In this document: positions 1 to 59,250 of the stretch, piece by piece
Layout: every line of letters begins with the position of its first letter
How positions within the stretch are numbered: position 1 is the first letter of the stretch
NCBI GenBank assembly: GCA_026014565.1
Contig: JAOZIB010000010.1
Span: 1-59,250, forward strand
Origin: Candidatus Bathyarchaeum sp.
Lineage (GTDB): Archaea > Thermoproteota > Bathyarchaeia > Bathyarchaeales > Bathyarchaeaceae
DNA: 59,250 nt
Reading direction: 5' to 3'
The notes under the pieces: generated by a model
What the model was told of the DNA's origin: nothing
The model's input: only the letters and a program-made list of their open reading frames with translations
Databases searched by the model: none
Translations under genes and position numbers: made by a program

Positions 1-66
1 AATCCGGTTTAACTTAACCAAGGGAGTGTTTCCGATCAGTTCCAGAACAGAATTTTTAACATCCAT
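1..66 (-). CDS. Cysteine synthase / cystathionine beta-synthase family, N-terminal fragment (runs off left edge)
   Basis: The reverse strand begins with ATG at 66 and reads 22 codons to the window edge, including ELIGNTPLVKLNRI. That string is the hallmark N-terminus of PLP-dependent beta-substituting enzymes such as CysK, CBS and related synthases. The lysine that binds PLP lies outside the window, so the exact substrate cannot be judged. GGTG lies just before the start codon and is a weak Shine-Dalgarno site. The gene follows the FAD oxidoreductase on the same strand after 54 bases and could be cotranscribed with it. Confidence 0.85.
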   Translation of the reverse strand, partial: MDVKNSVLELIGNTPLVKLNRI

Positions 67-120
67 GTTTTGCACCTAAAACAAAATAGAATATAACGCC
101 GTTATAATATTTTTGTTGTC

Positions 121-1398
121 TCATCCTAACTGCTCTTTTATCGCTTGCACACAATTCAAAGCAGCAAAACTAGACGACTCCATACTAGAAGCTGAAGACT
201 CAACAGCATTAACATAAACTAGCCTATCGTCCAAAAACATGTTCGGAAGCTTTTCTGTCGGCTTAAAAACAGGATACGCAGCAGCCCAACTATGATCCAG
301 AACAGTTTCTCCATTTTTGAAAAGCTCATCCACAAACCCCCCATCAAGAGGCTCTGTAGAAGTAACTGTAACCCAAGACTCACCCCTTTTTGTTGAATCG
401 TTTATGGAAAAACGAGTCAGAGGATCTGCTTCTTGAGACGTAAGCACAATAGACGGCAACTTCGCAGAATCCAAATTAAAAAATCTAGGATTAACTTGGC
501 CTTTCATTAACTTGACATAAATCCTCTGATACTCACGAACCGGCATTTCTGGAACTGTCAGGCCATCAAAAGAAATCTTTGCAACTTCCAAAGGAGCAGC
601 GACAATCACAGCATCAAAAATTGAATCCCTTTCTCCTGTATGAACCCGAAAAGAACCATCAGACCGTTTCTCTACAGCAGTTACTTTGCTGTTTAACTCA
701 ACAGCAGAATCTGACGCCTCAAGAAGTTTTTTTGGAAAAACATCATTGCCGTCTTTGATGTTATACATGGCTTGACTGTAAACTCCCAACAAGGCAATCA
801 AGCCTGCAAACCCCCCAAGCTCAGCATTCTGAGAATAAATTATCCGCGTGATAGGCGTGATTAATTCATCAATAAAACTTGAGTCGATACCCTTTTTCTC
901 AAGAATCTTATCAAACCGATTTTGATAATACTTGTCAAGACCAACCCTTTTGAAAATCTCCCAAAACTCTGCGGGACTTTTTTGTTGCTCTTTGTAAAGC
1001 TTTTTTATGTTTCTTTCAGACTTTTTCAGATCATAAAGCAATTTTGGAACGGCCAACTTGTAATTGTTCACCAAAGCCAGCATCTTGTAAAACAGGGATT
1101 GACCCGACTGAAAAATAACCTCGGTTCCGTTCCAAACCGCCAAACCTTTTACGTCTTCTAGTTTTTTGGTTTCAAGACCCAATTTTTCAATAAGAACCGA
1201 CACAATGGGGTTGCTGAAATTAAAAAACTCTGCACCCAGCTCTTTTTGAATTCCATTGCCTCGATAGGTCATGACTCGTCCACTTATTCTGTTGTCCGCT
1301 TCATATACCGTGATCTTTGGGTCTGAAAGATAATTGCGCGTAAAATATGCTGCAGAACAACCACCAACTCCTGTCCCAATAACCGCTACATTGACCAT
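121..1398 (-). CDS. FAD-dependent amine-oxidase / prenylcysteine-oxidase-like protein
   Basis: About 425 residues. The N-terminus has a Rossmann dinucleotide motif (VAVIGTGVGGCSAAY) followed about 20 residues later by an acidic strand end and the GRV segment (YEADNRISGRVMT), the FAD-binding pattern of the amine oxidase / phytoene desaturase / prenylcysteine oxidase group. The C-terminal part, with a YVNAVESSASSMESS stretch before the last helix, fits the second FAD contact of the family. Family members oxidise amines, polyenes or thioethers; nothing here fixes the substrate. I chose ATG at 1398, which starts directly at the nucleotide-binding strand. An ATG at 1446 would add 16 residues unlike the family. 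Neither start has a good Shine-Dalgarno site. Confidence 0.75.
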   Translation of the reverse strand: MVNVAVIGTGVGGCSAAYFTRNYLSDPKITVYEADNRISGRVMTYRGNGIQKELGAEFFNFSNPIVSVLIEKLGLETKKLEDVKGLAVWNGTEVIFQSGQSLFYKMLALVNNYKLAVPKLLYDLKKSERNIKKLYKEQQKSPAEFWEIFKRVGLDKYYQNRFDKILEKKGIDSSFIDELITPITRIIYSQNAELGGFAGLIALLGVYSQAMYNIKDGNDVFPKKLLEASDSAVELNSKVTAVEKRSDGSFRVHTGERDSIFDAVIVAAPLEVAKISFDGLTVPEMPVREYQRIYVKLMKGQVNPRFFNLDSAKLPSIVLTSQEADPLTRFSINDSTKRGESWVTVTSTEPLDGGFVDELFKNGETVLDHSWAAAYPVFKPTEKLPNMFLDDRLVYVNAVESSASSMESSSFAALNCVQAIKEQLG

Positions 1399-1497
1399 CT
1401 TTAGTTCAAACAAATACTCATGCTTTGACCAAAATAAGTTTAACATAAAAAACTAAAAATCAGTTAAACTAGAGGTTGCTATCAACTAGAGCATAAC

Positions 1498-1623
1498 TTA
1501 ACTGAATAATTCTTCGGTGTTAACAGTTATTGTTTCGATGATGATTCTGTGAAGTATTTTGAGGTCGTGCCTAAAACCTAGTTTCTTTTTGCCTAGGAGT
1601 TTTCTCTGTTCTAGAATGCAGTT
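1498..1623 (-). pseudogene. Possible short coding remnant
   Basis: Between the flanking genes a 41-codon open stretch on the reverse strand ends in TAA and reads as an amphipathic, Lys/Ile/Leu-rich C-terminus (KLGFRHDLKILHRIII, then ETITVNTEELFS). It has no start codon and opens directly after TAG. It looks like the tail of a lost gene, but composition is the only support. I cannot name a family. The rest of the 1447-1802 gap is AT-rich, with one hairpin at 1759. Confidence 0.25.
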
Positions 1624-1758
1624 CTATATTTGGTAGCAAAAAAATACATTTGCTGTTTTTCTTAAAACAACAATCAAAAAGTAAGGAAATCGAAAACAAA
1701 AAACAAGGAAACTTGCTCAGGAAATCCTCATTTAATATGGTATTTGATTGTTGGAACC

Positions 1759-1780
1759 GTTCTGAAATCCCTTTCAGAAC
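1759..1780 (-). terminator. Perfect 9-bp hairpin downstream of the secreted-protein gene
   Basis: GTTCTGAAA-TCCC-TTTCAGAAC is a perfect inverted repeat with a 4-base loop. It begins 22 bases past the stop codon of the reverse-strand gene at 1803-2261, where an mRNA 3' stem would sit. There is no long T tract after it on the reverse strand, so 3'-end processing or stabilisation is as likely as termination. Confidence 0.4.
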
Positions 1781-1802
1781 TTATGTACGGACTGTAGTTT
1801 GT

Positions 1803-2261
1803 TTATTTTGATTTTTTGAAAATGACAACTATTCCAACAACAATTACTGCTATTACTGCAAATGCTACAATTAGTATTTGAGTCCCGTCAAGGCCCGCGA
1901 TTGTTAAGGTTTTTATGTCGTAGCTTACGTTTACTGTTCGTGAACCTAACCCCACGTTCGTAAAAACTAGTGTATAAGCACCGTCTTGGTCTGCCGTGAA
2001 GTCAAATTCTGTTCCTTCAGAAACGCTCCCTATGTTTATGATCTCTGTTCCATTGGGTGCTTTTACAGAAAAACGAATGTTATCCGCAAGACCACCTGAA
2101 ACAGACAATGAACCAGAAAATTGTTGACCGTTATTTAGGTTATGGGTTCGAGTTTCTTCGCTAAGAGCGTCTACTGTTATTGTTTCAACTTCAGCAGCAT
2201 AAACTACGCTAACACAAAGCAGTAAAACACAAAGAAATACTAAACCATTTTTTTTGTTCAT
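1803..2261 (-). CDS. Secreted, membrane-anchored GOLD-like domain protein
   Basis: 152 residues. A Lys-rich start and hydrophobic segment (residues 5-22, ending AEVE) form a signal peptide. Residues about 30-115 are a beta-rich domain whose end (FTADQDGAYTLVFTNVG) resembles the GOLD/emp24 sandwich common in archaeal exported proteins. Residues 125-148 are a C-terminal transmembrane helix followed by KKSK, leaving the domain outside the cell. GGGGT lies 7 bases before the ATG. It stands alone between an MFS gene and a hairpin. The GOLD assignment is by pattern only; the ligand is unknown. Confidence 0.6.
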   Translation of the reverse strand: MNKKNGLVFLCVLLLCVSVVYAAEVETITVDALSEETRTHNLNNGQQFSGSLSVSGGLADNIRFSVKAPNGTEIINIGSVSEGTEFDFTADQDGAYTLVFTNVGLGSRTVNVSYDIKTLTIAGLDGTQILIVAFAVIAVIVVGIVVIFKKSK

Positions 2262-2309
2262 TCTTTTACCCCTTAAACCTAGGCTTCAATAGTTGATAAG
2301 AGTTGCGTG

Positions 2310-3509
2310 CTAATCAAAGGTTTTGTTTTTTGTTAAAAATAGTATCAATACAAGGAACAACGCCGAAGTTAAAGGCAGTAATTGTGGTGGCAAGTATTCA
2401 ATAATGAAACCTCCAGCGATGGGGGTGATGATTTGGGCGATGCTTGTTAAGGAATTGTTTACTCCTAGTATCGTTGCGGTTTCTTTTTGGGTAACGCTGT
2501 TTGTGAGGCTACTGATGAATATGGGTCGGCTGACTCCGCTTCCGTAGGCTAGAAACACCAAGGGCACAAATACAAACAAGTATTCTGACGAAAAGGCAAG
2601 GGTTACCATGGCCACGGTCATGGATATTATTCCAGTTAGTAGGGTGCGGTGTTCGCCGAAAGCGTGGAGTATGCGAGAAATAAAGGCGGTTTGGATTAGC
2701 ACCCGGAGTATTCCGATCCATGCCATGTAGAAGCTTACTTGGTCGGCGGTGACGTTAAACTGTTTTTGCGCCAGCAACGGCAAGTTTGAAGTGAACAAGA
2801 AGAAGGCGATGCTGTAAAAGAAAAACATTGACAAGTAGTTTCGCACTTTTGGAGTTTTGACAAACTTTTTAACTTCGGCAACAGGAATTACGTCATCAAA
2901 GCTAAGAGAGATTTTTTCGGTTTTTTTGGTTATAGTCTCAGGTAAAAAGAAAATAACTAAAACAAGGGAAATCAAAGTTATTCCTGCAGCAAAAAACATG
3001 GGCACAGAAAAATTAATTGTAGAAAGCACACCACCAATTACTGGCCCAAAGATGAGGCCTGCTCCAAAGACTCCACTGGAGTATCCGTAGACTCGGGTTC
3101 TGTGTTTGGGTTCGGTTATGTCGCTTATGTATGCTTGGCTGACGGTCATGTTGCTTCCTAGTAGGCCATCGATTAGTCGAGAAATGATTAACAAAAGTGC
3201 TGTTGTGGCAAATCCAAGGGTCATGAAACCTGCAAAGGTGCTGAATTGGCTTAGTATGAACATAGGTTTACGTCCAAAGTGGTCACTTAGTTTTCCAGTG
3301 ATTGGGCTTGCGAACAGTTGACAAAAACTGAACACGCTAGTAATCAACCCAATTTGCACATAAGTTAAACCAAGTTCTAAGCCCAGATACGGAATCAAGG
3401 GCAGAACGCTACTAAAACCCATTACTTCGGTGAACATTATCAAAAAAATGATGTAGAGGCGTTTGTCAAACACGAAATCGTTTGCTTCTGGGTTTTTGCT
3501 TTTTTTCAT
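2310..3509 (-). CDS. MFS transporter, DHA1 drug-efflux type
   Basis: 399 residues with twelve hydrophobic segments in two halves. The loop between helices 2 and 3 carries GKLSDHFGRKPMF, the MFS motif A (G-X3-D-X2-GRR/K), and helix 5 has GPVIGGVL, the motif C of drug/H+ antiporters. Such proteins export small hydrophobic compounds using the proton gradient; the substrate cannot be read from sequence. The start is ATG at 3509 with GAGG 8 bases upstream; a TTG one codon earlier is less likely. It is a single-gene unit with the nitroreductase divergent to it. Confidence 0.85.
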   Translation of the reverse strand: MKKSKNPEANDFVFDKRLYIIFLIMFTEVMGFSSVLPLIPYLGLELGLTYVQIGLITSVFSFCQLFASPITGKLSDHFGRKPMFILSQFSTFAGFMTLGFATTALLLIISRLIDGLLGSNMTVSQAYISDITEPKHRTRVYGYSSGVFGAGLIFGPVIGGVLSTINFSVPMFFAAGITLISLVLVIFFLPETITKKTEKISLSFDDVIPVAEVKKFVKTPKVRNYLSMFFFYSIAFFLFTSNLPLLAQKQFNVTADQVSFYMAWIGILRVLIQTAFISRILHAFGEHRTLLTGIISMTVAMVTLAFSSEYLFVFVPLVFLAYGSGVSRPIFISSLTNSVTQKETATILGVNNSLTSIAQIITPIAGGFIIEYLPPQLLPLTSALFLVLILFLTKNKTFD

Positions 3510-3656
3510 CAAAATGGCCTCTACGCTTTAATTATTTTACAAAGTTAACAGTTAAGGCTTTGCTACGTGCATTGATTTGCCTATAAAGTTTGCTTTTGGA
3601 GATTTGAAGGTATAAGAAAAAATACCACAAAGTGAATAGAACTGTAGTTGAGTTTT

Positions 3657-4151
3657 ATGTCTATGATTGAAGTAATTTCCAGTCGTCGAAGCATCAGAAA
3701 ATATGAAAACAAAGAAATCCCAAAACAAGTTTTAGACCAAATCCTAGAAGCCGGCCGACAATCCCCTTCTGCCATGAACAAGCAGCCCTACCGTTTTGTT
3801 GTCGTAACCAAATCTGAACTCAAAAAAGAAATGAAAGCAATCTTTAGTCGTTTTCTTGACAACGCTCCAGTAGTAATAGTTGGATGTGCAAACGTAAAAG
3901 CCCGAATAACAGGGAAATGGGCTGAAATCGACACAACAATCGCTTTACAAAACATGTTACTTGCAGCTTGGAGTTTAGGAGTGGGAACATGCTGGATCGG
4001 AAGTTTTAATGAACAAAAAACCAAAAAAGCTCTTAACGTTCCAGAAGAATGGAAAGTAGTTGGAATGCTAACTTTAGGATATCCCGCCGAATCCCCCAAC
4101 GAAAGAAAAAAGAAATCCACAGAAGAACTGTTTGGAAACAATCAGTTCTAA
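3657..4151 (+). CDS. Nitroreductase-family flavoprotein
   Basis: 164 residues, in the short range of the family. The N-terminus (EVISSRRSIRKYENKEIP) has the Arg pair that contacts the FMN phosphate, followed by AGRQSPSAMNKQPYRFVVV, a classic FMN-contact segment. The C-terminal half has LGVGTCWIGSF and MLTLGYPAE, the other FMN-binding block. Members are homodimeric FMN enzymes reducing nitro compounds, quinones or other acceptors with NAD(P)H. ATG codons at 3657 and 3663 and a TTG at 3648 are in frame; none has a strong ribosome site. Confidence 0.88.
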   Translation: MSMIEVISSRRSIRKYENKEIPKQVLDQILEAGRQSPSAMNKQPYRFVVVTKSELKKEMKAIFSRFLDNAPVVIVGCANVKARITGKWAEIDTTIALQNMLLAAWSLGVGTCWIGSFNEQKTKKALNVPEEWKVVGMLTLGYPAESPNERKKKSTEELFGNNQF

Positions 4152-4167
4152 CAATTTTTTTTAATCC

Positions 4168-4359
4168 CTATTTGGAAGGCTTAAGGGTTATTGTTAAGGT
4201 GTTTATGTTTTGTTCTACGTTTGCTTCTAGGTCTTCGTCAAGGAAGGCTTCTAGCACTTCGTGGTACTGTTTGGGTATGGTCAAGGAATAAACTGGATAT
4301 TTGTATTCTGCTTTGCCGTAGTAGCGTTTTTTCACTAGACGTTTTTGTATTTTTACCAT
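4168..4359 (-). CDS. Small basic protein of unknown function
   Basis: 63 residues starting MVKIQKRLVKKRYYGKAEY and ending in TLTITLKPSK. The sequence alternates strand-like stretches (YPVYSLTIP) with an acidic helix (EVLEAFLDEDLEANVEQN). This is the style of small archaeal beta-strand proteins with AbrB-like or translation-linked roles, but I do not recognise the family. The open frame continues upstream to 4566, but that part is Cys/Phe-rich and overlaps a divergent coding region, so the start is put at the ATG at 4359. Confidence 0.55.
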   Translation of the reverse strand: MVKIQKRLVKKRYYGKAEYKYPVYSLTIPKQYHEVLEAFLDEDLEANVEQNINTLTITLKPSK

Positions 4360-4426
4360 AACCCAACAGTTCTGCAGATTTTGGCTAAAAGGGCTTCTTT
4401 GCAACAAACAAAAGAATTCCCCTGAG

Positions 4427-4864
4427 ATGACTGAAAATAATACAACAAACGCCAAACATGCCGTCAAGAAATACTGTGTTAAAGTTCCTGATTTCTTCTT
4501 CCATCGTTTTTTGGGCCCCATGCTGTTTTGGTGCTTAAATGTTGCAAAAAGCACGCCATCAAACAACTATACGGGGACCATTTGTAGCCTCAAATTATTT
4601 GATGGAAGTGTGAACTGGATAAAGCATTTGGAAAACGAAAACGGACCTTTTGCCAACCACAGGTGGAGCGACGGCGCTTATTTAACATACAACGAAGAGA
4701 ACGACAAACTATTTTTGGCTAAAAACTATGATCTTTGGATTTTTAGCGCAAAAACAGAGGACTTAATTCAAACAAAACACTTTAACGATTACATTTCACC
4801 ACTGGTCAACTCAGAAAATGACATTTTCGTGGTAGCAGACCTTCAACTATTAGCATATGATTAG
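4427..4864 (+). CDS. Partial beta-propeller-like protein (possible remnant)
   Basis: 145 codons. From residue 50 on, the sequence has the rhythm of PQQ/quinoprotein-type propeller blades: SLKLFDGSVNWIKHL, then LTYNEENDKLFLAKN, then DLWIFSAKTEDLIQ, then IFVVADLQLLAYD. Only about two blades are present, while a working propeller needs six to eight, so this is probably the end of a larger gene fused to unrelated codons, or a remnant. Residues 1-50 look non-domain-like and lack a signal peptide. It is divergent from the small gene at 4168-4359. Confidence 0.45.
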   Translation: MTENNTTNAKHAVKKYCVKVPDFFFHRFLGPMLFWCLNVAKSTPSNNYTGTICSLKLFDGSVNWIKHLENENGPFANHRWSDGAYLTYNEENDKLFLAKNYDLWIFSAKTEDLIQTKHFNDYISPLVNSENDIFVVADLQLLAYD

Positions 4865-4935
4865 AATTAAATTATTAGGGATTTCGTTTTGTTATTGTAT
4901 TTTGGGCTAGAACCAACAAAAGCACTGACCATTTT

Positions 4936-5340
4936 TTAGATTGTTTCTTCGTTGAAGTCTCTTGTATCTAGAATTACGTCACCCATCATAAACCAAGCTA
5001 CTGTGGGTTTGTCTATGGGCATTTGGTGCCATTGGTGGACTGTTTTGGACTCTCCGACTTTGACTGTACCTATGTTAAGGGTCCAGTTGTGGTAGACTTC
5101 ATTGTAGTAAGGTTCGTCTGGTTCTAATCCATAGTATTGGTCTTCAAAAGCAATCCTTAAATTTTCAACATCATTGATTCCAAAATTCAAAACTGTTACA
5201 ACATAATTGGAATACCAAAAAAACCCCCGCAAAGGCGGAAAACCAGTCTCATTTGATGTGAAAACTGTAATCTTTACCCTGTTTGTAGTGTTAATTAGTT
5301 GCTGTTCTAGTTCAGTTATTTGAGTTTCAAGCTCATTTGC
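4936..5340 (-). pseudogene. Coiled-coil / extracellular beta-domain protein, disrupted at its 5' end
   Basis: From 5340 down to the TAA at 4936 there is a clean frame: a short coiled coil (ANELETQITELEQQLINTTN), a strand block (RVKITVFTSNETGFPP), then YWYSN-like FWYSNYVVTVLNFGIND and a conserved-looking C-terminal domain ending DVILDTRDFNEETI. There is no ATG; the first codon follows a TGA at 5341-5343. Upstream of that TGA the same frame stays open for 30 more codons (LQALQDLLYQLNPFFTQSWER). Related archaeal proteins of this style start with a signal anchor and a longer coiled coil. The likeliest reading is a gene that has lost its start and carries a nonsense codon. A TTG at 5232 could start a 98-residue remnant. 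Confidence 0.5.
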
Positions 5341-5413
5341 TCACCTCTCCCACGATTGGGTAAAAAATGGATTGAGTTGATATAACAAATCTTGTAATGC
5401 TTGCAGGTTTTGG

Positions 5414-5737
5414 TTACTGTTTTGACAGTTTTGTTACTGCTTCTCCGACCATGAACAGCCCGATTAGGATTATTATGGTTGGGAACAGTTCAAGTTTGTA
5501 TCCGAGGATTCCGGTGATTCCCATGGCAAGAGCCACCAAACCAATAAATAAACTGAATTTGCTCAGTCTAGTTTTGTTAAGCACCCGCGCTCAATTAAGG
5601 CCAATCAGGATAAGACCAACCCCCAAGGAAATGAAGGGTCCCGTTTCTATGCCTGTTTCTCCTTCTATAATCCAGCCGACACCCAATAAAACTACAAAAA
5701 GACCCCACGCCAAACCATCAAACGCCTTGCTGTCCAA
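5414..5737 (-). pseudogene. Small four-helix membrane protein interrupted by one in-frame TGA
   Basis: TTG at 5737, with GAGGG 9 bases before it, opens a frame reading DSKAFDGLAWGLFVVLLGVG, ending this half in SLGVGLILIGLN. An in-frame TGA follows at 5591-5593, and the frame continues without shift as ARVLNKTRLSKFS, then LFIGLVALAMGITGILGY and a last hydrophobic helix to TAA at 5414. The two halves form one coherent 107-residue membrane protein (about four helices, short cytoplasmic LN-x-ARVLN loop). A single G-to-A change from TGG (Trp) would explain the stop. Each half is under 60 residues, so simple ORF callers miss the gene. Confidence 0.6.
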
Positions 5738-5844
5738 CTATTTTCCCTCATAACAACTAGAATTAGATAGTTTCAAATCAATTTTAATATTTTTGATGAT
5801 GATCCAAACTAGACTTTTCTCTCAACAAGTTTAGTTAAACCAGT

Positions 5845-6630
5845 CTAGACATATTTTTTGAATATATCGTGGTATTTTTGTATGGTTTTTCGGGGGTTAT
5901 CCGCGTACAAAACTGCTCGTCCCAGACTAATTAAGGGGTTTTTGACGTGGCGGATGTTGTTTGCTGTTCCCCCTTGGGGTCCAATTCCTTGAAGCAAAAA
6001 CACCGCCTTATCGCCCACGGTTTCTTGGATTTGTTTAACGTACTCGGGCTTAACAAAACAGGTCAAACCCACCACACAACCATCTGCTTGGGTTTCTTTG
6101 ATGGTTTGGGCGGTGTGCAAAAAGTAAGGTTTGCCGTTTACTGTGGTGTTAACCATTAGTTTTTCGGCTTCCGGATTAGACATTAAAGTTAGAACAATTA
6201 CTCCGAGATCTTTTTCGTGGGCTTTTTCCACAGTCATCTGAGTATTGCCCGCAAAGGGCGAAAATGTGAAGGCGTCAAAGCCCATTTTTTCTATCCAATA
6301 CAAAGCGGATCCGTTGGTTGCGCCGATATCTGTTAGTTTATGGTCCAGAATGGAAATCATGCCGTGTTCGTGGATTTTTTTGGTTAGGGTTTGAAGTATC
6401 CCAGTGTGACCCAAATAGTATTGGGTGTTAGGTTTCACACAACAGCAGTAATCGCTGACTTGCTCGATGATGTCTAACGAAAAATCCAGCAGAGCCTGTT
6501 GGTCTTCTTTGTTTGCGTAGCTTTCTGGGATTGTGTTGCTGCTTCTTTGATTAGGCAACGCAGGGTCAAGATTAAGATTAATAAAACTGCGTTTCTGTTT
6601 GGTCGCCTGTAAATACTTCTCGTAAAACAT
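5845..6630 (-). CDS. pyrF: Orotidine 5'-phosphate decarboxylase, long (type 2) form
   Basis: 261 residues. The enzyme decarboxylates OMP to UMP, the last step of de novo pyrimidine synthesis. Visible marks are the first strand LNLDPALP, VKPNTQYYLG, and the catalytic D-x-K-x-x-D-I motif in ISILDHKLTDIGATN. Late motifs are LLQGIGPQGG and PLISLGRAVLYADNPR, which bind the phosphate. The length and NLDP/KPN style fit the type 2 group rather than the 210-residue archaeal form. AAGGG lies before the ATG. No other pyr gene is in the window. Confidence 0.92.
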   Translation of the reverse strand: MFYEKYLQATKQKRSFINLNLDPALPNQRSSNTIPESYANKEDQQALLDFSLDIIEQVSDYCCCVKPNTQYYLGHTGILQTLTKKIHEHGMISILDHKLTDIGATNGSALYWIEKMGFDAFTFSPFAGNTQMTVEKAHEKDLGVIVLTLMSNPEAEKLMVNTTVNGKPYFLHTAQTIKETQADGCVVGLTCFVKPEYVKQIQETVGDKAVFLLQGIGPQGGTANNIRHVKNPLISLGRAVLYADNPRKTIQKYHDIFKKYV

Positions 6631-6669
6631 TCTGGTAACCCTTGCATGTATTGTGCAAACTTTTGATTA

Positions 6670-8298
6670 TTAAGTAGGACGGAAAGCTTTTCCCTTAACA
6701 GCCACAACAACAAGACAAACAACCAAAAACAAAGGCAAAACGGTCCATGACGAAAATTCAGGGATTACACCAGTATCTGCTGGTGCCATGAGTGGATGAT
6801 TGTCTATGTTTGCACTATTGATTACAAAGGGCGTGTCACCGATTCCATCATTGTTTGTGTCTATTTCATTGTAGTTGCTCCAGTAATTTCCTTTAAGTCC
6901 ATTATCCCACACATTTGATTCCGAGCCCCAATACCATGGATTAGACACCTGGATTCCATCTGACACACCGTTTCCGATGAAACTGTTATGATAAAAAGTG
7001 TTGTTTTCAGCACCAGACAAGTATACAGCTACACCATTGTTTTCAAGCAATGTGTTTCCAATAATGGAATTATTGTCGCAGTCATAATTGCCGATTCCGA
7101 TAAGGTTGATGCCCGTATACTGGTTGCCTGCTATGTAGTTGTAGGATATGTTGTTGCTGTTTGAGTACAGCAGTTTTATTCCGTCCTCACTGTTTGAGGT
7201 TATGTTGTTTCTGGAAATGAGAACATATCTTCCACCACTTAAACTGACACCAATTCTGCTGTTTTTGATGTTGTTTTCTGTGATTGTGATGTTCTTGGAG
7301 CTTGAAACTGATATTCCAGTAACTATGTTTTCTGTGATGGTGAGGTTTATAGAAGATTTGAGTTCAATTCCATTCCTTTTGTTTTCTATGGTACAATTTT
7401 TTATTAGGGAATCTGTTGTGGACGCCACCAATATGCCATGGGGGCTATTAACAAGGTTCAGATTTTGAGCGACTATGTTGCTGCAGTTTACAAGACACGC
7501 ATAACCCGCGTCAGAGGGAACAATCCTGTTTTGTTGGTTAACCCAGTAATAGATTGGCTTTTTGTTTACTGTGTTTGAGGTATCAACATCATTAAAACCG
7601 TCTGAAAGGTCGTGGTATACGAGATAAAAGCTTTCATTGTTGTTATTCAACCGATTATTTCGAAACACGTTATTTGAACAGTGTTCTAAAATGATGCCGC
7701 AGTCATTGTCTGCTATTTCATTTCCAGAAATAGTGTTGTTGTATGAAAACAGGAAATGGACACCATATTCATAATTGTTGGTTATTACGTTTTCAGTGAT
7801 GTTGTTGTTTAAAAAAGATTGCATAATGACCATTATTCCATCTCTGTTGAAGGTTATGGTGTTTTGTGAAATGGTATTATAATTTGAGTTTCCCCAAACA
7901 TGAATCCCGTTTTTGTTTTCAAGAATATTGTTTCCCGAAACATTACAGTATGCAGTCCCAGAAAAATGAATGCCGCTGGTGAAATTTTTAACTTCAAGAT
8001 TCATGATTGTCACGTTTGTTCTGTTTGAAAGATTGATTCCTGTTTTGATTCCATTTCCTTGAAGAATGTAACCGGCTCCATCAACTGTAATGTCATCTTT
8101 TTCCACTACAAGAAAACCATAGATGTTATTAGTAAACGTGTAAAGATTTCCGTCACGCTGTATTTTTTCTGTCCCTTCAACTGTACCATCTGAATTAATT
8201 CGAACAGTTTGGGGGTCGGCATGCCCAATCGTGATTTCTGGCAGGGCACCTACAGCAAAAATGAGGCCACACAAAACAAGGATTGATGTTGTTTTCAA
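6670..8298 (-). CDS. Secreted NosD-type parallel beta-helix protein with PEF-like C-terminal anchor
   Basis: 542 residues. Residues 1-25 are a signal peptide. The entry segment (INSDGTVEGTEKIQRDGN) leads into a right-handed beta-helix with many turns of N-x-I-x-x-N (ISGNEIAD, ITENVITNN, ISRNNITSN), as in NosD and CASH-domain proteins. A CASH-typical tail (GNYWSNYNEIDTNNDGIGDT) precedes IPEFSSWTVLPLFLVV-VAVKGK, a PEF motif plus transmembrane helix and basic end, the layout of archaeal C-terminal sorting signals. It starts at a TTG whose TG overlaps the TGA of the upstream gene, so translation is probably coupled. Likely surface-bound glycan or carbohydrate interaction; ligand unknown. Confidence 0.82.
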   Translation of the reverse strand: MKTTSILVLCGLIFAVGALPEITIGHADPQTVRINSDGTVEGTEKIQRDGNLYTFTNNIYGFLVVEKDDITVDGAGYILQGNGIKTGINLSNRTNVTIMNLEVKNFTSGIHFSGTAYCNVSGNNILENKNGIHVWGNSNYNTISQNTITFNRDGIMVIMQSFLNNNITENVITNNYEYGVHFLFSYNNTISGNEIADNDCGIILEHCSNNVFRNNRLNNNNESFYLVYHDLSDGFNDVDTSNTVNKKPIYYWVNQQNRIVPSDAGYACLVNCSNIVAQNLNLVNSPHGILVASTTDSLIKNCTIENKRNGIELKSSINLTITENIVTGISVSSSKNITITENNIKNSRIGVSLSGGRYVLISRNNITSNSEDGIKLLYSNSNNISYNYIAGNQYTGINLIGIGNYDCDNNSIIGNTLLENNGVAVYLSGAENNTFYHNSFIGNGVSDGIQVSNPWYWGSESNVWDNGLKGNYWSNYNEIDTNNDGIGDTPFVINSANIDNHPLMAPADTGVIPEFSSWTVLPLFLVVCLVVVAVKGKAFRPT

Positions 8299-9443
8299 GT
8301 CTTTTCCCCTTGCTTGTTTTTGTTTTGTTTGTTTTTGGTACATATGACGCCTATAGCTAAGACGGTGGGTATCGCCACTGCTATGGAAGTTAATGTTTCT
8401 GAGCTGGAAACCAAATCAACTTCTGATTGGTTCTCGCACGGGGAAGAGATACTGTTTGCAGACAACTGGAGAACTAGTGGCTCTACAGTAAACATGGAAG
8501 TTGCTTCGTAATTCATTTCGTCAACAACTTTTACACAATATGAACCCGAAACCGTTTGATTTGGAACAGTAATTATTGCTGTAAAATTTCCATCATAATC
8601 AGTAACCAAGGGACTTGGAACAGGGTGTATTGCAGTGCCGTTCCAAGTCACAAAAATTTTAGAACCAGGCGCAAAACCCGAACCCACAAGAGTTGTGGCA
8701 GCTATGCCCGAATCGGGTTCTAACTCAAGTTTAGGGTCAACCCCAAAAACGGAAAAAACTTTTACATTATCAACATAAATTGCAACTCCATTATAGCATT
8801 GGCTGACTGAGAACGCCTCCAACTCATAGATTTGATCAGTTGTTATTGTCGTGGACGTGGTTGTCACCTCTAAATCTTGGCCTCGTAGTTCACCATCAAT
8901 CCAAACAGAATACGTTCCAGTGTCCCTGTTCATGACGCAGGTAACAGTGTACCATTTATCCGCTTCGTAGTTTTGCAGAACCTGACCCCCTGTGATGATT
9001 CTACCATCATCCACAAACAGAACAGGAGCAAACTCACAAGAAACTGCCCAACTTAATTTTTTGGTGAACGCCAATCGGGCGTTATCTAGTGCTTGCCCTC
9101 TTGTATTTTCAATCATTATTGATGCCTCAAAACCTATCATAGATGACCTTGAAGTGAAGGGTTTAGCTGCAAAAGCGGCCCACCCCTGTGTTCCAAGAAG
9201 TTTCAAAGAGTTTGTTGAAGAAACAGAAACACTGTCCACGATAACCTGTTTTTCAGTTCCTGCTCCGCTGTACCATAATTCCCATCCGTCGTCATAAGGA
9301 AATTCCCCTGTATGGTAGTTTTCAAAGTTGTCTTCAAACAAAAGCTGTTCTGCTGCCTTTACTTTTGGACTGGCCACGAAAATAGTAGCAAGGACAATTA
9401 AAGAACAAAGAACAACAATCGCAAAACGTGAGGAAACGTTCAT
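8295..9443 (-). CDS. Secreted LamG/concanavalin-like protein with IPT-like domain and C-terminal membrane helix
   Basis: 382 residues. A signal peptide (residues 1-30) is followed by a jelly-roll-like domain (FEDNFENYHTGEFPYDDGWELW through YVDNVKVFSVFG), the outline of LamG/DUF1080-type glycan-binding folds. Residues about 235-325 form an Ig/IPT-like domain (GSGFAPGSKIFVTWNGT, GNFTAIITVPNQTVSGSYCVKV). A transmembrane helix near residues 355-372 and a Lys-rich tail end it. ATG at 9443 is preceded by AAGGTG at good spacing; the GTG inside that site is less likely to be the start. It heads a two-gene operon with the beta-helix protein downstream, suggesting a joint cell-surface role. Confidence 0.72.
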   Translation of the reverse strand: MNVSSRFAIVVLCSLIVLATIFVASPKVKAAEQLLFEDNFENYHTGEFPYDDGWELWYSGAGTEKQVIVDSVSVSSTNSLKLLGTQGWAAFAAKPFTSRSSMIGFEASIMIENTRGQALDNARLAFTKKLSWAVSCEFAPVLFVDDGRIITGGQVLQNYEADKWYTVTCVMNRDTGTYSVWIDGELRGQDLEVTTTSTTITTDQIYELEAFSVSQCYNGVAIYVDNVKVFSVFGVDPKLELEPDSGIAATTLVGSGFAPGSKIFVTWNGTAIHPVPSPLVTDYDGNFTAIITVPNQTVSGSYCVKVVDEMNYEATSMFTVEPLVLQLSANSISSPCENQSEVDLVSSSETLTSIAVAIPTVLAIGVICTKNKQNKNKQGEKT

Positions 9444-9505
9444 GTTAAACACCTTAACAATAAAATTCAGAATTGATATTGTAAAAAGAGTTTTTGTAAA
9501 GATTT

Positions 9506-9536
9506 CTTGACTAACTAAATGATACGTTTAGTCAAG
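9506..9536 (-). promoter_or_regulatory. CTTGAC inverted repeats upstream of the surface-protein operon
   Basis: CTTGACTAA and TTAGTCAAG form 9-bp arms separated by 13 bases, about 65 bases upstream of the operon start at 9443. Two more CTTGAC half-sites follow at about 9543 and 9628. The arrangement looks like an operator cluster for a dimeric repressor or activator. No regulator is adjacent, and this is inferred from symmetry alone. Confidence 0.4.
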
Positions 9537-10130
9537 TTTTCTTGACTGGAAAATTTTTTGTTTTCTCAATTTTAAGCGGTTTGTTTGAACTGCCCTATCA
9601 AAGAATCGCTCGAAAAAACAAGCTTTCTTGACCAAACAAGAATTTGGAACTATCCCCGTGAGTTAGACAACTGCAAAATGGATAAAATGCCGCACATACT
9701 TAGTTTTTTTGACACCGACTAAAGTGTACCTTTTGGAAAAGAAAAATCACAAACAGAAAATGACGTTGTGGTAACAATATTCGACTTAATTTTTCATGTT
9801 CATCTGCGAAATGAGGCTAACATATTCTTGAATTATCTGTTGTCGTACTTTCTTGTTTTTTATGTTTGTTAGCGTTGAACGTAGATGGAATGCACGACGT
9901 TTCATTTTGTCTTTACTCAAATTTATCGCCTGTGGCAATACTTCTTAAACAGCGGATTAGCATTTTTTCCATATAAGTATTACGGAGTTTTTCAGCAAAT
10001 AAATGCGGATTTAGACCTTGGCAATATTTCATGCGCCGTAATATGTGCTTTTCTGAAGCAGACTTTTTATCTAATCAAACTCCCTTCAAATATAGACAAA
10101 ACCTCTAGAAAAAAATAGAGGGGAGAAAAC
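9537..10130. other. AT-rich intergenic region with no supported gene
   Basis: A 77-codon open frame at 9885-10118 on the forward strand is Phe/Tyr/Cys-rich, has no ribosome site and no domain-like pattern. I see no RNA gene here. The stretch from 9537 to about 9640 holds CTTGAC half-sites belonging to the promoter of the leftward operon. Confidence 0.4.
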
Positions 10131-10456
10131 GTGGAAAACAAAGGAAGAAACGGTTCCACATGATTGCCAAACTACTAAACATAACAAAGACGGCTCTGAA
10201 AACTCAGATAATGTACAAAGCTAACTTAGGCCTCGCTCAACTGAATGAATATCTAATTTTTCTGAAATAAATTGAACTTGTTCATCTTACTAAAGAAAAC
10301 AACAAAATCTTTTATGAAATAACTGACAAAGGCCAAAATTACCTCAAAACCTACAAAGACATCTCTAAGACACTCGGAAACGACGACTATAGTGCTTACC
10401 GAACTCCACTAAAACAGACTTTGTTACGCAAAAACAAAAAGGCCAACGGGGTTTAG
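10131..10456 (+). pseudogene. Broken archaeal winged-helix regulator (frameshift plus nonsense codon)
   Basis: GTG at 10131 with an AGGGGAG ribosome site starts a frame that stops after ten codons. One base over, the frame reads KQRKKRFHMIAKLLNITK, then TQIMYKANLGLAQLNEYLIFLK, then TAA at 10268-10270, then IELVHLTKENNKIFYEITDK and GQNYLKTYKDI to TAG at 10454. This is the layout of the small archaeal winged-helix family in which 'K-T-x-I-M-Y-K-A-N-L' is the recognition region and 'Y-x-I-T-x-K-G' the wing; the intact relative at 41882-42196 has the same plan. At least two lesions make it a pseudogene. Its end overlaps the convergent gene by four bases. Confidence 0.65.
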
Positions 10457-11178
10457 GAAATAACCTTTGCTGTAATCCCATCAATTTTTATTACTTTTTC
10501 TTCAGCAGTCTTTTCGTTCCGGAAAGTAATTTCATAAATTGGACTGTAAATCACAGCGTGTTCCGAAACTTGGAATAATTCGTTCTCAATTTCACCAATA
10601 TTTTTTGGCCTTTTAACAATCCGATTTTTAATTGTGTTAACTTCTTTTTGAGGCGTAAGCTTAACATTTTCCTTCTTTTTGCTGAACTCTTCTACTATTT
10701 TTTCCGGATTTTCTTCAGAAGGAGCAGCAGGCACCTGATTCGGAGGAATTTCATTACCGTCCCTGTCAAGAACCAAATAGGCTTTATTTTTGTATGATGT
10801 ACACATCTTAACTTCTAATTTGATTACTTTGCGGGATTCTCCAGATTCTGTGGCTTCAGCTTCAGGGATGTATGACTTTCCAGAAATCTTTACTTGTTCT
10901 GTTTCAGGCTCAACAGCAAGGGTGTAAACTTTTGATTTATAATATTGCAAGTTATATTTTGCGTCAATCAACACGTAAGGCTCGTAGTATTTATCCACAG
11001 AAACAACTCGAATCTCTTCCGCTCGATTCTTCGAAAAAGTGAATTTTGTAAATAGTTTATGCTTCATTTTTTCTGCAGTAAGTTTAATTATTGTCGGATC
11101 GACACGAGATTTGTAGACAATTATTTTTCGTTCACTTATTTTCTCTGGAACTGCAGGAATCTCGCTCAAATGTAGCAC
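10453..11178 (-). CDS. Hypothetical protein with two strand-rich segments and a charged linker
   Basis: 241 residues with no signal peptide or membrane helix. Residues 20-125 are strand-rich and aromatic (KYYEPYVLIDAKYNLQYYKS, VYTLAVEPETEQVKI). A charged linker (EEFSKKKENVKLTPQKEV) leads to a shorter C-terminal block (HAVIYSPIYEITFRNEKTAE, VIKIDGITAKVI) that echoes the first block, so this may be a duplicated domain. I do not recognise the family. GTG at 11178 is the longest start; the AGGTG it forms could instead be the ribosome site of a TTG three codons later. Confidence 0.6.
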   Translation of the reverse strand: MLHLSEIPAVPEKISERKIIVYKSRVDPTIIKLTAEKMKHKLFTKFTFSKNRAEEIRVVSVDKYYEPYVLIDAKYNLQYYKSKVYTLAVEPETEQVKISGKSYIPEAEATESGESRKVIKLEVKMCTSYKNKAYLVLDRDGNEIPPNQVPAAPSEENPEKIVEEFSKKKENVKLTPQKEVNTIKNRIVKRPKNIGEIENELFQVSEHAVIYSPIYEITFRNEKTAEEKVIKIDGITAKVIS

Positions 11179-11308
11179 CTACGAACTAAAGTCCAGTTTT
11201 CCATAATTAATTATTTATGAAGCTCAAATCCGAATTTATTTTTCATCATCTCTTGTTCAGTTATTGTGTTTTCAAATAATTAACTGCTGTTTTCTTGAGC
11301 GCAGATAA

Positions 11309-11497
11309 TATTCTGTATCACTCAATGTAACCGATAACGAAGGCGCAACAGACTCAACAACTGTTGGGGTGACGGTTACTGCCAAATCAGAAATATCATT
11401 GGCTATTCTCTCTGTGATTGGTTTGGGCATGACGGCATTAACGGCCACTCTTTTGTATGGCTTATTCGCACGCGGAAACAAAAAGAAAAAAATCTAA
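11309..11497 (+). pseudogene. C-terminal tail of a PKD-domain surface protein
   Basis: The forward strand reads YSVSLNVTDNEGATDSTTVG right after a TAA, which is the conserved last strands of a PKD domain. A transmembrane helix (ISLAILSVIGLGMTALTATL) and the basic end ARGNKKKKI follow before the stop. No start codon or the rest of the domain lies upstream, so this is the surviving 3' end of a lost membrane-anchored surface protein. The reverse-strand open frame over the same bases (11272-11481) is a shadow. Confidence 0.6.
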
Positions 11498-11598
11498 AAA
11501 ACCTACTAAACCTATGATCTGTTCTAGGTTTTCCCCGTTTTTGTTTTTAATTTGTTTTTTCAAAACAAGTTAGATTTGTAAAAAAGCTGTTTGATGTA

Positions 11599-12102
11599 TT
11601 AGTCGAGGTCTAAAACGCCTTCAAAGACATCTTCTTCATTGACCACCAGTTCTTTGGAAAGCCATACTTTCAATAAGTTGCTGTTTGATGGGAATTCACC
11701 TGTATATGAGAGTAGTTTTCCGTTTTTTAGTGCCTCTGCTTTAAACATATTTTCTGAAATTTTGAAAAGATAGGAAACTGTTTCTGCACATTTTGCCATG
11801 GCCTTGAAATCATCCCAGTTTCTGCACTTTACGTTTACCGCCTTTGCTGAGGCGCTCACACTTGATGGATTTTGTGGGGTTCCAGTTGATGTTAATATGG
11901 TTGTTATTTCGTCTTGAAGGGAACAAATTTTATCTTCAATATTTTCGATTTTGTCTGTTATTTCGCCAGTTTCACCCAAACTTTCTGTTATTATCCTTAA
12001 CTGACCAACAAGACGGTCTAGGTCCTTTTCGTGTTCTTTCAAGACATTAATAATAAAGTCTAAAGCTTCCAATGCTTCATTCTTGTTTGGTTTGGGTTCC
12101 AT
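11599..12102 (-). CDS. Coiled-coil protein of unknown function
   Basis: 167 residues, soluble. Residues 5-70 form heptad-like helices (EALDFIINVLKEHEKDLDRL, IENIEDKICSLQDEI). A Ser/Thr-rich linker leads to a C-terminal domain with two Cys and aromatic residues (VKCRNWDDFKAMAKCAETVS, then FKISENMFKAEALKNGKLLS and an acidic end). AAGGAG lies 7 bases before the ATG, a strong site, and the frame uses codons like its neighbours. The C-terminal domain could be a small sensory or scaffold module, but I cannot name it. Confidence 0.65.
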   Translation of the reverse strand: MEPKPNKNEALEALDFIINVLKEHEKDLDRLVGQLRIITESLGETGEITDKIENIEDKICSLQDEITTILTSTGTPQNPSSVSASAKAVNVKCRNWDDFKAMAKCAETVSYLFKISENMFKAEALKNGKLLSYTGEFPSNSNLLKVWLSKELVVNEEDVFEGVLDLD

Positions 12103-12387
12103 GTATTTGTCTCCTTGGACAACTATGGCTTAACACCTGTTAGATAAATAAAGCTAATGCATCAACAAACTGTATCATAATGTTGTTAACTATATCCTAA
12201 TTAACAATTCAAACCAATAAAACTAACAACAATCGTACCTAAAAATTGGACTAACCAACTAAATTGACTGATGCCTGTTCAGCTCATATGCGGCAATTTG
12301 ACAAATAGTTCAATATATTAAAAATAAAAAATAAAAAGAAGCGTTGACCGCCTCTGTTTGCTTCACTATTGTTGGCCTTGCCGACAG

Positions 12388-12975
12388 TTATGCGGCTGGC
12401 TGAGATATTAGTTTTGATTTGCGGACGCCAACATGACGGAGTGGTGAGATTTTCTTGGCTTGGTTGTAGATGTCAGATGCGATTTTGCCTAGAACTAGTT
12501 CTTGAACGAACTGATCAAAGGTTAGTGTTTCAGCTTTGTCTTTAACGATTTTGCTCATGATGGAGCGTATCTCATGTTCTTGTGAGGTTTTGATTCTGGA
12601 AAGTGTGAAAACAGAAACTGCCAAAGTTAAACCAAAATTGTCACTGGTTGTGACATTTAAGATTCCGTCTACGCGGGTGGTTCGTCGTCTGACTAGACTT
12701 CTCAAGTAGTCTCGAGAATATTCATGGCCTTTAAAGACGGTTCGGGCAGTTTTGCCTTCTACTTCTTCGATACGGAAGTAAATTTTCAGATATTGATGCG
12801 CGAAGTCATTGGTGATGTCATAAAGAGTGCCGTCTACAATCCTTCCAACAAGTTTTACAGGATCGTCTGCGGGTACGGCTCCTAATTCAACTCCTCCAAA
12901 GTAAGGTGGAGACACTACACTGTACCATTTCTTGTCGCGCCACTTGTCTTTTATGCGTCCTCTTCTCTTTGACAT
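12388..12975 (-). CDS. rps3ae: 30S ribosomal protein S3Ae (eS1)
   Basis: 195 residues, the usual archaeal eS1 length. It sits on the platform of the small subunit near the mRNA exit. Marks are the basic start (KRRGRIKDKWRDKKWYSV), VGRIVDGTLYDIT, and SRDYLRSLVRRRTTRVDGI. Later comes HEIRSIMSKIVKDKAETLTF and the Lys-rich end. ATG at 12975 has GAGGGA upstream; the open frame reaches 13014 but the extra residues are not family-like. serS lies 65 bases upstream on the same strand, so the two translation genes may be cotranscribed. eS1 is an archaeal/eukaryotic marker. Confidence 0.95.
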   Translation of the reverse strand: MSKRRGRIKDKWRDKKWYSVVSPPYFGGVELGAVPADDPVKLVGRIVDGTLYDITNDFAHQYLKIYFRIEEVEGKTARTVFKGHEYSRDYLRSLVRRRTTRVDGILNVTTSDNFGLTLAVSVFTLSRIKTSQEHEIRSIMSKIVKDKAETLTFDQFVQELVLGKIASDIYNQAKKISPLRHVGVRKSKLISQPAA

Positions 12976-13039
12976 CAAAGTCCCTCGTTGTGGATTGAAA
13001 GATTTAGCATGCAAGTATTAAAAGCTTCGGCTTTTTGAG

Positions 13040-14317
13040 TCACTTTAAGCGTTCAAGACCACCCATATACGGTTGCAAAACCTCAGGAATTTTTACTGTT
13101 CCATCTTTTTGCTGGTATTGCTCCATAATTGCTATCAAAGTTCGGCTGGTAGCAATGGCGGTGTTATTTAACGTGTGAACAAGTCCTGCAGGGGATTGTC
13201 CTTCTTTTTTTCGGTATTTTATGTTGAGTCGTCGGGCTTGATAGTCAGTGCAGTTACTGTTTGATCCAGATTCCCTGAAAGTGTTGTCCGCCATCCAAAC
13301 TTCTATGTCAAATTTCTTGGCTGCAATGATGCCAATGTCTCCAGTGCAAACGTTTACTACTTGGTAGTGCAGTCCCAAACTTTGGTAGAGGTCTTCCGCG
13401 TTTTTCTGAAGCTCTTCGTGGAATTTCCAAGAGTCGTCAGGATGACAGAAAATAAATTGTTCAATTTTGTTGAATTGGTGCACCCTAAACAAGCCTTTTG
13501 TGTATTTGCCGTGGGCACCTACCTCTTTTCTAAAACATGGGCTGATTCCTACCAGCTTTATGGGTAAGTCTTTTTCGAGGATTACTTCATCCATGTATGA
13601 GGCTGCCATGGGGTGTTCGCTTGTGGCGATTAGGTACAAGTCATCGTTTTCAATTTTATACAATTGGTCGCCAAAGAATTCCAAATCAGTGACTCCCAGA
13701 TACGGTTTTCTATGCATCATCAACGGCGGCTCAATAAGGGTGTAGCCTCGTTGTCTAAGAAAATCAATTGTATACGTCATCACCGCAAAGTCAAGCCTAG
13801 CTAGATCGCCTTTCAGATAATAAAATCCATGACCAGAAACTTTTGCAGCCCGTTCAAAATCCACCAAATCTAACTCGGTGGCAATATCTACATGGCTTTT
13901 GGGAGAAAAATCAAATTTCGGAGGTTTTCCAACGGTTTTTTCAATAACGTTATCGTGTTCATCTTTTCCAAACGGAACCGAATCATGCAAAATGTTAGGA
14001 AGCTTCATCAATAATGAGTCAGCCTTTTCTCGACATTGGGCAACTTGGTCTTCTAACGCCTTTATCTGTTGGGGGATTTGTTTTGCTTGCTCTATTTGTC
14101 GGCTTGCATCTTTTTTTTGTTTTTTTAGCCTTGCCACTTCAGCAGTTATTTGTTTGCGTTTATGGCGAAGCTCACTTGCTTCGGTTAGCAATTTTCTCCA
14201 TTGTTTGTCTTGTTTGATTAGCTCTTCAAGCATCTCAAGTTTTTCATGTTCTCCTCTTTTTTCCAGGTCTTTTTGTACTATTTCTGGATGCTCACGAACA
14301 AGCTTGATGTCTAGCAT
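13040..14317 (-). CDS. serS: Seryl-tRNA synthetase (common type)
   Basis: 425 residues, normal for the bacterial/most-archaeal type rather than the methanogen type. Residues 1-110 form the long antiparallel coiled-coil arm that grips the tRNA-Ser variable arm (RHKRKQITAEVARLKKQKKD). The catalytic domain shows class II motif 2 (CFRKEVGAHGKYTKGLFRVH, then QFNKIEQFIF) and motif 3 near the end (LNNTAIATSRTLIAIMEQYQ). ATG at 14317 is preceded by GAGGCACAGGTT. It is transcribed away from the metal-related block to its right. Confidence 0.95.
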   Translation of the reverse strand: MLDIKLVREHPEIVQKDLEKRGEHEKLEMLEELIKQDKQWRKLLTEASELRHKRKQITAEVARLKKQKKDASRQIEQAKQIPQQIKALEDQVAQCREKADSLLMKLPNILHDSVPFGKDEHDNVIEKTVGKPPKFDFSPKSHVDIATELDLVDFERAAKVSGHGFYYLKGDLARLDFAVMTYTIDFLRQRGYTLIEPPLMMHRKPYLGVTDLEFFGDQLYKIENDDLYLIATSEHPMAASYMDEVILEKDLPIKLVGISPCFRKEVGAHGKYTKGLFRVHQFNKIEQFIFCHPDDSWKFHEELQKNAEDLYQSLGLHYQVVNVCTGDIGIIAAKKFDIEVWMADNTFRESGSNSNCTDYQARRLNIKYRKKEGQSPAGLVHTLNNTAIATSRTLIAIMEQYQQKDGTVKIPEVLQPYMGGLERLK

Positions 14318-14432
14318 AACCTGTGCCTCAGTATCTTCATTTCAAAGTTTTATTAAACTTGATATTTAACAGTATGGCGAGACCCTTAGGAAAATTACTT
14401 CCAATCTAATGATCAATTTTGTCTTTGCTTTT

Positions 14433-14486
14433 TTTCAAGAAAAAAGATAGTTTTCAACATAGAACTATTATTAGTATACCAATATG
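14433..14486 (+). repeat. Dispersed 50-bp intergenic element, copy 1
   Basis: The element reads TTTCAAGAAAAAAGATAG, then TTTTCAACATAGAACTAT, then the palindrome copy TATTAGTATACCAATA at 14469-14484 (one mismatch) and TG. Four more copies lie at about 29233, 30661, 34174 and 39327. This copy sits in the shared 5' region of serS (leftward) and the tandem binding-protein gene (rightward). Function unknown; see the finding on this family. Confidence 0.6.
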
Positions 14487-14594
14487 TGAACAGACTGCAT
14501 TTGGTTTTCTGCCTAATTGAGTAACTCTAATTGTGGCTTTTTTGTGGCTATTCAACCTTTTTTCAATTGGTTTTGAACCAAATGTTAAATATTC

Positions 14595-14611
14595 GGATGG
14601 ATAATCCATCC
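14595..14611. promoter_or_regulatory. Perfect 17-bp dyad operator GGATGGAT-A-ATCCATCC
   Basis: Two perfect 8-bp arms flank one base. TTAAATATT, a good archaeal TATA box, ends two bases upstream, so a bound protein would cover the transcription start region and repress. An almost identical site sits in the same place in the cobN promoter at 17745. That argues for one metal or corrinoid-linked regulator controlling both genes. The regulator is not identified in the window. Confidence 0.7.
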
Positions 14612-14747
14612 AAAAATAGCTGGTGTAATGAATTGTCAAAAAAGACCTCTGTTGATTTGACGCAACTATGTACCTCATTTTTTGTTTGTGATTGTTTGTT
14701 TCAAACTTTTGATTTGATAAAACTTGAAAATCTGAAGGTTAGTCAAA

Positions 14748-17693
14748 ATGAGTAGTTTTTTCAATAGTAAAAGCAAAAAAATGATTTTGGGTGTAATTCT
14801 TCTGGTAGTTCTTGTTGGTGCTTCCTATGGTGTTTACATTTCCTATCTTGTATCTGACCCTGAGCCAGAAGAAACGGAGCCTGAACCTACAACCGTTACA
14901 GTTACTGACGTTAATGGCGTTTCTGTGACTGTTACTTTGCCTGTGAACCGGATTGTTTCCCTTACAAATGGTGTTACAGAAATAATTTACGCCTTAGGTG
15001 GCGGCGACGCTGTAGTGGGACGAGATGCATCTTCTAATTTTCCGGCTGTAACCTCTGAAATTCCTGTTGTATACGAGTCGGCTTTAAACATGGAAGTTTT
15101 GACGGATTTGGATCCCGACCTGATTATTGCAGATGCCCGAATCAATGATGAGACTAGAGCTGAAATTGAAGAACTTCTTGAAGTTCCCGTGATTATTGAC
15201 AATCCTTCTCAGACAGACCGTGTTGAGCCTTTGATAACTAATCTTGGTTTGATTTTGAACAATCAGGAAACTGCAGATGAGTTACTTGGTTTCATTTCTC
15301 AGTATTCCAATATTGTTGCGGAACGTGTTTCAGCTTTAAGTGATGATGAAAAGCCTGTTGTTTACTATGAGTGGGTACGAGAATGGTTCAGCTGCAATAA
15401 CGCCAGTTTGCCTCATTGCATGTTAACTGATGCAGGGGCACTAAATCTGGCTGCAAATCAAATTACCACCTATCCAACCTTAAGTCCAGAATATGTTTTG
15501 GAGTGCAATCCTGACATAATTCTTCGAATAATTAGTAGTGCAAACCATACTGAAACAGAGTTCCAAACCTCGCGAGACGAAATAATGAATCGAACTGGAC
15601 TAATTGAAACAACAGCAGTTCAAGAGGGAAACGTCTACATCATGGATGGTTATCTGCGAACTGGAATACGAAACGTCATTGGGCTGGTAACTTTGGCTAA
15701 TTGTTTTCATCCTGACCTCTTTGAAGACATCGACCCAAACGCGGTTCATGAAGAACTAGTCCAAACGTTCTTTGGCACGAACTTGGAAGGCGTTTACTTT
15801 TTCCCTTCAGAACCTATTGAGCCTAAACCCGAAGGAGAAACCATAACTATTGTGGATGGAGATGAGGCTGAAGTTACCTTAACCCTTCCGGTGAATCGTA
15901 TTGGTTGTCTTAATGGTGGTTTAGCTGAAGTAATCTGTGCTCTGGGTGGAGAAGACAAAATTGTTGCCCGTACTGACGATGTTGCTTTTCCAGTTTCTCT
16001 TTTGGACACTCCCTCTGTAGGTCTAAACGCGGCTTCCGCTATCAATTTGGAAGTTTTAATGTCGTTGCATCCTGACTTAGTGGTTGCAAGTAGCGCCCTA
16101 GATGATGAAACCATAGAAATCATCAGAAGTTTTGGAGTTCCAGTCATAATAGAAAGCACATCCAACATTGACCGCTTAGAAACCATTGTAACTAATTTTG
16201 GTCAAATCTTGGATGCACCTACAAAGGCTGAGCAGATTCTTAGTAACAACGAATACTATACAAATATCGTTCAGGAACGGCTTCAAAACTTATCAACCGC
16301 CGAAAGGACGACCTTCTACTACGAATTTAGAAGAATCTGGTACAGCATGACCAACCAGACTAACATGGGAAAAATCCTAGACGATTGTGGTGGAGTAAAC
16401 ATTGCTTCTAATTCCTCAGTTAGGTATGCGACATTGAGCGCAGAATATGTTATTGAACAAAACCCTGAAGTGATTATATATTCCCTTTCTGGAACTACAA
16501 ACTTAACCGATTACCAGGCTGCCCTAAATGAGTTGCTAACCCGACCAGAACTACAAAACGTACCTGCAGTCAAAAACAACCGAGTTCATGTTTTCTATTA
16601 CTACCTTGGTGCAGGAATAAGATACCCTGTAGGTGAACTTTATTTTGCCAAGTGGTTCTACCCTGACTTGTTCGCAGATATTGACCCTAGTGCAGTACAT
16701 GAACAGCTTATTCGGGATTACTTTGGTGAACCCCTTGAAGGGACTTATGCATATCCAGAAACGGTTACTGTTGTGGATGCTTTGGGTAACAAAGTAACCA
16801 TAAACCTTCCTGTAAACCGAATCGTTAGCCTTACTGGTGGTTTAACAGAAATTGTCTGTGCCCTAGGGGCTGATAACCTAATTGTGGGACGTGGAGACTA
16901 TAGCACTTTTCCTCCTTCTGTTGTCGAAATTCCTGTTGCGAGTCCCAGTTCATACAGTGTTAACATGGAAACTTTGCTAGAATTTGAGCCAGATTTGGTT
17001 CTTGCGGACACAATGATGAAATCCAAACCTGAATATATCGAACAAATTCAAGCAGCAGGAATACCCCTAATCGTTGAAAACACCGCCAATATTTCCCGAA
17101 TTACGCCAATAATAAACACCCTTGGAGTTATCGTGAACAACCAAGAAAAGGCTACAGAACTTGTAGAGTGGATAGACCAATATGTTGACCTTGTCAAAGA
17201 GCGCACTGCAACACTATCAGAACATGAATTTCCATCTGTTTATATTGAATGGACTAGCAGCTGGAGTGCCATTGGTCCAGCCCATGCAATCGGTGAACTA
17301 ATGGCTACTGCCGGAGGAACAAACATTATTACTAACGCATCTGCAACAACCACAACAGTAAGCCCAGAGTTTGTGCTCACAGCAAACCCTGATTTCATGT
17401 TTGTGACAACCGCCTCAATGCCTGCTCCCACTGAAGTTTCTTTTTATGAAAACAAAATGGCTGATGTGCTCAGTCAAACCGGAATAAGCAGCACAACCGC
17501 AGCAACCGAAGAAAACATCCACCTTTACAGCTACCGACTAATCCAAGGAATCCGTTACCCCATTGGACTGCTATACTTTGCAGACTGGCTTCATCCTACC
17601 CTTTACGAAGACATCAACCCCGGTACAGTACTCGATAATATGATTGACCAATTCTTTGGAATTGAACTTGATGCAATCTACGTGTATCCGTGA
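14748..17693 (+). CDS. Exported protein of three tandem BtuF/FhuD-type substrate-binding domains
   Basis: 981 residues. A signal/anchor segment (residues 11-35) and a Pro/Glu linker lead to three homologous domains of about 300 residues starting near residues 48, 367 and 665. Each opens with a strand pair ending LPVNRI (V-x-LPVNRIVSLTNGVTEI, LTLPVNRIGCLNGGLAEV, INLPVNRIVSLTGGLTEI), continues with LDPDLIIAD/LHPDLVVAS/FEPDLVLAD and ends with a GIR-PIG/VG-Y-A-wFyPdLFxDIdP block. This is the class III binding-protein fold that delivers B12, heme or Fe-siderophores to ABC importers. A normal protein has one such domain. No BtuCD-type permease is adjacent; cobN follows. The promoter carries the 14595 dyad, suggesting metal- or cofactor-dependent repression. 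Confidence 0.9.
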   Translation: MSSFFNSKSKKMILGVILLVVLVGASYGVYISYLVSDPEPEETEPEPTTVTVTDVNGVSVTVTLPVNRIVSLTNGVTEIIYALGGGDAVVGRDASSNFPAVTSEIPVVYESALNMEVLTDLDPDLIIADARINDETRAEIEELLEVPVIIDNPSQTDRVEPLITNLGLILNNQETADELLGFISQYSNIVAERVSALSDDEKPVVYYEWVREWFSCNNASLPHCMLTDAGALNLAANQITTYPTLSPEYVLECNPDIILRIISSANHTETEFQTSRDEIMNRTGLIETTAVQEGNVYIMDGYLRTGIRNVIGLVTLANCFHPDLFEDIDPNAVHEELVQTFFGTNLEGVYFFPSEPIEPKPEGETITIVDGDEAEVTLTLPVNRIGCLNGGLAEVICALGGEDKIVARTDDVAFPVSLLDTPSVGLNAASAINLEVLMSLHPDLVVASSALDDETIEIIRSFGVPVIIESTSNIDRLETIVTNFGQILDAPTKAEQILSNNEYYTNIVQERLQNLSTAERTTFYYEFRRIWYSMTNQTNMGKILDDCGGVNIASNSSVRYATLSAEYVIEQNPEVIIYSLSGTTNLTDYQAALNELLTRPELQNVPAVKNNRVHVFYYYLGAGIRYPVGELYFAKWFYPDLFADIDPSAVHEQLIRDYFGEPLEGTYAYPETVTVVDALGNKVTINLPVNRIVSLTGGLTEIVCALGADNLIVGRGDYSTFPPSVVEIPVASPSSYSVNMETLLEFEPDLVLADTMMKSKPEYIEQIQAAGIPLIVENTANISRITPIINTLGVIVNNQEKATELVEWIDQYVDLVKERTATLSEHEFPSVYIEWTSSWSAIGPAHAIGELMATAGGTNIITNASATTTTVSPEFVLTANPDFMFVTTASMPAPTEVSFYENKMADVLSQTGISSTTAATEENIHLYSYRLIQGIRYPIGLLYFADWLHPTLYEDINPGTVLDNMIDQFFGIELDAIYVYP

Positions 17694-17744
17694 TGCATCA
17701 CTCAACCTTTTATTAACTTTAATTTAACAAAATAATATATAATT

Positions 17745-17761
17745 GGATGGATAACCCAACC
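17745..17761. promoter_or_regulatory. Imperfect copy of the dyad operator in the cobN promoter
   Basis: GGATGGATAACCCAACC matches the 14595 site at 15 of 17 positions and keeps the left arm intact. It follows a TATA box (AATATATAAT) at the same distance as at 14595. The cobN ATG at 17778 is only 17 bases downstream, so the mRNA leader is very short and the site must overlap the transcription start. Confidence 0.65.
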
Positions 17762-17777
17762 AAAAAGAGATGACTAA

Positions 17778-20700
17778 ATGAAAATCGCATTAATCGTTCT
17801 TTCTCACGAGACCTCGTTAGTTACTATGGCTGTTAAAAACCTAACTAAAAAGAGAATTACAACAATAGAAGTATGTCCTCGCTGTGTGGATGACTTCGAG
17901 GACCCTAAATGTTTAGAGGAGTTCATTAACTTCGCTAAGAACTCTCAAGTTGCCGTTATGCACATTATGGGCGGCAGAAAAAGCTGCAAAAATTTTGACC
18001 GCATAATGGCCGCTATACGCGAAGCAAAGGTGCCCGTTTTTGCTTCTGGAGTGCAGGTTGACCAAGAACTTGTAGGTCTTTCAACTGTTGACAAAAACGA
18101 TTACCAAACAATCCGTGAATACCTTAAATCTGGTGGAATGGAAAACATTGAAAACCTTCTGCTGTTTTTGGCAAACTGTTACGATGGCAAAACGTATGAA
18201 GTTGCTCCACCTAAGCAGTTGCCTTTGGAAGGCATTTATCATCCCCAATTTGGGTACATAAAGACACTAAACGAATACATTGAAAAGAAGTACGTTGCTG
18301 GCAAACCTACTGTAGGTGTAATGATTAATCGTAACCCAGAAAAAAGTGGGGACGAAGCTTATATCAAAGCGCTGGTTGAAGCCATTGAACGCAATGGAGC
18401 AAACGCGTATGTTATGTTCTTTTCTGGGATTCACCGAAAAGCCAAAACATTCAGATGGACAGTTGAAAACTTCTTTATCAAAGACGGAAAAACCTTTGTT
18501 GACGTAATAATCAGCTGCCCTGCTCATTCCCTTATTGCGTTTATGGGATCAGAACCTCTTGATGATTTGCTGAGTCAACTTGGAGTGCCTATTCTAAAAG
18601 CAATTGCAACCTACAACACCTTTGAAGAATGGAACAGCAGCCTTTTGGGACTTAACTTCACAGAAGTAGCCTGGAACGTAGCAATGCCTGAATTTGACGG
18701 CATGATAATCACTATGCCTATTGCCTCTAGGTGCGTATCGGCAGCAGACAAAATGACCGGCAGCCGACAAGTTTCCCACAAACCCATTCCAGAACGAGTA
18801 GACAAACTAGCTCGCTTAAGCATAAACTGGGCAAAACTACGTCATATACCCCCAGAAAAAAAGAAAGTTGCACTAATTTTCCACAATTATCCCCCACGAA
18901 ACGACAATATTGGTCATGCTGCGGGTCTTGACAGCGCTGCTTCTGCAGTGAATTATCTAAATGAACTGAAACAACAAGGCTACAAACTGGATTTTGTGCC
19001 CAAAGACGGTCAAGAACTAATGGACACCATAATCAGTGGATTAACTAACGACCAGCGCTGGGCAAGCCTTGCCGAACTTGCGGAACGAGCAGTGGACAAC
19101 GTTTCGGGTTCACAGTATGCAGAATGGTTTAGCGAGTTGACTCCAAAAGTTCAACAAAAAATGAAAAAACAATGGGGAAATCCTCCAGGAAAACTGTTCA
19201 ACCACAAAGGCTCCTTGTTAGTTCCCGGAACCCTGAATGGTAATCTGTTTATTGGTTTGCAACCCACCCGTGGATTCATAGCTGACGCTGAATCAGTTTA
19301 TCACAGTCCAGACCTTCCTCCACCTTATCAGTACCATTGCTATTACAGGTGGATTCGGGATGTCTTCAAAGCTGATGTAATCATACACTTTGGTAAACAC
19401 GGCACCATGGAATGGTTGCCTGGAAAATCTGTTGGGTTGTCTGAGTCTTGTTTTCCTGACATAATAATCTCTGATTTGCCTAATGTTTATCCTTACCTTA
19501 TTGACGACCCCGGAGAAGGCACCGGAGCTAAACGCCGCAGTTATGCTTGCCTTGTTGACTATAATATTCCAGTTATGCACAACGCAGACACCTACGAAGA
19601 TCTAGCAAAAATTCAGGTTCAACTAAACGAGTATTACCGCGCGAAGATTTCTGACCCGGGCAAACTAGCAATTCTAAGAAGAATGATTATGGACAAGGTA
19701 GTTGATGCCAATCTAGACCGTGACCTTGACATCACCCCAAAAGAAGCTTTTGAAGATTTTGATGGGTTCTTGGAGCGCCTGCATGGTTACTTGAATGAAC
19801 TATCAGACACCCAAATTCAAGATGGCTTGCATATAATGGGCGAACCTCCAACAGGACTTGCGTTAGAAGAGTTTTTGGTTGCTCTCACCCGTCTGAGCAA
19901 TGGGGGTGTGCCTTCTTTGCGGGAATCCATCGCTGAAATGAAAGGTTACAATTATAATGCTTTGTTATCCACCAGGGGTAAACTGCGTGCTGATGGAAGA
20001 ATCAATGGCGACCTAATCAATGATTTGAATCTTCTTGCCCTTGAACTGATGGAAAAATATCATGCTGCAGACTTTAAACAAGAAAGCATCGACAGAATAC
20101 TGCAAGAAGTTCTTGGCGGAATTAGCTTTAAGCTTCAAAGATGCTTATTGTATATTTCTAATTTTCTTGTTCCGGCATTAAACGCAACAACTGACGAAAT
20201 AACAAACATTCTTGCATCTTGCGCCTGCGAATACATTTCTCCTGGGCCTTCTGGTGCACCTACCAGAGGAAACGCTGACGTTTTGCCTACCGGACGCAAC
20301 TTTTACTCCATTGATCCAAGGTGCGTTCCTTCATCTGCTGCATGGACAGTTGGCGTTGACTTAGGTGACGCTTTGCTGAAGCGTTACATGGAAGAAGAAG
20401 GAAGATATCCCGAAACTGTTGCCATAGTTGTTTGGGCAACAGACTGCATGCGAACCAACGGAGACGACGTAGCAGAAATCTTGTATTTGATGGGTCTTAA
20501 ACCTGTGTGGGAAGAAGCAAGTGGACGAGTTACAGGAATTGAACCAATTCCCCTTGAAAAACTTCGACGACCACGAATTGATGTCACCGTCCGAATTAGC
20601 GGCTTGTTCAGGGACAACTTCCCCAATATTGTTCATCTCCTTGACGACGCAGTTGCCTTGGTGGCAAGCTTGAAAGAAAAAGGTGACAAAAACTATATAG

Positions 20701-21524
20701 TAAAACATGTTGAAGCCGAAGTTGCAGAACGGGTCAAAGACGGCGTTGACGCCAAAAAAGCTCGGGAAGAAGCATGTTTCAGAATCTTTGGTGATATGCC
20801 TGGCGGTTATGGGTCGGGTGTTAATCATGCGATTGAATCTAAAAACTGGGAGAACCAAGATGATTTGGCCAAAATCTATGTTGATTGGGGCTGTTATGTT
20901 TACAGTAAGAAAAACTTTGGGCTTAGTTCTCGGGAACAGTTCGAACGCAGGCTGGCAACTGTTGACCTGACTGTAAAGAACATGGACACCCGTGAATACG
21001 ATGCGTTACAAATCGATGACACTTACTCGTATCATGCCGGAATGGACGTAGCCATCAAAACAATCAAAGGAGAAGCTCCGCGTTCGTTTTATGGTGACAG
21101 TTCTGATCCCAACCGCGTAAAAATCAGAAGCACTGCTGAAGAAATCAAATACTGCTTCCGCGCACGCCTAGTCAACCCCAAATGGATTGACGGCTTAAAG
21201 AAGCATGGTTATCATGGTGCCGCACAGTTCTCGGAACAGATGGATTATGTTTTGGGTTGGGACGCAACCGCTGAAGTCATTGAAGATTGGATGTATGAAG
21301 ATTTAGCTGAAAAATTCGTTTTAGACAAGGAAATGCAAGAATGGTTGAAGACTGTAAATCCATACGCGTTACAGAACATGACTGAGCGGCTTTTGGAAGC
21401 CATTCAACGTAACCTGTGGAATGCAACTGAAGAAATGAAAAAGGAACTGCAACAAATTTACTTGAACATTGATGCCTTGTTAGAAGAGCAAAACGAAAAA
21501 ACTAAACCGAAGGAGAAAAAATAG
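17778..21524 (+). CDS. cobN: Cobaltochelatase CobN / magnesium chelatase H subunit family
   Basis: 1248 residues, full length for CobN. The large catalytic subunit binds the tetrapyrrole and inserts cobalt (or another divalent metal) with an AAA+ partner. Family blocks are HFGKHGTMEWLPGKSVGLS, IDDPGEGTGAKRRSYA, RGNADVLPTGRNFYSIDPR and VVWATDCMRTNGDDVAEILY. Later come VRISGLFRDNFPNIVHLLDD and GYGSGVNHAIESK. GAGATGA lies before the ATG. No CobS/CobT or ChlI/ChlD gene is present in the window. In archaea CobN is often found next to binding proteins and B12-type importers, as here with the tandem binding-protein gene under a matching operator. Metal (Co, Ni or Mg) is not decided by sequence. Confidence 0.93.
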   Translation: MKIALIVLSHETSLVTMAVKNLTKKRITTIEVCPRCVDDFEDPKCLEEFINFAKNSQVAVMHIMGGRKSCKNFDRIMAAIREAKVPVFASGVQVDQELVGLSTVDKNDYQTIREYLKSGGMENIENLLLFLANCYDGKTYEVAPPKQLPLEGIYHPQFGYIKTLNEYIEKKYVAGKPTVGVMINRNPEKSGDEAYIKALVEAIERNGANAYVMFFSGIHRKAKTFRWTVENFFIKDGKTFVDVIISCPAHSLIAFMGSEPLDDLLSQLGVPILKAIATYNTFEEWNSSLLGLNFTEVAWNVAMPEFDGMIITMPIASRCVSAADKMTGSRQVSHKPIPERVDKLARLSINWAKLRHIPPEKKKVALIFHNYPPRNDNIGHAAGLDSAASAVNYLNELKQQGYKLDFVPKDGQELMDTIISGLTNDQRWASLAELAERAVDNVSGSQYAEWFSELTPKVQQKMKKQWGNPPGKLFNHKGSLLVPGTLNGNLFIGLQPTRGFIADAESVYHSPDLPPPYQYHCYYRWIRDVFKADVIIHFGKHGTMEWLPGKSVGLSESCFPDIIISDLPNVYPYLIDDPGEGTGAKRRSYACLVDYNIPVMHNADTYEDLAKIQVQLNEYYRAKISDPGKLAILRRMIMDKVVDANLDRDLDITPKEAFEDFDGFLERLHGYLNELSDTQIQDGLHIMGEPPTGLALEEFLVALTRLSNGGVPSLRESIAEMKGYNYNALLSTRGKLRADGRINGDLINDLNLLALELMEKYHAADFKQESIDRILQEVLGGISFKLQRCLLYISNFLVPALNATTDEITNILASCACEYISPGPSGAPTRGNADVLPTGRNFYSIDPRCVPSSAAWTVGVDLGDALLKRYMEEEGRYPETVAIVVWATDCMRTNGDDVAEILYLMGLKPVWEEASGRVTGIEPIPLEKLRRPRIDVTVRISGLFRDNFPNIVHLLDDAVALVASLKEKGDKNYIVKHVEAEVAERVKDGVDAKKAREEACFRIFGDMPGGYGSGVNHAIESKNWENQDDLAKIYVDWGCYVYSKKNFGLSSREQFERRLATVDLTVKNMDTREYDALQIDDTYSYHAGMDVAIKTIKGEAPRSFYGDSSDPNRVKIRSTAEEIKYCFRARLVNPKWIDGLKKHGYHGAAQFSEQMDYVLGWDATAEVIEDWMYEDLAEKFVLDKEMQEWLKTVNPYALQNMTERLLEAIQRNLWNATEEMKKELQQIYLNIDALLEEQNEKTKPKEKK

Positions 21525-21614
21525 TGCGAAAAAAGACTCCAAAGTCTTAATACAGCAACTCTTGATGTTTGAGCTTGGAATCTATTATGGTGCCTTTACC
21601 TGGAGTAATTTAAC

Positions 21615-22133
21615 ATGAAACCTGCATTAGTAGTAATTGACCCCCAAAATGGATGGTTAGAGTTATCTGAAAGCCTAAAACGTTCAGTGGATGAACACGT
21701 CAACAATATGAGCAAAGCAATTTCCATATTTCGCAAAGCAGGCGCACCAATAATATTCACTTACCACTCGTTTCCCGAGAAAGGAATCAAACCCGGAACA
21801 GAAAGCTTTGACTTTTTTCCTAACATAGAAGTCACTTCGACTGACGCTAAGGTAGTAAAGACCCACCAAAATGCTTTCAACAACACTGAGCTGGAAAAAC
21901 TGATACGAGAAAAGCAATGTGATGCAGTGATTCTTGTTGGACTTGCAGCGTTGCATTGTGTTTTAGCTACTTATTTTGGTGCCTATGACCGAAACTTGAA
22001 TCCTTATCTTGTACGAGGGGCAGTTGCGGGAAAGGACGAAGAATCGGTTCAGATTGTTGAGAAAATTTGTGATACCTTGAGTTTGCGTGCCATATCCCAG
22101 ATTCTAGAACAAGACACAACAATGACATTCTAA
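21615..22133 (+). CDS. Isochorismatase-fold cysteine hydrolase
   Basis: 172 residues. The catalytic triad of the family is visible: Asp in VVIDPQNGWLE (residue 9), Lys in AKVVKTHQNAF (near residue 80), and the nucleophile Cys in GLAALHCVLATYF (near residue 116). Members include nicotinamidase, isochorismatase and N-carbamoyl hydrolases. The replacement of the usual G-x-x-T-x-x-C by GLAALHC leaves the substrate open. TGGAG lies 11 bases before the ATG. It follows cobN by 90 bases on the same strand but has its own leader. Confidence 0.85.
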   Translation: MKPALVVIDPQNGWLELSESLKRSVDEHVNNMSKAISIFRKAGAPIIFTYHSFPEKGIKPGTESFDFFPNIEVTSTDAKVVKTHQNAFNNTELEKLIREKQCDAVILVGLAALHCVLATYFGAYDRNLNPYLVRGAVAGKDEESVQIVEKICDTLSLRAISQILEQDTTMTF

Positions 22134-22232
22134 CGAAAAACATGTTAAACTAGCATTTTTACGAGATTTGTGTGACGTTTGGGAAAAGTTATCAATCTCT
22201 TCCTTAGTTACTGTGTTTGTTTGGTGTAGCCC

Positions 22233-23126
22233 TTGGCTTGGTTGTTGTTTGCTTTGTTGTCTCCTGCTTTCTGGGCTATGAACAGTGTAATCAACAAGTT
22301 TTTGATGACGAAAAAGTTCCAAGGCTTCTTTTCAATGCTGATTTACTTGAATTTTGTGGACTTGATTTTTGCTGGGGCTGTTTTTGTTTGTGTTCCAGTT
22401 GCTTTCAGTTTTCCATACAGTTTATTTGCAATGATTATCGGGCTGATGCCTTTGTTGGCTTTTTGGTTTTACAGTAAAGCCTTGATGATAGAGGAGGTTT
22501 CCCGTCTTGCGCCTTTGTTTCAGTTTATTCCAATTTTTGTTGTTTTTTTATCTGTGGTGTTTTTGGGGGAGCTTTTGAGCGCTCAAAAGTATTTGGGAAT
22601 CGTTTTGGTTGTTTTGACTTCGATTTTGATTTCGTATAAAAAATCTGATGATGGGCACTCGTTGTCTTCTGGGTTTAAGTTTATGGTTCCTTTTACTGCA
22701 GTTATTGCTGTGTATACTGTTTTGAACAAGTATCTTCTTGGTCATTTGGATTACTGGTCTGTGTTTTTTTGGATGATGATTGGCTCATGGTTTGCAGTTA
22801 TAGGTATGTTAATTTTTAATAAACCACGAAAAGCATTTGTTGAATCCGTTTCCCATCTCGGAATCCAAACCTTTATCATAACTTTGGCTGGTGAAGGATC
22901 CTATATCCTTGGAACAGTTTTTTCGTTAATAGCCACATCTTTGGGTTATGTTTCATTAGTTTCTGTTTTGTCTGGGTTACAGCAAGTTTTTGTTTTTATT
23001 TACACGCTCTTGTTGAGTTTTTTTGTTCCCACAATCCTCAAAGAAGATATCAGCAAAAACGCAATTTTCTTGAAAATATTTGCAATTGCCTTACTGTTTG
23101 TGGGTACATGGTTGGTAGTAATGTGA
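22233..23126 (+). CDS. EamA/DMT-family transporter
   Basis: 297 residues with ten hydrophobic helices in two five-helix repeats, the EamA plan. The first helix starts AWLLFALLSPAFWAMNSVIN and the second half starts with FMVPFTAVIAVYTVLNKYLL, matching the internal repeat. Typical roles are export of amino acids, nucleosides or other metabolites; none can be assigned. The start is TTG at 22233 with GGTG about 7 bases upstream; no ATG fits the family N-terminus. Confidence 0.85.
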   Translation: MAWLLFALLSPAFWAMNSVINKFLMTKKFQGFFSMLIYLNFVDLIFAGAVFVCVPVAFSFPYSLFAMIIGLMPLLAFWFYSKALMIEEVSRLAPLFQFIPIFVVFLSVVFLGELLSAQKYLGIVLVVLTSILISYKKSDDGHSLSSGFKFMVPFTAVIAVYTVLNKYLLGHLDYWSVFFWMMIGSWFAVIGMLIFNKPRKAFVESVSHLGIQTFIITLAGEGSYILGTVFSLIATSLGYVSLVSVLSGLQQVFVFIYTLLLSFFVPTILKEDISKNAIFLKIFAIALLFVGTWLVVM

Positions 23127-23211
23127 TCTGATATAGTTTTAAGTAGAGCTAGCTATAACATTGTAATAAGCGTTCTTTACAAAAGAAGTTTGTAACCATA
23201 CTGGAGGTTCT

Positions 23212-23733
23212 ATGATGAGTAATCTACGCGATTTAGATATAACAACAAAAATCATACTGATTATTCTGGTTATTGTTATCTCATTCATTGTACTGTTTTT
23301 AGTTTCATCTGAATTTCTCGTAGAAGAATCCACATTTGGCAATGGCATGATGATGGACCACATGGGAGCCTCAGCTGATTATACTGTTGCAATTCTTTTT
23401 TCCCTTGTCCTCGCCCTAATTGTAGGTGTATTGATTACTTTATGGCTCAAACCTTCAATTCAATCACAAACTGTGGATGCTGTTCAACCTGCCAGCAGAA
23501 TTGAAGAGTTGGAAATAATCAAACGTGCCTTGTCAGATGATGAAAAACAAGTTCTTGACGAGATACGCCGAGCTGGAGAAATAACACAGGACTCTCTAAG
23601 GTTCAGGTTAGAGTGGAGCAAAGCCAAGCTTTCTCGTATTTTAACCAATTTAGACAAACTAAACCTAATACAACGAGAGCGTTTTGGTAAAACTTACAAA
23701 GTTTTCCTTACAAAAACTGATTCTAGCCAATAA
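23212..23733 (+). CDS. Membrane-anchored winged-helix regulator with a Met/His-rich outer loop
   Basis: 173 residues. Helices at about residues 12-34 and 58-79 enclose a short outer loop containing FGNGMMMDHMG. A linker leads to a winged-helix domain at about 98-170 (SDDEKQVLDEIRRAGEITQD, SKAKLSRILTNLDKLNLI, FGKTYKVFLTK), similar to the MarR-like C-termini of archaeal membrane regulators. TGGAGG precedes the ATG. A Met/His cluster facing outside is the kind of site that binds Cu(I) or Ag(I), so the protein may sense metal and act on DNA from the membrane. The next gene, 90 bases downstream, encodes a secreted Met/His/Trp protein, supporting a pair. Confidence 0.75.
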   Translation: MMSNLRDLDITTKIILIILVIVISFIVLFLVSSEFLVEESTFGNGMMMDHMGASADYTVAILFSLVLALIVGVLITLWLKPSIQSQTVDAVQPASRIEELEIIKRALSDDEKQVLDEIRRAGEITQDSLRFRLEWSKAKLSRILTNLDKLNLIQRERFGKTYKVFLTKTDSSQ

Positions 23734-23822
23734 AAAACGGTTGGGAACGGTTGCATTGACAATTCTTAATGGTTTTCCAATGCTAGTAATTTTTAGTGAA
23801 CTCTTCGGAGGTGAACTTTGAA

Positions 23823-24179
23823 ATGAATGGAAAAAAATTGGTATTGGTTTTGGGTTTAGTTGCCCTTGTAATTGCGATCCCTGTTAGCTATGTTCTAGCA
23901 CATCCTGGTGGTTACTATGGTGTAGCAGAACAACAGTATGAAGACAAAGAGTGGTGGCAAGAAATGTGCCAATACATGGAAGACCACTGGGACGAAGAAG
24001 TAGATGAGCAATGGTGGGGTGAAATGAGAGAACACATGGAAGAGCGATGGGAAGACGTCCAAGACGAAGACTGGTATCACGAAATGGAACAATACATGGA
24101 AGAACGCTGGGACGACCAAGGCTACTACAGAAGATACGGATACAGCGGCTTTGGCGGATGCCATAGATGGGGCTGGTAA
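23823..24179 (+). CDS. Small secreted protein with three Trp/Glu/Met/His-rich repeats
   Basis: 118 residues. A signal peptide ends near residue 26 (SYVLA). Three 20-residue repeats follow from about residue 44, each with W-[WY]-x-E-M-x-x-[YH]-M-E-[ED]-x-W. They keep two Met, two or three aromatics and many acids at fixed spacing. The end is Tyr/Gly-rich with Cys-His (GFGGCHRWGW). GGAGGTG lies 9 bases before the ATG at 23823. The repeat pattern suggests a helical metal-binding or envelope-stress protein, but no named family is recognised. Its neighbour is the Met/His-loop regulator. Confidence 0.75.
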   Translation: MNGKKLVLVLGLVALVIAIPVSYVLAHPGGYYGVAEQQYEDKEWWQEMCQYMEDHWDEEVDEQWWGEMREHMEERWEDVQDEDWYHEMEQYMEERWDDQGYYRRYGYSGFGGCHRWGW

Positions 24180-24227
24180 AACCTTAAATCAACTTTCTTT
24201 TTATTGTTTTAACCAAGTTTTGTGGAA

Positions 24228-24914
24228 TTATTTTTTTAATTTTGTAATTCCATCTTTTGTGCCTAAGTACACAACATTTGCTAAACCAATAAACAGCCCA
24301 GTTTCTAAAACTCCTGGAATCAACTTCAGCTGCTTGTCCAAATTTTCAGCATCATCTATCAGACCAAAATCAGCATCAACAATGTAATTACCATTATCAG
24401 TAACAACAGGACCCATTTTTCGTTGCCCCTCCCGAACGATGGGGGTTCCACCAAGGTCATTAATTCCTGCACAAGCTTTTGCCAAACCAAAAGGCAACAC
24501 TTCAATGGGGACTTTAAATTTCCCTAGTTTTTCCACAAGTTTAGTTTCATCCGCGACTATAGCCACTTGTTTGGCAGAAGATGCAACAATTTTTTCACGC
24601 AATAGTGCGCCTCCGCCGCCCTTTATCATATCAAAATTTTTGTCGATTTCGTCGGCGCCATCGATAACCAAATCAAGAACCGGATGCTCGTCTAATGTGG
24701 TAACTGGGACTCCTGAATTTGCAGCTAACAACATTGCTTGACTGGAACTGGGAACTGCAAGTACCCGTAAGCCATTTTCGGATATTAATTTGCCAATTTC
24801 TTTAATCATATATGCGGCTGTACTTCCACTGCCTAATCCAATTATCATGTCATCTTTTACAAGTTTGACTGCTTCCATGGCAACACGTTTTTTGGCGTCT
24901 TCTTTCCAACTCAA
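24228..24914 (-). CDS. rpiA: Ribose-5-phosphate isomerase A
   Basis: 228 residues, the usual size. It interconverts ribose 5-phosphate and ribulose 5-phosphate for nucleotide and aromatic precursor synthesis. Visible are the phosphate loop IGLGSGSTAAYMI, the catalytic Asp region LVIDGADEIDKNFDMIKGGG with the Lys (GALLREKIVA), and GNYIVDADFG near the C-terminus. The start is TTG at 24914 with GAGG upstream. The stop of the preceding gene on the same strand lies at 24917, two bases before this start, so the two are coupled. Confidence 0.94.
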   Translation of the reverse strand: MSWKEDAKKRVAMEAVKLVKDDMIIGLGSGSTAAYMIKEIGKLISENGLRVLAVPSSSQAMLLAANSGVPVTTLDEHPVLDLVIDGADEIDKNFDMIKGGGGALLREKIVASSAKQVAIVADETKLVEKLGKFKVPIEVLPFGLAKACAGINDLGGTPIVREGQRKMGPVVTDNGNYIVDADFGLIDDAENLDKQLKLIPGVLETGLFIGLANVVYLGTKDGITKLKK

Positions 24915-24916
24915 GG

Positions 24917-25591
24917 TTATGCCTCAGTTTCCATTTGGCCTAGTCGCTCAAGAACTTTTTCTACTTCGGAACGGATTTTATCAATCTTTTCTTCAGCTTC
25001 TGTCCTACGTGGTTTTGAGGGTTCTTTCTTCTTTTTCTGAGTTTTATCGGCTGCATCTACACTTTTTGGTACAGAAGGTCCATGTTCCGGTTTAGGCTCA
25101 ACAACTTTTGGAGTTATGTGCAAATTAGTCCTTAAACCACCAATTTTTTGGTTGATTTCATCAAAACGGTCATTGAATAGTTTGATTAGATCTTCTTGCA
25201 TCGACTCTAGCTCATGTAATGCTACTACTGACTCTTTTTCGGTTATTGAGTCTTTGATTTCCCGCATTTGTTGTTTGTAGTTGCGGGCTAATCTGTCACG
25301 TTCTTTTTCGTCAATTTTGCCTTCAGCATGAGCTTCATAAATGCGGCGGATACCAAAACTTAGAATTTCTCTTTCTACATCTAACAGTCGGAGTTCTTTT
25401 TTGGATTTTTGGGCGTCAAAAGGAGTAACCGTTCGTTGTCCTTTCAGGGGTAACAATAGGTCATCTTTTTCGAGGGCATCTTTTACTTCTTCTATGGTCT
25501 CATTCTTCTTGGTTCTAGTTATGTAAATTGTTACCAGAGCTACTATAATCGCTCCTACAGCAACTGCATATGGCAAGACCTCAGAAATCAC
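24917..25591 (-). CDS. Single-pass membrane protein with a long coiled-coil cytoplasmic part
   Basis: 224 residues. Residues 6-26 form one transmembrane helix followed by basic residues (TRTKKNE), so the rest faces the cytoplasm. Residues 65-150 are charged helices (ELRLLDVEREILSFGIRRIY, KIDEKERDRLARNYKQQM), then a Pro/Lys-rich linker and a final heptad helix (IDKIRSEVEKVLERLGQM). Such proteins are widespread in archaea without known function. It heads a two-gene unit with rpiA. No family name can be given. Confidence 0.7.
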   Translation of the reverse strand: MISEVLPYAVAVGAIIVALVTIYITRTKKNETIEEVKDALEKDDLLLPLKGQRTVTPFDAQKSKKELRLLDVEREILSFGIRRIYEAHAEGKIDEKERDRLARNYKQQMREIKDSITEKESVVALHELESMQEDLIKLFNDRFDEINQKIGGLRTNLHITPKVVEPKPEHGPSVPKSVDAADKTQKKKKEPSKPRRTEAEEKIDKIRSEVEKVLERLGQMETEA

Positions 25592-25816
25592 GAAGCTTCC
25601 TTCTCCAACCCAGTTCCTTTTTTTGATTGTTGTATATAAATTTGAGGAATGAACATCTGAATCTTTCGGTCATTTTTATACAAATTTTTGTTATTTTTGA
25701 TCGATTTTTTTGTACGATAGAAAACAGGGTGAGGGGCATAAAACTGGTGTAATTTTATCCAATAACCAACCGATTAACCCGTCTCCTAAAGAATTTGACA
25801 TTCTGTTTACTGTGTG

Positions 25817-25963
25817 TCAGTTTAACAACCGCAGAATTTGGTTTGGATTTTCAGAAACCTTGGTTTTTTGGATCTGTAATTGACTCAGCATTTTAAGCTT
25901 CATTTCATACAATTCGTCTAGAATCAAAAAGTACTCTTCGACTTCTTGTAATCTTTTTTGAGT
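25817..25963 (-). pseudogene. Helical coding remnant in the 25.6-26.0 kb gap
   Basis: A 48-codon reverse-strand frame opens after TAA and reads TQKRLQEVEEYFLILDELYE, then a Met/Lys/Leu helix, ending ENPNQILRLLN before TGA. The regular acidic/hydrophobic helix pattern is typical of the C-terminus of small regulators, yet there is no start codon. It is probably a decayed gene end. The remaining bases from 25592 to 25816 show nothing I can name. Confidence 0.35.
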
Positions 25964-26030
25964 TTACAACATAACCTTTTCACGGTCTCTGTTTGTATTA
26001 CTTGTACTCGTTCACAACTGATTAAATGTT

Positions 26031-26231
26031 TTGATAAGTTCTGGCACGGTTTATTCTTTATTATATTCTTTGGAGAGAGCTGGTTTAATTGCCGCGGATG
26101 TGTACAGCCGCAAACGTGTTTACACTTTAATTGATAATGGTAAAAAAACTCTAGAAATTGTTGGCCGTGGAAATGGTGAGATTAATGGTTTTGTTCAAAA
26201 TCTAATCTCCGGCAACAAGACCGTCGACTAA
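26031..26231 (+). pseudogene. C-terminal half of a PadR-type regulator
   Basis: The frame reads ISSGTVYSLLYSLERAGLIA, then YSRKRVYTLIDNGKKTLEIV, which matches the recognition helix and wing of PadR proteins (S-P-G-T-V-Y-P-L-L, R-K-x-Y-x-L-T-x-x-G). The N-terminal helices are absent; the frame is closed by TGA 12 bases before the TTG. It is either a truncated remnant or a 66-residue leftover. The full PadR gene at 26374 is next. Confidence 0.6.
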
Positions 26232-26331
26232 TTCACTTGATTCCAAAAGTCAATTCTTTTTTCTTTTTTCCTGCTTTTTGTCATGTTCTTTTGTGTTTCT
26301 AAATAGGATGTTTTTTTATCTGTAACATTTT

Positions 26332-26379
26332 TATATCGCATTTGATATCGTATGTGATATCAGATGTGATATTGTGTTT
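26332..26379. promoter_or_regulatory. Four 12-bp tandem repeats at the PadR promoter
   Basis: TATATCGCATTT, GATATCGTATGT, GATATCAGATGT and GATATTGTGTTT follow each other without gaps, each built on a GATATC-like core. The first unit overlaps the TATA-like TTTTATATC, so the repeats cover the transcription start and run into the GTG at 26374. This is the layout expected for autoregulation by the PadR protein encoded directly downstream. Confidence 0.6.
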
Positions 26380-27141
26380 CCACCTTTTGAACTTAAAAAA
26401 ATGTTGGAAGTCGAAATCGAAAAATTTCGTAAAAACAGTGCAACCAGTCCTCAGAATGCAATGAGTTTAGATGATTTGGGGGCTTCTGTTAAGTTCAGAA
26501 TGTTCTTGGAACACTTTCCAAATCGTTTTGGTGTTTTTGTTGAGGTGGATAACAAATATTATCTTTCAGAAGAAAAATTACGGCAAATGAGCGGGCAGCT
26601 TTCTTGTCATCCTTTTGCAAGGTTGTTAAAGCATACTGCAAGTGTTCCTAAGGGTCTTTTGCGGGTTTTTGTGTTTAAATTGTTAAAAGAAAAACCCATG
26701 TCTGGTTCTGAAATAATGGATGAAGTTGAACAGGAAACCGGGGGCCAATGGAGACCTAGCCCCGGTTCGATCTATCCTCTTTTGCGTTGGCTTCGCAAAA
26801 ATGGTTACGCTCAGGAATTGCCTGTGCAATCAGCAGGTGTTAAACGCTATGTGTTAACTGATAAAGGGGTAAGTTTTCTTGAGGAGCATTCAGATTTTAA
26901 AAAGTTGCAGCAAAAAATGGCACCTATGGCTTCTTGGTTTTTTTTGCGGATGGGTCTGCGTACTGAGGGTTTGGAGGGTCTTCAAGACCCTATCATCAGG
27001 TTGTTTGATGCTCTGTTTGAGTTGCGGGATGTTTTGTTGAACGATTTGGATGAAGACAAGTTAAGTGAAACTGAGCAAGTTTTGAGTGAAGTTTCAAGCA
27101 GAATCGAGAATTTTACTAAAAAATTTGAAGGAGATGAGTAG
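26374..27141 (+). CDS. PadR-family transcriptional regulator
   Basis: 255 residues. A helical N-terminal region of about 85 residues unlike usual PadR precedes the winged helix: LRVFVFKLLKEKPMSGSEIM, then SPGSIYPLLRWLRKNGYAQE and VKRYVLTDKGVSFLEEH. A C-terminal helical dimerisation part follows (RLFDALFELRDVLLNDLDED). PadR proteins usually repress detoxification or efflux genes and release DNA on ligand binding. The MacB-type exporter genes follow directly, so they are the probable targets. GTG at 26374 is used here; ATG at 26401 is also possible and would leave the operator repeats outside the gene. Confidence 0.85.
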   Translation: MFPPFELKKMLEVEIEKFRKNSATSPQNAMSLDDLGASVKFRMFLEHFPNRFGVFVEVDNKYYLSEEKLRQMSGQLSCHPFARLLKHTASVPKGLLRVFVFKLLKEKPMSGSEIMDEVEQETGGQWRPSPGSIYPLLRWLRKNGYAQELPVQSAGVKRYVLTDKGVSFLEEHSDFKKLQQKMAPMASWFFLRMGLRTEGLEGLQDPIIRLFDALFELRDVLLNDLDEDKLSETEQVLSEVSSRIENFTKKFEGDE

Positions 27142-27143
27142 TT

Positions 27144-27833
27144 TTGGCTACGCCTATTGTTGAAACAGTGAATTTAAGAAAAACCTACGTTCTCGGGAAG
27201 GTTCCCGTGAATGCTTTATGTGGAGTGAACCTGAAGGTTGAAAAAGGAGATTTTATTACAATTTTGGGGCCTTCGGGGAGCGGTAAATCCACTTTGTTAA
27301 ACATGATTGGAGCGTTAGACACGCCAACTGAAGGAAAGGTTTTGATTGATGGGGTGGACATTTCCACCTTGAATGATAACAAGCTTGCTGCCATTCGGCA
27401 CAGTGTGGGTTTTGTGTTTCAGTTTTTTAATTTGATTCCCCGACTGACTGCCTTAGGAAATGTTACGTTGCCTTTGGCTATTGCGGAGTTAAATAAAAAA
27501 GAGAAACGCAAACGAGCGGAAGAGCTTCTGGAAACAGTCGGTCTTAAAGATCGTATGAATCACAAGCCTGCCGAACTCAGTGGGGGTCAGCGTCAGCGTG
27601 TTGCTATTGCGCGGGCGTTGGCGAATGATCCTAGTTTTTTGTTGATGGATGAGCCCACAGGAAATATTGATTCTAAAACTGCAAACGAGATCATGGATTT
27701 GGTTCAAGAACTGAATGCGGGAAAGGGTGTAACAATTGTGATGATTACTCACGATCAAAATTTGGCAGGTCGGGCAAAAAGGATTGTACGTATGCTTGAT
27801 GGCACTGTGATCAAAGAGGTTGAACAATTATGA
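27144..27833 (+). CDS. ABC transporter ATP-binding protein, MacB/LolD type
   Basis: 229 residues. Walker A GPSGSGKST near residues 42-50, Q-loop QFFNLIPRLTALGNV, signature LSGGQRQRVAIARAL, Walker B FLLMDEPTGNID and the switch His in MITHDQNLA are all present. The FFNLIP Q-loop is characteristic of the MacB/LolD/FtsE group. It energises the FtsX-like permease encoded next, with which it overlaps by ATGA. TTG at 27144 follows the PadR stop by two bases, with GGAGATGA as ribosome site. Confidence 0.93.
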   Translation: MATPIVETVNLRKTYVLGKVPVNALCGVNLKVEKGDFITILGPSGSGKSTLLNMIGALDTPTEGKVLIDGVDISTLNDNKLAAIRHSVGFVFQFFNLIPRLTALGNVTLPLAIAELNKKEKRKRAEELLETVGLKDRMNHKPAELSGGQRQRVAIARALANDPSFLLMDEPTGNIDSKTANEIMDLVQELNAGKGVTIVMITHDQNLAGRAKRIVRMLDGTVIKEVEQL

Positions 27834-29116
27834 AGTCTGGTGACATTTTTGGTTATGCTTTTGGTGCAATACGTCTAAGAAAACTTCGTGCGGGTTTAAC
27901 CACCTTGGGTGTGGTTATTGGCATTGCGGCAATTGTTGCGTTGTTGTCTATTAGTCAGGGTCTGCAAGCTACTATTACCGATCAGTTGCAGTCAGGTTTT
28001 GCAACCGACACCTTGGTTGTTTCTCCTGGTGGGGGTGGTGATAGTTTTTCTGGTTTTGGGGGTGGTTCTGAGTCAAGTTTTAGTTTGTTTGTTACCGATG
28101 CAGAGCTTATTGGTCAAATCGATGATGTTGTGGGTTCTACTGCATTTATTCAACGGCAGTGCCTTATTCAGTCTGGGGACGAAGCTGTGGGTGCTCTTGT
28201 TGTAGGTGTGGATTTTGAGGTTTACTCCCAGATGTACAGTAGCACCTTTGTTGCAGGAGACGGTGAGATTTCCTTTGATACTGCTGCGGGGATTGTTGTT
28301 GGAAAACAAATAAGCAGTCCGTACCAGAATGAAACAGTATTCACTAATGCTGGTGACGTGGTAGAGGTTGTTTGGACTAACACGACTGTTCGGCCTCCTG
28401 AAAACGTAACGTTCTCTGTAATTGTTGATGCGGTTTTGGAAGAGATTGGCGGATTAAGCATAGTCAGTCCTTCTGATTTGGCAGTTTACATTCCAATATC
28501 TGAAGCTCAAAGTCTGTTTGGAACCGATGAATGTGACCGAATCCTTGTGCAGTTAGCCAACGAGAATGATGAAACAATTAAGTCCGTTTCCGAAGCCATT
28601 GAGGAGCTTTTTGATGGCCAAGTTTCAGTTTCTTCTTCAACTGCAATATTGGATCTTATTTCTAGTGTCTTTTCCACTGTGGAGTTGTTCTTGGGCGGAA
28701 TTGCCGCAATTTCCCTCTTAGTTGCAGGGGTAGGAATAATGAACATCATGATAGTCTCGTTGATGGAGCGCACCCGCGAAATTGGTCTGCTAAAGGCTCT
28801 GGGAATGAAAAGCCGAACCGTTCTGGCAATCTTTCTAAGTGAAGCCGTAATCATCGGCGTATTAGGTGCAGTGTTTGGAATCGGTTTAGGCTGGGCCCTA
28901 GCAGTTGTTGCGGCACAACTATTTACTGGCGGAGGAATCGGAGCAGCGACCGGACAAGCTGCGGTATCAACAGGATTTGCTATAACTCCCGTGTTAACCC
29001 CAACAGTGCTTCTTGGTGCCTTTGGGTTTGGTATTGCGGTTAGCGTAATCTTTGCAATCTACCCTGCATGGCGAGCATCCAAACTCAAACCAGTAGACGC
29101 CCTGCGCTACGAATAA
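27830..29116 (+). CDS. ABC transporter permease, MacB/FtsX family
   Basis: 428 residues. One N-terminal helix (residues 18-40), a large outer domain (about 45-275, Ser/Gly-rich at first: GGGGDSFSGFGGGSESSF), then three C-terminal helices (IAAISLLVAGVGIMNIMIVS, the ERTREIGLLKALGM coupling loop, and two more). This is the mechanotransmission-type permease that moves lipoproteins, peptides or antibiotics outward without substrate crossing the channel. It ends WRASKLKPVDALRYE, the family C-terminus. It is the last gene of the PadR operon. Confidence 0.92.
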   Translation: MKSGDIFGYAFGAIRLRKLRAGLTTLGVVIGIAAIVALLSISQGLQATITDQLQSGFATDTLVVSPGGGGDSFSGFGGGSESSFSLFVTDAELIGQIDDVVGSTAFIQRQCLIQSGDEAVGALVVGVDFEVYSQMYSSTFVAGDGEISFDTAAGIVVGKQISSPYQNETVFTNAGDVVEVVWTNTTVRPPENVTFSVIVDAVLEEIGGLSIVSPSDLAVYIPISEAQSLFGTDECDRILVQLANENDETIKSVSEAIEELFDGQVSVSSSTAILDLISSVFSTVELFLGGIAAISLLVAGVGIMNIMIVSLMERTREIGLLKALGMKSRTVLAIFLSEAVIIGVLGAVFGIGLGWALAVVAAQLFTGGGIGAATGQAAVSTGFAITPVLTPTVLLGAFGFGIAVSVIFAIYPAWRASKLKPVDALRYE

Positions 29117-29232
29117 ACGTCCAATCAGCACACCAAAGGGAATGCGATTCAAGCATTAAACCTGTTTGAGTCGCTTCCCAATTCCATCATTTTTTTTAGC
29201 TTATAATGAACAAAATTTGTTATCTTTTAGAA

Positions 29233-29285
29233 TTTCAGAAAAAAGGTTGTTTTCCACATTATACTTCTATTAGTATACTAATATG
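29233..29285 (+). repeat. Dispersed 50-bp intergenic element, copy 2
   Basis: TTTCAGAAAAAAGGTTG, TTTTCCACATTATACTTC and a perfect palindrome TATTAGTATACTAATA at 29268-29283 followed by TG. It lies 117 bases after the exporter operon and 86 bases before the small membrane gene at 29371. Confidence 0.65.
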
Positions 29286-29370
29286 TTTGAACTTTTGTTC
29301 TCAGTAACCTGAAATCTAAAATACGTCCACAACTTTGTAATGGCGTTATTTTTATGAAAAATCGTGATTT

Positions 29371-29637
29371 TTGATTGTATTAGATTTCATGGGTTTGTGG
29401 GCAATTGTAACAGTTGTTGCTGTAACTTGGGGAACACAGTATGACTGGCCTGATAACGTTCATACCGATTACGGGTTGCCTTTTGTTTGGTCCACAAACA
29501 CGGTAAGCACCATAGTTGGCGCAGTAAATCTTTGGTCCGTTGATATGTCTGCTCTGATGATGACTCTAGTTTTGTGGCTGGGAATAATGGTCGTAGTTAC
29601 AGCAGTTATGCTGTATTGGTTTAATAAAAAAATCTAA
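29371..29637 (+). CDS. Small two-helix membrane protein
   Basis: 88 residues. Helix 1 (residues 8-20, GLWAIVTVVAVTWG), an aromatic outer loop (YDWPDNVHTDYGLPFVW), then helix 2 (MMTLVLWLGIMVVVTAVMLY) and a Lys end. It is unlike shadow frames in having a well-ordered membrane topology. Function unknown. The TTG at 29371 has no clear ribosome site, and ATG at 29389 is an alternative. Copy 2 of the palindromic element lies in its promoter region. Confidence 0.55.
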   Translation: MIVLDFMGLWAIVTVVAVTWGTQYDWPDNVHTDYGLPFVWSTNTVSTIVGAVNLWSVDMSALMMTLVLWLGIMVVVTAVMLYWFNKKI

Positions 29638-29658
29638 CTAAACAACATCACCCAGTTT

Positions 29659-29934
29659 TCAGAGTCTGAATTCTGGGCTGTTGTCAAAAAGTTCACGATA
29701 AGTTTTACTAAACAGCATCGTATATTGGGTTGCTTGTTCAGTTGATTTTAGCAAAGTCATTCCATTGTTTTCTTCTTCCGTAAGGAAGTTTCTTTTTTTC
29801 AAAAACTCAATATGATTTTGCCCTATTTTGGAGTTCAGATTACATCGGTTAATGATGCTCGTGAAGGATTTTGGTTTTTTGCAGTAGGTTAGAATTTCCC
29901 AGAAAATTTCGTAGTGGGTTCTTTTCTGTTTCAT
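29659..29934 (-). CDS. Small winged-helix regulator (pair 1)
   Basis: 91 residues. The pattern KRTHYEIFWEILTYCKKPKS, then FTSIINRCNLNSKIGQNHIE, FLKKRNFLTEEENNG and TLLKSTEQATQYTMLF matches the archaeal one-domain winged-helix family (helix, recognition helix, then wing with T/S-x-x-G/E). It overlaps the membrane gene 29931-30566 by the ATGA four-base overlap, so the two are made together. It likely binds DNA as a dimer, with the membrane partner as sensor or sequestering protein. Confidence 0.7.
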   Translation of the reverse strand: MKQKRTHYEIFWEILTYCKKPKSFTSIINRCNLNSKIGQNHIEFLKKRNFLTEEENNGMTLLKSTEQATQYTMLFSKTYRELFDNSPEFRL

Positions 29935-30566
29935 TCTTCAAAATCCCCAAGCTGTTCTTGTAGCTGCCTCTCAGCTTTGGTGGTTTCTTCTAGGCGATAC
30001 TCCCAGACTTTGGAGTATTTCCCAAAAAAATGGGGGATTGCAAAACTTGCCCCCGCAATCGCGAAATTGAAACCTGCACCCAGAACCTGAACAAACAATT
30101 CCCACGTTGAAACGTCTCCAAATCCGATTGCTGCTGTCACCAGATTGTATGCTCCCGTAATCAGAAAACATGCTCCTGCGATTTTGCTGATGGTCATCAT
30201 TGTTTTGATGGTGGGTTTGTTTTCCCGGTAGTGGGACGTCAATTTAACAACTAAATTTACTGTGTTTTCATCGTTGAGGCTTGCTTTGTTTTTATTGTAG
30301 TCTTCTTTGAGGTCTGTAAGTCCGTCTAAAAGTTCGGCACTAGAAATAAGCCACCGAATAGCGGTTGCAGCCACTATTGCGCCAAGTGTTACCATCACGG
30401 TTTCGGGTAAAAGTAGACCTTGAACTTCAACCATCCCCAGGACCCCTTGAACAATAAAAACGATTCCAAAGGCCATGGTGAGGGCACCAAACATCAAGTT
30501 TAAGGTTACCAGTCCTTGGTAGCTGTTCAGCTCCCGATTAATTTTAACTAAGGTTTTAGTTGCCAT
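29931..30566 (-). CDS. Four-helix membrane protein paired with a winged-helix regulator (pair 1)
   Basis: 211 residues. Helices near residues 22-45 and 55-73, a charged cytoplasmic stretch (LTDLKEDYNKNKASLNDEN), and helices near 125-147 and 155-178, then a charged C-terminus (ETTKAERQLQEQLGDFEE). No transport or enzyme motif is visible. It is the first gene of a two-gene unit with the regulator at 29659-29934. A comparable pair lies 290 bases away in the opposite direction (30857-31817). I infer a membrane sensor/antagonist role for the pair. Confidence 0.65.
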   Translation of the reverse strand: MATKTLVKINRELNSYQGLVTLNLMFGALTMAFGIVFIVQGVLGMVEVQGLLLPETVMVTLGAIVAATAIRWLISSAELLDGLTDLKEDYNKNKASLNDENTVNLVVKLTSHYRENKPTIKTMMTISKIAGACFLITGAYNLVTAAIGFGDVSTWELFVQVLGAGFNFAIAGASFAIPHFFGKYSKVWEYRLEETTKAERQLQEQLGDFEE

Positions 30567-30660
30567 TCATTTCCACCTACAGACCAGTAACCCAAAAAAC
30601 GTACATAAAAGACCATGAAACACAATTACATACCTAAGTTTTCCTATTTCAGATAAAAAT

Positions 30661-30710
30661 TTTCAGAAAAACCTAGTTTTCAACATTGCACTGTTATTAG
30701 TATACTAATA
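30661..30710 (+). repeat. Dispersed 50-bp intergenic element, copy 3
   Basis: TTTCAGAAAAACCTAG, TTTTCAACATTGCACTGT and a perfect palindrome TATTAGTATACTAATA at 30695-30710. It sits between the two divergent membrane-protein/winged-helix pairs and is the best-preserved copy. Confidence 0.65.
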
Positions 30711-30771
30711 GAAAGTAAATCCTTACGGGAAGAATTTTGACATTACAGTTAAGGCATTTTATGCCCTGCTC

Positions 30772-30784
30772 ACTCGGAGGGAGT
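30772..30784. promoter_or_regulatory. Operator-like site ACTCGGAGGGAGT upstream of pair 2
   Basis: ACTC-N5-GAGT dyad. Its reverse complement, ACTCCCTCCGAGT, matches the site at 31902-31914 (ACTCCCTCGGAGT) at 12 of 13 positions. A TATA-like TTTTATATTTAC begins three bases downstream of it, and the gene start is 73 bases away. Sharing the site with the ABC exporter promoter suggests that the pair 2 regulator controls both. Confidence 0.55.
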
Positions 30785-30856
30785 TGATTTTATATTTACT
30801 TTTTAAGAAGTTTTATTGGTAACCTCACAGAAATTTTTGATGTTTAAGCGATTGCT

Positions 30857-31552
30857 ATGTCAGAAAATCTAGTTGACAATTCAGAGATGACTGAAAAAAT
30901 TGTTGTTGACAAAGTAGCGGAGCTGTTAGAAACTCTGGACCATATTAAAAAATATAATGCCCTTACTAAAGCTTTCAAAAATTTTGTTTTAATCGTTATT
31001 GGTTCGCACATAATTTTCTTAACAATTGGTGCCTCAATAGGTTTTTTAAATTTGGGCGCCACACTGGATAAGCCTCAACTTTTTTTTGGTTCAATGTTAT
31101 TAATTCTCATTCCAATAATCGGAATTATTGCAGGAATTGTTTTTGTTCAAAGAAAGATAGATTCAATTAAAACTGGAGAATGGAAAAACGAGATTTCGCA
31201 AGGATTCCCATCTGCCCTAAAATTTTTGTTAGAAATAGACTGGGATGAAACTTTTGACGAAATTTCTTCTGGACGAGTTAGCTATGCTTTATACGTTGCA
31301 TTAAAACTAATTGCTTACTTGATAATTACTTTCTTTAGCCTAGCTCTTATAACAAATAGTCTACTATTTTTGATAGGTCATCAACTAAGTGGTGGCAATC
31401 CAATTGTTGGATTCGTTTCGCTCTTATTGGTTTATCTTTTATTGAGAAAAGATATCTCAAGTCGGTATCAAGAAATCAAAGCATTAGATAAACTCCTTTG
31501 GGAGTTACGGTGGTTTAGTGTTGAACTCAAGGAAGCCCAGTTCGAAACTTGA
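30857..31552 (+). CDS. Four-helix membrane protein paired with a winged-helix regulator (pair 2)
   Basis: 231 residues. A charged N-terminal helix (KIVVDKVAELLETLDHIKKY) precedes helices near 40-62, 72-98, 150-172 and 180-195, with the last cytoplasmic part rich in Arg/Lys/Leu (KALDKLLWELRWFSVELKEA). No catalytic motif. The general plan is like the pair 1 membrane protein: two helices, a charged middle, two helices. ATG at 30857 has no strong ribosome site. The regulator gene starts inside its 3' end. Confidence 0.65.
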   Translation: MSENLVDNSEMTEKIVVDKVAELLETLDHIKKYNALTKAFKNFVLIVIGSHIIFLTIGASIGFLNLGATLDKPQLFFGSMLLILIPIIGIIAGIVFVQRKIDSIKTGEWKNEISQGFPSALKFLLEIDWDETFDEISSGRVSYALYVALKLIAYLIITFFSLALITNSLLFLIGHQLSGGNPIVGFVSLLLVYLLLRKDISSRYQEIKALDKLLWELRWFSVELKEAQFET

Positions 31553-31817
31553 CCTCTACGTCATCGCCCGAATTATAAAGGCGTTGAAAGAGAAAAGACA
31601 TATGAACAGAACGGCTTTAGCTACGTCAACAGGTTTGTCATACGATAAGCTAATCAAATATTTATCATGGATGTTAAAAAAGAATTTTATAATAATTCAT
31701 GATGATGGAACTGTTGTTTTGACCAAAGAGGGGTCAAAAGCGTATGATGACTTAGTGAAGTGGATTCTAAAGTATATCGGGCAACTTAAGTTTCCTCGTT
31801 TAGGCCCAAAAAGGTAA
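31518..31817 (+). CDS. Small winged-helix regulator (pair 2)
   Basis: 99 residues. YVIARIIKALKEKRHMNRTA, then LATSTGLSYDKLIKYLSWML, KKNFIIIHDDGTVVLTKEGS and a final amphipathic helix form the same winged-helix plan as the pair 1 regulator. TTG at 31518 lies inside the preceding gene (35-base overlap), so translation is coupled. The operator-like sites at 30772 and 31902 flank this two-gene unit, so autoregulation plus control of the downstream exporter is plausible. Confidence 0.75.
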   Translation: MLNSRKPSSKLDLYVIARIIKALKEKRHMNRTALATSTGLSYDKLIKYLSWMLKKNFIIIHDDGTVVLTKEGSKAYDDLVKWILKYIGQLKFPRLGPKR

Positions 31818-31901
31818 CTTTATACTGTTAAATAAAACCAATTTCAACACCAGTCAAACATTTTGACTGTTTGTAAAAATCAATTTTAATTCCATACCAA
31901 C

Positions 31902-31914
31902 ACTCCCTCGGAGT
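31902..31914. promoter_or_regulatory. Operator-like site ACTCCCTCGGAGT upstream of the ABC exporter
   Basis: Perfect extended hairpin/dyad CACTCC-CTC-GGAGTG at 31901-31915. A TATA-like TTTTAATT ends 11 bases upstream, placing the site between TATA box and expected transcription start. It is nearly identical, in inverted orientation, to the site at 30772. Confidence 0.55.
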
Positions 31915-31931
31915 GAGCGCACCTTTTAAAC

Positions 31932-31959
31932 GTCTCCGTCCTTCGACTGCGATGGAGAT
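31932..31959 (+). promoter_or_regulatory. Leader hairpin that covers the ribosome site of the exporter ATPase
   Basis: GTCTCCGTC (31932-31940) can pair along all nine positions, two of them G-U, with GATGGAGAT (31951-31959) across a 10-base loop. The right arm contains the Shine-Dalgarno GGAG(ATGA) of the gene starting at 31968. If formed in the mRNA, the stem would hide the ribosome site, so expression may have a translational switch in addition to the DNA operator. Confidence 0.45.
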
Positions 31960-31967
31960 GAATTAAA

Positions 31968-32906
31968 ATGCCATCACTTGAAGCAGTAAACCTATCAAAA
32001 GAGTACGGTTCATTTACTGCTGTTTCAAACCTAAATATCAAAGTGGAAGGCGCAAAATGTGTCGGTTTCCTTGGTCCTAACGGGGCAGGAAAAACAACAA
32101 CCCTCAAAATGTTTACCGCCCTAATCAAGCCCTCCTCAGGGAAAGCCCTCATAAACGGAATTGACGTGCACAAACAGAAAGAGAAAGCACTTGAATATGT
32201 CGGCGCGTTGATTGAAACCCCGGAAATTTACCCCTCGCTTACAGCAAGAGAAGCACTAAAAATGATTGCTGAAATCCGAGGAGTCCCACGTTCTGAGCGC
32301 CAAAAGAGAATAGAATATGCAATCGCAGAAGTCAAAATGGACGAATGGATTGACAAAAGAGTCAACAAGTTCTCCAAAGGCATGAAGCAAAGGATATGCA
32401 TCGCCTCTGCGCTTCTAAGTGACCCTTCTGTAATTCTACTAGACGAACCTACCTCAGGGCTGGACCCGCGAGGAATGAGCGAAGTCAGAGAAATAATAAA
32501 GTCCCTGAAAAACCATCAAAGACTAATTTTCATGAGCTCACACATTCTTAGCGAGGTTGCAGATGTCTGCGACGAAGTAGCAATGTTTGACCGCGGAAAA
32601 CTAGTCATCTACGACACACTTTCCAAAGTAACTGCAAAGGCATCTGATGGAGAAAACATCGTTGAAGTTGGGTTACGTCGCTCAATTACTCCTGAAATAA
32701 TAAGCAAGACACGCTCAATTTCTGGTGTTAAGTCAGTTGATGAAAAAGATGGAACTACAATGCGAGTTTATTTTGCAGGCGGGGTTGACGTGCAAGAGCA
32801 AATTCTTGCCGATATTTTCAAGCTGAAAATTAGATTAATCAGCTTCAAACCAGCCTCGTCAGCACTTGAAGAGGCTTATATGAAATTGGTAACAGGAGGA
32901 AAATAA
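31968..32906 (+). CDS. ABC-2 type exporter ATP-binding protein
   Basis: 312 residues. Walker A GPNGAGKTTT (residues 36-45), signature FSKGMKQRICIASALL, Walker B VILLDEPTSGLDPRG and switch His in MSSHILSEV identify the NatA/CcmA-type exporter ATPase. The 90-residue C-terminal extension (VEVGLRRSITPEIISKTRSI, then an FKPASSALEEAYMKL end) is typical of this group. The permease gene follows after one base. Such pairs export antibiotics, peptides or polysaccharide. The promoter carries the 31902 site. Confidence 0.92.
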   Translation: MPSLEAVNLSKEYGSFTAVSNLNIKVEGAKCVGFLGPNGAGKTTTLKMFTALIKPSSGKALINGIDVHKQKEKALEYVGALIETPEIYPSLTAREALKMIAEIRGVPRSERQKRIEYAIAEVKMDEWIDKRVNKFSKGMKQRICIASALLSDPSVILLDEPTSGLDPRGMSEVREIIKSLKNHQRLIFMSSHILSEVADVCDEVAMFDRGKLVIYDTLSKVTAKASDGENIVEVGLRRSITPEIISKTRSISGVKSVDEKDGTTMRVYFAGGVDVQEQILADIFKLKIRLISFKPASSALEEAYMKLVTGGK

Positions 32907-32907
32907 A

Positions 32908-33708
32908 TTGACCAGTACAAAATCTGTAGGCTTGAACAAAGTTCCATCTAAATTTACACAGATAGGCGTCATAATGAAGTATACTCTGCTTGACTATGTC
33001 CGGTCAAGGCGTTTCTTTATACTAATGGCTTTAACACTTGTTATGAGTATTGTTTTAGCTGTTGTTGTAGGAAAGGGCATCTTTGGAGTATGGGGAACAT
33101 TTGCACCCATATTCATAACGTTCTCCGTAGTTTTCTTTGGTGGAGATGCCATATCTGGTGAATTTCAGAATAAGACAGGATACTTCAGCGTTCCAAACCC
33201 CATCCAGAGGTCAGTAATCTACACAGGTAAGTGGTTATCCGCTTTTACCGCATCATGCATCACCTTTGGAGTTTTTGCAGCATCTACATTAATCACTGGA
33301 CTTTACCACTCAAACGTCCCCTCTGAATTCGGTTTGTCAGTAATGTTTGCATACTTCTACCTCGCAGCAATCGTTGGGTTTGTGTTCTTCGTTAGCTCAT
33401 TATTCAAGAGCAGCACTAATGCCTTCATTGTAGACATTGTTGTTCTCATGTTGGTATTTAGCATCGTGAGCCAAATTGCAGGTATGATTCCTGTAGAACC
33501 ATGGTTTAGCCTAAGTTACGGTGGAGAAATTATGACGACCATACTTCAAAACCCTTATCCGCCTAATATGGTAGTGAACCAATTTGGCAGTGTAACAATG
33601 ACGACCTACAATCCCACTGTTGCAGAAGGATTAGCAATAATGGGAGTCTACCTAATTGTTACGACAGTCGCAGGTTTGCTTCTGTTCAAGCGAAAAGAGT
33701 TCAATTAG
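32908..33708 (+). CDS. ABC-2 type exporter permease
   Basis: 266 residues with six hydrophobic segments: RFFILMALTLVMSIVLAVVV, then TFAPIFITFSVVFFGGDAIS. The motif GDAISGEFQNKTGYFSVPNP is the conserved cytoplasmic helix region where ABC-2 permeases meet the ATPase. It ends VAGLLLFKRKEF. TTG at 32908 with GGAGG 9 bases upstream. It forms the membrane half of the exporter with the preceding ATPase; substrate unknown. Confidence 0.9.
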   Translation: MTSTKSVGLNKVPSKFTQIGVIMKYTLLDYVRSRRFFILMALTLVMSIVLAVVVGKGIFGVWGTFAPIFITFSVVFFGGDAISGEFQNKTGYFSVPNPIQRSVIYTGKWLSAFTASCITFGVFAASTLITGLYHSNVPSEFGLSVMFAYFYLAAIVGFVFFVSSLFKSSTNAFIVDIVVLMLVFSIVSQIAGMIPVEPWFSLSYGGEIMTTILQNPYPPNMVVNQFGSVTMTTYNPTVAEGLAIMGVYLIVTTVAGLLLFKRKEFN

Positions 33709-33717
33709 GGGTATAAT

Positions 33718-33813
33718 ATGAAAATTATGCATTACTTTAGAGTTAAAAAGTGTGGAGGCTGGATGTTTTTTTATCATCCTTCCAAACATTATGTTGCAAT
33801 GATGTTGACATAA
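33718..33813 (+). CDS. Possible 31-residue small protein after the exporter
   Basis: AGGGG lies 6 bases before an ATG that opens 31 codons ending ...HPSKHYVAMMLT. It starts ten bases after the permease stop and is basic and aromatic (KIMHYFRVKKCGGWMFFYH). The stretch GGATGTTTTTTTATCATCC inside it could also fold as a hairpin and act as the operon's 3' stem, so coding is uncertain. Confidence 0.3.
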   Translation: MKIMHYFRVKKCGGWMFFYHPSKHYVAMMLT

Positions 33814-34173
33814 AGTTTCGTGACAAACCCATTCAATCCCCTTTTTAGTCTATTTGATTTCAGATTGGGGCTGAGGGGAGTTCTGGATGGCATTTCCTGT
33901 GTTTGTATTTTTTCATTTTTTTATGCACTAATATTGTATGCCATAACAATTACATTAATTCAATCCTTTAATGTCGTTCTTTTCATTAACGTTTTGAATT
34001 AGTACAAATGCCATTTGTTTTCACTAAATTTAAAATTAATAATCTTTCAACGTTGCAAAAATCTTTTATCAAAGATTTTTTTGATATGCCTGTTTTTTGT
34101 TTTTGGAGAAAGAGTGTTCCACATTCATGACATATAACGCTGAGACCAGCAAATCAGATAAAATTTAGTACTA

Positions 34174-34208
34174 GTAAGGAAAACCTTGCTATTAGTATAA
34201 TAATATGT
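34174..34208 (+). repeat. Dispersed intergenic element, degenerate copy 4
   Basis: AGTAAGGAAAACCTTGC is followed by TATTAGTATAATAATA (34190-34205, one mismatch from the 16-bp palindrome) and TG. The upstream half is poorly kept. This copy lies between convergent genes (exporter operon and ilvC), unlike the other four. Confidence 0.45.
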
Positions 34209-34262
34209 TGTCTTGGTTAACAAAAAAATCAATAAAAAAAAGAAAAAAAGGGAAAGGTGAGG

Positions 34263-35309
34263 TTATCTGTTAGGTCGTAGTGACCTGACGGTTTTTCCTG
34301 CTTTCCACATTTCTGAATTGCCCATTTCTTGTAGTTCTTCGGCAAGTTTCTTCTTGTAGTCAGATTGTGCGCTTTTGTCTAGGACAATTTTGACTTCTTC
34401 GCCACAGGCTACGAACTCGTAAAGGCAATCAAACAGGGGTTTGGTGGTGTCTCGGAAACGTTCTCTCCATCGGAGGGCTCCAATTCTTGCGGTTTCGCTA
34501 CAGTTATTGTACATCCAGTCCATTCCGTTTTGGTCTACTAATCTGATGAGGCTCTGGGTTAACTCTTCTACTGTTTCGTTGAAGGCTTCGCTTGGGCTGT
34601 GGCCTCGTTCTCGCAAACAATTGTATTGCGCTTCCATTATTCCTGCAAGGGCACCCATTAACACTCCTCTTTCTCCGGTTAGGTCGCTGTAGACTTCTTT
34701 TTCAAAGGTTGTGGGGAACAAATAACCTGAACCAATGGCAATTCCGATGGCTTTCACTCTATCATCTGCCTTTCCGGTGAAATCTTGGTGAACCGCGTAG
34801 CTGCTGTTGATTCCACTTCCTGCCATAAAGTTAGTCCTTACCGAAGTTCCAGAACCTTTTGGTGCAACTAGGATAACGTCAATGTTTTCTGGGGGAACTA
34901 CTCCTGTTTGTTCACGATAAACTATTGAAAATCCATGCGAAAAGTACAGGGCATCTCCTTCTTTGAAAGTGCCTTTTAGTTTGGGCCATAGTAGTTTTTG
35001 GGCTGCATCAGTTAACAGGTATAGTTTAATGGTTCCTTTTTGGGATGCTTCTTCAAGAGAAAACAAGTTTTCTCCTGGAACCCATCCGTCTTCGATTGCT
35101 TGCTCGTAGTTGGTTTTGAATTCTTTACTTTGACCAACAATAACCTTGATTCCGTTATCGCGCATATTCAATGATTGTGCTCGCCCTTGGATTCCATATC
35201 CTAGGACTGCAACTGTTTCATTTTTCAGGATTTGTTTTGCTTTTTCTACTGTGAATTCTTTTCTTGTTACGACGGTTTCTTTCACACCGCCAAAGTCCAA
35301 TTCAACCAT
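34263..35309 (-). CDS. ilvC: Ketol-acid reductoisomerase
   Basis: 348 residues, class I length. The enzyme isomerises and reduces acetolactate in valine, leucine and isoleucine synthesis. The N-terminal Rossmann motif is GYGIQGRAQSLNMRDNG, with KVIVGQS downstream suggesting the NAD(P)H phosphate-binding loop. The C-terminal knotted domain has the metal-binding DLTGERGVLMGALAGIMEAQ and EAFNETVEELTQSLIRLV. ATG at 35309 has GAGGA 8 bases upstream; an in-frame codon at 35336 would add nine residues. It is a single gene here, away from ilvBN or leu genes. Confidence 0.94.
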   Translation of the reverse strand: MVELDFGGVKETVVTRKEFTVEKAKQILKNETVAVLGYGIQGRAQSLNMRDNGIKVIVGQSKEFKTNYEQAIEDGWVPGENLFSLEEASQKGTIKLYLLTDAAQKLLWPKLKGTFKEGDALYFSHGFSIVYREQTGVVPPENIDVILVAPKGSGTSVRTNFMAGSGINSSYAVHQDFTGKADDRVKAIGIAIGSGYLFPTTFEKEVYSDLTGERGVLMGALAGIMEAQYNCLRERGHSPSEAFNETVEELTQSLIRLVDQNGMDWMYNNCSETARIGALRWRERFRDTTKPLFDCLYEFVACGEEVKIVLDKSAQSDYKKKLAEELQEMGNSEMWKAGKTVRSLRPNR

Positions 35310-35462
35310 GAAACATTCCTCGTACAAATCTATCACATATACCGAGTAACAAAAATCTTTTTGTTAACCAACAAGTTTTTCCCCTTTTCTGGCTTCTTTT
35401 GGGTTTGGGAACTGGGTTTATTTTTTATAGTTCCACTGAAAAATAGATAATCGGAGATTATA

Positions 35463-35825
35463 TTGGACGAAAAATCTCTGGTTTTCGGGGTTTCATACGC
35501 AGTTGACAGCTTAATTATGGCTTTATTAAAAGAAAAAATACCTTTGAATCTGGAAGAAGACTACTACGTGAACATTTCAGCCCCTCCGATTCCTAACTCT
35601 ATTAATTTTGGAGATGCAGTTATTTCAGGAGTTTTTGTAGACGTAACTGAAGATTTGATTAAATCGACAATTAGATGGCTTCGAGACCGAGAAAATGAAC
35701 ACATGGGCAAACCAAAAATGCAAATCTGCATTGATGGCAATCTCCTTAACGTGGATATTCAGGACATGGAAATCTTGTCGGATGTTTTGAAACGTTGTGC
35801 CGAGAAAAAAAGAGCAAAAAAATAA
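35463..35825 (+). CDS. Hypothetical small alpha/beta protein
   Basis: 120 residues, soluble. The first half (LVFGVSYAVDSLIMALLKEK, YVNISAPPIPNS) and the second (VDVTEDLIKSTIRWLRDREN, then MQICIDGNLLNVDIQDMEIL and SDVLKRC) have a helix-strand-strand-helix plan. The second half faintly resembles the small effector-associated constant component domains of conflict systems, but no partner genes are near and I would not use the name. TTG at 35463 with GGAG upstream. Confidence 0.55.
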   Translation: MDEKSLVFGVSYAVDSLIMALLKEKIPLNLEEDYYVNISAPPIPNSINFGDAVISGVFVDVTEDLIKSTIRWLRDRENEHMGKPKMQICIDGNLLNVDIQDMEILSDVLKRCAEKKRAKK

Positions 35826-35925
35826 CCTTTGTTATTGATTTTTAGAGTTTTTGTTCCAGTTCTTTCACTATTTTTTTGATGGTTTTTTCATTGACGATTT
35901 TGAAAATTATTGTTAAATATGATTT

Positions 35926-35938
35926 CTTACGTCGTAAG
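35926..35938. promoter_or_regulatory. Dyad CTTACG-T-CGTAAG at the pilin promoter
   Basis: A perfect 6-bp dyad with a one-base centre, placed four bases after the TATA-like TTAAATATGA. The gene start is 60 bases downstream. The position between TATA box and expected transcription start suggests a repressor site, in the same layout as the 14595 and 31902 sites but with a different sequence. Confidence 0.5.
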
Positions 35939-35997
35939 ATTTAAATGACGTTCTGGTGTAGTTCTCATGTACACCTGCAAGGGGGGAAAGAACAAAA

Positions 35998-36417
35998 ATG
36001 AAAAACTTGCACAAAAACAGAGAAGCAATAACTCCAGTTACAGCAGCCATTGCAGTTATTTCTGGAATGGTAGGCGTCGCAATTATTGTTGCCCTTTTGG
36101 TTGGCTCAATAGCGAGCAGTAACATGGCCAATAGAGAACTTGCAGTTTCTTATACTGAATTTACTCCTGGTGATTACTCCACTGGGAAACTCGTCCTTAA
36201 CGTAGATAATCCATCTACGCAAGACGTTACAATAAGCATGGTCAAAGTAAATGGTCAAACTTCAACCTCTTGGTCATCTGGGTCTTCAAACACAATTGTC
36301 GCTGGTGGTGCAGAAACCATCACAATTAACCAAGCTGTTGTTGCTGGAACTCCGTATGCTGTAGAAATGTATGACTCCGAAGGAACCCTGAAAGCTTCAT
36401 ACACAGAAACAGCATAA
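35998..36417 (+). CDS. Type IV pilin-like protein with class III signal peptide
   Basis: 139 residues. The N-terminus (NREAITPVTAAIAVISGMVG) has the charged start, the R-x-A-[IV]-[ST]-P motif and a long helix of archaeal pilins, processed by a prepilin peptidase. Residues 45-139 are a beta-rich head (YSTGKLVLNVDNPSTQDVTI, TITINQAVVAGTPYAVEMYD). GGGG lies before the ATG. No pilus motor or peptidase gene is near, so this may be a single adhesin or a minor pilin. Expression is probably under the CTTACG dyad. Confidence 0.8.
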   Translation: MKNLHKNREAITPVTAAIAVISGMVGVAIIVALLVGSIASSNMANRELAVSYTEFTPGDYSTGKLVLNVDNPSTQDVTISMVKVNGQTSTSWSSGSSNTIVAGGAETITINQAVVAGTPYAVEMYDSEGTLKASYTETA

Positions 36418-37049
36418 ACTCCCCTTTCTTTATTTTTGCAAAAATCTTTTCCAAAATGCTTAGGCTTTTGTTTGTAACGTTGAAATATGTTTTTGGTGCT
36501 TGGGGTCTTTAAAGTTCATACAGATATTTTGTGTTTTTAATTGTCATCTGATATTTTCAACTGATTGTATGTGATTAGGGTGAAATTGAGTTTATGAAAT
36601 CAGTGAGTGTTGTTTGTCTAGTGTCCCAAAATGCAAAAAGCTATTTAGTCAAACGAAGGATTTCTATCAAAAACATATCCTGGTTGGAAAAGTGCTTTTA
36701 ATATAAACCCCAAGTCCTGCACAACACCTTTTAATCAAAGAACCCGAATGTGCAAGACTGAAAAAAATTCTTTACGCTGCAGATAATAAAATATTGTTTT
36801 TTATCTCCCTCAAAAAGACAAACATTCACTTCTGTTCAGGAGCGTTTATGCCTGCGAAAAAAGACTTTGATTAAGAATCCATTTCCTGAAGATCCCATTT
36901 TTATCTTTAAATTTTTGTATGAACAACATAAAAAATAGTGTGGATAACATCGACTAACATATAACTAAAAATAATTTTATTGTAGCAATATGTAACATCA
37001 TAATTTATAAATAGATTATTTGGCAAAAATTTAGGTTGACAATTCAAAT
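36418..37049. other. AT-rich gap without a supported gene
   Basis: About 630 bases with no frame of good coding character on either strand. I see no inverted repeat strong enough to call. The last 100 bases before 37050 are very AT-rich and hold the presumed promoter of the glycosyltransferase gene. Confidence 0.4.
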
Positions 37050-37823
37050 ATGGTGATCCTGTTTTTGGACGGAAAAAAAATACTTTGTCTCATTCCAACC
37101 TTGCGCGATGACCCTTCCAAAACAATTGATAGTGTATTTAAACAAACTCTGAAAGTTTCAAGCATAATTGTAATAGTAGGCTCAAAAAGACTATACAATC
37201 AAATTGCATCGTTGAGTTCAAACATTATTGAAATTATTTATTTTAAACCAAATACGGATGACTATTTAGGAAAAAGAGTTGCAAGAGCTTTGAATGTTGC
37301 ACTGAGTCATATCAATCTGGAAGATTATGACTATATTTTAAGAATTGATGCAGACACAATGCTTCCACCTAAATTTATTGAAAATAATATAAAAGCAAAT
37401 GCAGATCAAATTGGTACATCAGGTTATGCGATGCTTCTTAAAGCTTCTTCTTTCATTGACGTGTTCAAAGGTAAATTTACTGAAGTAGGAGCTGAGGATA
37501 GTTACATTGGATTACATTTCTTACGTAGTGGTTGTTCAGTAAAACAATGGATTTGTAAACCAAATTTAATGCGAAAAAGTGGTCAACATCATTCATACAG
37601 GCATTACTACGATCGGGGAATAGAAATGTACAAACTAGGTTATGAACCCATTCACGTTTTTGAAACATTTTTTCATGATATCCGCTCCATTTTTTCAAGT
37701 TTAGGATACATTTTAGCAATATTTAAAAAAATTGAACGCTATGAAATTAGTGATTGGGTTTTTAAAACCCAAATAAGAAGACTAATACATAAAAAACAGT
37801 TTAACTCTTCAAATTATTCGTGA
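37050..37823 (+). CDS. Glycosyltransferase, family 2 (GT-A) type
   Basis: 257 residues. LCLIPTLRDDPSKTIDSVFK starts the nucleotide-binding fold, and YDYILRIDADTMLPPKFIEN contains the D-x-D metal-sugar motif. A later EVGAEDSYIGLHFLRSG has the ED pair of the acceptor site. No membrane helix is clear; the C-terminal third is basic. It probably adds a sugar to a surface glycan or N-glycan. The region is more AT-rich than its surroundings and the next gene is a broken methyltransferase, so this looks like a decayed acquired glycan cluster. Confidence 0.75.
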   Translation: MVILFLDGKKILCLIPTLRDDPSKTIDSVFKQTLKVSSIIVIVGSKRLYNQIASLSSNIIEIIYFKPNTDDYLGKRVARALNVALSHINLEDYDYILRIDADTMLPPKFIENNIKANADQIGTSGYAMLLKASSFIDVFKGKFTEVGAEDSYIGLHFLRSGCSVKQWICKPNLMRKSGQHHSYRHYYDRGIEMYKLGYEPIHVFETFFHDIRSIFSSLGYILAIFKKIERYEISDWVFKTQIRRLIHKKQFNSSNYS

Positions 37824-38009
37824 ATTGTTATCTGTTTACACATGTGCTATCTTATTCTCGGCTGTGTTCTCACTTAAACTAAAATAATTTTTCAAAAGAG
37901 AAGAAAAACTAGTCCTATTCCTTTTATCAATTCTATTTCGTACACACCTTTTTAGAATACTTGACGATTGGTAGTTACACAATACACGTTAACATTGGAG
38001 GCTAGCATT

Positions 38010-38327
38010 TTGAGTAGTTCCTATACGCGAATGGTAAATGGCTTTGAAAAATCGCTCATAACTGCTGTTTTTAATTCAAAAATGATGGCCGATTTTGGCT
38101 GTGGTTTTGGACGTTGGGCTCACATAATAAAAAGTGATGTTGATAGATGGGGAAATAATGCTTTTCTAGTGAGTTGTGACGCATTTCAATCATCATTGAA
38201 CGGGCTAAGAATCATTCCCTTTAAAGAAGATGCATTTGACATTACAATAGCTTACGGACTTATAGAGCACATGGAAAAAAATGGGAGGAAACAAGTTATT
38301 TGCTTCAAAAACAGTATCGCCAAATAA
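38010..38327 (+). pseudogene. Truncated SAM-dependent methyltransferase
   Basis: TTG at 38010, with GGAGG 8 bases upstream, opens LSSSYTRMVNGFEKSLITAV, then MADFGCGFGRWAHIIKS (motif I, SAM binding), a shortened middle (CDAFQSSLNGLRIIPFKEDA) and FDITIAYGLIEHMEKNGRKQ (motif IV/post-IV). About 30 residues expected between the second strand and 'IIPF' are missing and the C-terminal third is lost after RKQVICFKN. The gene has an internal deletion and a frameshift or stop near 38300, so it is very probably inactive. Confidence 0.6.
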
Positions 38328-38597
38328 ATCCTAATACTTAATGATGCGTTTACGTTATCTAATCCCGCTCACCGAAATAACCTTGTAGTAGCCCAGCTGT
38401 TTGTTTGTCTTAAGAGAACCAGTTGCTGACTATGCTATTCACTAATCATAGCTAGTCCCTTCAATATTTTTAATTGAAGGAATCCTAACAACAAAACACA
38501 AAAATGGAAAAATATCCAAAGTGATAGTAGCACTGTTTTTCATTTTTCAACTTTGATTGCCTGTGCATGAGCTTCAACAAATCAGTTTCTTTTTGGT

Positions 38598-38924
38598 TTG
38601 AATTTTTTGTTCGATATTTTTATATTAAAACAAAAATATTATGCATCCATAAGGAGTGTAGTTGTAATTCGGGTCACTTCTAAGCAAAAGAATCTTTTTG
38701 TTGTATTTGGGTTGCTTACTATTTTGATTTCAGCAATTAACCGCTTTGTTCACTCGTCTCTAATTTCTCTAGTGATTATAATTTTGATAGTGTTTTTCGT
38801 AATTGGCCTAGTTTTACTGATTGCTTCAACTGAAAAACTTAAAAAACAACAAAATAACTCCCCAAAAGATTCGACAGCCACATTTTTATGGGTTAATTTT
38901 TTGGGTTTAACGCCCCATATTTAA
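38598..38924 (+). CDS. Small two-helix membrane protein
   Basis: 108 codons from TTG at 38598; the likely protein begins near IRVTSKQKNLFV, where GGAGTG lies 10-15 bases upstream but no ATG/GTG/TTG is in frame. Two helices (LFVVFGLLTILISAINRF, and LISLVIIILIVFFVIGLVLL) and a Lys/Asn tail follow. Function unknown. The start problem leaves doubt whether it is expressed. Confidence 0.4.
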   Translation: MNFLFDIFILKQKYYASIRSVVVIRVTSKQKNLFVVFGLLTILISAINRFVHSSLISLVIIILIVFFVIGLVLLIASTEKLKKQQNNSPKDSTATFLWVNFLGLTPHI

Positions 38925-38940
38925 GTCAAGACATTTTTGT

Positions 38941-39237
38941 TTGAAGGGGAGCAGTTTACCGATTCTTGAGTGGATCTCTGATGTTGTTTTGATTTCCAGT
39001 TTTGCATATGTCTTTTCTGGAGCTTTGCTTTTGTTGGTGTATGGTCGTTTATGCTGGTGCAAGCTTTCTTTTCCTTTTCTATGTTGCAACATATTTAATC
39101 AAAGCAATCTTATCGGAAGATTCAGCTCTTTGATTTTGGGTTATTCAATAGCAAATTCACTTCTCGTATGCCTTGCACTTTTTTATTGTTCAAGCCTTGC
39201 TGATGCTTCTAGGTTGTTACAAAGAAAAGCAAAGTAA
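38941..39237 (+). CDS. Small Cys-rich membrane protein
   Basis: 98 codons from TTG at 38941. Helices near residues 10-32 (WISDVVLISSFAYVFSGALL) and 65-88 (LILGYSIANSLLVCLALFYC) enclose a Cys-rich middle (RLCWCKLSFPFLCCNIF). It begins 17 bases after the previous small membrane gene. No family recognised; support is topology only. Confidence 0.4.
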   Translation: MKGSSLPILEWISDVVLISSFAYVFSGALLLLVYGRLCWCKLSFPFLCCNIFNQSNLIGRFSSLILGYSIANSLLVCLALFYCSSLADASRLLQRKAK

Positions 39238-39326
39238 CACTTTCATGGTTTAAGCTCAGGTTCTTTTTCAATTATAATTTTGTTCTTTTGTTTTGCAGTA
39301 GGCGTAAAAAAGTGTTCTGTTGTTTT

Positions 39327-39375
39327 TTTTGAAAAACAGTGTTTTCAACATTGCATCTCTATTAATATGCTACTA
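39327..39375 (+). repeat. Dispersed 50-bp intergenic element, copy 5
   Basis: TTTTGAAAAACAGTG, TTTTCAACATTGCATCTC and the degenerate palindrome TATTAATATGCTACTA (39360-39375). The TTTTCAACATTGCA block is identical to copy 3. It lies 298 bases before the CaCA antiporter gene. The rest of the 39238-39672 gap is AT-rich without a gene. Confidence 0.55.
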
Positions 39376-39672
39376 CCAGTAGAACGTTAAAAATAACGTT
39401 TTTTCATTCAAACCCAACTGCTTTTTAAAATTCACGTCAATATTGACAATTTCTGCTCACATTTGTAGATTGTAGAAGTTTTGCTACTACTGGTTTATAG
39501 CCGCAATTTTTTTGTTGCTTTGGGGGACACGGTTGAGATTCTATAGTTGACTGTGTTGTTTTTTGACAATTTGGTGTTAATTTGCTATGTTTATCATAAA
39601 AATTGAGGTTGAAATTTAACTTGTCAATGTAGTCTATTTTGGGAATGTTTATATTATCGGGTTTAAGTTGAA

Positions 39673-40644
39673 ATGAGAACTACGGTGAAAATCGTGATAA
39701 CTCTCGCCTTAAGCATCGCCGCACTGGCAGTGAGCCTATTCATTCTTTACTGGGGCTCCAAACGAATAGTTAGAGGTGCTTCTGGGCTTTCTTCGTGCTT
39801 AAACATCAGCCGAGTAGTTGTCGGAACCGTTTTTGTTGCCTTTGTAACCGCACTGCCGGAACTTCTTAGTTCACTTTTTGCGGTCAGCTTTGGCTCTTCC
39901 CATATGGCTTTGGGAAGCATAATCGGCTCAAACATCTACAACATCCCCCTCATCATAGGCATATGCGGCCTAGTTGGAGGTGGACTTCAAATCAAGGACT
40001 CATCCATAAACAAAGAATGTATGTTCATGCTAGGACTAAGTTTTCTGCTTGTTGTCTTGCTGGCAGTCTTCCAACAGGTAACTTGGTGGATGGGGGCAAT
40101 CTTTGTTGGATTTTATCCCTTGTTCATTTACCATTCACTAAAAAACGGAACCTGCACCGTAGACGAATGCTGCTCAGAACACCAACCCAGCAAAAGAAAC
40201 ATAAGCTTTGACATACTCCTAGGTGCATCCGCTCTAGTAATCGCCACTTTCATGATGGTAAATAGCGCAATTACAATATCAACAATCTTTGGATTGGACC
40301 AATTCTTTGTCGGACTTACAGTGCTAGCCCTTGGGTGTGTTGTCCCCGAAGTCGCAGTCTCTGTAGCTGCAACTCTTGCCGGAGAAGAAGACATAACCAT
40401 CGGCAACGTAATCGGAGACAACATGTTAACTTTGACTCTTGTTTTTGGAACCGTGGGATTAACTTCTCAATTTACTGTTTCTTTGTCTGAAATTTTGTAT
40501 ACAACACCGTTCATGATAATTGCTACCTTGATGTTGTTCACAATGAATAAATTAGGACACAACGTGAACAAAACATGGGGCGTCATGATGCTAGCAACAG
40601 CATGTTTAGCATTTGTTTTCCAAACGTCAGTTAGCATCTTCTAA
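39673..40644 (+). CDS. Na+/Ca2+ exchanger family (CaCA) antiporter
   Basis: 323 residues in two inverted halves of about five helices. The alpha-1 repeat is FVTALPELLSSLFAVSFGSS, then MALGSIIGSNIYNIPLIIG, and the alpha-2 repeat is VVPEVAVSVAATLAGEEDI, then TIGNVIGDNMLTLTLVFG. The Glu in each P-E-x-x pair and the G-[SD]-N motif form the ion site. The loop between halves has a Cys/His cluster (TCTVDECCSEH), unusual for YrbG-like proteins and possibly metal-sensing. It exports Ca2+ or another divalent cation in exchange for sodium or protons. Confidence 0.9.
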   Translation: MRTTVKIVITLALSIAALAVSLFILYWGSKRIVRGASGLSSCLNISRVVVGTVFVAFVTALPELLSSLFAVSFGSSHMALGSIIGSNIYNIPLIIGICGLVGGGLQIKDSSINKECMFMLGLSFLLVVLLAVFQQVTWWMGAIFVGFYPLFIYHSLKNGTCTVDECCSEHQPSKRNISFDILLGASALVIATFMMVNSAITISTIFGLDQFFVGLTVLALGCVVPEVAVSVAATLAGEEDITIGNVIGDNMLTLTLVFGTVGLTSQFTVSLSEILYTTPFMIIATLMLFTMNKLGHNVNKTWGVMMLATACLAFVFQTSVSIF

Positions 40645-40712
40645 TCTGACAAAACAATTATTTGCGAAAAACGTTAAAGCAACAACAGGCAATTTGAAAG
40701 AATACAGTCAAG

Positions 40713-41315
40713 TTGGAGAAAAGCTGTTTGCTTGAAGCGTGGTTGCAACAATTTACCCAGTTCGGGTACTTGGGCATTTTCATCATCAGTTTTATTGGTT
40801 CAGTTTCAGTTATCTTCCCAGTACCGTACACTCTGGTAATCTTTGGCCTAGGAAGCGTTCTGGACCCCGCACTAGTTGCAATTAGCGGAGGATTAGGCGC
40901 AGCCCTTGGAGAATTTTCCGGATACGCCATAGGCTACTACGGAACATCGAAAATAAACGAAAAAAGACGAAAAAAAATGAACTTCATGGTGAAAGTCTTT
41001 GACAAATATGGACCAGTTGCAATATTTCTGTTTGCCTTAACTCCGTTGCCGGATGATCTGCTGTTTATTCCCTTGGGCGTGATGCATTACTCTTTTGTGA
41101 AATCCTTCATCCCCGCCATCATCGGAAAAATTTTAATGACATTTATTGTAGCCTACAGTGGACAGCAGTCCATCGAATTTATTGCGGTAGTTTTTGGAGA
41201 ATCAGGATTGTTGGGAACCATAATTACGACGGTGCTTCTTGCCCTTGTACTCTTTGCCCTGATAAAAATTGACTGGGAAAAGGTGTTCGAAAAACATGTT
41301 GCCCACAAAACATGA
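40713..41315 (+). CDS. DedA / VTT (SNARE-associated) membrane protein
   Basis: 200 residues. The family core is FIISFIGSVSVIFPVPYTLV, then SVLDPALVAISGGLGAALGE and FSGYAIGYYG, followed by a Lys/Arg patch and ALTPLPDDLLFIPLGVMHYS with the Pro pair of the re-entrant loop. Such proteins are linked to lipid-carrier (undecaprenyl or dolichyl phosphate) flipping and membrane homeostasis. TTG at 40713 has GGAG-like bases only weakly. It follows the antiporter by 68 bases on the same strand. Confidence 0.85.
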   Translation: MEKSCLLEAWLQQFTQFGYLGIFIISFIGSVSVIFPVPYTLVIFGLGSVLDPALVAISGGLGAALGEFSGYAIGYYGTSKINEKRRKKMNFMVKVFDKYGPVAIFLFALTPLPDDLLFIPLGVMHYSFVKSFIPAIIGKILMTFIVAYSGQQSIEFIAVVFGESGLLGTIITTVLLALVLFALIKIDWEKVFEKHVAHKT

Positions 41316-41511
41316 AACAACAAAAATTCACTATTTAATCCATAAGAAGAAAACCAACGAACAAGAAACGGATAAAGCATACAAAATTCACACTAGTATT
41401 TGAACCAAAAACGCATTTTAAGGTTGAAATAGCGTCTATTTGACCCATTATTGACCTAAAAAACTTAAATAAGTCAATGGCCTTTCGCATTCTTCTCGGC
41501 CGGTACCCAAC

Positions 41512-41700
41512 ATGGTAAACAAAGCAAAAGGACGACTCTTCAAAAGAAAAGACGGAAAATATCTAATCTACGTGCCCGTGGACTTAGCTGAAGACAGCAT
41601 GTTCCCATTTCAAACACACTCTGCTGTTTCAGTTAAAATTAGCTTCTCGATAGGCGATAACAAACTCGTCGTAGAAGAATGGACCGAGGAAACAGAATAA
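41512..41700 (+). CDS. Small conserved-looking archaeal beta-strand protein
   Basis: 62 residues: KAKGRLFKRKDGKYLIYVPV, then DLAEDSMFPFQTHSAVSVKI and GDNKLVVEEW. The strand-rich, amphipathic sequence recalls AbrB/MazE-like or small RNA-associated archaeal proteins, but no motif settles it. A clear TATA-like AACTTAAATAA lies 40 bases upstream of the ATG, and there is no ribosome site, so it may be translated from a short leader. Confidence 0.6.
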   Translation: MVNKAKGRLFKRKDGKYLIYVPVDLAEDSMFPFQTHSAVSVKISFSIGDNKLVVEEWTEETE

Positions 41701-41881
41701 ACCAATCTTTTCCAAAAAAATAAAACAATGGAACTCAAAAGTCAGCCTGCTAGACGCAAGTAAAAAAATTATGCATGCCATCCAAAAATAGCAAGCCCAA
41801 CATAAAAACTACAGAATAAAAATGGTGCTTAAGTCCGTCAATAAATAAAAGCTAAAGACTCGAAAAGAATTACTAAAAAAT

Positions 41882-42196
41882 TCAGCCCAGTCGGGCAGGC
41901 AATTCAATTGAAGACACCTTAAGGTCGTCGAACACGTGCAAAGCATTGTTTATCTCTTTGACGTTTCGAAGGGCATTCAAACCTAACTCCGTAATTGCAT
42001 AAACTTTTCTTGATTTACTTTTTTTGCTTATTGATTGTTCTGTGATCAACTTGCGTTCCATAAGAAAATCTAAGTACTCTTTTAAAGCACTACAGTTTAC
42101 ATTTGCTTTATAGGTTATATGAGTAGGCTTTAATCGACCATGGTATGCCAAAGCCCGAAGAATCGCTATGTGAATTTCCAATTTTGACCTTCTCAT
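41882..42196 (-). CDS. Archaeal one-domain winged-helix regulator
   Basis: 104 residues: MRRSKLEIHIAILRALAYHG, then KPTHITYKANVNCSALKEYL, DFLMERKLITEQ and KVYAITELGLNALRNVKE. This is the same family as the broken gene at 10131. The helix IT-YKANV-CSALKEYL is the recognition region, and Y-x-IT-x-x-G the wing. ATG at 42196 fits the family start; the frame extends to 42280 with Phe/Tyr-rich residues that do not. It is not next to an obvious target. Confidence 0.8.
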   Translation of the reverse strand: MRRSKLEIHIAILRALAYHGRLKPTHITYKANVNCSALKEYLDFLMERKLITEQSISKKSKSRKVYAITELGLNALRNVKEINNALHVFDDLKVSSIELPARLG

Positions 42197-42609
42197 CTGT
42201 GTTAACCATGGCCAACTATAGCAAAAATTGTATATATTCTTTGAGAAGACAAAATAATAATCGAAATAATTCTTTATCAATTAGCATTAATGCACAATAC
42301 AAGTCCTACTGAGTGAGGATAAGTATCATTCATATTAGTTTTTTAGTTGGCTATATGATTACGTGTTCTAACAGATTATTGAAAAAAACATTCTAAATTG
42401 AGTTAAAATGTGAGACTAAAATGCGACAAAAAAGTGTATTGCACCAATGCATATTAAAGTAACTTCAAAGTAAACCAAAAAAATTCAAGGGCAATCTCAA
42501 TTGAAAACACAAAAAACTGCGCCAGCTAGATGCGTTCTTAACCTCATTGAAATGATAATGTTTAGTTTTGGGTCATCTTTAACGAAGAACCAAAACACCA
42601 AAAACTAAC

Positions 42610-43134
42610 TGAAAATAAAAAAGGAGCAGCGTCGGTGTAAATTCTGGAACTACGCTAAACAAAGAATCAATTTTCGTTAGCAGAAAACTATTTTCTTCCC
42701 AGTTAGAAGCAGATGTGGTGCATGCTACTTTGGTTCTTTGGTTGAGTCGGAATTGTACTCTGCCAAATTCCTGTTATCGAGTTTTCTGTGATTCGAAGAT
42801 TATTATCCCATTTTGTTGATTACTTCAAAGGCGCGCATCCAATTCACTCAAAGAATCCGGGGAACTTCTACAGAAATTGTAACCCTTTGGTTTTCTTGAA
42901 TGTTAGTTTCGGGGGTTTGTGTTGTTGCCCCAAAAATAGGGTTAATTTTGTCCAAAACCATATTTCTGAAAAACCATTAACCTCTTCAATATTGCCAGCA
43001 TTGTCTTCACTCGAAAATTTTAGTTTATTATCTGTTCCTTCTTCGTCTATGATGGGATGACCGTTAGCATTTACTGTTTTGAGCTGTCTATAATTTAATT
43101 TGATAATAGGTTTCTGCGACAACAATCTCATCAT
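42610..43134 (-). pseudogene. Decayed PEF-anchored surface protein
   Basis: Three disconnected pieces on the reverse strand follow the order of a NosD/Ig-type surface protein. Near 43020 is KLKFSSEDNAGNIEEVNGFS, an Ig-like extracellular strand pair. Near 42780 is NLRITENSITGIWQST, a beta-helix turn. Near 42640 is SVVPEFTPTLLLFYF, the PEF motif plus start of the membrane helix. The pieces are in different frames and contain stops. An 88-codon frame (42868-43134) covers only the first piece. Intact relatives are at 6670 and 43464. Confidence 0.55.
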
Positions 43135-43269
43135 TAACGGTTGTTAATGTCTTGTAAAATTGGATTTTTACCATTCTCCGTCATAATCAGCTCTCTTAGC
43201 AAGCAATAAACTAGCCAAAATCTAGAAACGCTTAATTTAGTGTTAGACATCACATAGAAAAGAAACACC

Positions 43270-43373
43270 GCCGGGGTAGCCTAGCCTGGCTATGGCGCCA
43301 GACTCATGATCTGGAGAGCAATCTCCTAGAAATAGGTGCCCAGAAGTCGTGGGCTCGAATCCCACCCCCGGCA
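43270..43373 (+). tRNA. tRNA-Met (CAT anticodon) with a non-canonical intron
   Basis: Acceptor GCCGGGG pairs with CCCCGGC and is followed by discriminator A and an encoded CCA (43374-43376). The D arm starts GCCTAGCCTGG, the anticodon arm is CCAGA-CTCATGA-TCTGG with anticodon CAT, and the T arm is GTGGG-CTCGAAT-CCCAC. Between the anticodon stem and the T arm there are 34 bases instead of about 5, so about 29 extra bases sit in the variable region. They contain a hairpin GGAGA-GCAA-TCTCC with a GNRA-type loop. Because the anticodon stem closes without them, the intron is not at the canonical 37/38 position. Elongator versus initiator or tRNA-Ile2 identity cannot be fixed by eye. Confidence 0.88.
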
Positions 43374-43463
43374 CCAATGCACTCTACTATTGTTGAAACA
43401 ACAAAAAGCTTGTCAAATTTTTTTGAGAAAAAAACTTATTTTGTATCCAATTATAATACATTA

Positions 43464-45341
43464 ATGAAAATAATGAAAATTTCTAAAAGATTGTTTCTTT
43501 CAAGCATATTTTTAGTTTTTTTGACTATCGTCAATTTTGTCCCCCTGATAGCATTAGCAACAGCTTGGAGCCAAAATTACGGCGGTCCAGAGACTGACGA
43601 AGCTACATCCTTAGTTGTGGCGGCTGATGGAGGTTACGCTATAGCAGGTTACACAAAATCGTTTGGAGCGGGAGATGATGATTTTTGGCTTATAAAAACA
43701 GATGCAACAGGAAATTTGCAATGGAACAAGACCTACGGCGGTGAGCATTCAGATCGGGCTCACTCGTTGGTTCAAACTTCTGATGGCGGATACGCAATAG
43801 GAGGAACTCTTGGATCCGATTTTGGGTTGATTAAAACTGATTCAGGTGGAAATGTAGAATGGAACCAATCTTATGGAGAAATTTTTGAATATGCTTATTG
43901 TTTAATTCAAACTTCTGACGATGGATATGCACTAGTTGGATTCAAAGGTAATTACGCTAGTTTTGAAAATACTGACTGTTGGCTGGTGAAGACTGACAAA
44001 TTTGGAAATATGGATTGGAATCAAACATTTGGATCAACAAGGGTCGATATCGGGCATACTCTGATTCAGACAAGCGACGGAGGTTACGTTATAGCGGGTG
44101 AATCAGCGCATGGTTGTTGGTTGATTAAAACTGACACTAATGGAAATTTGGAGTGGAACCAAACATACTATGAACTGGGAAATGGTGCATTTAATTCAGT
44201 GCTTGAACATTCTGATGGAGGCTATGTTTTGTCTGGAACCACGGATAAGGCATTTTTGATTAGGATGGACAAAAAAGGGAATATTGTGTGGAACCAAACA
44301 TATGGAGGGCAAGGAGGTTGGCCTGAATCGAACTCGTTGATTGAAACTCTTGATGGTGGATACGCACTAGCTGGCCGAGTGGGACTCAATTTTTGGTTGA
44401 TTAAAACTGATTCGAAAGGAAACATGGAATGGGAACAGACGATTGGCGGCAGAGTTGTGGATACCGCAACAGCTTTGGTACAAGCTTCCGATGGAGGATT
44501 CGTATTAGCTGGAGTTACAAAGTCTTATGGTTTGTCTACAGATTTTTGGTTGGTTAAAACATATGACCAAGATCATGTTCCGCAGCATCATGTATACATC
44601 AGGCCTGACGGAACCGTAGAAGGAACGGACAAAATCCAGCGTAACGGTAACGCATACATTTTTACTGAAGATATTGTTGTCAATTACATTTTTGTAGAAA
44701 AAGACAACATAATCGTGAATGGAAATGGTTATACTGTTAGTGGTTCAGGTATTGATGGCGGTGGAATTGGATTCGTTTTAATAAATAGGGAAAACGTTTC
44801 AATCCGAAATACAAAAATCCAAAACTTTACAACGGGCATCTCACTCGAAGGGTCATTATGGAACACCATAATTGGAAACAACATAAGCGATAACAAAATT
44901 GGCATTTTCAGTGGTTTTGACCATAACTTCATCTTTGAAAACAACATAACAGACAATAGAGTAGGAATTCATTTCATTACTCATTCTTACGACAACACAG
45001 TTTACTCTAACAACTTTGTTAACAACAGCCAACAAATCGAGATTACTCAACAAACAACAAGTGAAAACGGGATTCCAAACGCTTTCAACAAGGGAATGTT
45101 AGGCAACTACTGGAGTGACTACAACGGAACTGATGGTGATGGAGACGGCATAGGAGACACTCCATATGTAATAAACAAATACAACCAAGATAACTATCCA
45201 TTAGTCAAGAGTTATGTAATTCCAGAGTTTCCATCATTTTTTCCCTTGCTATTAGCAGTAATTTCACTCATGACAACCGCCATCATTTTCAGGTACAAAC
45301 TACATAACAAACAAAACAAAGCAAGAAACAAAAAGACGTAA
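43464..45341 (+). CDS. Secreted seven-repeat propeller fused to a NosD beta-helix, PEF-type anchor
   Basis: About 625 residues from ATG at 43464 (the frame opens at 43377 directly after the tRNA CCA). A signal peptide is followed by seven repeats of about 48 residues built on S-D-G-G-Y-A-[IL]-x-G ... D-x-W-L-[IV]-K-T-D-x-x-G-N-x-x-W-N-Q-[TS]-Y-G, which would close a seven-blade propeller. Then comes the entry segment RPDGTVEGTDKIQRNGNAY, a short NosD beta-helix (ISDNKIGIFSG, ITDNRVGIH), the GNYWSDYNGTDGDGDGIGDT tail and VIPEFPSFFPLLLAV with a basic end. The entry segment and C-terminus match the 6670 protein. It is probably a cell-surface adhesin or carbohydrate-binding protein. No ribosome site is clear. 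Confidence 0.85.
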   Translation: MKIMKISKRLFLSSIFLVFLTIVNFVPLIALATAWSQNYGGPETDEATSLVVAADGGYAIAGYTKSFGAGDDDFWLIKTDATGNLQWNKTYGGEHSDRAHSLVQTSDGGYAIGGTLGSDFGLIKTDSGGNVEWNQSYGEIFEYAYCLIQTSDDGYALVGFKGNYASFENTDCWLVKTDKFGNMDWNQTFGSTRVDIGHTLIQTSDGGYVIAGESAHGCWLIKTDTNGNLEWNQTYYELGNGAFNSVLEHSDGGYVLSGTTDKAFLIRMDKKGNIVWNQTYGGQGGWPESNSLIETLDGGYALAGRVGLNFWLIKTDSKGNMEWEQTIGGRVVDTATALVQASDGGFVLAGVTKSYGLSTDFWLVKTYDQDHVPQHHVYIRPDGTVEGTDKIQRNGNAYIFTEDIVVNYIFVEKDNIIVNGNGYTVSGSGIDGGGIGFVLINRENVSIRNTKIQNFTTGISLEGSLWNTIIGNNISDNKIGIFSGFDHNFIFENNITDNRVGIHFITHSYDNTVYSNNFVNNSQQIEITQQTTSENGIPNAFNKGMLGNYWSDYNGTDGDGDGIGDTPYVINKYNQDNYPLVKSYVIPEFPSFFPLLLAVISLMTTAIIFRYKLHNKQNKARNKKT

Positions 45342-45366
45342 TAATTTAGACTCAGAACTGACAAAA

Positions 45367-45927
45367 CTAAACTTTTTGTGCAACGTCTCTTGCCCAGTTG
45401 CGTATGTTGCTTATTTCCCGGGTATCGTAAAGTCCGGGTTGCGTTTCAGGAACTCCCGCTGCTTCTAGTTGGGGTTTAACTGCAGACAAGGTTTTTTTGA
45501 AAAACCATCCCATCTTGTTAAAGTTGTAAACTCCTCCAAACAATCCAAAAGCTATTGGTTGTATATTGTATTTTGCTGCTTTTTCTTCTAGATGATGTTT
45601 TCTGGCGTATTGAAGTTCTGTTTCCGTGTCTGCTTTTTCATCTAATGGGTACTTGGCTCCACAACAGATGAACAGGGCAGTCTTTTTGTTTGCTAGCTCG
45701 TTTTTGAATTTGCCCAGAAACTTTTCAGGTTCTTTGGTCCATTTTTTTATTTTAATTCCGCTGCCCACTACAACTAGGTCGTAGTCGCTGATGTCTTTGA
45801 CTTTGTCTTTTTTCAGATTAACCACGTTAGTGTCTAATCCTTCTTGACGAAACACATCAGCAATTTCGTTAGCAGTCATTTCAGTTGCTCCATAGCGTGT
45901 GCCATAAGCAATCAAGGTTTTAGTCAA
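45367..45927 (-). CDS. Flavodoxin-domain protein, HemG-like
   Basis: 186 residues. TLIAYGTRYGATEMTANEIA is the FMN phosphate loop (T-x-T/Y-G-x-T), VVVGSGIKIKKW and ALFICCGAKYP the isoalloxazine loops, as in the flavodoxin_5 family to which protoporphyrinogen oxidase HemG belongs. It is the last gene of the feo operon, 43 bases after the DtxR-type regulator. A flavodoxin under iron control could replace ferredoxin or reduce ferric iron. TTG at 45927, with GGGGTTTAA upstream. Confidence 0.82.
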   Translation of the reverse strand: MTKTLIAYGTRYGATEMTANEIADVFRQEGLDTNVVNLKKDKVKDISDYDLVVVGSGIKIKKWTKEPEKFLGKFKNELANKKTALFICCGAKYPLDEKADTETELQYARKHHLEEKAAKYNIQPIAFGLFGGVYNFNKMGWFFKKTLSAVKPQLEAAGVPETQPGLYDTREISNIRNWARDVAQKV

Positions 45928-45970
45928 TAATTAAACCCCCACTTTTTATATATGATAGGTTATTGATGTG

Positions 45971-46339
45971 TCATTTAATTTTTTCTTCAATTTTTTTGAT
46001 TACATTTTCGGGAAAATAACCTGCAATATTAAAGGCAACCTCGTAAGCGAGCTTTTGTTCAATTTCTAAAAAGTTAGTAAACAGCTTCGTTAATAGTTCA
46101 TGTTTCTTGAGGGAAATTAATGCGATATGTTTTCCCTCTTCAGTAAGAGTGACACCAACATATGGTTGATGATGAACTAGTCCTTCATTTTTCAGTTTAG
46201 TTACTGTGTTGGTTATTGTACCTGAAACAACACCAAAAAATTTAGCAAGGTCACCCGTTCTAGTAACACCATTTCTCTGTTGAAGAAGGTATATGCCCTC
46301 AAGGTAACGTTCAAAACACGGAGTGACTTGTTTGGTCAT
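45971..46339 (-). CDS. DtxR/MntR-type metal-dependent regulator (short form)
   Basis: 122 residues. YLEGIYLLQQRNGVTRTGDL, then AKFFGVVSGTITNTVTKLKN, EGLVHHQPYVGVTLTEEGKH and IALISLKKHELLTKLFTNFL follow DtxR/MntR domain 1 and the start of domain 2, including the H-E-L metal ligand helix. The SH3-like third domain is absent. It sits inside the feo operon, between the FeoC-like gene and the flavodoxin. It is the obvious candidate to bind the TTAGGT-GA-ACCTAA dyads of the feo promoter, repressing when iron is plentiful. Confidence 0.85.
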   Translation of the reverse strand: MTKQVTPCFERYLEGIYLLQQRNGVTRTGDLAKFFGVVSGTITNTVTKLKNEGLVHHQPYVGVTLTEEGKHIALISLKKHELLTKLFTNFLEIEQKLAYEVAFNIAGYFPENVIKKIEEKIK

Positions 46340-46376
46340 TAAAATTCACAAAAAAATAAAAAATAAAAAGGGAAGG

Positions 46377-46649
46377 CTACTTAGCCTGCAAGTAAGTTTT
46401 TCCTTTTTCGGTAATCACGTATACTGCAGGAGTGTTTGCATTCATTGTGCACCCCTTGCAACTTGAACAGCACATACAGGTTTTGGTTGTTTTTGTGGTG
46501 GTGCTGTCGATTTTTTGCAGGTAGCCCTTAGACGAAAGAAGAGAAAAAACGCTCTCCAGAGTTGCGTGTTGGATTCCTACCCTTTCCGCAATGGCGGTCT
46601 TGCTTAGTAGACCACCATCACGAACTAGGGTTAGAATTTCTTTTATCAC
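46377..46649 (-). CDS. FeoC-like winged-helix protein with a Cys cluster
   Basis: 90 residues. VRDGGLLSKTAIAERVGIQH, then ATLESVFSLLSSKGYLQKID is a winged helix like FeoC. The wing loop contains TCMCCSSCKGCTMN, five Cys within eight residues, followed by VYVITEKGKTYL. FeoC proteins carry a Cys loop that can hold an iron-sulfur cluster and regulate FeoB or its transcription. GTG at 46649 has GGAGAG upstream, and its T-G overlaps the end of the preceding gene region, so it is in the same transcript. Confidence 0.8.
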   Translation of the reverse strand: MIKEILTLVRDGGLLSKTAIAERVGIQHATLESVFSLLSSKGYLQKIDSTTTKTTKTCMCCSSCKGCTMNANTPAVYVITEKGKTYLQAK

Positions 46650-46650
46650 G

Positions 46651-47124
46651 TTATTCTCTCCATTTCTTTTTGGTGAAGGACAGATACGTTCCAGGCAATG
46701 CTGCGAGGAACAACCATATTCCGGGTCTTAGGTCATCTAACCATATCCATTCTAGCCAATCTTCGAACTGAAACAGATATCCCACGCCGTTAGCCAGCAT
46801 TATCGCCATGTATACCGCAAAGAAAACTGCTGCCAGAAGGCTGCCCACGAGAAGGAAGGAGATTCCTTCGCGGTTGCCTTGGGCTTGCTGTTTTACTCCA
46901 GTGAGGTATACTGTGCCGATGATTATCAGCATGACTCCGCCGAATACGTCGGGGGGAACAACTGTTACTCCAGCTATTTCCAGTGCCGGAATAACAGAGA
47001 CCCCGGTTCCGACGAGGTCTCCCCAGCCGACTAATATTTCTAGGAGTCCGAAGACTGCGTAGAGTATTCCAATTACTACCGAGTATACTGCTAGTTTTGT
47101 TCCAATGTTTTTGTTGAATCCCAT
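46651..47124 (-). CDS. Four-helix membrane protein of the feo operon
   Basis: 157 residues. Helices near 12-32 (VVIGILYAVFGLLEILVGWG), 58-75 (DVFGGVMLIIIGTVYLTG), 88-110 (ISFLLVGSLLAAVFFAVYMA) and 128-146. No metal motif is visible. AGAGGTGA precedes the ATG, and it begins 15 bases after feoB. Its place between feoB and the FeoC-like gene suggests a role in ferrous iron uptake, perhaps as an accessory subunit, but no family with known function is recognised. Confidence 0.7.
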   Translation of the reverse strand: MGFNKNIGTKLAVYSVVIGILYAVFGLLEILVGWGDLVGTGVSVIPALEIAGVTVVPPDVFGGVMLIIIGTVYLTGVKQQAQGNREGISFLLVGSLLAAVFFAVYMAIMLANGVGYLFQFEDWLEWIWLDDLRPGIWLFLAALPGTYLSFTKKKWRE

Positions 47125-47139
47125 TTTGTTTTCACCTCT

Positions 47140-49128
47140 TTATGCAAATCCTAATAGTGCTCCTATTCCAGTGATGACCAAGCCAACAACGTATGCCACC
47201 ACCAGAGTTAACAGCACTTGGAAGATTGTCCACTTCCATGAGCCGGACTCTTTTTTCATGGTGCCGATTGTTGCGACACATGGAATATACAGCAGTGTGA
47301 AAGCCATCAAAGTGAAACCGATGACCGGATTGTAGTTTGCCACTAGGGCGCCTGCAATCGCTGTTTCGCCTTCAACTGCGTATATTATTCCAAGCGCTTC
47401 TACTGCGATTTCTTTCGCCAACAAGCCAAAGACCAGTGAAGATACGATTCTCCAGTCAAAGCCTAACGGCGCAAACAGTGGAACAAGGGCTTGACCTATC
47501 ATTCCTGTATATGACATTTCCACTTCAGCGCCCCACGGGAAGGTTGACAAGAACCACAACATTATGGCACCTGCCAATAGGTATGTTCCCGCCTTCTTGA
47601 TGAATTGAAGACCTCGTTCCCACATGTGGGTTCCAATGGCGCGAATGGTAGGTGCTTTGTATAAAGGCAATTCCATGATGAATGGTGCGGGTTCGCCTTT
47701 GAGAACTGTTTTTCGTAACAGAAGGGCTAATCCGATTGCTACTGCGATGCCAATGAAATACATTGACCAAACTGCTGCTGTTGCCATTGAACCAAAGAAT
47801 GCTCCTGCAATCAGGATGTATACGGGTAGTCGTGCACCGCATGAAATGAATGGATTGACTAGTAGCGTAATCAGTCGATCTTTTTTACCTTCAATGCTTC
47901 GTGTAGCCATCATAGCGGGGACGTTGCAACCAAAGCCTAACAACATAGGAATGAATGAGCGCCCATGCAATCCAAGTTTGAACATTATGCGGTCCATTAT
48001 GAAAGCAGCTCGGGCGAGGTATCCACTGTCTTCCAGTATGGCGATTCCAAGGAACAGGAAGAATATCGGCGGTATGAATGTCAGTATGAATCCTAGTCCA
48101 CTGAAGATTCCGTCACCCACAAAGGACGCGACAATTTCGTTTGGAATAACCGTTGATGCTTCGGCAAGGGATTCAAAAACTAAACCAATTATCTCCATAA
48201 ACGGAGCAGAAGCATCATAAGCAAATCTGAACATGGCCCAAAACAGGGTTAAGAAAACAGGGATGCCCAAATACTTGTGTATAAACACCTTGTCGAGCAT
48301 GTCAGTTATGGTCCACTTTTTTGTGCCTTTAACTAAACTCGATGACAGTACTTCGCTAACAAGGTCATATCGTTTGTCCGCAAGAACAATTTCAGGGTCG
48401 TCTCCAATGGTTTTTTGTACTTGATTGATAGCGTCTTGAATTTCTTTTTGGATTTTACTGCCTTCGATTTTTTCAAGGGCATCATCATCTTTTTCCAGCA
48501 GTTTAATAGCAAGCCATCGTGGGGGATACTTTTTTGTTAACGCTAAATCTTTTTCCACAACCCTTGCAACAGAATCTATCTTGGTTTCAAGGTCTTTTCC
48601 GTAGTCCATTTTAGGCTTAGTTATCAACACTTGTTTCTTCGTAGCATAAACAATCTCATCTTTGAGTTTGTCTAGACCCTCTTTAGCAGTTGCCACTGTG
48701 GGAACCACGGGCACACCGAGCTGTTTTGAAAGTTTTTTCACATCAATTGTGTAGCCTTTCTCCTTGGCAATGTCGAACATATTCAATGCGACAACTACGT
48801 TTGCTTCCAATTCCAGCAATAAGAATGTGAAATACAAATTTCGTTCAATGTTTGAAGCGTCGATAATGTGAACCACAACGTCAGGTTTTTCCTCCACGAT
48901 ATAATTACGTGAAACAAGCTCGTCCACGGCACGAGCAGTTAAGCTGTATGTTCCAGGCAAGTCAACAATTTTCAGTTCAGTTCCTTTGTGAACACATTTT
49001 CCTTCTTTTTTCTCAACAGTTTTTCCCGGCCAGTTTCCAACATGTTGCCTGGCACCAGGCACAAGGCTATTGAATATAACCGATTTTCCAACGTTAGGGT
49101 TTCCGATCAAAGCAACAGTTTTTGGCAT
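47140..49128 (-). CDS. feoB: Ferrous iron transporter FeoB
   Basis: 662 residues, full length. The G domain has G1 GNPNVGKS (residues 9-16), G3 DLPGTYSL and G4 NMFDIAKEK in place of the usual NKxD, followed by the helical GDI-like region. The membrane part shows the conserved gate blocks LGIAILEDSGYLARAAF, LGFGCNVPAMMATRSI and VNPFISCGARLPVYIL, then the second half with LAKEIAVEALGIIYAVEG. It imports Fe(II). GGAGG lies before the ATG, and the ATG overlaps the upstream feoA stop (TGATG). Confidence 0.96.
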   Translation of the reverse strand: MPKTVALIGNPNVGKSVIFNSLVPGARQHVGNWPGKTVEKKEGKCVHKGTELKIVDLPGTYSLTARAVDELVSRNYIVEEKPDVVVHIIDASNIERNLYFTFLLLELEANVVVALNMFDIAKEKGYTIDVKKLSKQLGVPVVPTVATAKEGLDKLKDEIVYATKKQVLITKPKMDYGKDLETKIDSVARVVEKDLALTKKYPPRWLAIKLLEKDDDALEKIEGSKIQKEIQDAINQVQKTIGDDPEIVLADKRYDLVSEVLSSSLVKGTKKWTITDMLDKVFIHKYLGIPVFLTLFWAMFRFAYDASAPFMEIIGLVFESLAEASTVIPNEIVASFVGDGIFSGLGFILTFIPPIFFLFLGIAILEDSGYLARAAFIMDRIMFKLGLHGRSFIPMLLGFGCNVPAMMATRSIEGKKDRLITLLVNPFISCGARLPVYILIAGAFFGSMATAAVWSMYFIGIAVAIGLALLLRKTVLKGEPAPFIMELPLYKAPTIRAIGTHMWERGLQFIKKAGTYLLAGAIMLWFLSTFPWGAEVEMSYTGMIGQALVPLFAPLGFDWRIVSSLVFGLLAKEIAVEALGIIYAVEGETAIAGALVANYNPVIGFTLMAFTLLYIPCVATIGTMKKESGSWKWTIFQVLLTLVVAYVVGLVITGIGALLGFA

Positions 49129-49382
49129 CAGTTTTCAACCTCCTCAACCATTATTTTTGTGGCAACACCCCTGCCAAAAGCAACGCGGGAGTCTTTGACT
49201 TCAACAACTAAAGGTCCTCCGTGACCTGAGTTAGAGCAACAATGTGAACAAATCACAGTTACTTCAGAATCGCGGGTGAGCCCCATATCATTTAGTCGTC
49301 GGATTAGACTTTTTCCGCCATGGATGTTGGTGATTTTTCCTTTAGCGCCTACAGAAAGAAACGCAAGAGGAACCTCCATCAT
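49128..49382 (-). CDS. feoA: FeoA-domain protein (second feoA)
   Basis: 84 residues with the SH3-like FeoA plan: VPLAFLSVGAKGKITNIHGG, then SLIRRLNDMGLTRDSEVTVI, a Cys/His insert (CSHCCSNSGHGG) and VEVKDSRVAFGRGVATKIMV. The insert with three Cys and a His is unusual for FeoA and could bind metal. ATG at 49382 overlaps the stop of the first feoA by four bases, with GGAGG 8 bases upstream. Confidence 0.92.
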   Translation of the reverse strand: MMEVPLAFLSVGAKGKITNIHGGKSLIRRLNDMGLTRDSEVTVICSHCCSNSGHGGPLVVEVKDSRVAFGRGVATKIMVEEVEN

Positions 49383-49618
49383 TGTTGGTCCTCCAAAGAA
49401 ACGTAGATGCATTCTGCCTCTTTTTTGCGCAGGGTCAAATTGTAGTCACGGATTTCAAATTCCACAGGGTCACCTAACGGTGCTCTGCGGATCACTTTGA
49501 TTTTTGAGCCCCGGACAATGCCCATGTCCATTATTCGGCGCCTTGTCGCGCCACTTCCTTTAATGTTAATTACAATGGCGTTTTGTCCGGGTTCTAGTTT
49601 GTTTAGTTGTAGTTCCAT
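49379..49618 (-). CDS. feoA: FeoA-domain protein (first feoA, operon head)
   Basis: 79 residues: QLNKLEPGQNAIVINIKGSG, then TRRRIMDMGIVRGSKIKVIR, APLGDPVEFEIRDYNLTLRK and an end IYVSLEDQQ. This is the normal FeoA size and pattern, thought to modulate FeoB. It is the first gene of the seven-gene operon. The leader contains a DtxR-like box at 49634 only 16 bases upstream and a second at 49675. Two decayed copies of this gene start lie at 51366 and 54701. Confidence 0.93.
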   Translation of the reverse strand: MELQLNKLEPGQNAIVINIKGSGATRRRIMDMGIVRGSKIKVIRRAPLGDPVEFEIRDYNLTLRKKEAECIYVSLEDQQ

Positions 49619-49633
49619 CTATCACACCAAATT

Positions 49634-49647
49634 TTAGATCAATCTAA
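49634..49647. promoter_or_regulatory. DtxR-like box A of the feo promoter
   Basis: TTAGAT-CA-ATCTAA, perfect 6-bp arms. On the reverse strand it follows a TATA-like AAATAAAAAA directly and lies at the expected transcription start, so binding would block initiation. The matching position in decayed copy 3 (54828) has TTAGAT-AA-ATCTAA, and copy 2 has a worn form near 51538. Confidence 0.65.
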
Positions 49648-49674
49648 TTTTTTATTTCACTACAGTAAACACTG

Positions 49675-49688
49675 TTAGGTGAACCTAA
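49675..49688. promoter_or_regulatory. DtxR-like box B of the feo promoter
   Basis: TTAGGT-GA-ACCTAA, a perfect dyad close to the known iron box of DtxR/IdeR regulators (TTAGG...CCTAA). It lies upstream of the TATA element on the reverse strand. Copies 2 and 3 keep it as TTAGGTGTACCTAA (51572) and CTAGGTGAACCTAA (54855). Confidence 0.75.
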
Positions 49689-49905
49689 ATCTTACCCGAA
49701 CAAAAATAGGACACACCCAAAAAAACCGAGAAAAATTAGGTCTAAACAAAACAAACCTAACTATATTAATCAAATTTCATCCATGAACCTAACGAGTAAA
49801 AGAAAGAAAATAGAATATATTGAAACCCAATCGTTGTTGTCAAACAAAATCTTTTTTTCTATCTGATTTAAAAAACAGTTTTTTGAATTGATGAAAAGGT
49901 AAAAG

Positions 49906-51201
49906 TTATTTGTTTTCGGCGAATTCCCATGCGATATTGGCTTTCCAGAGGTCTCCAACTTCGGTTAATCTGATTTCTTTTTCATTTACTTGAATTAAGC
50001 CTTTTTCGCTGAGCCTTTTTATCTGTTCTGGGTAAACGTCTTCGGGTAGCTTTCCAAATTTTTCTTTGAATTCAACTTTATTCACAGGAAGACGCAGGTA
50101 AAGCTTTGTCATAAATTTTCGCATCATATCTCTGTCTGTTGATTTCAAGAGTTGAGCAATTGGGAATCTTCCCTCCTTGACGGCAGTAATATATCCTTTT
50201 GTTAAATCTAAATTAGAGTAAGAAAAAGTTTGAAAATAGCCCATGAAACATCCTGCCCCTGCCGTTAAGATGCCTGCCCAAGGCCAGCCGTTTAGACATT
50301 TTTCTTCAGCATGCCATTTCACGCGGGAATAACGGTCATGACCAATCGGCTTGTAGCCCGCCTCAGTAAATAAATCATAGGCTGCAACGTACATCTTTTT
50401 CTCTACTTCTGTGCTGGGCTGAGGCGGTACCTTCCCAGATTGTAGTTCTCTGTACAAAACTGTGTCTGGATCTACGTTAAGGCAATATGCGTCAACTTCT
50501 ACATCCAGTTGGATTGCTGTCTTCACAGTATCAATCCAACTCTGCAATGTCTGTCCAGGGATATTATACATGATATCTATACACACGCAGAGTCCCAGTT
50601 TTTTGGCAAATCGAATTTCGTCTTTTACCTGTTCTGCGCTATCAGGAAGATTTAACATTCTTCGAAGGTTATCGTCGAAGGTTTGGGCACCCATGTCTAT
50701 CTGGTAGACGCCATATTCTGCTGCTGAAACCAGTTTTTCTTTGGATAGGCTTCTAGAGGAACCCGAGATTTTAATGTAGTACTCGTCCATCAGATTAAAG
50801 TGGTCCTCACAGAACCCTATTAGACCAAACATTTGCTCTTTGGTCATGAGACTTGGTGTTCCTCCGCCAAGAGATATTTCATCAAATTTGCTGGTTTTGA
50901 TGTAATTTGTTTTGGAGTACATCAATAGTTCCTTCTTCAGAGCTTCAAGGTATATTTTCATTCGGTCACTTGAGTAGGCATTATTTGGGTAGTAACAAAA
51001 AGTGCATTTGGAGTCACAGAAGGATACCCATGGCTGCATCTCCATGATTTTGTTGGAAGTGTTCTCAGTTGATAGAAACTCCATGAATTCTTTATATGTT
51101 TCAGGGGAGATGTCAGCGTAATCTCGATATGTGTATGGTGGCCAGCTCTCTCTTTTGGTGTAGGTGTTCTCTTTTTCTACTTGTGGGCGAGACTGTTTCA
51201 T
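49906..51201 (-). CDS. Radical SAM protein of the HemN/HemW/HutW family
   Basis: 431 residues. The cluster motif is C-x3-C-x2-C in WVSFCDSKCTFCYYPN (near residues 61-68), followed by EISLGGGTPSLMTKEQ, IDMGAQTFDDNLRRML and VCIDIMYNIPGQTLQSW, the HemN-type order. A winged-helix-like C-terminus (YPEQIKRLSEKGLIQVNEKE, IRLTEVGDLWKANI) matches the HemN_C domain. Members make or handle heme; HutW/ChuW types open heme anaerobically to release iron. Location in an iron island downstream of a duplicated iron-box promoter favours heme-iron use, though oxygen-independent coproporphyrinogen oxidase or heme chaperone roles are possible. Confidence 0.82.
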   Translation of the reverse strand: MKQSRPQVEKENTYTKRESWPPYTYRDYADISPETYKEFMEFLSTENTSNKIMEMQPWVSFCDSKCTFCYYPNNAYSSDRMKIYLEALKKELLMYSKTNYIKTSKFDEISLGGGTPSLMTKEQMFGLIGFCEDHFNLMDEYYIKISGSSRSLSKEKLVSAAEYGVYQIDMGAQTFDDNLRRMLNLPDSAEQVKDEIRFAKKLGLCVCIDIMYNIPGQTLQSWIDTVKTAIQLDVEVDAYCLNVDPDTVLYRELQSGKVPPQPSTEVEKKMYVAAYDLFTEAGYKPIGHDRYSRVKWHAEEKCLNGWPWAGILTAGAGCFMGYFQTFSYSNLDLTKGYITAVKEGRFPIAQLLKSTDRDMMRKFMTKLYLRLPVNKVEFKEKFGKLPEDVYPEQIKRLSEKGLIQVNEKEIRLTEVGDLWKANIAWEFAENK

Positions 51202-51365
51202 GTTGTATTAACGCTCCAAACTATATTACTAAGTCACTCTTGAATTACTGCCCTTGAACTACGGGCAAAATCAATTTGGACGTAACGCTGTTAATTTTGT
51301 GCGTTTGCGCAAGCACAATCTGTTGATGCTTAGAAAGCCTCTTTTTATACAGTACGATCACAGTA

Positions 51366-51521
51366 TCACCAATCAAGAAAATCTAAAGTCCTAAAATACT
51401 CTGATTTCTGAACTGCTGACAATTTCCATTTCCCTGATTCGGGGCTTGATTGAGACGCGTCCTTTGTGTTTATGACGATGGATTTTTGTCTAGGTCCTAG
51501 TTTGTTTAGTTGTGCTTTCAT
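51366..51521 (-). pseudogene. Decayed feoA start, copy 2
   Basis: ATG at 51521 reads KAQLNKLGPRQKSIVINTKD, matching the first feoA (ELQLNKLEPGQNAIVINIKG) over about 20 residues. It then drifts into unrelated codons and stops at TGA after 51 residues. The upstream DNA with the iron box is also homologous to the feo promoter. It now forms the 5' leader of the radical SAM gene 165 bases downstream. Confidence 0.75.
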
Positions 51522-51571
51522 TTAACACACCACTTTTAGGGCTCTCTAAAGTTTACTAAAGTAAACAAGGA

Positions 51572-51585
51572 TTAGGTGTACCTAA
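51572..51585. promoter_or_regulatory. DtxR-like box B, copy 2
   Basis: TTAGGT-GT-ACCTAA, a perfect dyad at the same place relative to the feoA remnant as in the intact operon. The flanks (ATCTTGCCCGAAAAA and AAAAATTAGGTTTTATC on one side) also match the feo promoter DNA at 49689-49740. Transcription leftward would reach the radical SAM gene. Confidence 0.7.
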
Positions 51586-52156
51586 ATCTTGCCCGAAAAA
51601 CTGTAGATTACACTCACAAAAACCAACAAAAATTAGGTTTTATCGGAACAAACCTAATAACGCCAATCTTTTGAACATGTACAATAAGCCCTAACAAAAC
51701 CGAGGAAAAAGCAACAAATCAATTGGTACAGTCGTTCAAATCAATGTACATATGTTCCATTACGATTTGTCAAATTGAGCAATACGGCATTTTCACCAGT
51801 TTTGGAACTTCTGACGTTAGGCTATTAAGTCTAGTGATTTATATCCTAGTTTTGGCGACAATTATGAAATCGATCCGAAGAAATGTTGTACCTAGGTTGC
51901 ATACACACTTTACATTGGTCTACCGAGCAAAAGTTACAATCTAAAATTGCCAAATGTTTCTTTTCATTACATATGAAATTGCATCCGTAATACCATTGAT
52001 TGTTGATCAATCAGAATTTTTCACTTGAATAGCACTTAATATCTGTGGACAGGTGATGTTTTATTCGGCAATATCATCTTTTTCAAAACTCCACCCGATA
52101 AACAGATAACAACGGGACTTTGCTTTTCTAGAAACTTCGCAGGATGATTTTTCCAA
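51586..52156. other. Duplicated feo upstream DNA and suf promoter region
   Basis: The first 80 bases continue the homology to feo promoter DNA. A forward open frame at 51723-51944 is Ile/Thr-rich without a ribosome site and is not called. A dyad TGATTG-TTGAT-CAATCA lies near 52000 and may belong to the rightward suf promoter. Nothing else is supported. Confidence 0.4.
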
Positions 52157-52438
52157 ATGCTTATTGGAATTGCAGTGTTCATCGGAATGGCTGGTCATCA
52201 TTGTGACCTTGATTGGACTCTTGTAGTCCAATTTGTTAATCCTTGCAGAAACAATGTCTGCATCAGAACGATGATAGTTTCAAAAACTATGAAAAAACAT
52301 CCAGATATTTTTTCATATTCTAAAGGCTCTGCAGCAGATAAAGAATCAATGTTAAAAAAAACTGTATCCAAAAACTTATTGTTCAAATATATGTTTGTCC
52401 TTAATTTAGGTGTGATGAAGGCAGGGAAACGACGATGA
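52157..52438 (+). CDS. Hypothetical 93-residue protein upstream of sufC
   Basis: ATG at 52157 opens 93 codons whose TGA overlaps the sufC ATG (ATGA), the usual sign of an operon. The N-terminal half is hydrophobic with GHHCD and C-x4-C (CRNNVC); the C-terminal half is basic (KTMKKHPDIFSYSKGSAADK, MKAGKRR). I do not recognise it, and the overlap could be chance. If real it is an Fe-S assembly accessory with possible metal ligands. Confidence 0.4.
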   Translation: MLIGIAVFIGMAGHHCDLDWTLVVQFVNPCRNNVCIRTMIVSKTMKKHPDIFSYSKGSAADKESMLKKTVSKNLLFKYMFVLNLGVMKAGKRR

Positions 52439-53184
52439 ATATGCTAGAGGTTCATAACCTTAAGGTAAAGGTGAATAACAAAGTCATCATTAATAATGCC
52501 AATTTGGAACTAGCTGCAAAGAAGAACTATGTTATGTTTGGACCAAATGGGTCCGGAAAAACAACACTTATCAATGCAATAATGGGTCTTCCTCAATACA
52601 AAATAGTTTCAGGAAAAATTTACTTCATGGGTAAAGACATTACCACCAAAAGCGTTGAAGAACGTGCTAAACTGGGTTTAGCCCTTGCTTTTCAGCATCC
52701 GCCTGAAATCAGTGGTATTACGCTTTCATCGATGTTGAAATTGTGTGTTAGCAAGGGACCTAAAGATGAGTTTAGTGCCGAAGAGGAAGACTTGATAAAT
52801 GCTTTCAATCTAGGTAAGTTTTTGGACCGAGATGTTAATGTGGGTTTTTCGGGAGGTGAACGAAAAAGAGCTGAGATTCTTCAAATTTTGCTCTTGAAAC
52901 CGAGACTCCTTCTTTTGGATGAACCAGATTCAGGCGTAGATGTTGAAAGTCTTAGGTTAATTAGTGAACAGGTTCAAAGGTACATTGATAATAGTGGAAG
53001 CACTGCAGTTATTGTTACCCACAAAGGGGATGTGTTGGATTACATAAACGCAGAATATGCTTGTGTTCTAATGAAAAATTCTGTTTACTGTTTTGCTAAT
53101 CCCAAGTGTATCTATGAGACAATCAAAAAAAGAGGTTATGAAGAATGTATAGCGTGTCAGAAGCGAACAACCGAGGGGTGGTAA
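52435..53184 (+). CDS. sufC: Fe-S cluster assembly ATPase SufC
   Basis: 249 residues. Walker A GPNGSGKTTL (36-45), the SufC-type Q-loop region LALAFQHPPEISGITLSSML, signature FSGGERKRAEILQ, Walker B LLLLDEPDSGVDVESL and switch His in VIVTHKGDVLDYI. It pairs with SufB to build iron-sulfur clusters, as in the minimal SufBC systems of archaea. Start ATG at 52435 or 52441. The sufB start follows after one base. Confidence 0.94.
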   Translation: MNMLEVHNLKVKVNNKVIINNANLELAAKKNYVMFGPNGSGKTTLINAIMGLPQYKIVSGKIYFMGKDITTKSVEERAKLGLALAFQHPPEISGITLSSMLKLCVSKGPKDEFSAEEEDLINAFNLGKFLDRDVNVGFSGGERKRAEILQILLLKPRLLLLDEPDSGVDVESLRLISEQVQRYIDNSGSTAVIVTHKGDVLDYINAEYACVLMKNSVYCFANPKCIYETIKKRGYEECIACQKRTTEGW

Positions 53185-53185
53185 C

Positions 53186-54310
53186 ATGGCTAACGAAAAC
53201 TCGTTAACAAAGATTTCCCCTAACATACTTAAAGATGGTTATAACGTTGGCATGGACTTAAATGAAGAAAATCGCTCTGGAACATTATTACATGTTGACC
53301 AAAACACAATATACACTGCAATCAATGAGTACTTCAAAGGCAAAATAGAGATAATGGATACAAAAAAAGCTCTAGAAAAGTATTCGTGGCTTCAAGAGTA
53401 TATGTGGAGACTAGTTGACCCGAATAAAGACGAATTCACACAAAAAGTAAAGGAAGAATTCAGTGGTGGATATTTCATTCGGATATTACCGGGTGTGGAA
53501 GTGACCTTGCCACTCCAGTCCTGTATTATGATTACCAAAAAAGATTCGGAGCAAAGAATCCACAATATCATTATTGCTGAAGAGGGTTCCAAAGCAAATA
53601 TCATAACAGGATGCATTCAACACTTAGCTGATGAAGCGGCTAGACATCTGGGGGTTTCTGAAATTTATGTAAAAAAAGGAGCTACACTGAATTTAACGAT
53701 GATACATAACTGGACGGAAAAAACTTTTGTCAGACCTAGAAGTGCAACCGAAATAGAAGATGGAGGAAAGTTTATTTCAAATTATATTTGTTTGAATCCA
53801 GTGAATGATGTGCAGATGTACCCTGTGGCATTCTGTAATGGCAATAATTCACGGGTTTCTTTCAATTCAGTTTTGTACGGTCACAAAAATTCTTCTCTGG
53901 ATATTGGTTCAAGAGCTGTTCTAAATGGAAAAGGGAGCAAAGCAGAGTTGGTTACTCGGGCTATTGTTAGAAGAGGTGCTACAATTTTCTCTCGAGGTAA
54001 AATGGAAGGAAACAATTCAGAATGCAAAGGTCACTTGGAATGTAGAGGACTGGTTCTTGATGAGGAATCTTACCTAGAAGCTATACCTGAACTTCTGGTG
54101 AAGAAGGGGGGTGCAGAATTGACTCATGAAGCCGCGATAGGGAAGATATCAGAAAAGGAAATAGTGTATCTCATGACTAGGAGGCTTTCCAGAGATGAAG
54201 CAATTTCATTGACTATTCGAGGCTTCATGAATGTAGATGTAATGGGTCTGCCAGACGTCATATCAACAAAAATCAATAAAATTACAGAGTTGGTAGCCGA
54301 AGCTAGCTGA
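53186..54310 (+). CDS. sufB: Fe-S cluster assembly scaffold SufB/SufD
   Basis: 374 residues, shorter than bacterial SufB (about 480), as in minimal archaeal systems. The parallel beta-helix core has GSKANIITGCIQHLADEAAR, then NSVLYGHKNSSLDIGSRAVL and SECKGHLECRGLVLDEESYL. The C-terminal block GGAELTHEAAIGKISEKEIV, then YLMTRRLSRDEAISLTIRGF carries the His and Glu/Cys-region ligands and the SufC contact. No sufD, sufS or sufU is next to it, so a homodimeric SufB2C2 complex is probable. Confidence 0.93.
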   Translation: MANENSLTKISPNILKDGYNVGMDLNEENRSGTLLHVDQNTIYTAINEYFKGKIEIMDTKKALEKYSWLQEYMWRLVDPNKDEFTQKVKEEFSGGYFIRILPGVEVTLPLQSCIMITKKDSEQRIHNIIIAEEGSKANIITGCIQHLADEAARHLGVSEIYVKKGATLNLTMIHNWTEKTFVRPRSATEIEDGGKFISNYICLNPVNDVQMYPVAFCNGNNSRVSFNSVLYGHKNSSLDIGSRAVLNGKGSKAELVTRAIVRRGATIFSRGKMEGNNSECKGHLECRGLVLDEESYLEAIPELLVKKGGAELTHEAAIGKISEKEIVYLMTRRLSRDEAISLTIRGFMNVDVMGLPDVISTKINKITELVAEAS

Positions 54311-54700
54311 ACTTTCTTGTTTTCTTGAAAAGATTCAGCACAATTAGAACACAAACCAATTTGGTGTTTGTATGTGCATTAATTATTGCATTCACATGAA
54401 ACAGTATGGCTAGTAAATTTCAAATCAAAATCATTTCTTTTCATGAATGTCACAAGAACTTTCAAGTGGTTACAATTTTTCTACAACTACTTACTGGATT
54501 CCTTGAAGTTTTTATGAAAATAACATAACAGCATCCGTGCTCCTGCTGGAGAGGATATATACTGTGAAGTACCGTTCAAAACAAGGGGGAATGTCCTGAA
54601 TCATAAAAATTCACAAGATGCCAAAAAATAACGAAATCTACTTGGTATGTAGATGATTTTTTTTGGTACCTGGCAGAAAGAAGTGCAAAGGGAATTTCTA
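54311..54700. other. Intergenic DNA between sufB and the third feo copy
   Basis: About 390 bases, AT-rich. The first bases after the sufB stop hold no clear hairpin. From 54540 a repeated-codon-free stretch leads into the decayed feoA copy. I see no gene here on either strand. Confidence 0.35.
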
Positions 54701-54802
54701 TCATTGTTGTCTCTCCAAGGACATGTAGATGCGTCTGCTTCTTTTGATGTTAACTAAGACAGAATTTTGTCCTGTTTCTAGTTTATTTAGTTGTAATTGC
54801 AG
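54701..54802 (-). pseudogene. Decayed feoA start, copy 3, with internal deletion
   Basis: The reverse strand reads LQLQLNKLETGQNSVLVNIK, then RSRRIYMSLERQQ and TGA, matching the two ends of the intact first feoA (ELQLNKLEPGQNAIVINIKG ... CIYVSLEDQQ) with the middle 45 residues lost. The start codon is CTG instead of ATG. Overlapping its stop at 54704, a second start reads MIEIPFALLSAR, matching the second feoA start (MMEVPLAFLSVG), before it decays. So the copy once held both feoA genes in the same overlapping layout. Confidence 0.8.
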
Positions 54803-54827
54803 CTATCACACCAACTTTTAGATAAAT

Positions 54828-54841
54828 CTAACTTTTTTATT
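54828..54841. promoter_or_regulatory. DtxR-like box A, copy 3
   Basis: TTAGAT-AA-ATCTAA, perfect arms, at the position of box A of the feo promoter relative to the feoA remnant. The gene it served has decayed. Confidence 0.6.
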
Positions 54842-54854
54842 AAGATAAATTTAG

Positions 54855-54868
54855 CTAGGTGAACCTAA
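54855..54868. promoter_or_regulatory. DtxR-like box B, copy 3
   Basis: CTAGGT-GA-ACCTAA, one mismatch from the 49675 box. The following ATCTTACCTGAACAAAAATG and AAAAAAACCGAGAACAAG also match the DNA beyond the 49675 box. If active, the promoter points leftward toward the 3' end of sufB. Confidence 0.65.
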
Positions 54869-55021
54869 ATCTTACCTGAACAAAAATGGAGCGCATCTAA
54901 AAAAACCGAGAACAAGTAGGTTTAAACAGGACAACTTATGGTGTAATCCGATTTTAATCATGAAATAAGAAAATATAAAAAAAGGGGGAACAAAAATATG
55001 CCGTGTTTGTTTACTGGTTTG

Positions 55022-56767
55022 TCAGAATTTCCATCCATGTATTTTGCGTTGTTCATTCCACATGCGGTAGTATAGGTTTTTGTTTTTCAGAAGGGTTTGG
55101 TGAGTTCCTTGTTCGACAACAGATCCGTTCTCTAGGACGATTATGTTATCTGCATGAACAACAGTGTTTAGGCGGTGGGCAATAACAATAACAGTTTTGT
55201 GTTTGACTAAGTCATTGATGGCCTCTTGGATGTGCAACTCGTTTTCTGGGTCAAGTGAAGCTGTCGCTTCGTCAAGCAGAATGATTGGAGCGTCTTTTAG
55301 TATTGCTCGTGCTATGGATATGCGTTGTTTTTCGCCTCCAGACAAAGTGGACCCGCCTTCTCCGATTATTGTGTCGTATCCCTTGGGAAGTTTTTGGATA
55401 AATTCGTGACAACGTGCCTTCTTTGCTGCGTTAATTACGTCATCAATTGTTGCATCTGTTTTCCCGACGCGAATGTTGTTTATGATGGAGTCATTAAATA
55501 GATACACATCTTGAAACACCATAGAAACAGAAGCAAGTACAACATCGGGGTCATATTTTCGTATATCATGGTCGCCTAAGAGTACCGTTCCTTTTGAAAC
55601 ATCCCAGAAACGTGCTATAAGGCGTGTCATTGTTGTTTTTCCGGAACCAGATGGACCCACCAGTGCAACAAATGATGCTTCTGGAATTGTAACAGTTACA
55701 TTGTTTAGCACATTGGTGTCGTGATACCGGAAAGTTACATTGTCGAACTGAACGTTATAGTTTTCAGGTTTTAGTTCAGGGTTTGTACCTTTAAGAACTG
55801 GTGTCTTTCGTAGGTCTTCGATACGGTCAACACTGAGTTGAAAATAGTTGATTTCGCCAACAAATATCAGAGCTTGAAGGAACGGCTCATAAACGCGTGA
55901 ACCAATTATGAGGAACATAACATAGACCGGTAGAGATACCGTGCCAGCAAACAAGAAGGTGAGACCAAATAAGATGATGACGGCAAGTCCACTACGAAGA
56001 ACAAAACTAGCAAACAGTGCGATTGGTCCTGCTCCCGCTTCAAGTTTTATGCATACAGATTTAAAGTTTCTAAATGTTTTCTCTAAACGTTCAAATTTTG
56101 TGCCCGTAAGATTAAATGCCTTAATCAGCTTCATGCCATGCAAATACTCTAACATGCGCGACGTTGCTTCTCTTTTTGCTTTTTGTTGTTTTTTTCCAAA
56201 ATGTTTGATAAACTTGATTGCAATCACAAGTATAGGCAACGATAAAGGAATAACTGCCGCAGAAAGAAGAGCCAACTGCCAGTTCTGAAACGCAAGGAAA
56301 ACTAACAACAGTGATGGCATTGCAACTGCTCCAACAAGTTGGGGAAGCAAATGGCTCAATAGCTGCTCTACGTTTGCATAATCGCTTAGTAGATATGCGC
56401 CGATGGTTCCAGGGTCACGAGTATTAAAGAAACCCATAGGAAGTTGTCGGATATGATTGGATATAGTAAGGCGTCCTTCTGCACAAATCTCATAGGTTCC
56501 ATTGTACGTTTTTTTGTAAGCGATTTTGCTAACAATAAAAAGTAGCACAAGGGAAACAGCAAGTGCCACACTAATTCCAATTAGTGCGGGGATATTAAGG
56601 GATGTTCCTGGATTCTGAAGCGGTTTAAAGAACTCCCATACGCCCATAAGAAGCACACCATATGGAGCACCACGAAATGCGTATTCCAGTAGGGTCCAAA
56701 GAATCATTGAACGTAACCGTTCAGGATGTCCAAGCGTTGCTGCACGCATAAGGGAAAAAATTTTCAT
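55022..56767 (-). CDS. ABC transporter with fused membrane and ATPase domains (IrtB/YbtQ-like)
   Basis: 581 residues. Six helices in residues 20-300 form the exporter-type membrane domain, ending in the LSVDRIEDLRKTPVL linker. The ATPase has Walker A GPSGSGKTTMTRL, signature LSGGEKQRISIARAIL, Walker B ILLDEATASLDPENE and switch His in VIAHRLNTV. Its ATG overlaps the stop of the preceding ABC gene by four bases, so the two form a heterodimer. Pairs of this type next to FecE-like ATPases in iron loci import metal-siderophores (IrtAB, YbtPQ), the probable role here; export of a compound is the alternative. Confidence 0.9.
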   Translation of the reverse strand: MKIFSLMRAATLGHPERLRSMILWTLLEYAFRGAPYGVLLMGVWEFFKPLQNPGTSLNIPALIGISVALAVSLVLLFIVSKIAYKKTYNGTYEICAEGRLTISNHIRQLPMGFFNTRDPGTIGAYLLSDYANVEQLLSHLLPQLVGAVAMPSLLLVFLAFQNWQLALLSAAVIPLSLPILVIAIKFIKHFGKKQQKAKREATSRMLEYLHGMKLIKAFNLTGTKFERLEKTFRNFKSVCIKLEAGAGPIALFASFVLRSGLAVIILFGLTFLFAGTVSLPVYVMFLIIGSRVYEPFLQALIFVGEINYFQLSVDRIEDLRKTPVLKGTNPELKPENYNVQFDNVTFRYHDTNVLNNVTVTIPEASFVALVGPSGSGKTTMTRLIARFWDVSKGTVLLGDHDIRKYDPDVVLASVSMVFQDVYLFNDSIINNIRVGKTDATIDDVINAAKKARCHEFIQKLPKGYDTIIGEGGSTLSGGEKQRISIARAILKDAPIILLDEATASLDPENELHIQEAINDLVKHKTVIVIAHRLNTVVHADNIIVLENGSVVEQGTHQTLLKNKNLYYRMWNEQRKIHGWKF

Positions 56768-58569
56768 GCTACAGCCCTCCCTATTTTTTCAATTGTCCAT
56801 TCTCTTGAACGCGAATACGTATCCCACATAGTTTTGTACAAACCATCAACGGCAACTAAATCGTCATGTTTTCCAGTTTGCACTATCTGTCCGTTATCAA
56901 TTACAAGAATCTGATCAGCGTCCACCACGGTAGACAGCCGATGTGCAATCACGATAACCGTTTTGTTTTTGATGAGCTGAGCAAGAGCTTCAACAATTTT
57001 TCCTTCGTTTTCAGGGTCAGCGTAGGCAGTTGCTTCATCAAGAACAACGATGGGTGCATTCTTCAAAATCGCGCGTGCGATACTAATTCTTTGTTGTTCG
57101 CCTCCTGACAGATACGTTCCCCCTTCTCCAATAAGGGTGTCATAACCGTGAGGAAGATTCATGATGAACTCATGACACTGTGCTGCCTTCGCCGCAGCTA
57201 TAACATCCTCTTTTGATGCAGTTTGGTTACCCATACGGATGTTTTCTTCAATTGTGTCAAAAAACAGAAAACCATCTTGGAAAACAAAGGACACATAGTT
57301 CATCAGAGTTTCTGTTCGCAAGTCTTTGATGTCTACACCACCAATACGAATCGCTCCAAAATTAACGTCCCAGAATCGAGCAGTGAGAAAACCAATAGTT
57401 GTTTTCCCAGCACCTGATGGACCCACCAAAGCAGTTACAGTTTTAGGTTTTGCAATAAATGAGACATTGTTTAGCACATTCGAATCAGTATAGCCAAAAG
57501 TCACATTATCAAATTCTACGGAGAAATCTTTAGGTTGATGTTCAAAATCGGTTTCCGTTATCTCCGGAGTATAAAGAATCTCATCGACTCTTTCAACACC
57601 AATGCTGATTTCGCGTAAGTAGCCGCTAACAAACATGAGTTTAAGAAATGGGAAAAACATTCCTCCGCCTACAATAAGAAATAGGAATACTGTAGGCATA
57701 AATTGCTCATAGGTGTTCATTCCAGACAGCAAGAATACTGCAACAGGGATAATGAAAACTAAAGATGAAGAGATGACCGTAAGGAAAGAAGGATATATTT
57801 GAGCGTATTCGTTGGTTAGTTTAATGATAAACTTTCTGTAGGATGAAATTGCCGTTTTTAGACGCTTAAAAGAGTCTGACGACGCGTTAAAGACTTTTAC
57901 TACGGGCATTCCTCGGACGTACTCGACTACAGCAGCGTTCATCGTTTCAAGAGAATTGTGGTACTGCCTGTATGTGTCAACTGATGACATCATTTTCATT
58001 TGAACCGCAAATGCAAAGGGAATTGGAACAAAAGCAGCCAGTGCGAGGCGCCAGTCTGCAAAGAATAGGTATATCATCATAATTATTGGAAATACGACTG
58101 CGCTTGTTATGTCCGGAATATGATGAGCAACAAATAGTTCCACTTTTTCAACGTCTTCAGACATTACCTTTTTGATTTTGCCGCTAGCTTTTTGCGTAAA
58201 AAAGCCCATGGATAATTTGGTGAGTTTTTTAGCGATTTTTACTCTCATTTCATAAAGAATATTGAACGCTGCAATATGGGAAAGCATTGATGATGTATAA
58301 AGTAAAATGCCCCATGAAGCAAACGAAATTAAACTTATGAATCCTAGATTATAGAGTAACGCGCTGTTAAGTTGTGAAATGTCAGTTGCATGTTCAGCAA
58401 GCTCAACAATTATCATATACACGGTAACAACCGGAATGAATTGTACCACAGTGGCAATTACAGCCAAAGCCATTGACGCAAAAAGCCACCATTTTTTTGT
58501 TCCCGCTATTTCTATAAGCCGACGGAACCCAGTTTTTCTTTTTGGTTTTTGTGTTTCAGTATTTTTCAT
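56764..58569 (-). CDS. ABC transporter with fused membrane and ATPase domains (IrtA/YbtP-like)
   Basis: 601 residues. A Lys/Arg-rich start (KPKRKTGFRRLIEIAGTKKW) precedes six helices, with the coupling region LSMGFFTQKASGKIKKVMSE. The ATPase has Walker A GPSGAGKTTIGFL, signature LSGGEQQRISIARAIL, Walker B VVLDEATAYADPENE and switch His in VIAHRLSTV. The Walker B-adjacent AYADPENE is typical of the IrtA/YbtP side. It starts at 58569, overlapping the upstream 81-residue gene by ATGA, and pairs with the following ABC gene. Confidence 0.9.
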   Translation of the reverse strand: MKNTETQKPKRKTGFRRLIEIAGTKKWWLFASMALAVIATVVQFIPVVTVYMIIVELAEHATDISQLNSALLYNLGFISLISFASWGILLYTSSMLSHIAAFNILYEMRVKIAKKLTKLSMGFFTQKASGKIKKVMSEDVEKVELFVAHHIPDITSAVVFPIIMMIYLFFADWRLALAAFVPIPFAFAVQMKMMSSVDTYRQYHNSLETMNAAVVEYVRGMPVVKVFNASSDSFKRLKTAISSYRKFIIKLTNEYAQIYPSFLTVISSSLVFIIPVAVFLLSGMNTYEQFMPTVFLFLIVGGGMFFPFLKLMFVSGYLREISIGVERVDEILYTPEITETDFEHQPKDFSVEFDNVTFGYTDSNVLNNVSFIAKPKTVTALVGPSGAGKTTIGFLTARFWDVNFGAIRIGGVDIKDLRTETLMNYVSFVFQDGFLFFDTIEENIRMGNQTASKEDVIAAAKAAQCHEFIMNLPHGYDTLIGEGGTYLSGGEQQRISIARAILKNAPIVVLDEATAYADPENEGKIVEALAQLIKNKTVIVIAHRLSTVVDADQILVIDNGQIVQTGKHDDLVAVDGLYKTMWDTYSRSREWTIEKIGRAVA

Positions 58570-58811
58570 ACATACTTACCTCTTTGATTGAAAATTATCA
58601 AAAAATTATGTGCCTCAATTCCATCTTCAGGAAAAGCGGAATTGTGGAGTGTGAATTCCATAAGGTCGCCTGAAAGCCCTTGGTGGAGTATAGTTGTACA
58701 ACGCTCTAAAGACAGCAAAACAGTTAATATGGCTAGAGAACCAACCCGAGAGAGTTTTTGTTTTCCATGACCCGCCGTATGTAATAGAGATTGTACAGTT
58801 TGGGAAGTCAT
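58566..58811 (-). CDS. 81-residue protein of unknown function inside the ABC operon
   Basis: ATG at 58811 overlaps the stop of the FecE-like gene by ATGA, and its own TGA overlaps the next ABC gene's ATG the same way. This double coupling is good evidence for a real gene. The sequence runs QTVQSLLHTAGHGKQKLSRV, then LAILTVLLSLERCTTILHQG, LMEFTLHNSAFPEDGIEAHN and FLIIFNQRGKYV. It has four His and one Cys, no signal peptide, and one moderately hydrophobic helix. I do not recognise the family. Iron or corrinoid handling is a guess from context. Confidence 0.6.
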   Translation of the reverse strand: MTSQTVQSLLHTAGHGKQKLSRVGSLAILTVLLSLERCTTILHQGLSGDLMEFTLHNSAFPEDGIEAHNFLIIFNQRGKYV

Positions 58812-59250
58812 GTTGCTTCTCCCGTTGTGCTTTGTGGCTCTAAACAACGAATAGAACTAGTGTTTTTTTTCAACCAAGGCAGACAACGCACCGAACATAT
58901 CGGAGATACTTGCGGTATCCCTTCAACAGTTGAAGTGATTGTAGCGTTTACCCCGTACACTTCACGAATCATTTTTTCATTGATTACCCGTGAAGGAGAC
59001 CCAGAAGAGTGAACAGTTCCATTATGCATTACAACAATTTCATCAGCATACCTAGCAGCAAAATTGATGCCATGCAAACCTGCAAGGGTTACTATCTTAT
59101 TTTTTGTTGTGATTCCTTTGATTAACTCAAAAAGTTCCAGTTGTTTTTGGAGGTCTAGATTATTTGTGGGCTCATCCAGCAAGAGCAGATGAGGATTTTT
59201 TACAAGAGCTTGAGCAATAGACACCATTTGCTGTTGCCCTCCACTTAACG
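58808..59250 (-). CDS. FecE/BtuD-type ABC importer ATPase, C-terminal part (runs off right edge)
   Basis: The window edge cuts the gene at the signature LSGGQQQMVSIAQALVKNP. Walker B LLLLDEPTNNLDLQKQ, the switch-like LAGLHGINFAARYADEIVVM and the C-terminal GINVNA-type VYGVNATITSTVEGIPQ mark the ATPase of class II importers for Fe-siderophores, heme or B12. The switch His is in GLHGIN. The C-terminus (CSVRCLPWLKKNTSSIRCLE) adds three Cys, a possible metal site. The start and partner FecCD permease would be to the right of the window. Confidence 0.88.
   Translation of the reverse strand, partial: LSGGQQQMVSIAQALVKNPHLLLLDEPTNNLDLQKQLELFELIKGITTKNKIVTLAGLHGINFAARYADEIVVMHNGTVHSSGSPSRVINEKMIREVYGVNATITSTVEGIPQVSPICSVRCLPWLKKNTSSIRCLEPQSTTGEAT

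Follow-up and report, generated by a model that had tools for sequence, protein, structure and literature searches.

Local duplication of the feo promoter and its probable capture by a fec-type operon in a Candidatus Bathyarchaeum genome

INTRODUCTION

Bacteria provide established cases of promoter capture by tandem duplication, through which acquired genes become activated (PMC11111574 and work it cites). For the iron sensors of the IdeR/DtxR type, the 14-bp sequence TTAGGNNNNCCTAA has been proposed as the redefined target of one dimer (PMC8464063). Signals of archaeal DtxR-family regulons precede siderophore/fhu-type ABC genes in haloarchaea, according to work of Leyn and Rodionov (2015) as cited in PMC11349517. 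In the literature that we searched, no work on iron regulation was found for the archaeal group studied here.

The window, i.e., the whole stretch of DNA that was analyzed, comprises 59,250 nucleotides (C10:1-59250) of Candidatus Bathyarchaeum sp., which has a 1.81-Mb genome in a draft assembly of 43 contigs. Contig C10 ends at 61932, 2.7 kb past the window end, and the FeoB of the locus shares 92% identity with its counterpart in Candidatus Bathyarchaeum tardum. The locus resembles the bacterial cases (PMC11111574) in having direct-orientation copies near the source gene, a probably acquired operon behind one of them, and leftovers that are decaying; it differs in that the event would be old, natural, and archaeal, involves a regulated (iron) promoter, and is read from sequence alone. 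The new part would be a natural archaeal instance of promoter capture with its intermediates still visible, while the process and the type of box were already known. If our reading is correct, the locus is a readable fossil record of archaeal regulon growth, in which an iron promoter was copied locally, one copy was adopted, and two are dying, and it offers Bathyarchaeia an iron box that can be tested.

RESULTS AND DISCUSSION

The functional feo operon and its promoter

The functional feo operon and its promoter, termed copy 1 herein, comprised the following features (window coordinates).

45971-46339, minus strand: short DtxR-family gene downstream of feo (Pfam Fe_dep_repress, E 4e-13)
47140-49128, minus strand: feoB of the functional operon (Pfam FeoB_N, E 5e-64)
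49379-49618, minus strand: feoA1, intact, 79 aa, the first gene of the feo operon (ORF; Pfam FeoA, E 3.6e-23)
49619-49760, minus strand: copy 1, functional promoter region of feo, reaching from the distal dyad up to the start codon
49634-49647, no strand assigned: copy 1 box 2, TTAGATCAATCTAA, flanked by the TATA-like element and the start codon
49675-49688, no strand assigned: copy 1 box 1, TTAGGTGAACCTAA, directly upstream of the TATA-like TTTA
49736-49760, no strand assigned: copy 1 distal dyad, TTAGGT-N13-ACCTAA

DNA 79-86% identical to the copy 1 promoter lies upstream of feo in four relatives (G002, G003, G006, and G007), and the feo promoters of the genus have a common layout, with the distal dyad TTAGGT-N13-ACCTAA, box 1 beside TTTA, and box 2 near the start codon. 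Box 1 did not vary among the functional feo heads of the genus that were compared, and the box aligned with copy 1 box 2 reads TTAGATTGACCTAA in the relatives. The near-repeats CCTAATTTTTCTCGG and CCTATTTTTGTTCGG, located between the distal dyad and box 1 in copy 1 and the other copies, are also well conserved and are possible candidate sites for another factor. Apart from one tRNA, an Rfam scan of the locus returned no RNA family. Within the feo operon, between feoB and a winged-helix gene, 46651-47124 encodes a 157-aa membrane-like protein with no Pfam or NCBIfam match.

Two relic copies of the feo head within the window

Two further feo heads, at 51398-51657 and 54526-54964, matched the functional head (49379-49760) at 74-76%, which bears out the proposal of a sequence-only reading of the window that the promoter and feoA start exist in additional copies. 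The similarity extended through promoter and coding DNA and was not limited to the dyads. Self-BLAST aligned 49494-49760 with 51398-51657 (73.5% over 268 bp, E 1e-42) and 49554-49787 with 54738-54964 (76.2% over 235 bp, E 2e-41).

51398-51521, minus strand: copy 2, feoA1 relic, with ATG kept (51521) and a 1-bp deletion causing a frameshift
51522-51657, minus strand: copy 2, relic feo promoter (73.5% to copy 1, by alignment), with box 2 at 51536-51549, box 1 at 51572-51585, and the distal dyad at 51633-51657
54526-54662, minus strand: copy 3, relic of the DtxR gene start and its upstream DNA, equivalent to 46264-46401
54647-54802, minus strand: copy 3, feoA1 relic running into the overlapping feoA2 start
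54803-54939, minus strand: copy 3, relic feo promoter (76.2% to copy 1), with box 2 at 54818-54831, box 1 at 54855-54868, and the distal dyad lost

Both coding parts have decayed, as had been noticed, but the loss of the start codon (ATG to CTG) is confined to copy 3, whose feoA1 also carries an in-frame internal deletion. Copy 3 does retain the overlapping second feoA start, with the feoA1/feoA2 junction at 54647-54745, and it proved larger than the 54690-54940 first given for it, extending over about 440 bp (54526-54964) and reaching the start of the regulator gene. The latter part aligned with 46264-46401 at 66% over 142 bp (self-BLAST, E 2.7e-8) and reads MIQDIPPCFERY versus MTKQVTPCFERY. 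Because remnants of feoA1, feoA2, and dtxR follow each other in operon order, the whole feo operon appears to have been duplicated and then collapsed by internal deletions. Copy 3 joined copy 1 in a FastTree phylogeny of feo heads (local support 0.92), which argues for its origin from copy 1, and its branch was about five times longer, as for a sequence released from constraint. A fifth, badly decayed copy was considered at 51974-52046 and rejected, its local score of 51 compared with a background of 52-56 elsewhere on the contig.

A fourth copy and the distribution of the iron box

A fourth promoter copy lies at C10:61776-61924, 2.5 kb past the window, and is 77-84% identical to copy 1. Its homology stops just after box 1 and TTTA, with box 2 lost; the distal dyad is present in copies 2 and 4, as in the relatives. 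All four copies are on the minus strand within 12.1 kb, and no significant homology between copies was found in the flanks beyond the promoter. The idea that the copies act as mobile promoters finds no footing in this arrangement, as all share one orientation and lie together in 12 kb at the ancestral feo locus; a search of the genome for dispersed or oppositely oriented copies, as expected of a mobile element, found none outside these 12 kb. The same segments had been suggested as worth seeking in related genomes; the four relatives with a promoter match carry one copy each, at feo, and B. tardum has a single copy.

Copy 1 box 1 agrees with TTAGGNNNNCCTAA, the consensus for iron sensors of the IdeR/DtxR type, and this 14-bp core is exact in copies 1, 2, and 4, with one mismatch in copy 3. 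Only four exact TTAGGNNNNCCTAA sites occur in the whole 1.81-Mb genome, three of them in the 12-kb locus. Allowing at most one mismatch to TTAGGTNNACCTAA gave six sites genome-wide; as four of these cluster within 12.1 kb (P about 3e-5), chance is excluded. Across the order, the box precedes feo, or a DtxR gene followed by feo, and often adjoins a TTTATA-like element; it is present at feo in G002, G003, G006, and G007 as well as at feo heads of other families in the order. The box has both the position at iron-gene promoters and the conservation between species that are expected of an iron box. In comparison with the one-dimer box of IdeR/DtxR proteins (PMC8464063), the exact sequence recurs in copies 1, 2, and 4 before feo and fec-type iron genes, whereas the sites here are bathyarchaeal and putative, and two candidate DtxR-family regulators lie near feo in this lineage. 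The likeness to archaeal DtxR-family metal regulons, as cited in PMC11349517, is that signals precede siderophore-type ABC genes; the difference is that nearly all recognizable sites here are in one 12-kb locus and derive from one ancestral promoter. A second exact box in the B. tardum-like genomes (G002:C1:270031 and orthologues) was dismissed as a chance match, since it lies within an aroD-like reading frame.

The candidate regulators are the 45971-46339 protein and DtxR2 (C40:46908-47372); in many Bathyarchaeia, relatives of the latter are adjacent to feo. DtxR2 may be the actual regulator rather than the short 45971-46339 protein, the one that had been singled out for gel shift or ChIP.

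Copies 2 and 3 decay evenly

A box that looks intact within relic DNA should not be called selected until its decay has been tested. The 14-bp box was indeed kept at 13 to 14 positions, as had been observed, with 14/14 in copy 1 and 13/14 in each of copies 2 and 3. In copy 2 both 6-bp arms of box 1 are intact and the change is in the free centre; in copy 3 one arm base has changed. We scored only columns at which three functional feo heads agree, namely those of this genome, G002, and G003. In copies 2 and 3 pooled, changes were found at 15/88 operator, 19/122 spacer, and 28/155 coding columns (operators versus spacers, p=0.85; operators versus coding, p=1.0). Eight of the 18 invariant columns of the distal dyad have changed in copy 3. 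An apparent excess of coding over noncoding decay in copy 3 came only from counting deleted columns, with substitutions being equal. By codon position, the changes in copy 2 were evenly spread (10/43, 8/41, and 6/42); between the functional feo genes of this genome and those of G002 they numbered 6, 2, and 18.

These values go against the selective keeping of a regulatory half that the sequence-only reading had proposed, and equal decay of boxes and coding parts, which it had named as evidence to the contrary, is what copies 2 and 3 display. Box 1 alone had 2/28 changes in the two copies (p=0.28 against the rest), a comparison with little power for a single 14-bp box. Retention of 13/14 positions is not unusual at about 18-20% divergence (binomial P 0.25 for copy 2). 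There may be weak constraint on box 1 alone in copies 2 and 3.

The same numbers bear on the suggestion that copies 2 and 3 are kept as decoys, that is, as operators that draw off the DtxR regulator by titration or load it along the locus. Box 1 at 13/14 in both copies, and the 1/24 changes in its arms against about 0.18 per site elsewhere, speak for this suggestion. Set against it are the lack of significant excess conservation in any of the three comparisons, operators no better retained than spacers or coding DNA, and the destroyed distal dyad of copy 3; even the raw trend in box retention is biased, because the box was chosen for being conserved. We regard decoys as very unlikely. It is just as improbable that the relics still bind the regulator and that copies 1 to 4 form a spaced operator cluster over 12 kb, titrating or cooperatively loading the DtxR protein, in which case the entire iron regulon of this archaeon would have grown on the spot out of a single promoter.

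The radical SAM gene behind copy 2

49906-51201, minus strand: ChuW/HutW-like radical SAM gene downstream of copy 2

Copy 2 could be a working promoter or upstream operator of this gene, placing heme breakdown under iron control. It is found about 370 bp upstream in the sense direction, with box arms and distal dyad intact, and the best family match of the gene is to anaerobic heme degradation HutW (NCBIfam TIGR04107); the syntenic paralogue at C40:18955 is without such a promoter. The HutW score of 183.9 bits, however, is below the curated cut-off of 400, and the copy 2 promoter decays like its dead coding part. The gene also need not depend on copy 2, because it has a nearer TATA-like element of its own, TGTATAAAAAG (51340-51352), and a separate dyad, TTGTGC-TTGCGCAAAC-GCACAA. 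We consider control by copy 2 unlikely. The dyad, at about 51297-51319, is just downstream of TGTATAAAAAG in the gene's own promoter (51297-51352) and is probably the operator of another regulator.

In a genus tree the 49906-51201 gene formed a deep branch separate from C40:18955, which is the vertically inherited gene (91% to B. tardum-like genomes); the former is a deep-branching paralogue or xenologue. This placement would suit a scenario of lateral transfer, with foreign feo heads arriving from other Bathyarchaeum species along with neighboring iron genes, so that the extra copies would not be duplicates of copy 1. Copy 2 likewise has several bases in common with the G003 promoter, with a spacer A 81% identical to that of G003 versus 74% to copy 1, and its placement in a small tree of heads was unsupported, which together suggest that copy 2 may be older or laterally acquired. 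But support for any origin of copy 2 was negligible, and the grouping of copy 3 with copy 1 and the ancestral position of copy 4 (see below) leave only a small chance that the copies as a set arrived from outside.

Copy 4 at the ancestral feo position

Behind copy 4, on the same strand, are genes for a periplasmic binding protein, a FecCD-type permease, a gapped ATPase, and two exporter-type ABC proteins, an operon of the ferric-siderophore type (fecBCD plus the two ABC genes).

55022-58569, minus strand: two exporter-type ABC genes, the distal part of the operon starting with fecB outside the window (ORFs; Pfam ABC_membrane and ABC_tran)

A scaffold gap of 100 N (C10:59251-59350; L025:3252-3351) lies inside the fecD ATPase gene, just past the window end. 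The fecB start codon is about 118 bp behind the copy 4 box, and inspection of these 118 bp by eye revealed no other clear TATA-like element. The nearest relatives in the genus had about 45% (FecC) and 30% (FecB) identity, and no close relative was found there, nor was a donor found; on these low values, the fec operon was probably acquired. Copy 4 had 0/32 changes in the distal dyad and box 1 versus 5/36 in the spacer (p=0.055), a pattern as expected of a promoter that may be in use, though box 2 is lost. Re-use of the feo promoter is supported by this fourth copy before the fec-type operon, beyond the window that the sequence-only reading covered, and not by copies 2 and 3. Elsewhere in the window, at 14925-17620, a long reading frame (985 aa, around 16005-16760) contains internal DNA repeats and has weak similarity to FecB-like periplasmic binding proteins.

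In B. tardum, a second DtxR gene and a znuABC-like set are located directly upstream of the feo promoter. The same DtxR2 and znuABC-like neighbors are on contig C40 in this genome, and the ends of C10 and C40 have a 55-mer in common that is found nowhere else in the genome. The two contigs are therefore very probably adjacent, with the join being an assembly overlap, and since C40 carries the upstream feo neighbors of B. tardum, synteny places copy 4 at the ancestral feo position. Homology between the upstream flank of copy 4 and that of B. tardum feo was not significant (P 0.07), and so only synteny was used for this assignment. Between copies 4 and 1 now lie the fec operon with its two ABC genes, sufBC, and the ChuW/HutW-like radical SAM gene.

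A draft of 43 contigs, a contig end at copy 4, and an N run in fecD could raise the suspicion that the copies reflect strain variation or repeats that were wrongly assembled. Yet they differ by 16-26%, lie between different genes within one contig, and the C10-C40 end overlap is unique, making an assembly artefact barely credible.

Probable promoter capture at a duplicated feo locus

The evidence taken together points to a probable history in which the feo locus was duplicated, a fec operon that was probably acquired captured one promoter, and two other copies were left as dying relics. Homology, positions, decay rates, synteny, box distribution, and the single copy in relatives are direct observations; the order of duplications, promoter activity, regulator identity, iron response, and capture of copy 4 by fec are what we infer from them. 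Local, same-orientation duplications would have multiplied the head of the feo operon, with the whole operon being duplicated at least once, and foreign or paralogous iron genes would have come to lie between the copies. Copy 4, at the ancestral position, would now serve the fecBCD and ABC operon, while copy 1 would still drive feo; copies 2 and 3 would be relics in decay, their promoters eroding as fast as their coding DNA. An Fe(II)-loaded dimer of the DtxR type, sitting at copies 1 and 4 on the 14-bp box beside the TATA-like element, is predicted to block TFB/TBP, and iron shortage would lift this block, putting two uptake operons under one iron switch.

Contig C40 carries a second feo system, which interrupts the intergenic DNA by which DtxR2 and feo are separated in B. 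tardum. It includes a gene (L094:7712-8314) for one protein with a DtxR metal-binding/dimerisation domain and a FeoA domain, overlapped by a second feoB (L094:8301-10190). Two intergenic stretches beside DtxR2 and these feo genes, C40:47459-47599 and C40:50319-50449 (L094:7460-7600 and L094:10320-10450), both start with TTAGGGCAA[C/T]CTATACATGA and then diverge. The B. tardum counterpart folded no better than shuffled sequences. Each of the two C40 stretches has a long GC-rich hairpin (z -3.3 and -3.7 versus shuffles) with no Rfam match, and they represent a possible small-RNA or structured-leader element.
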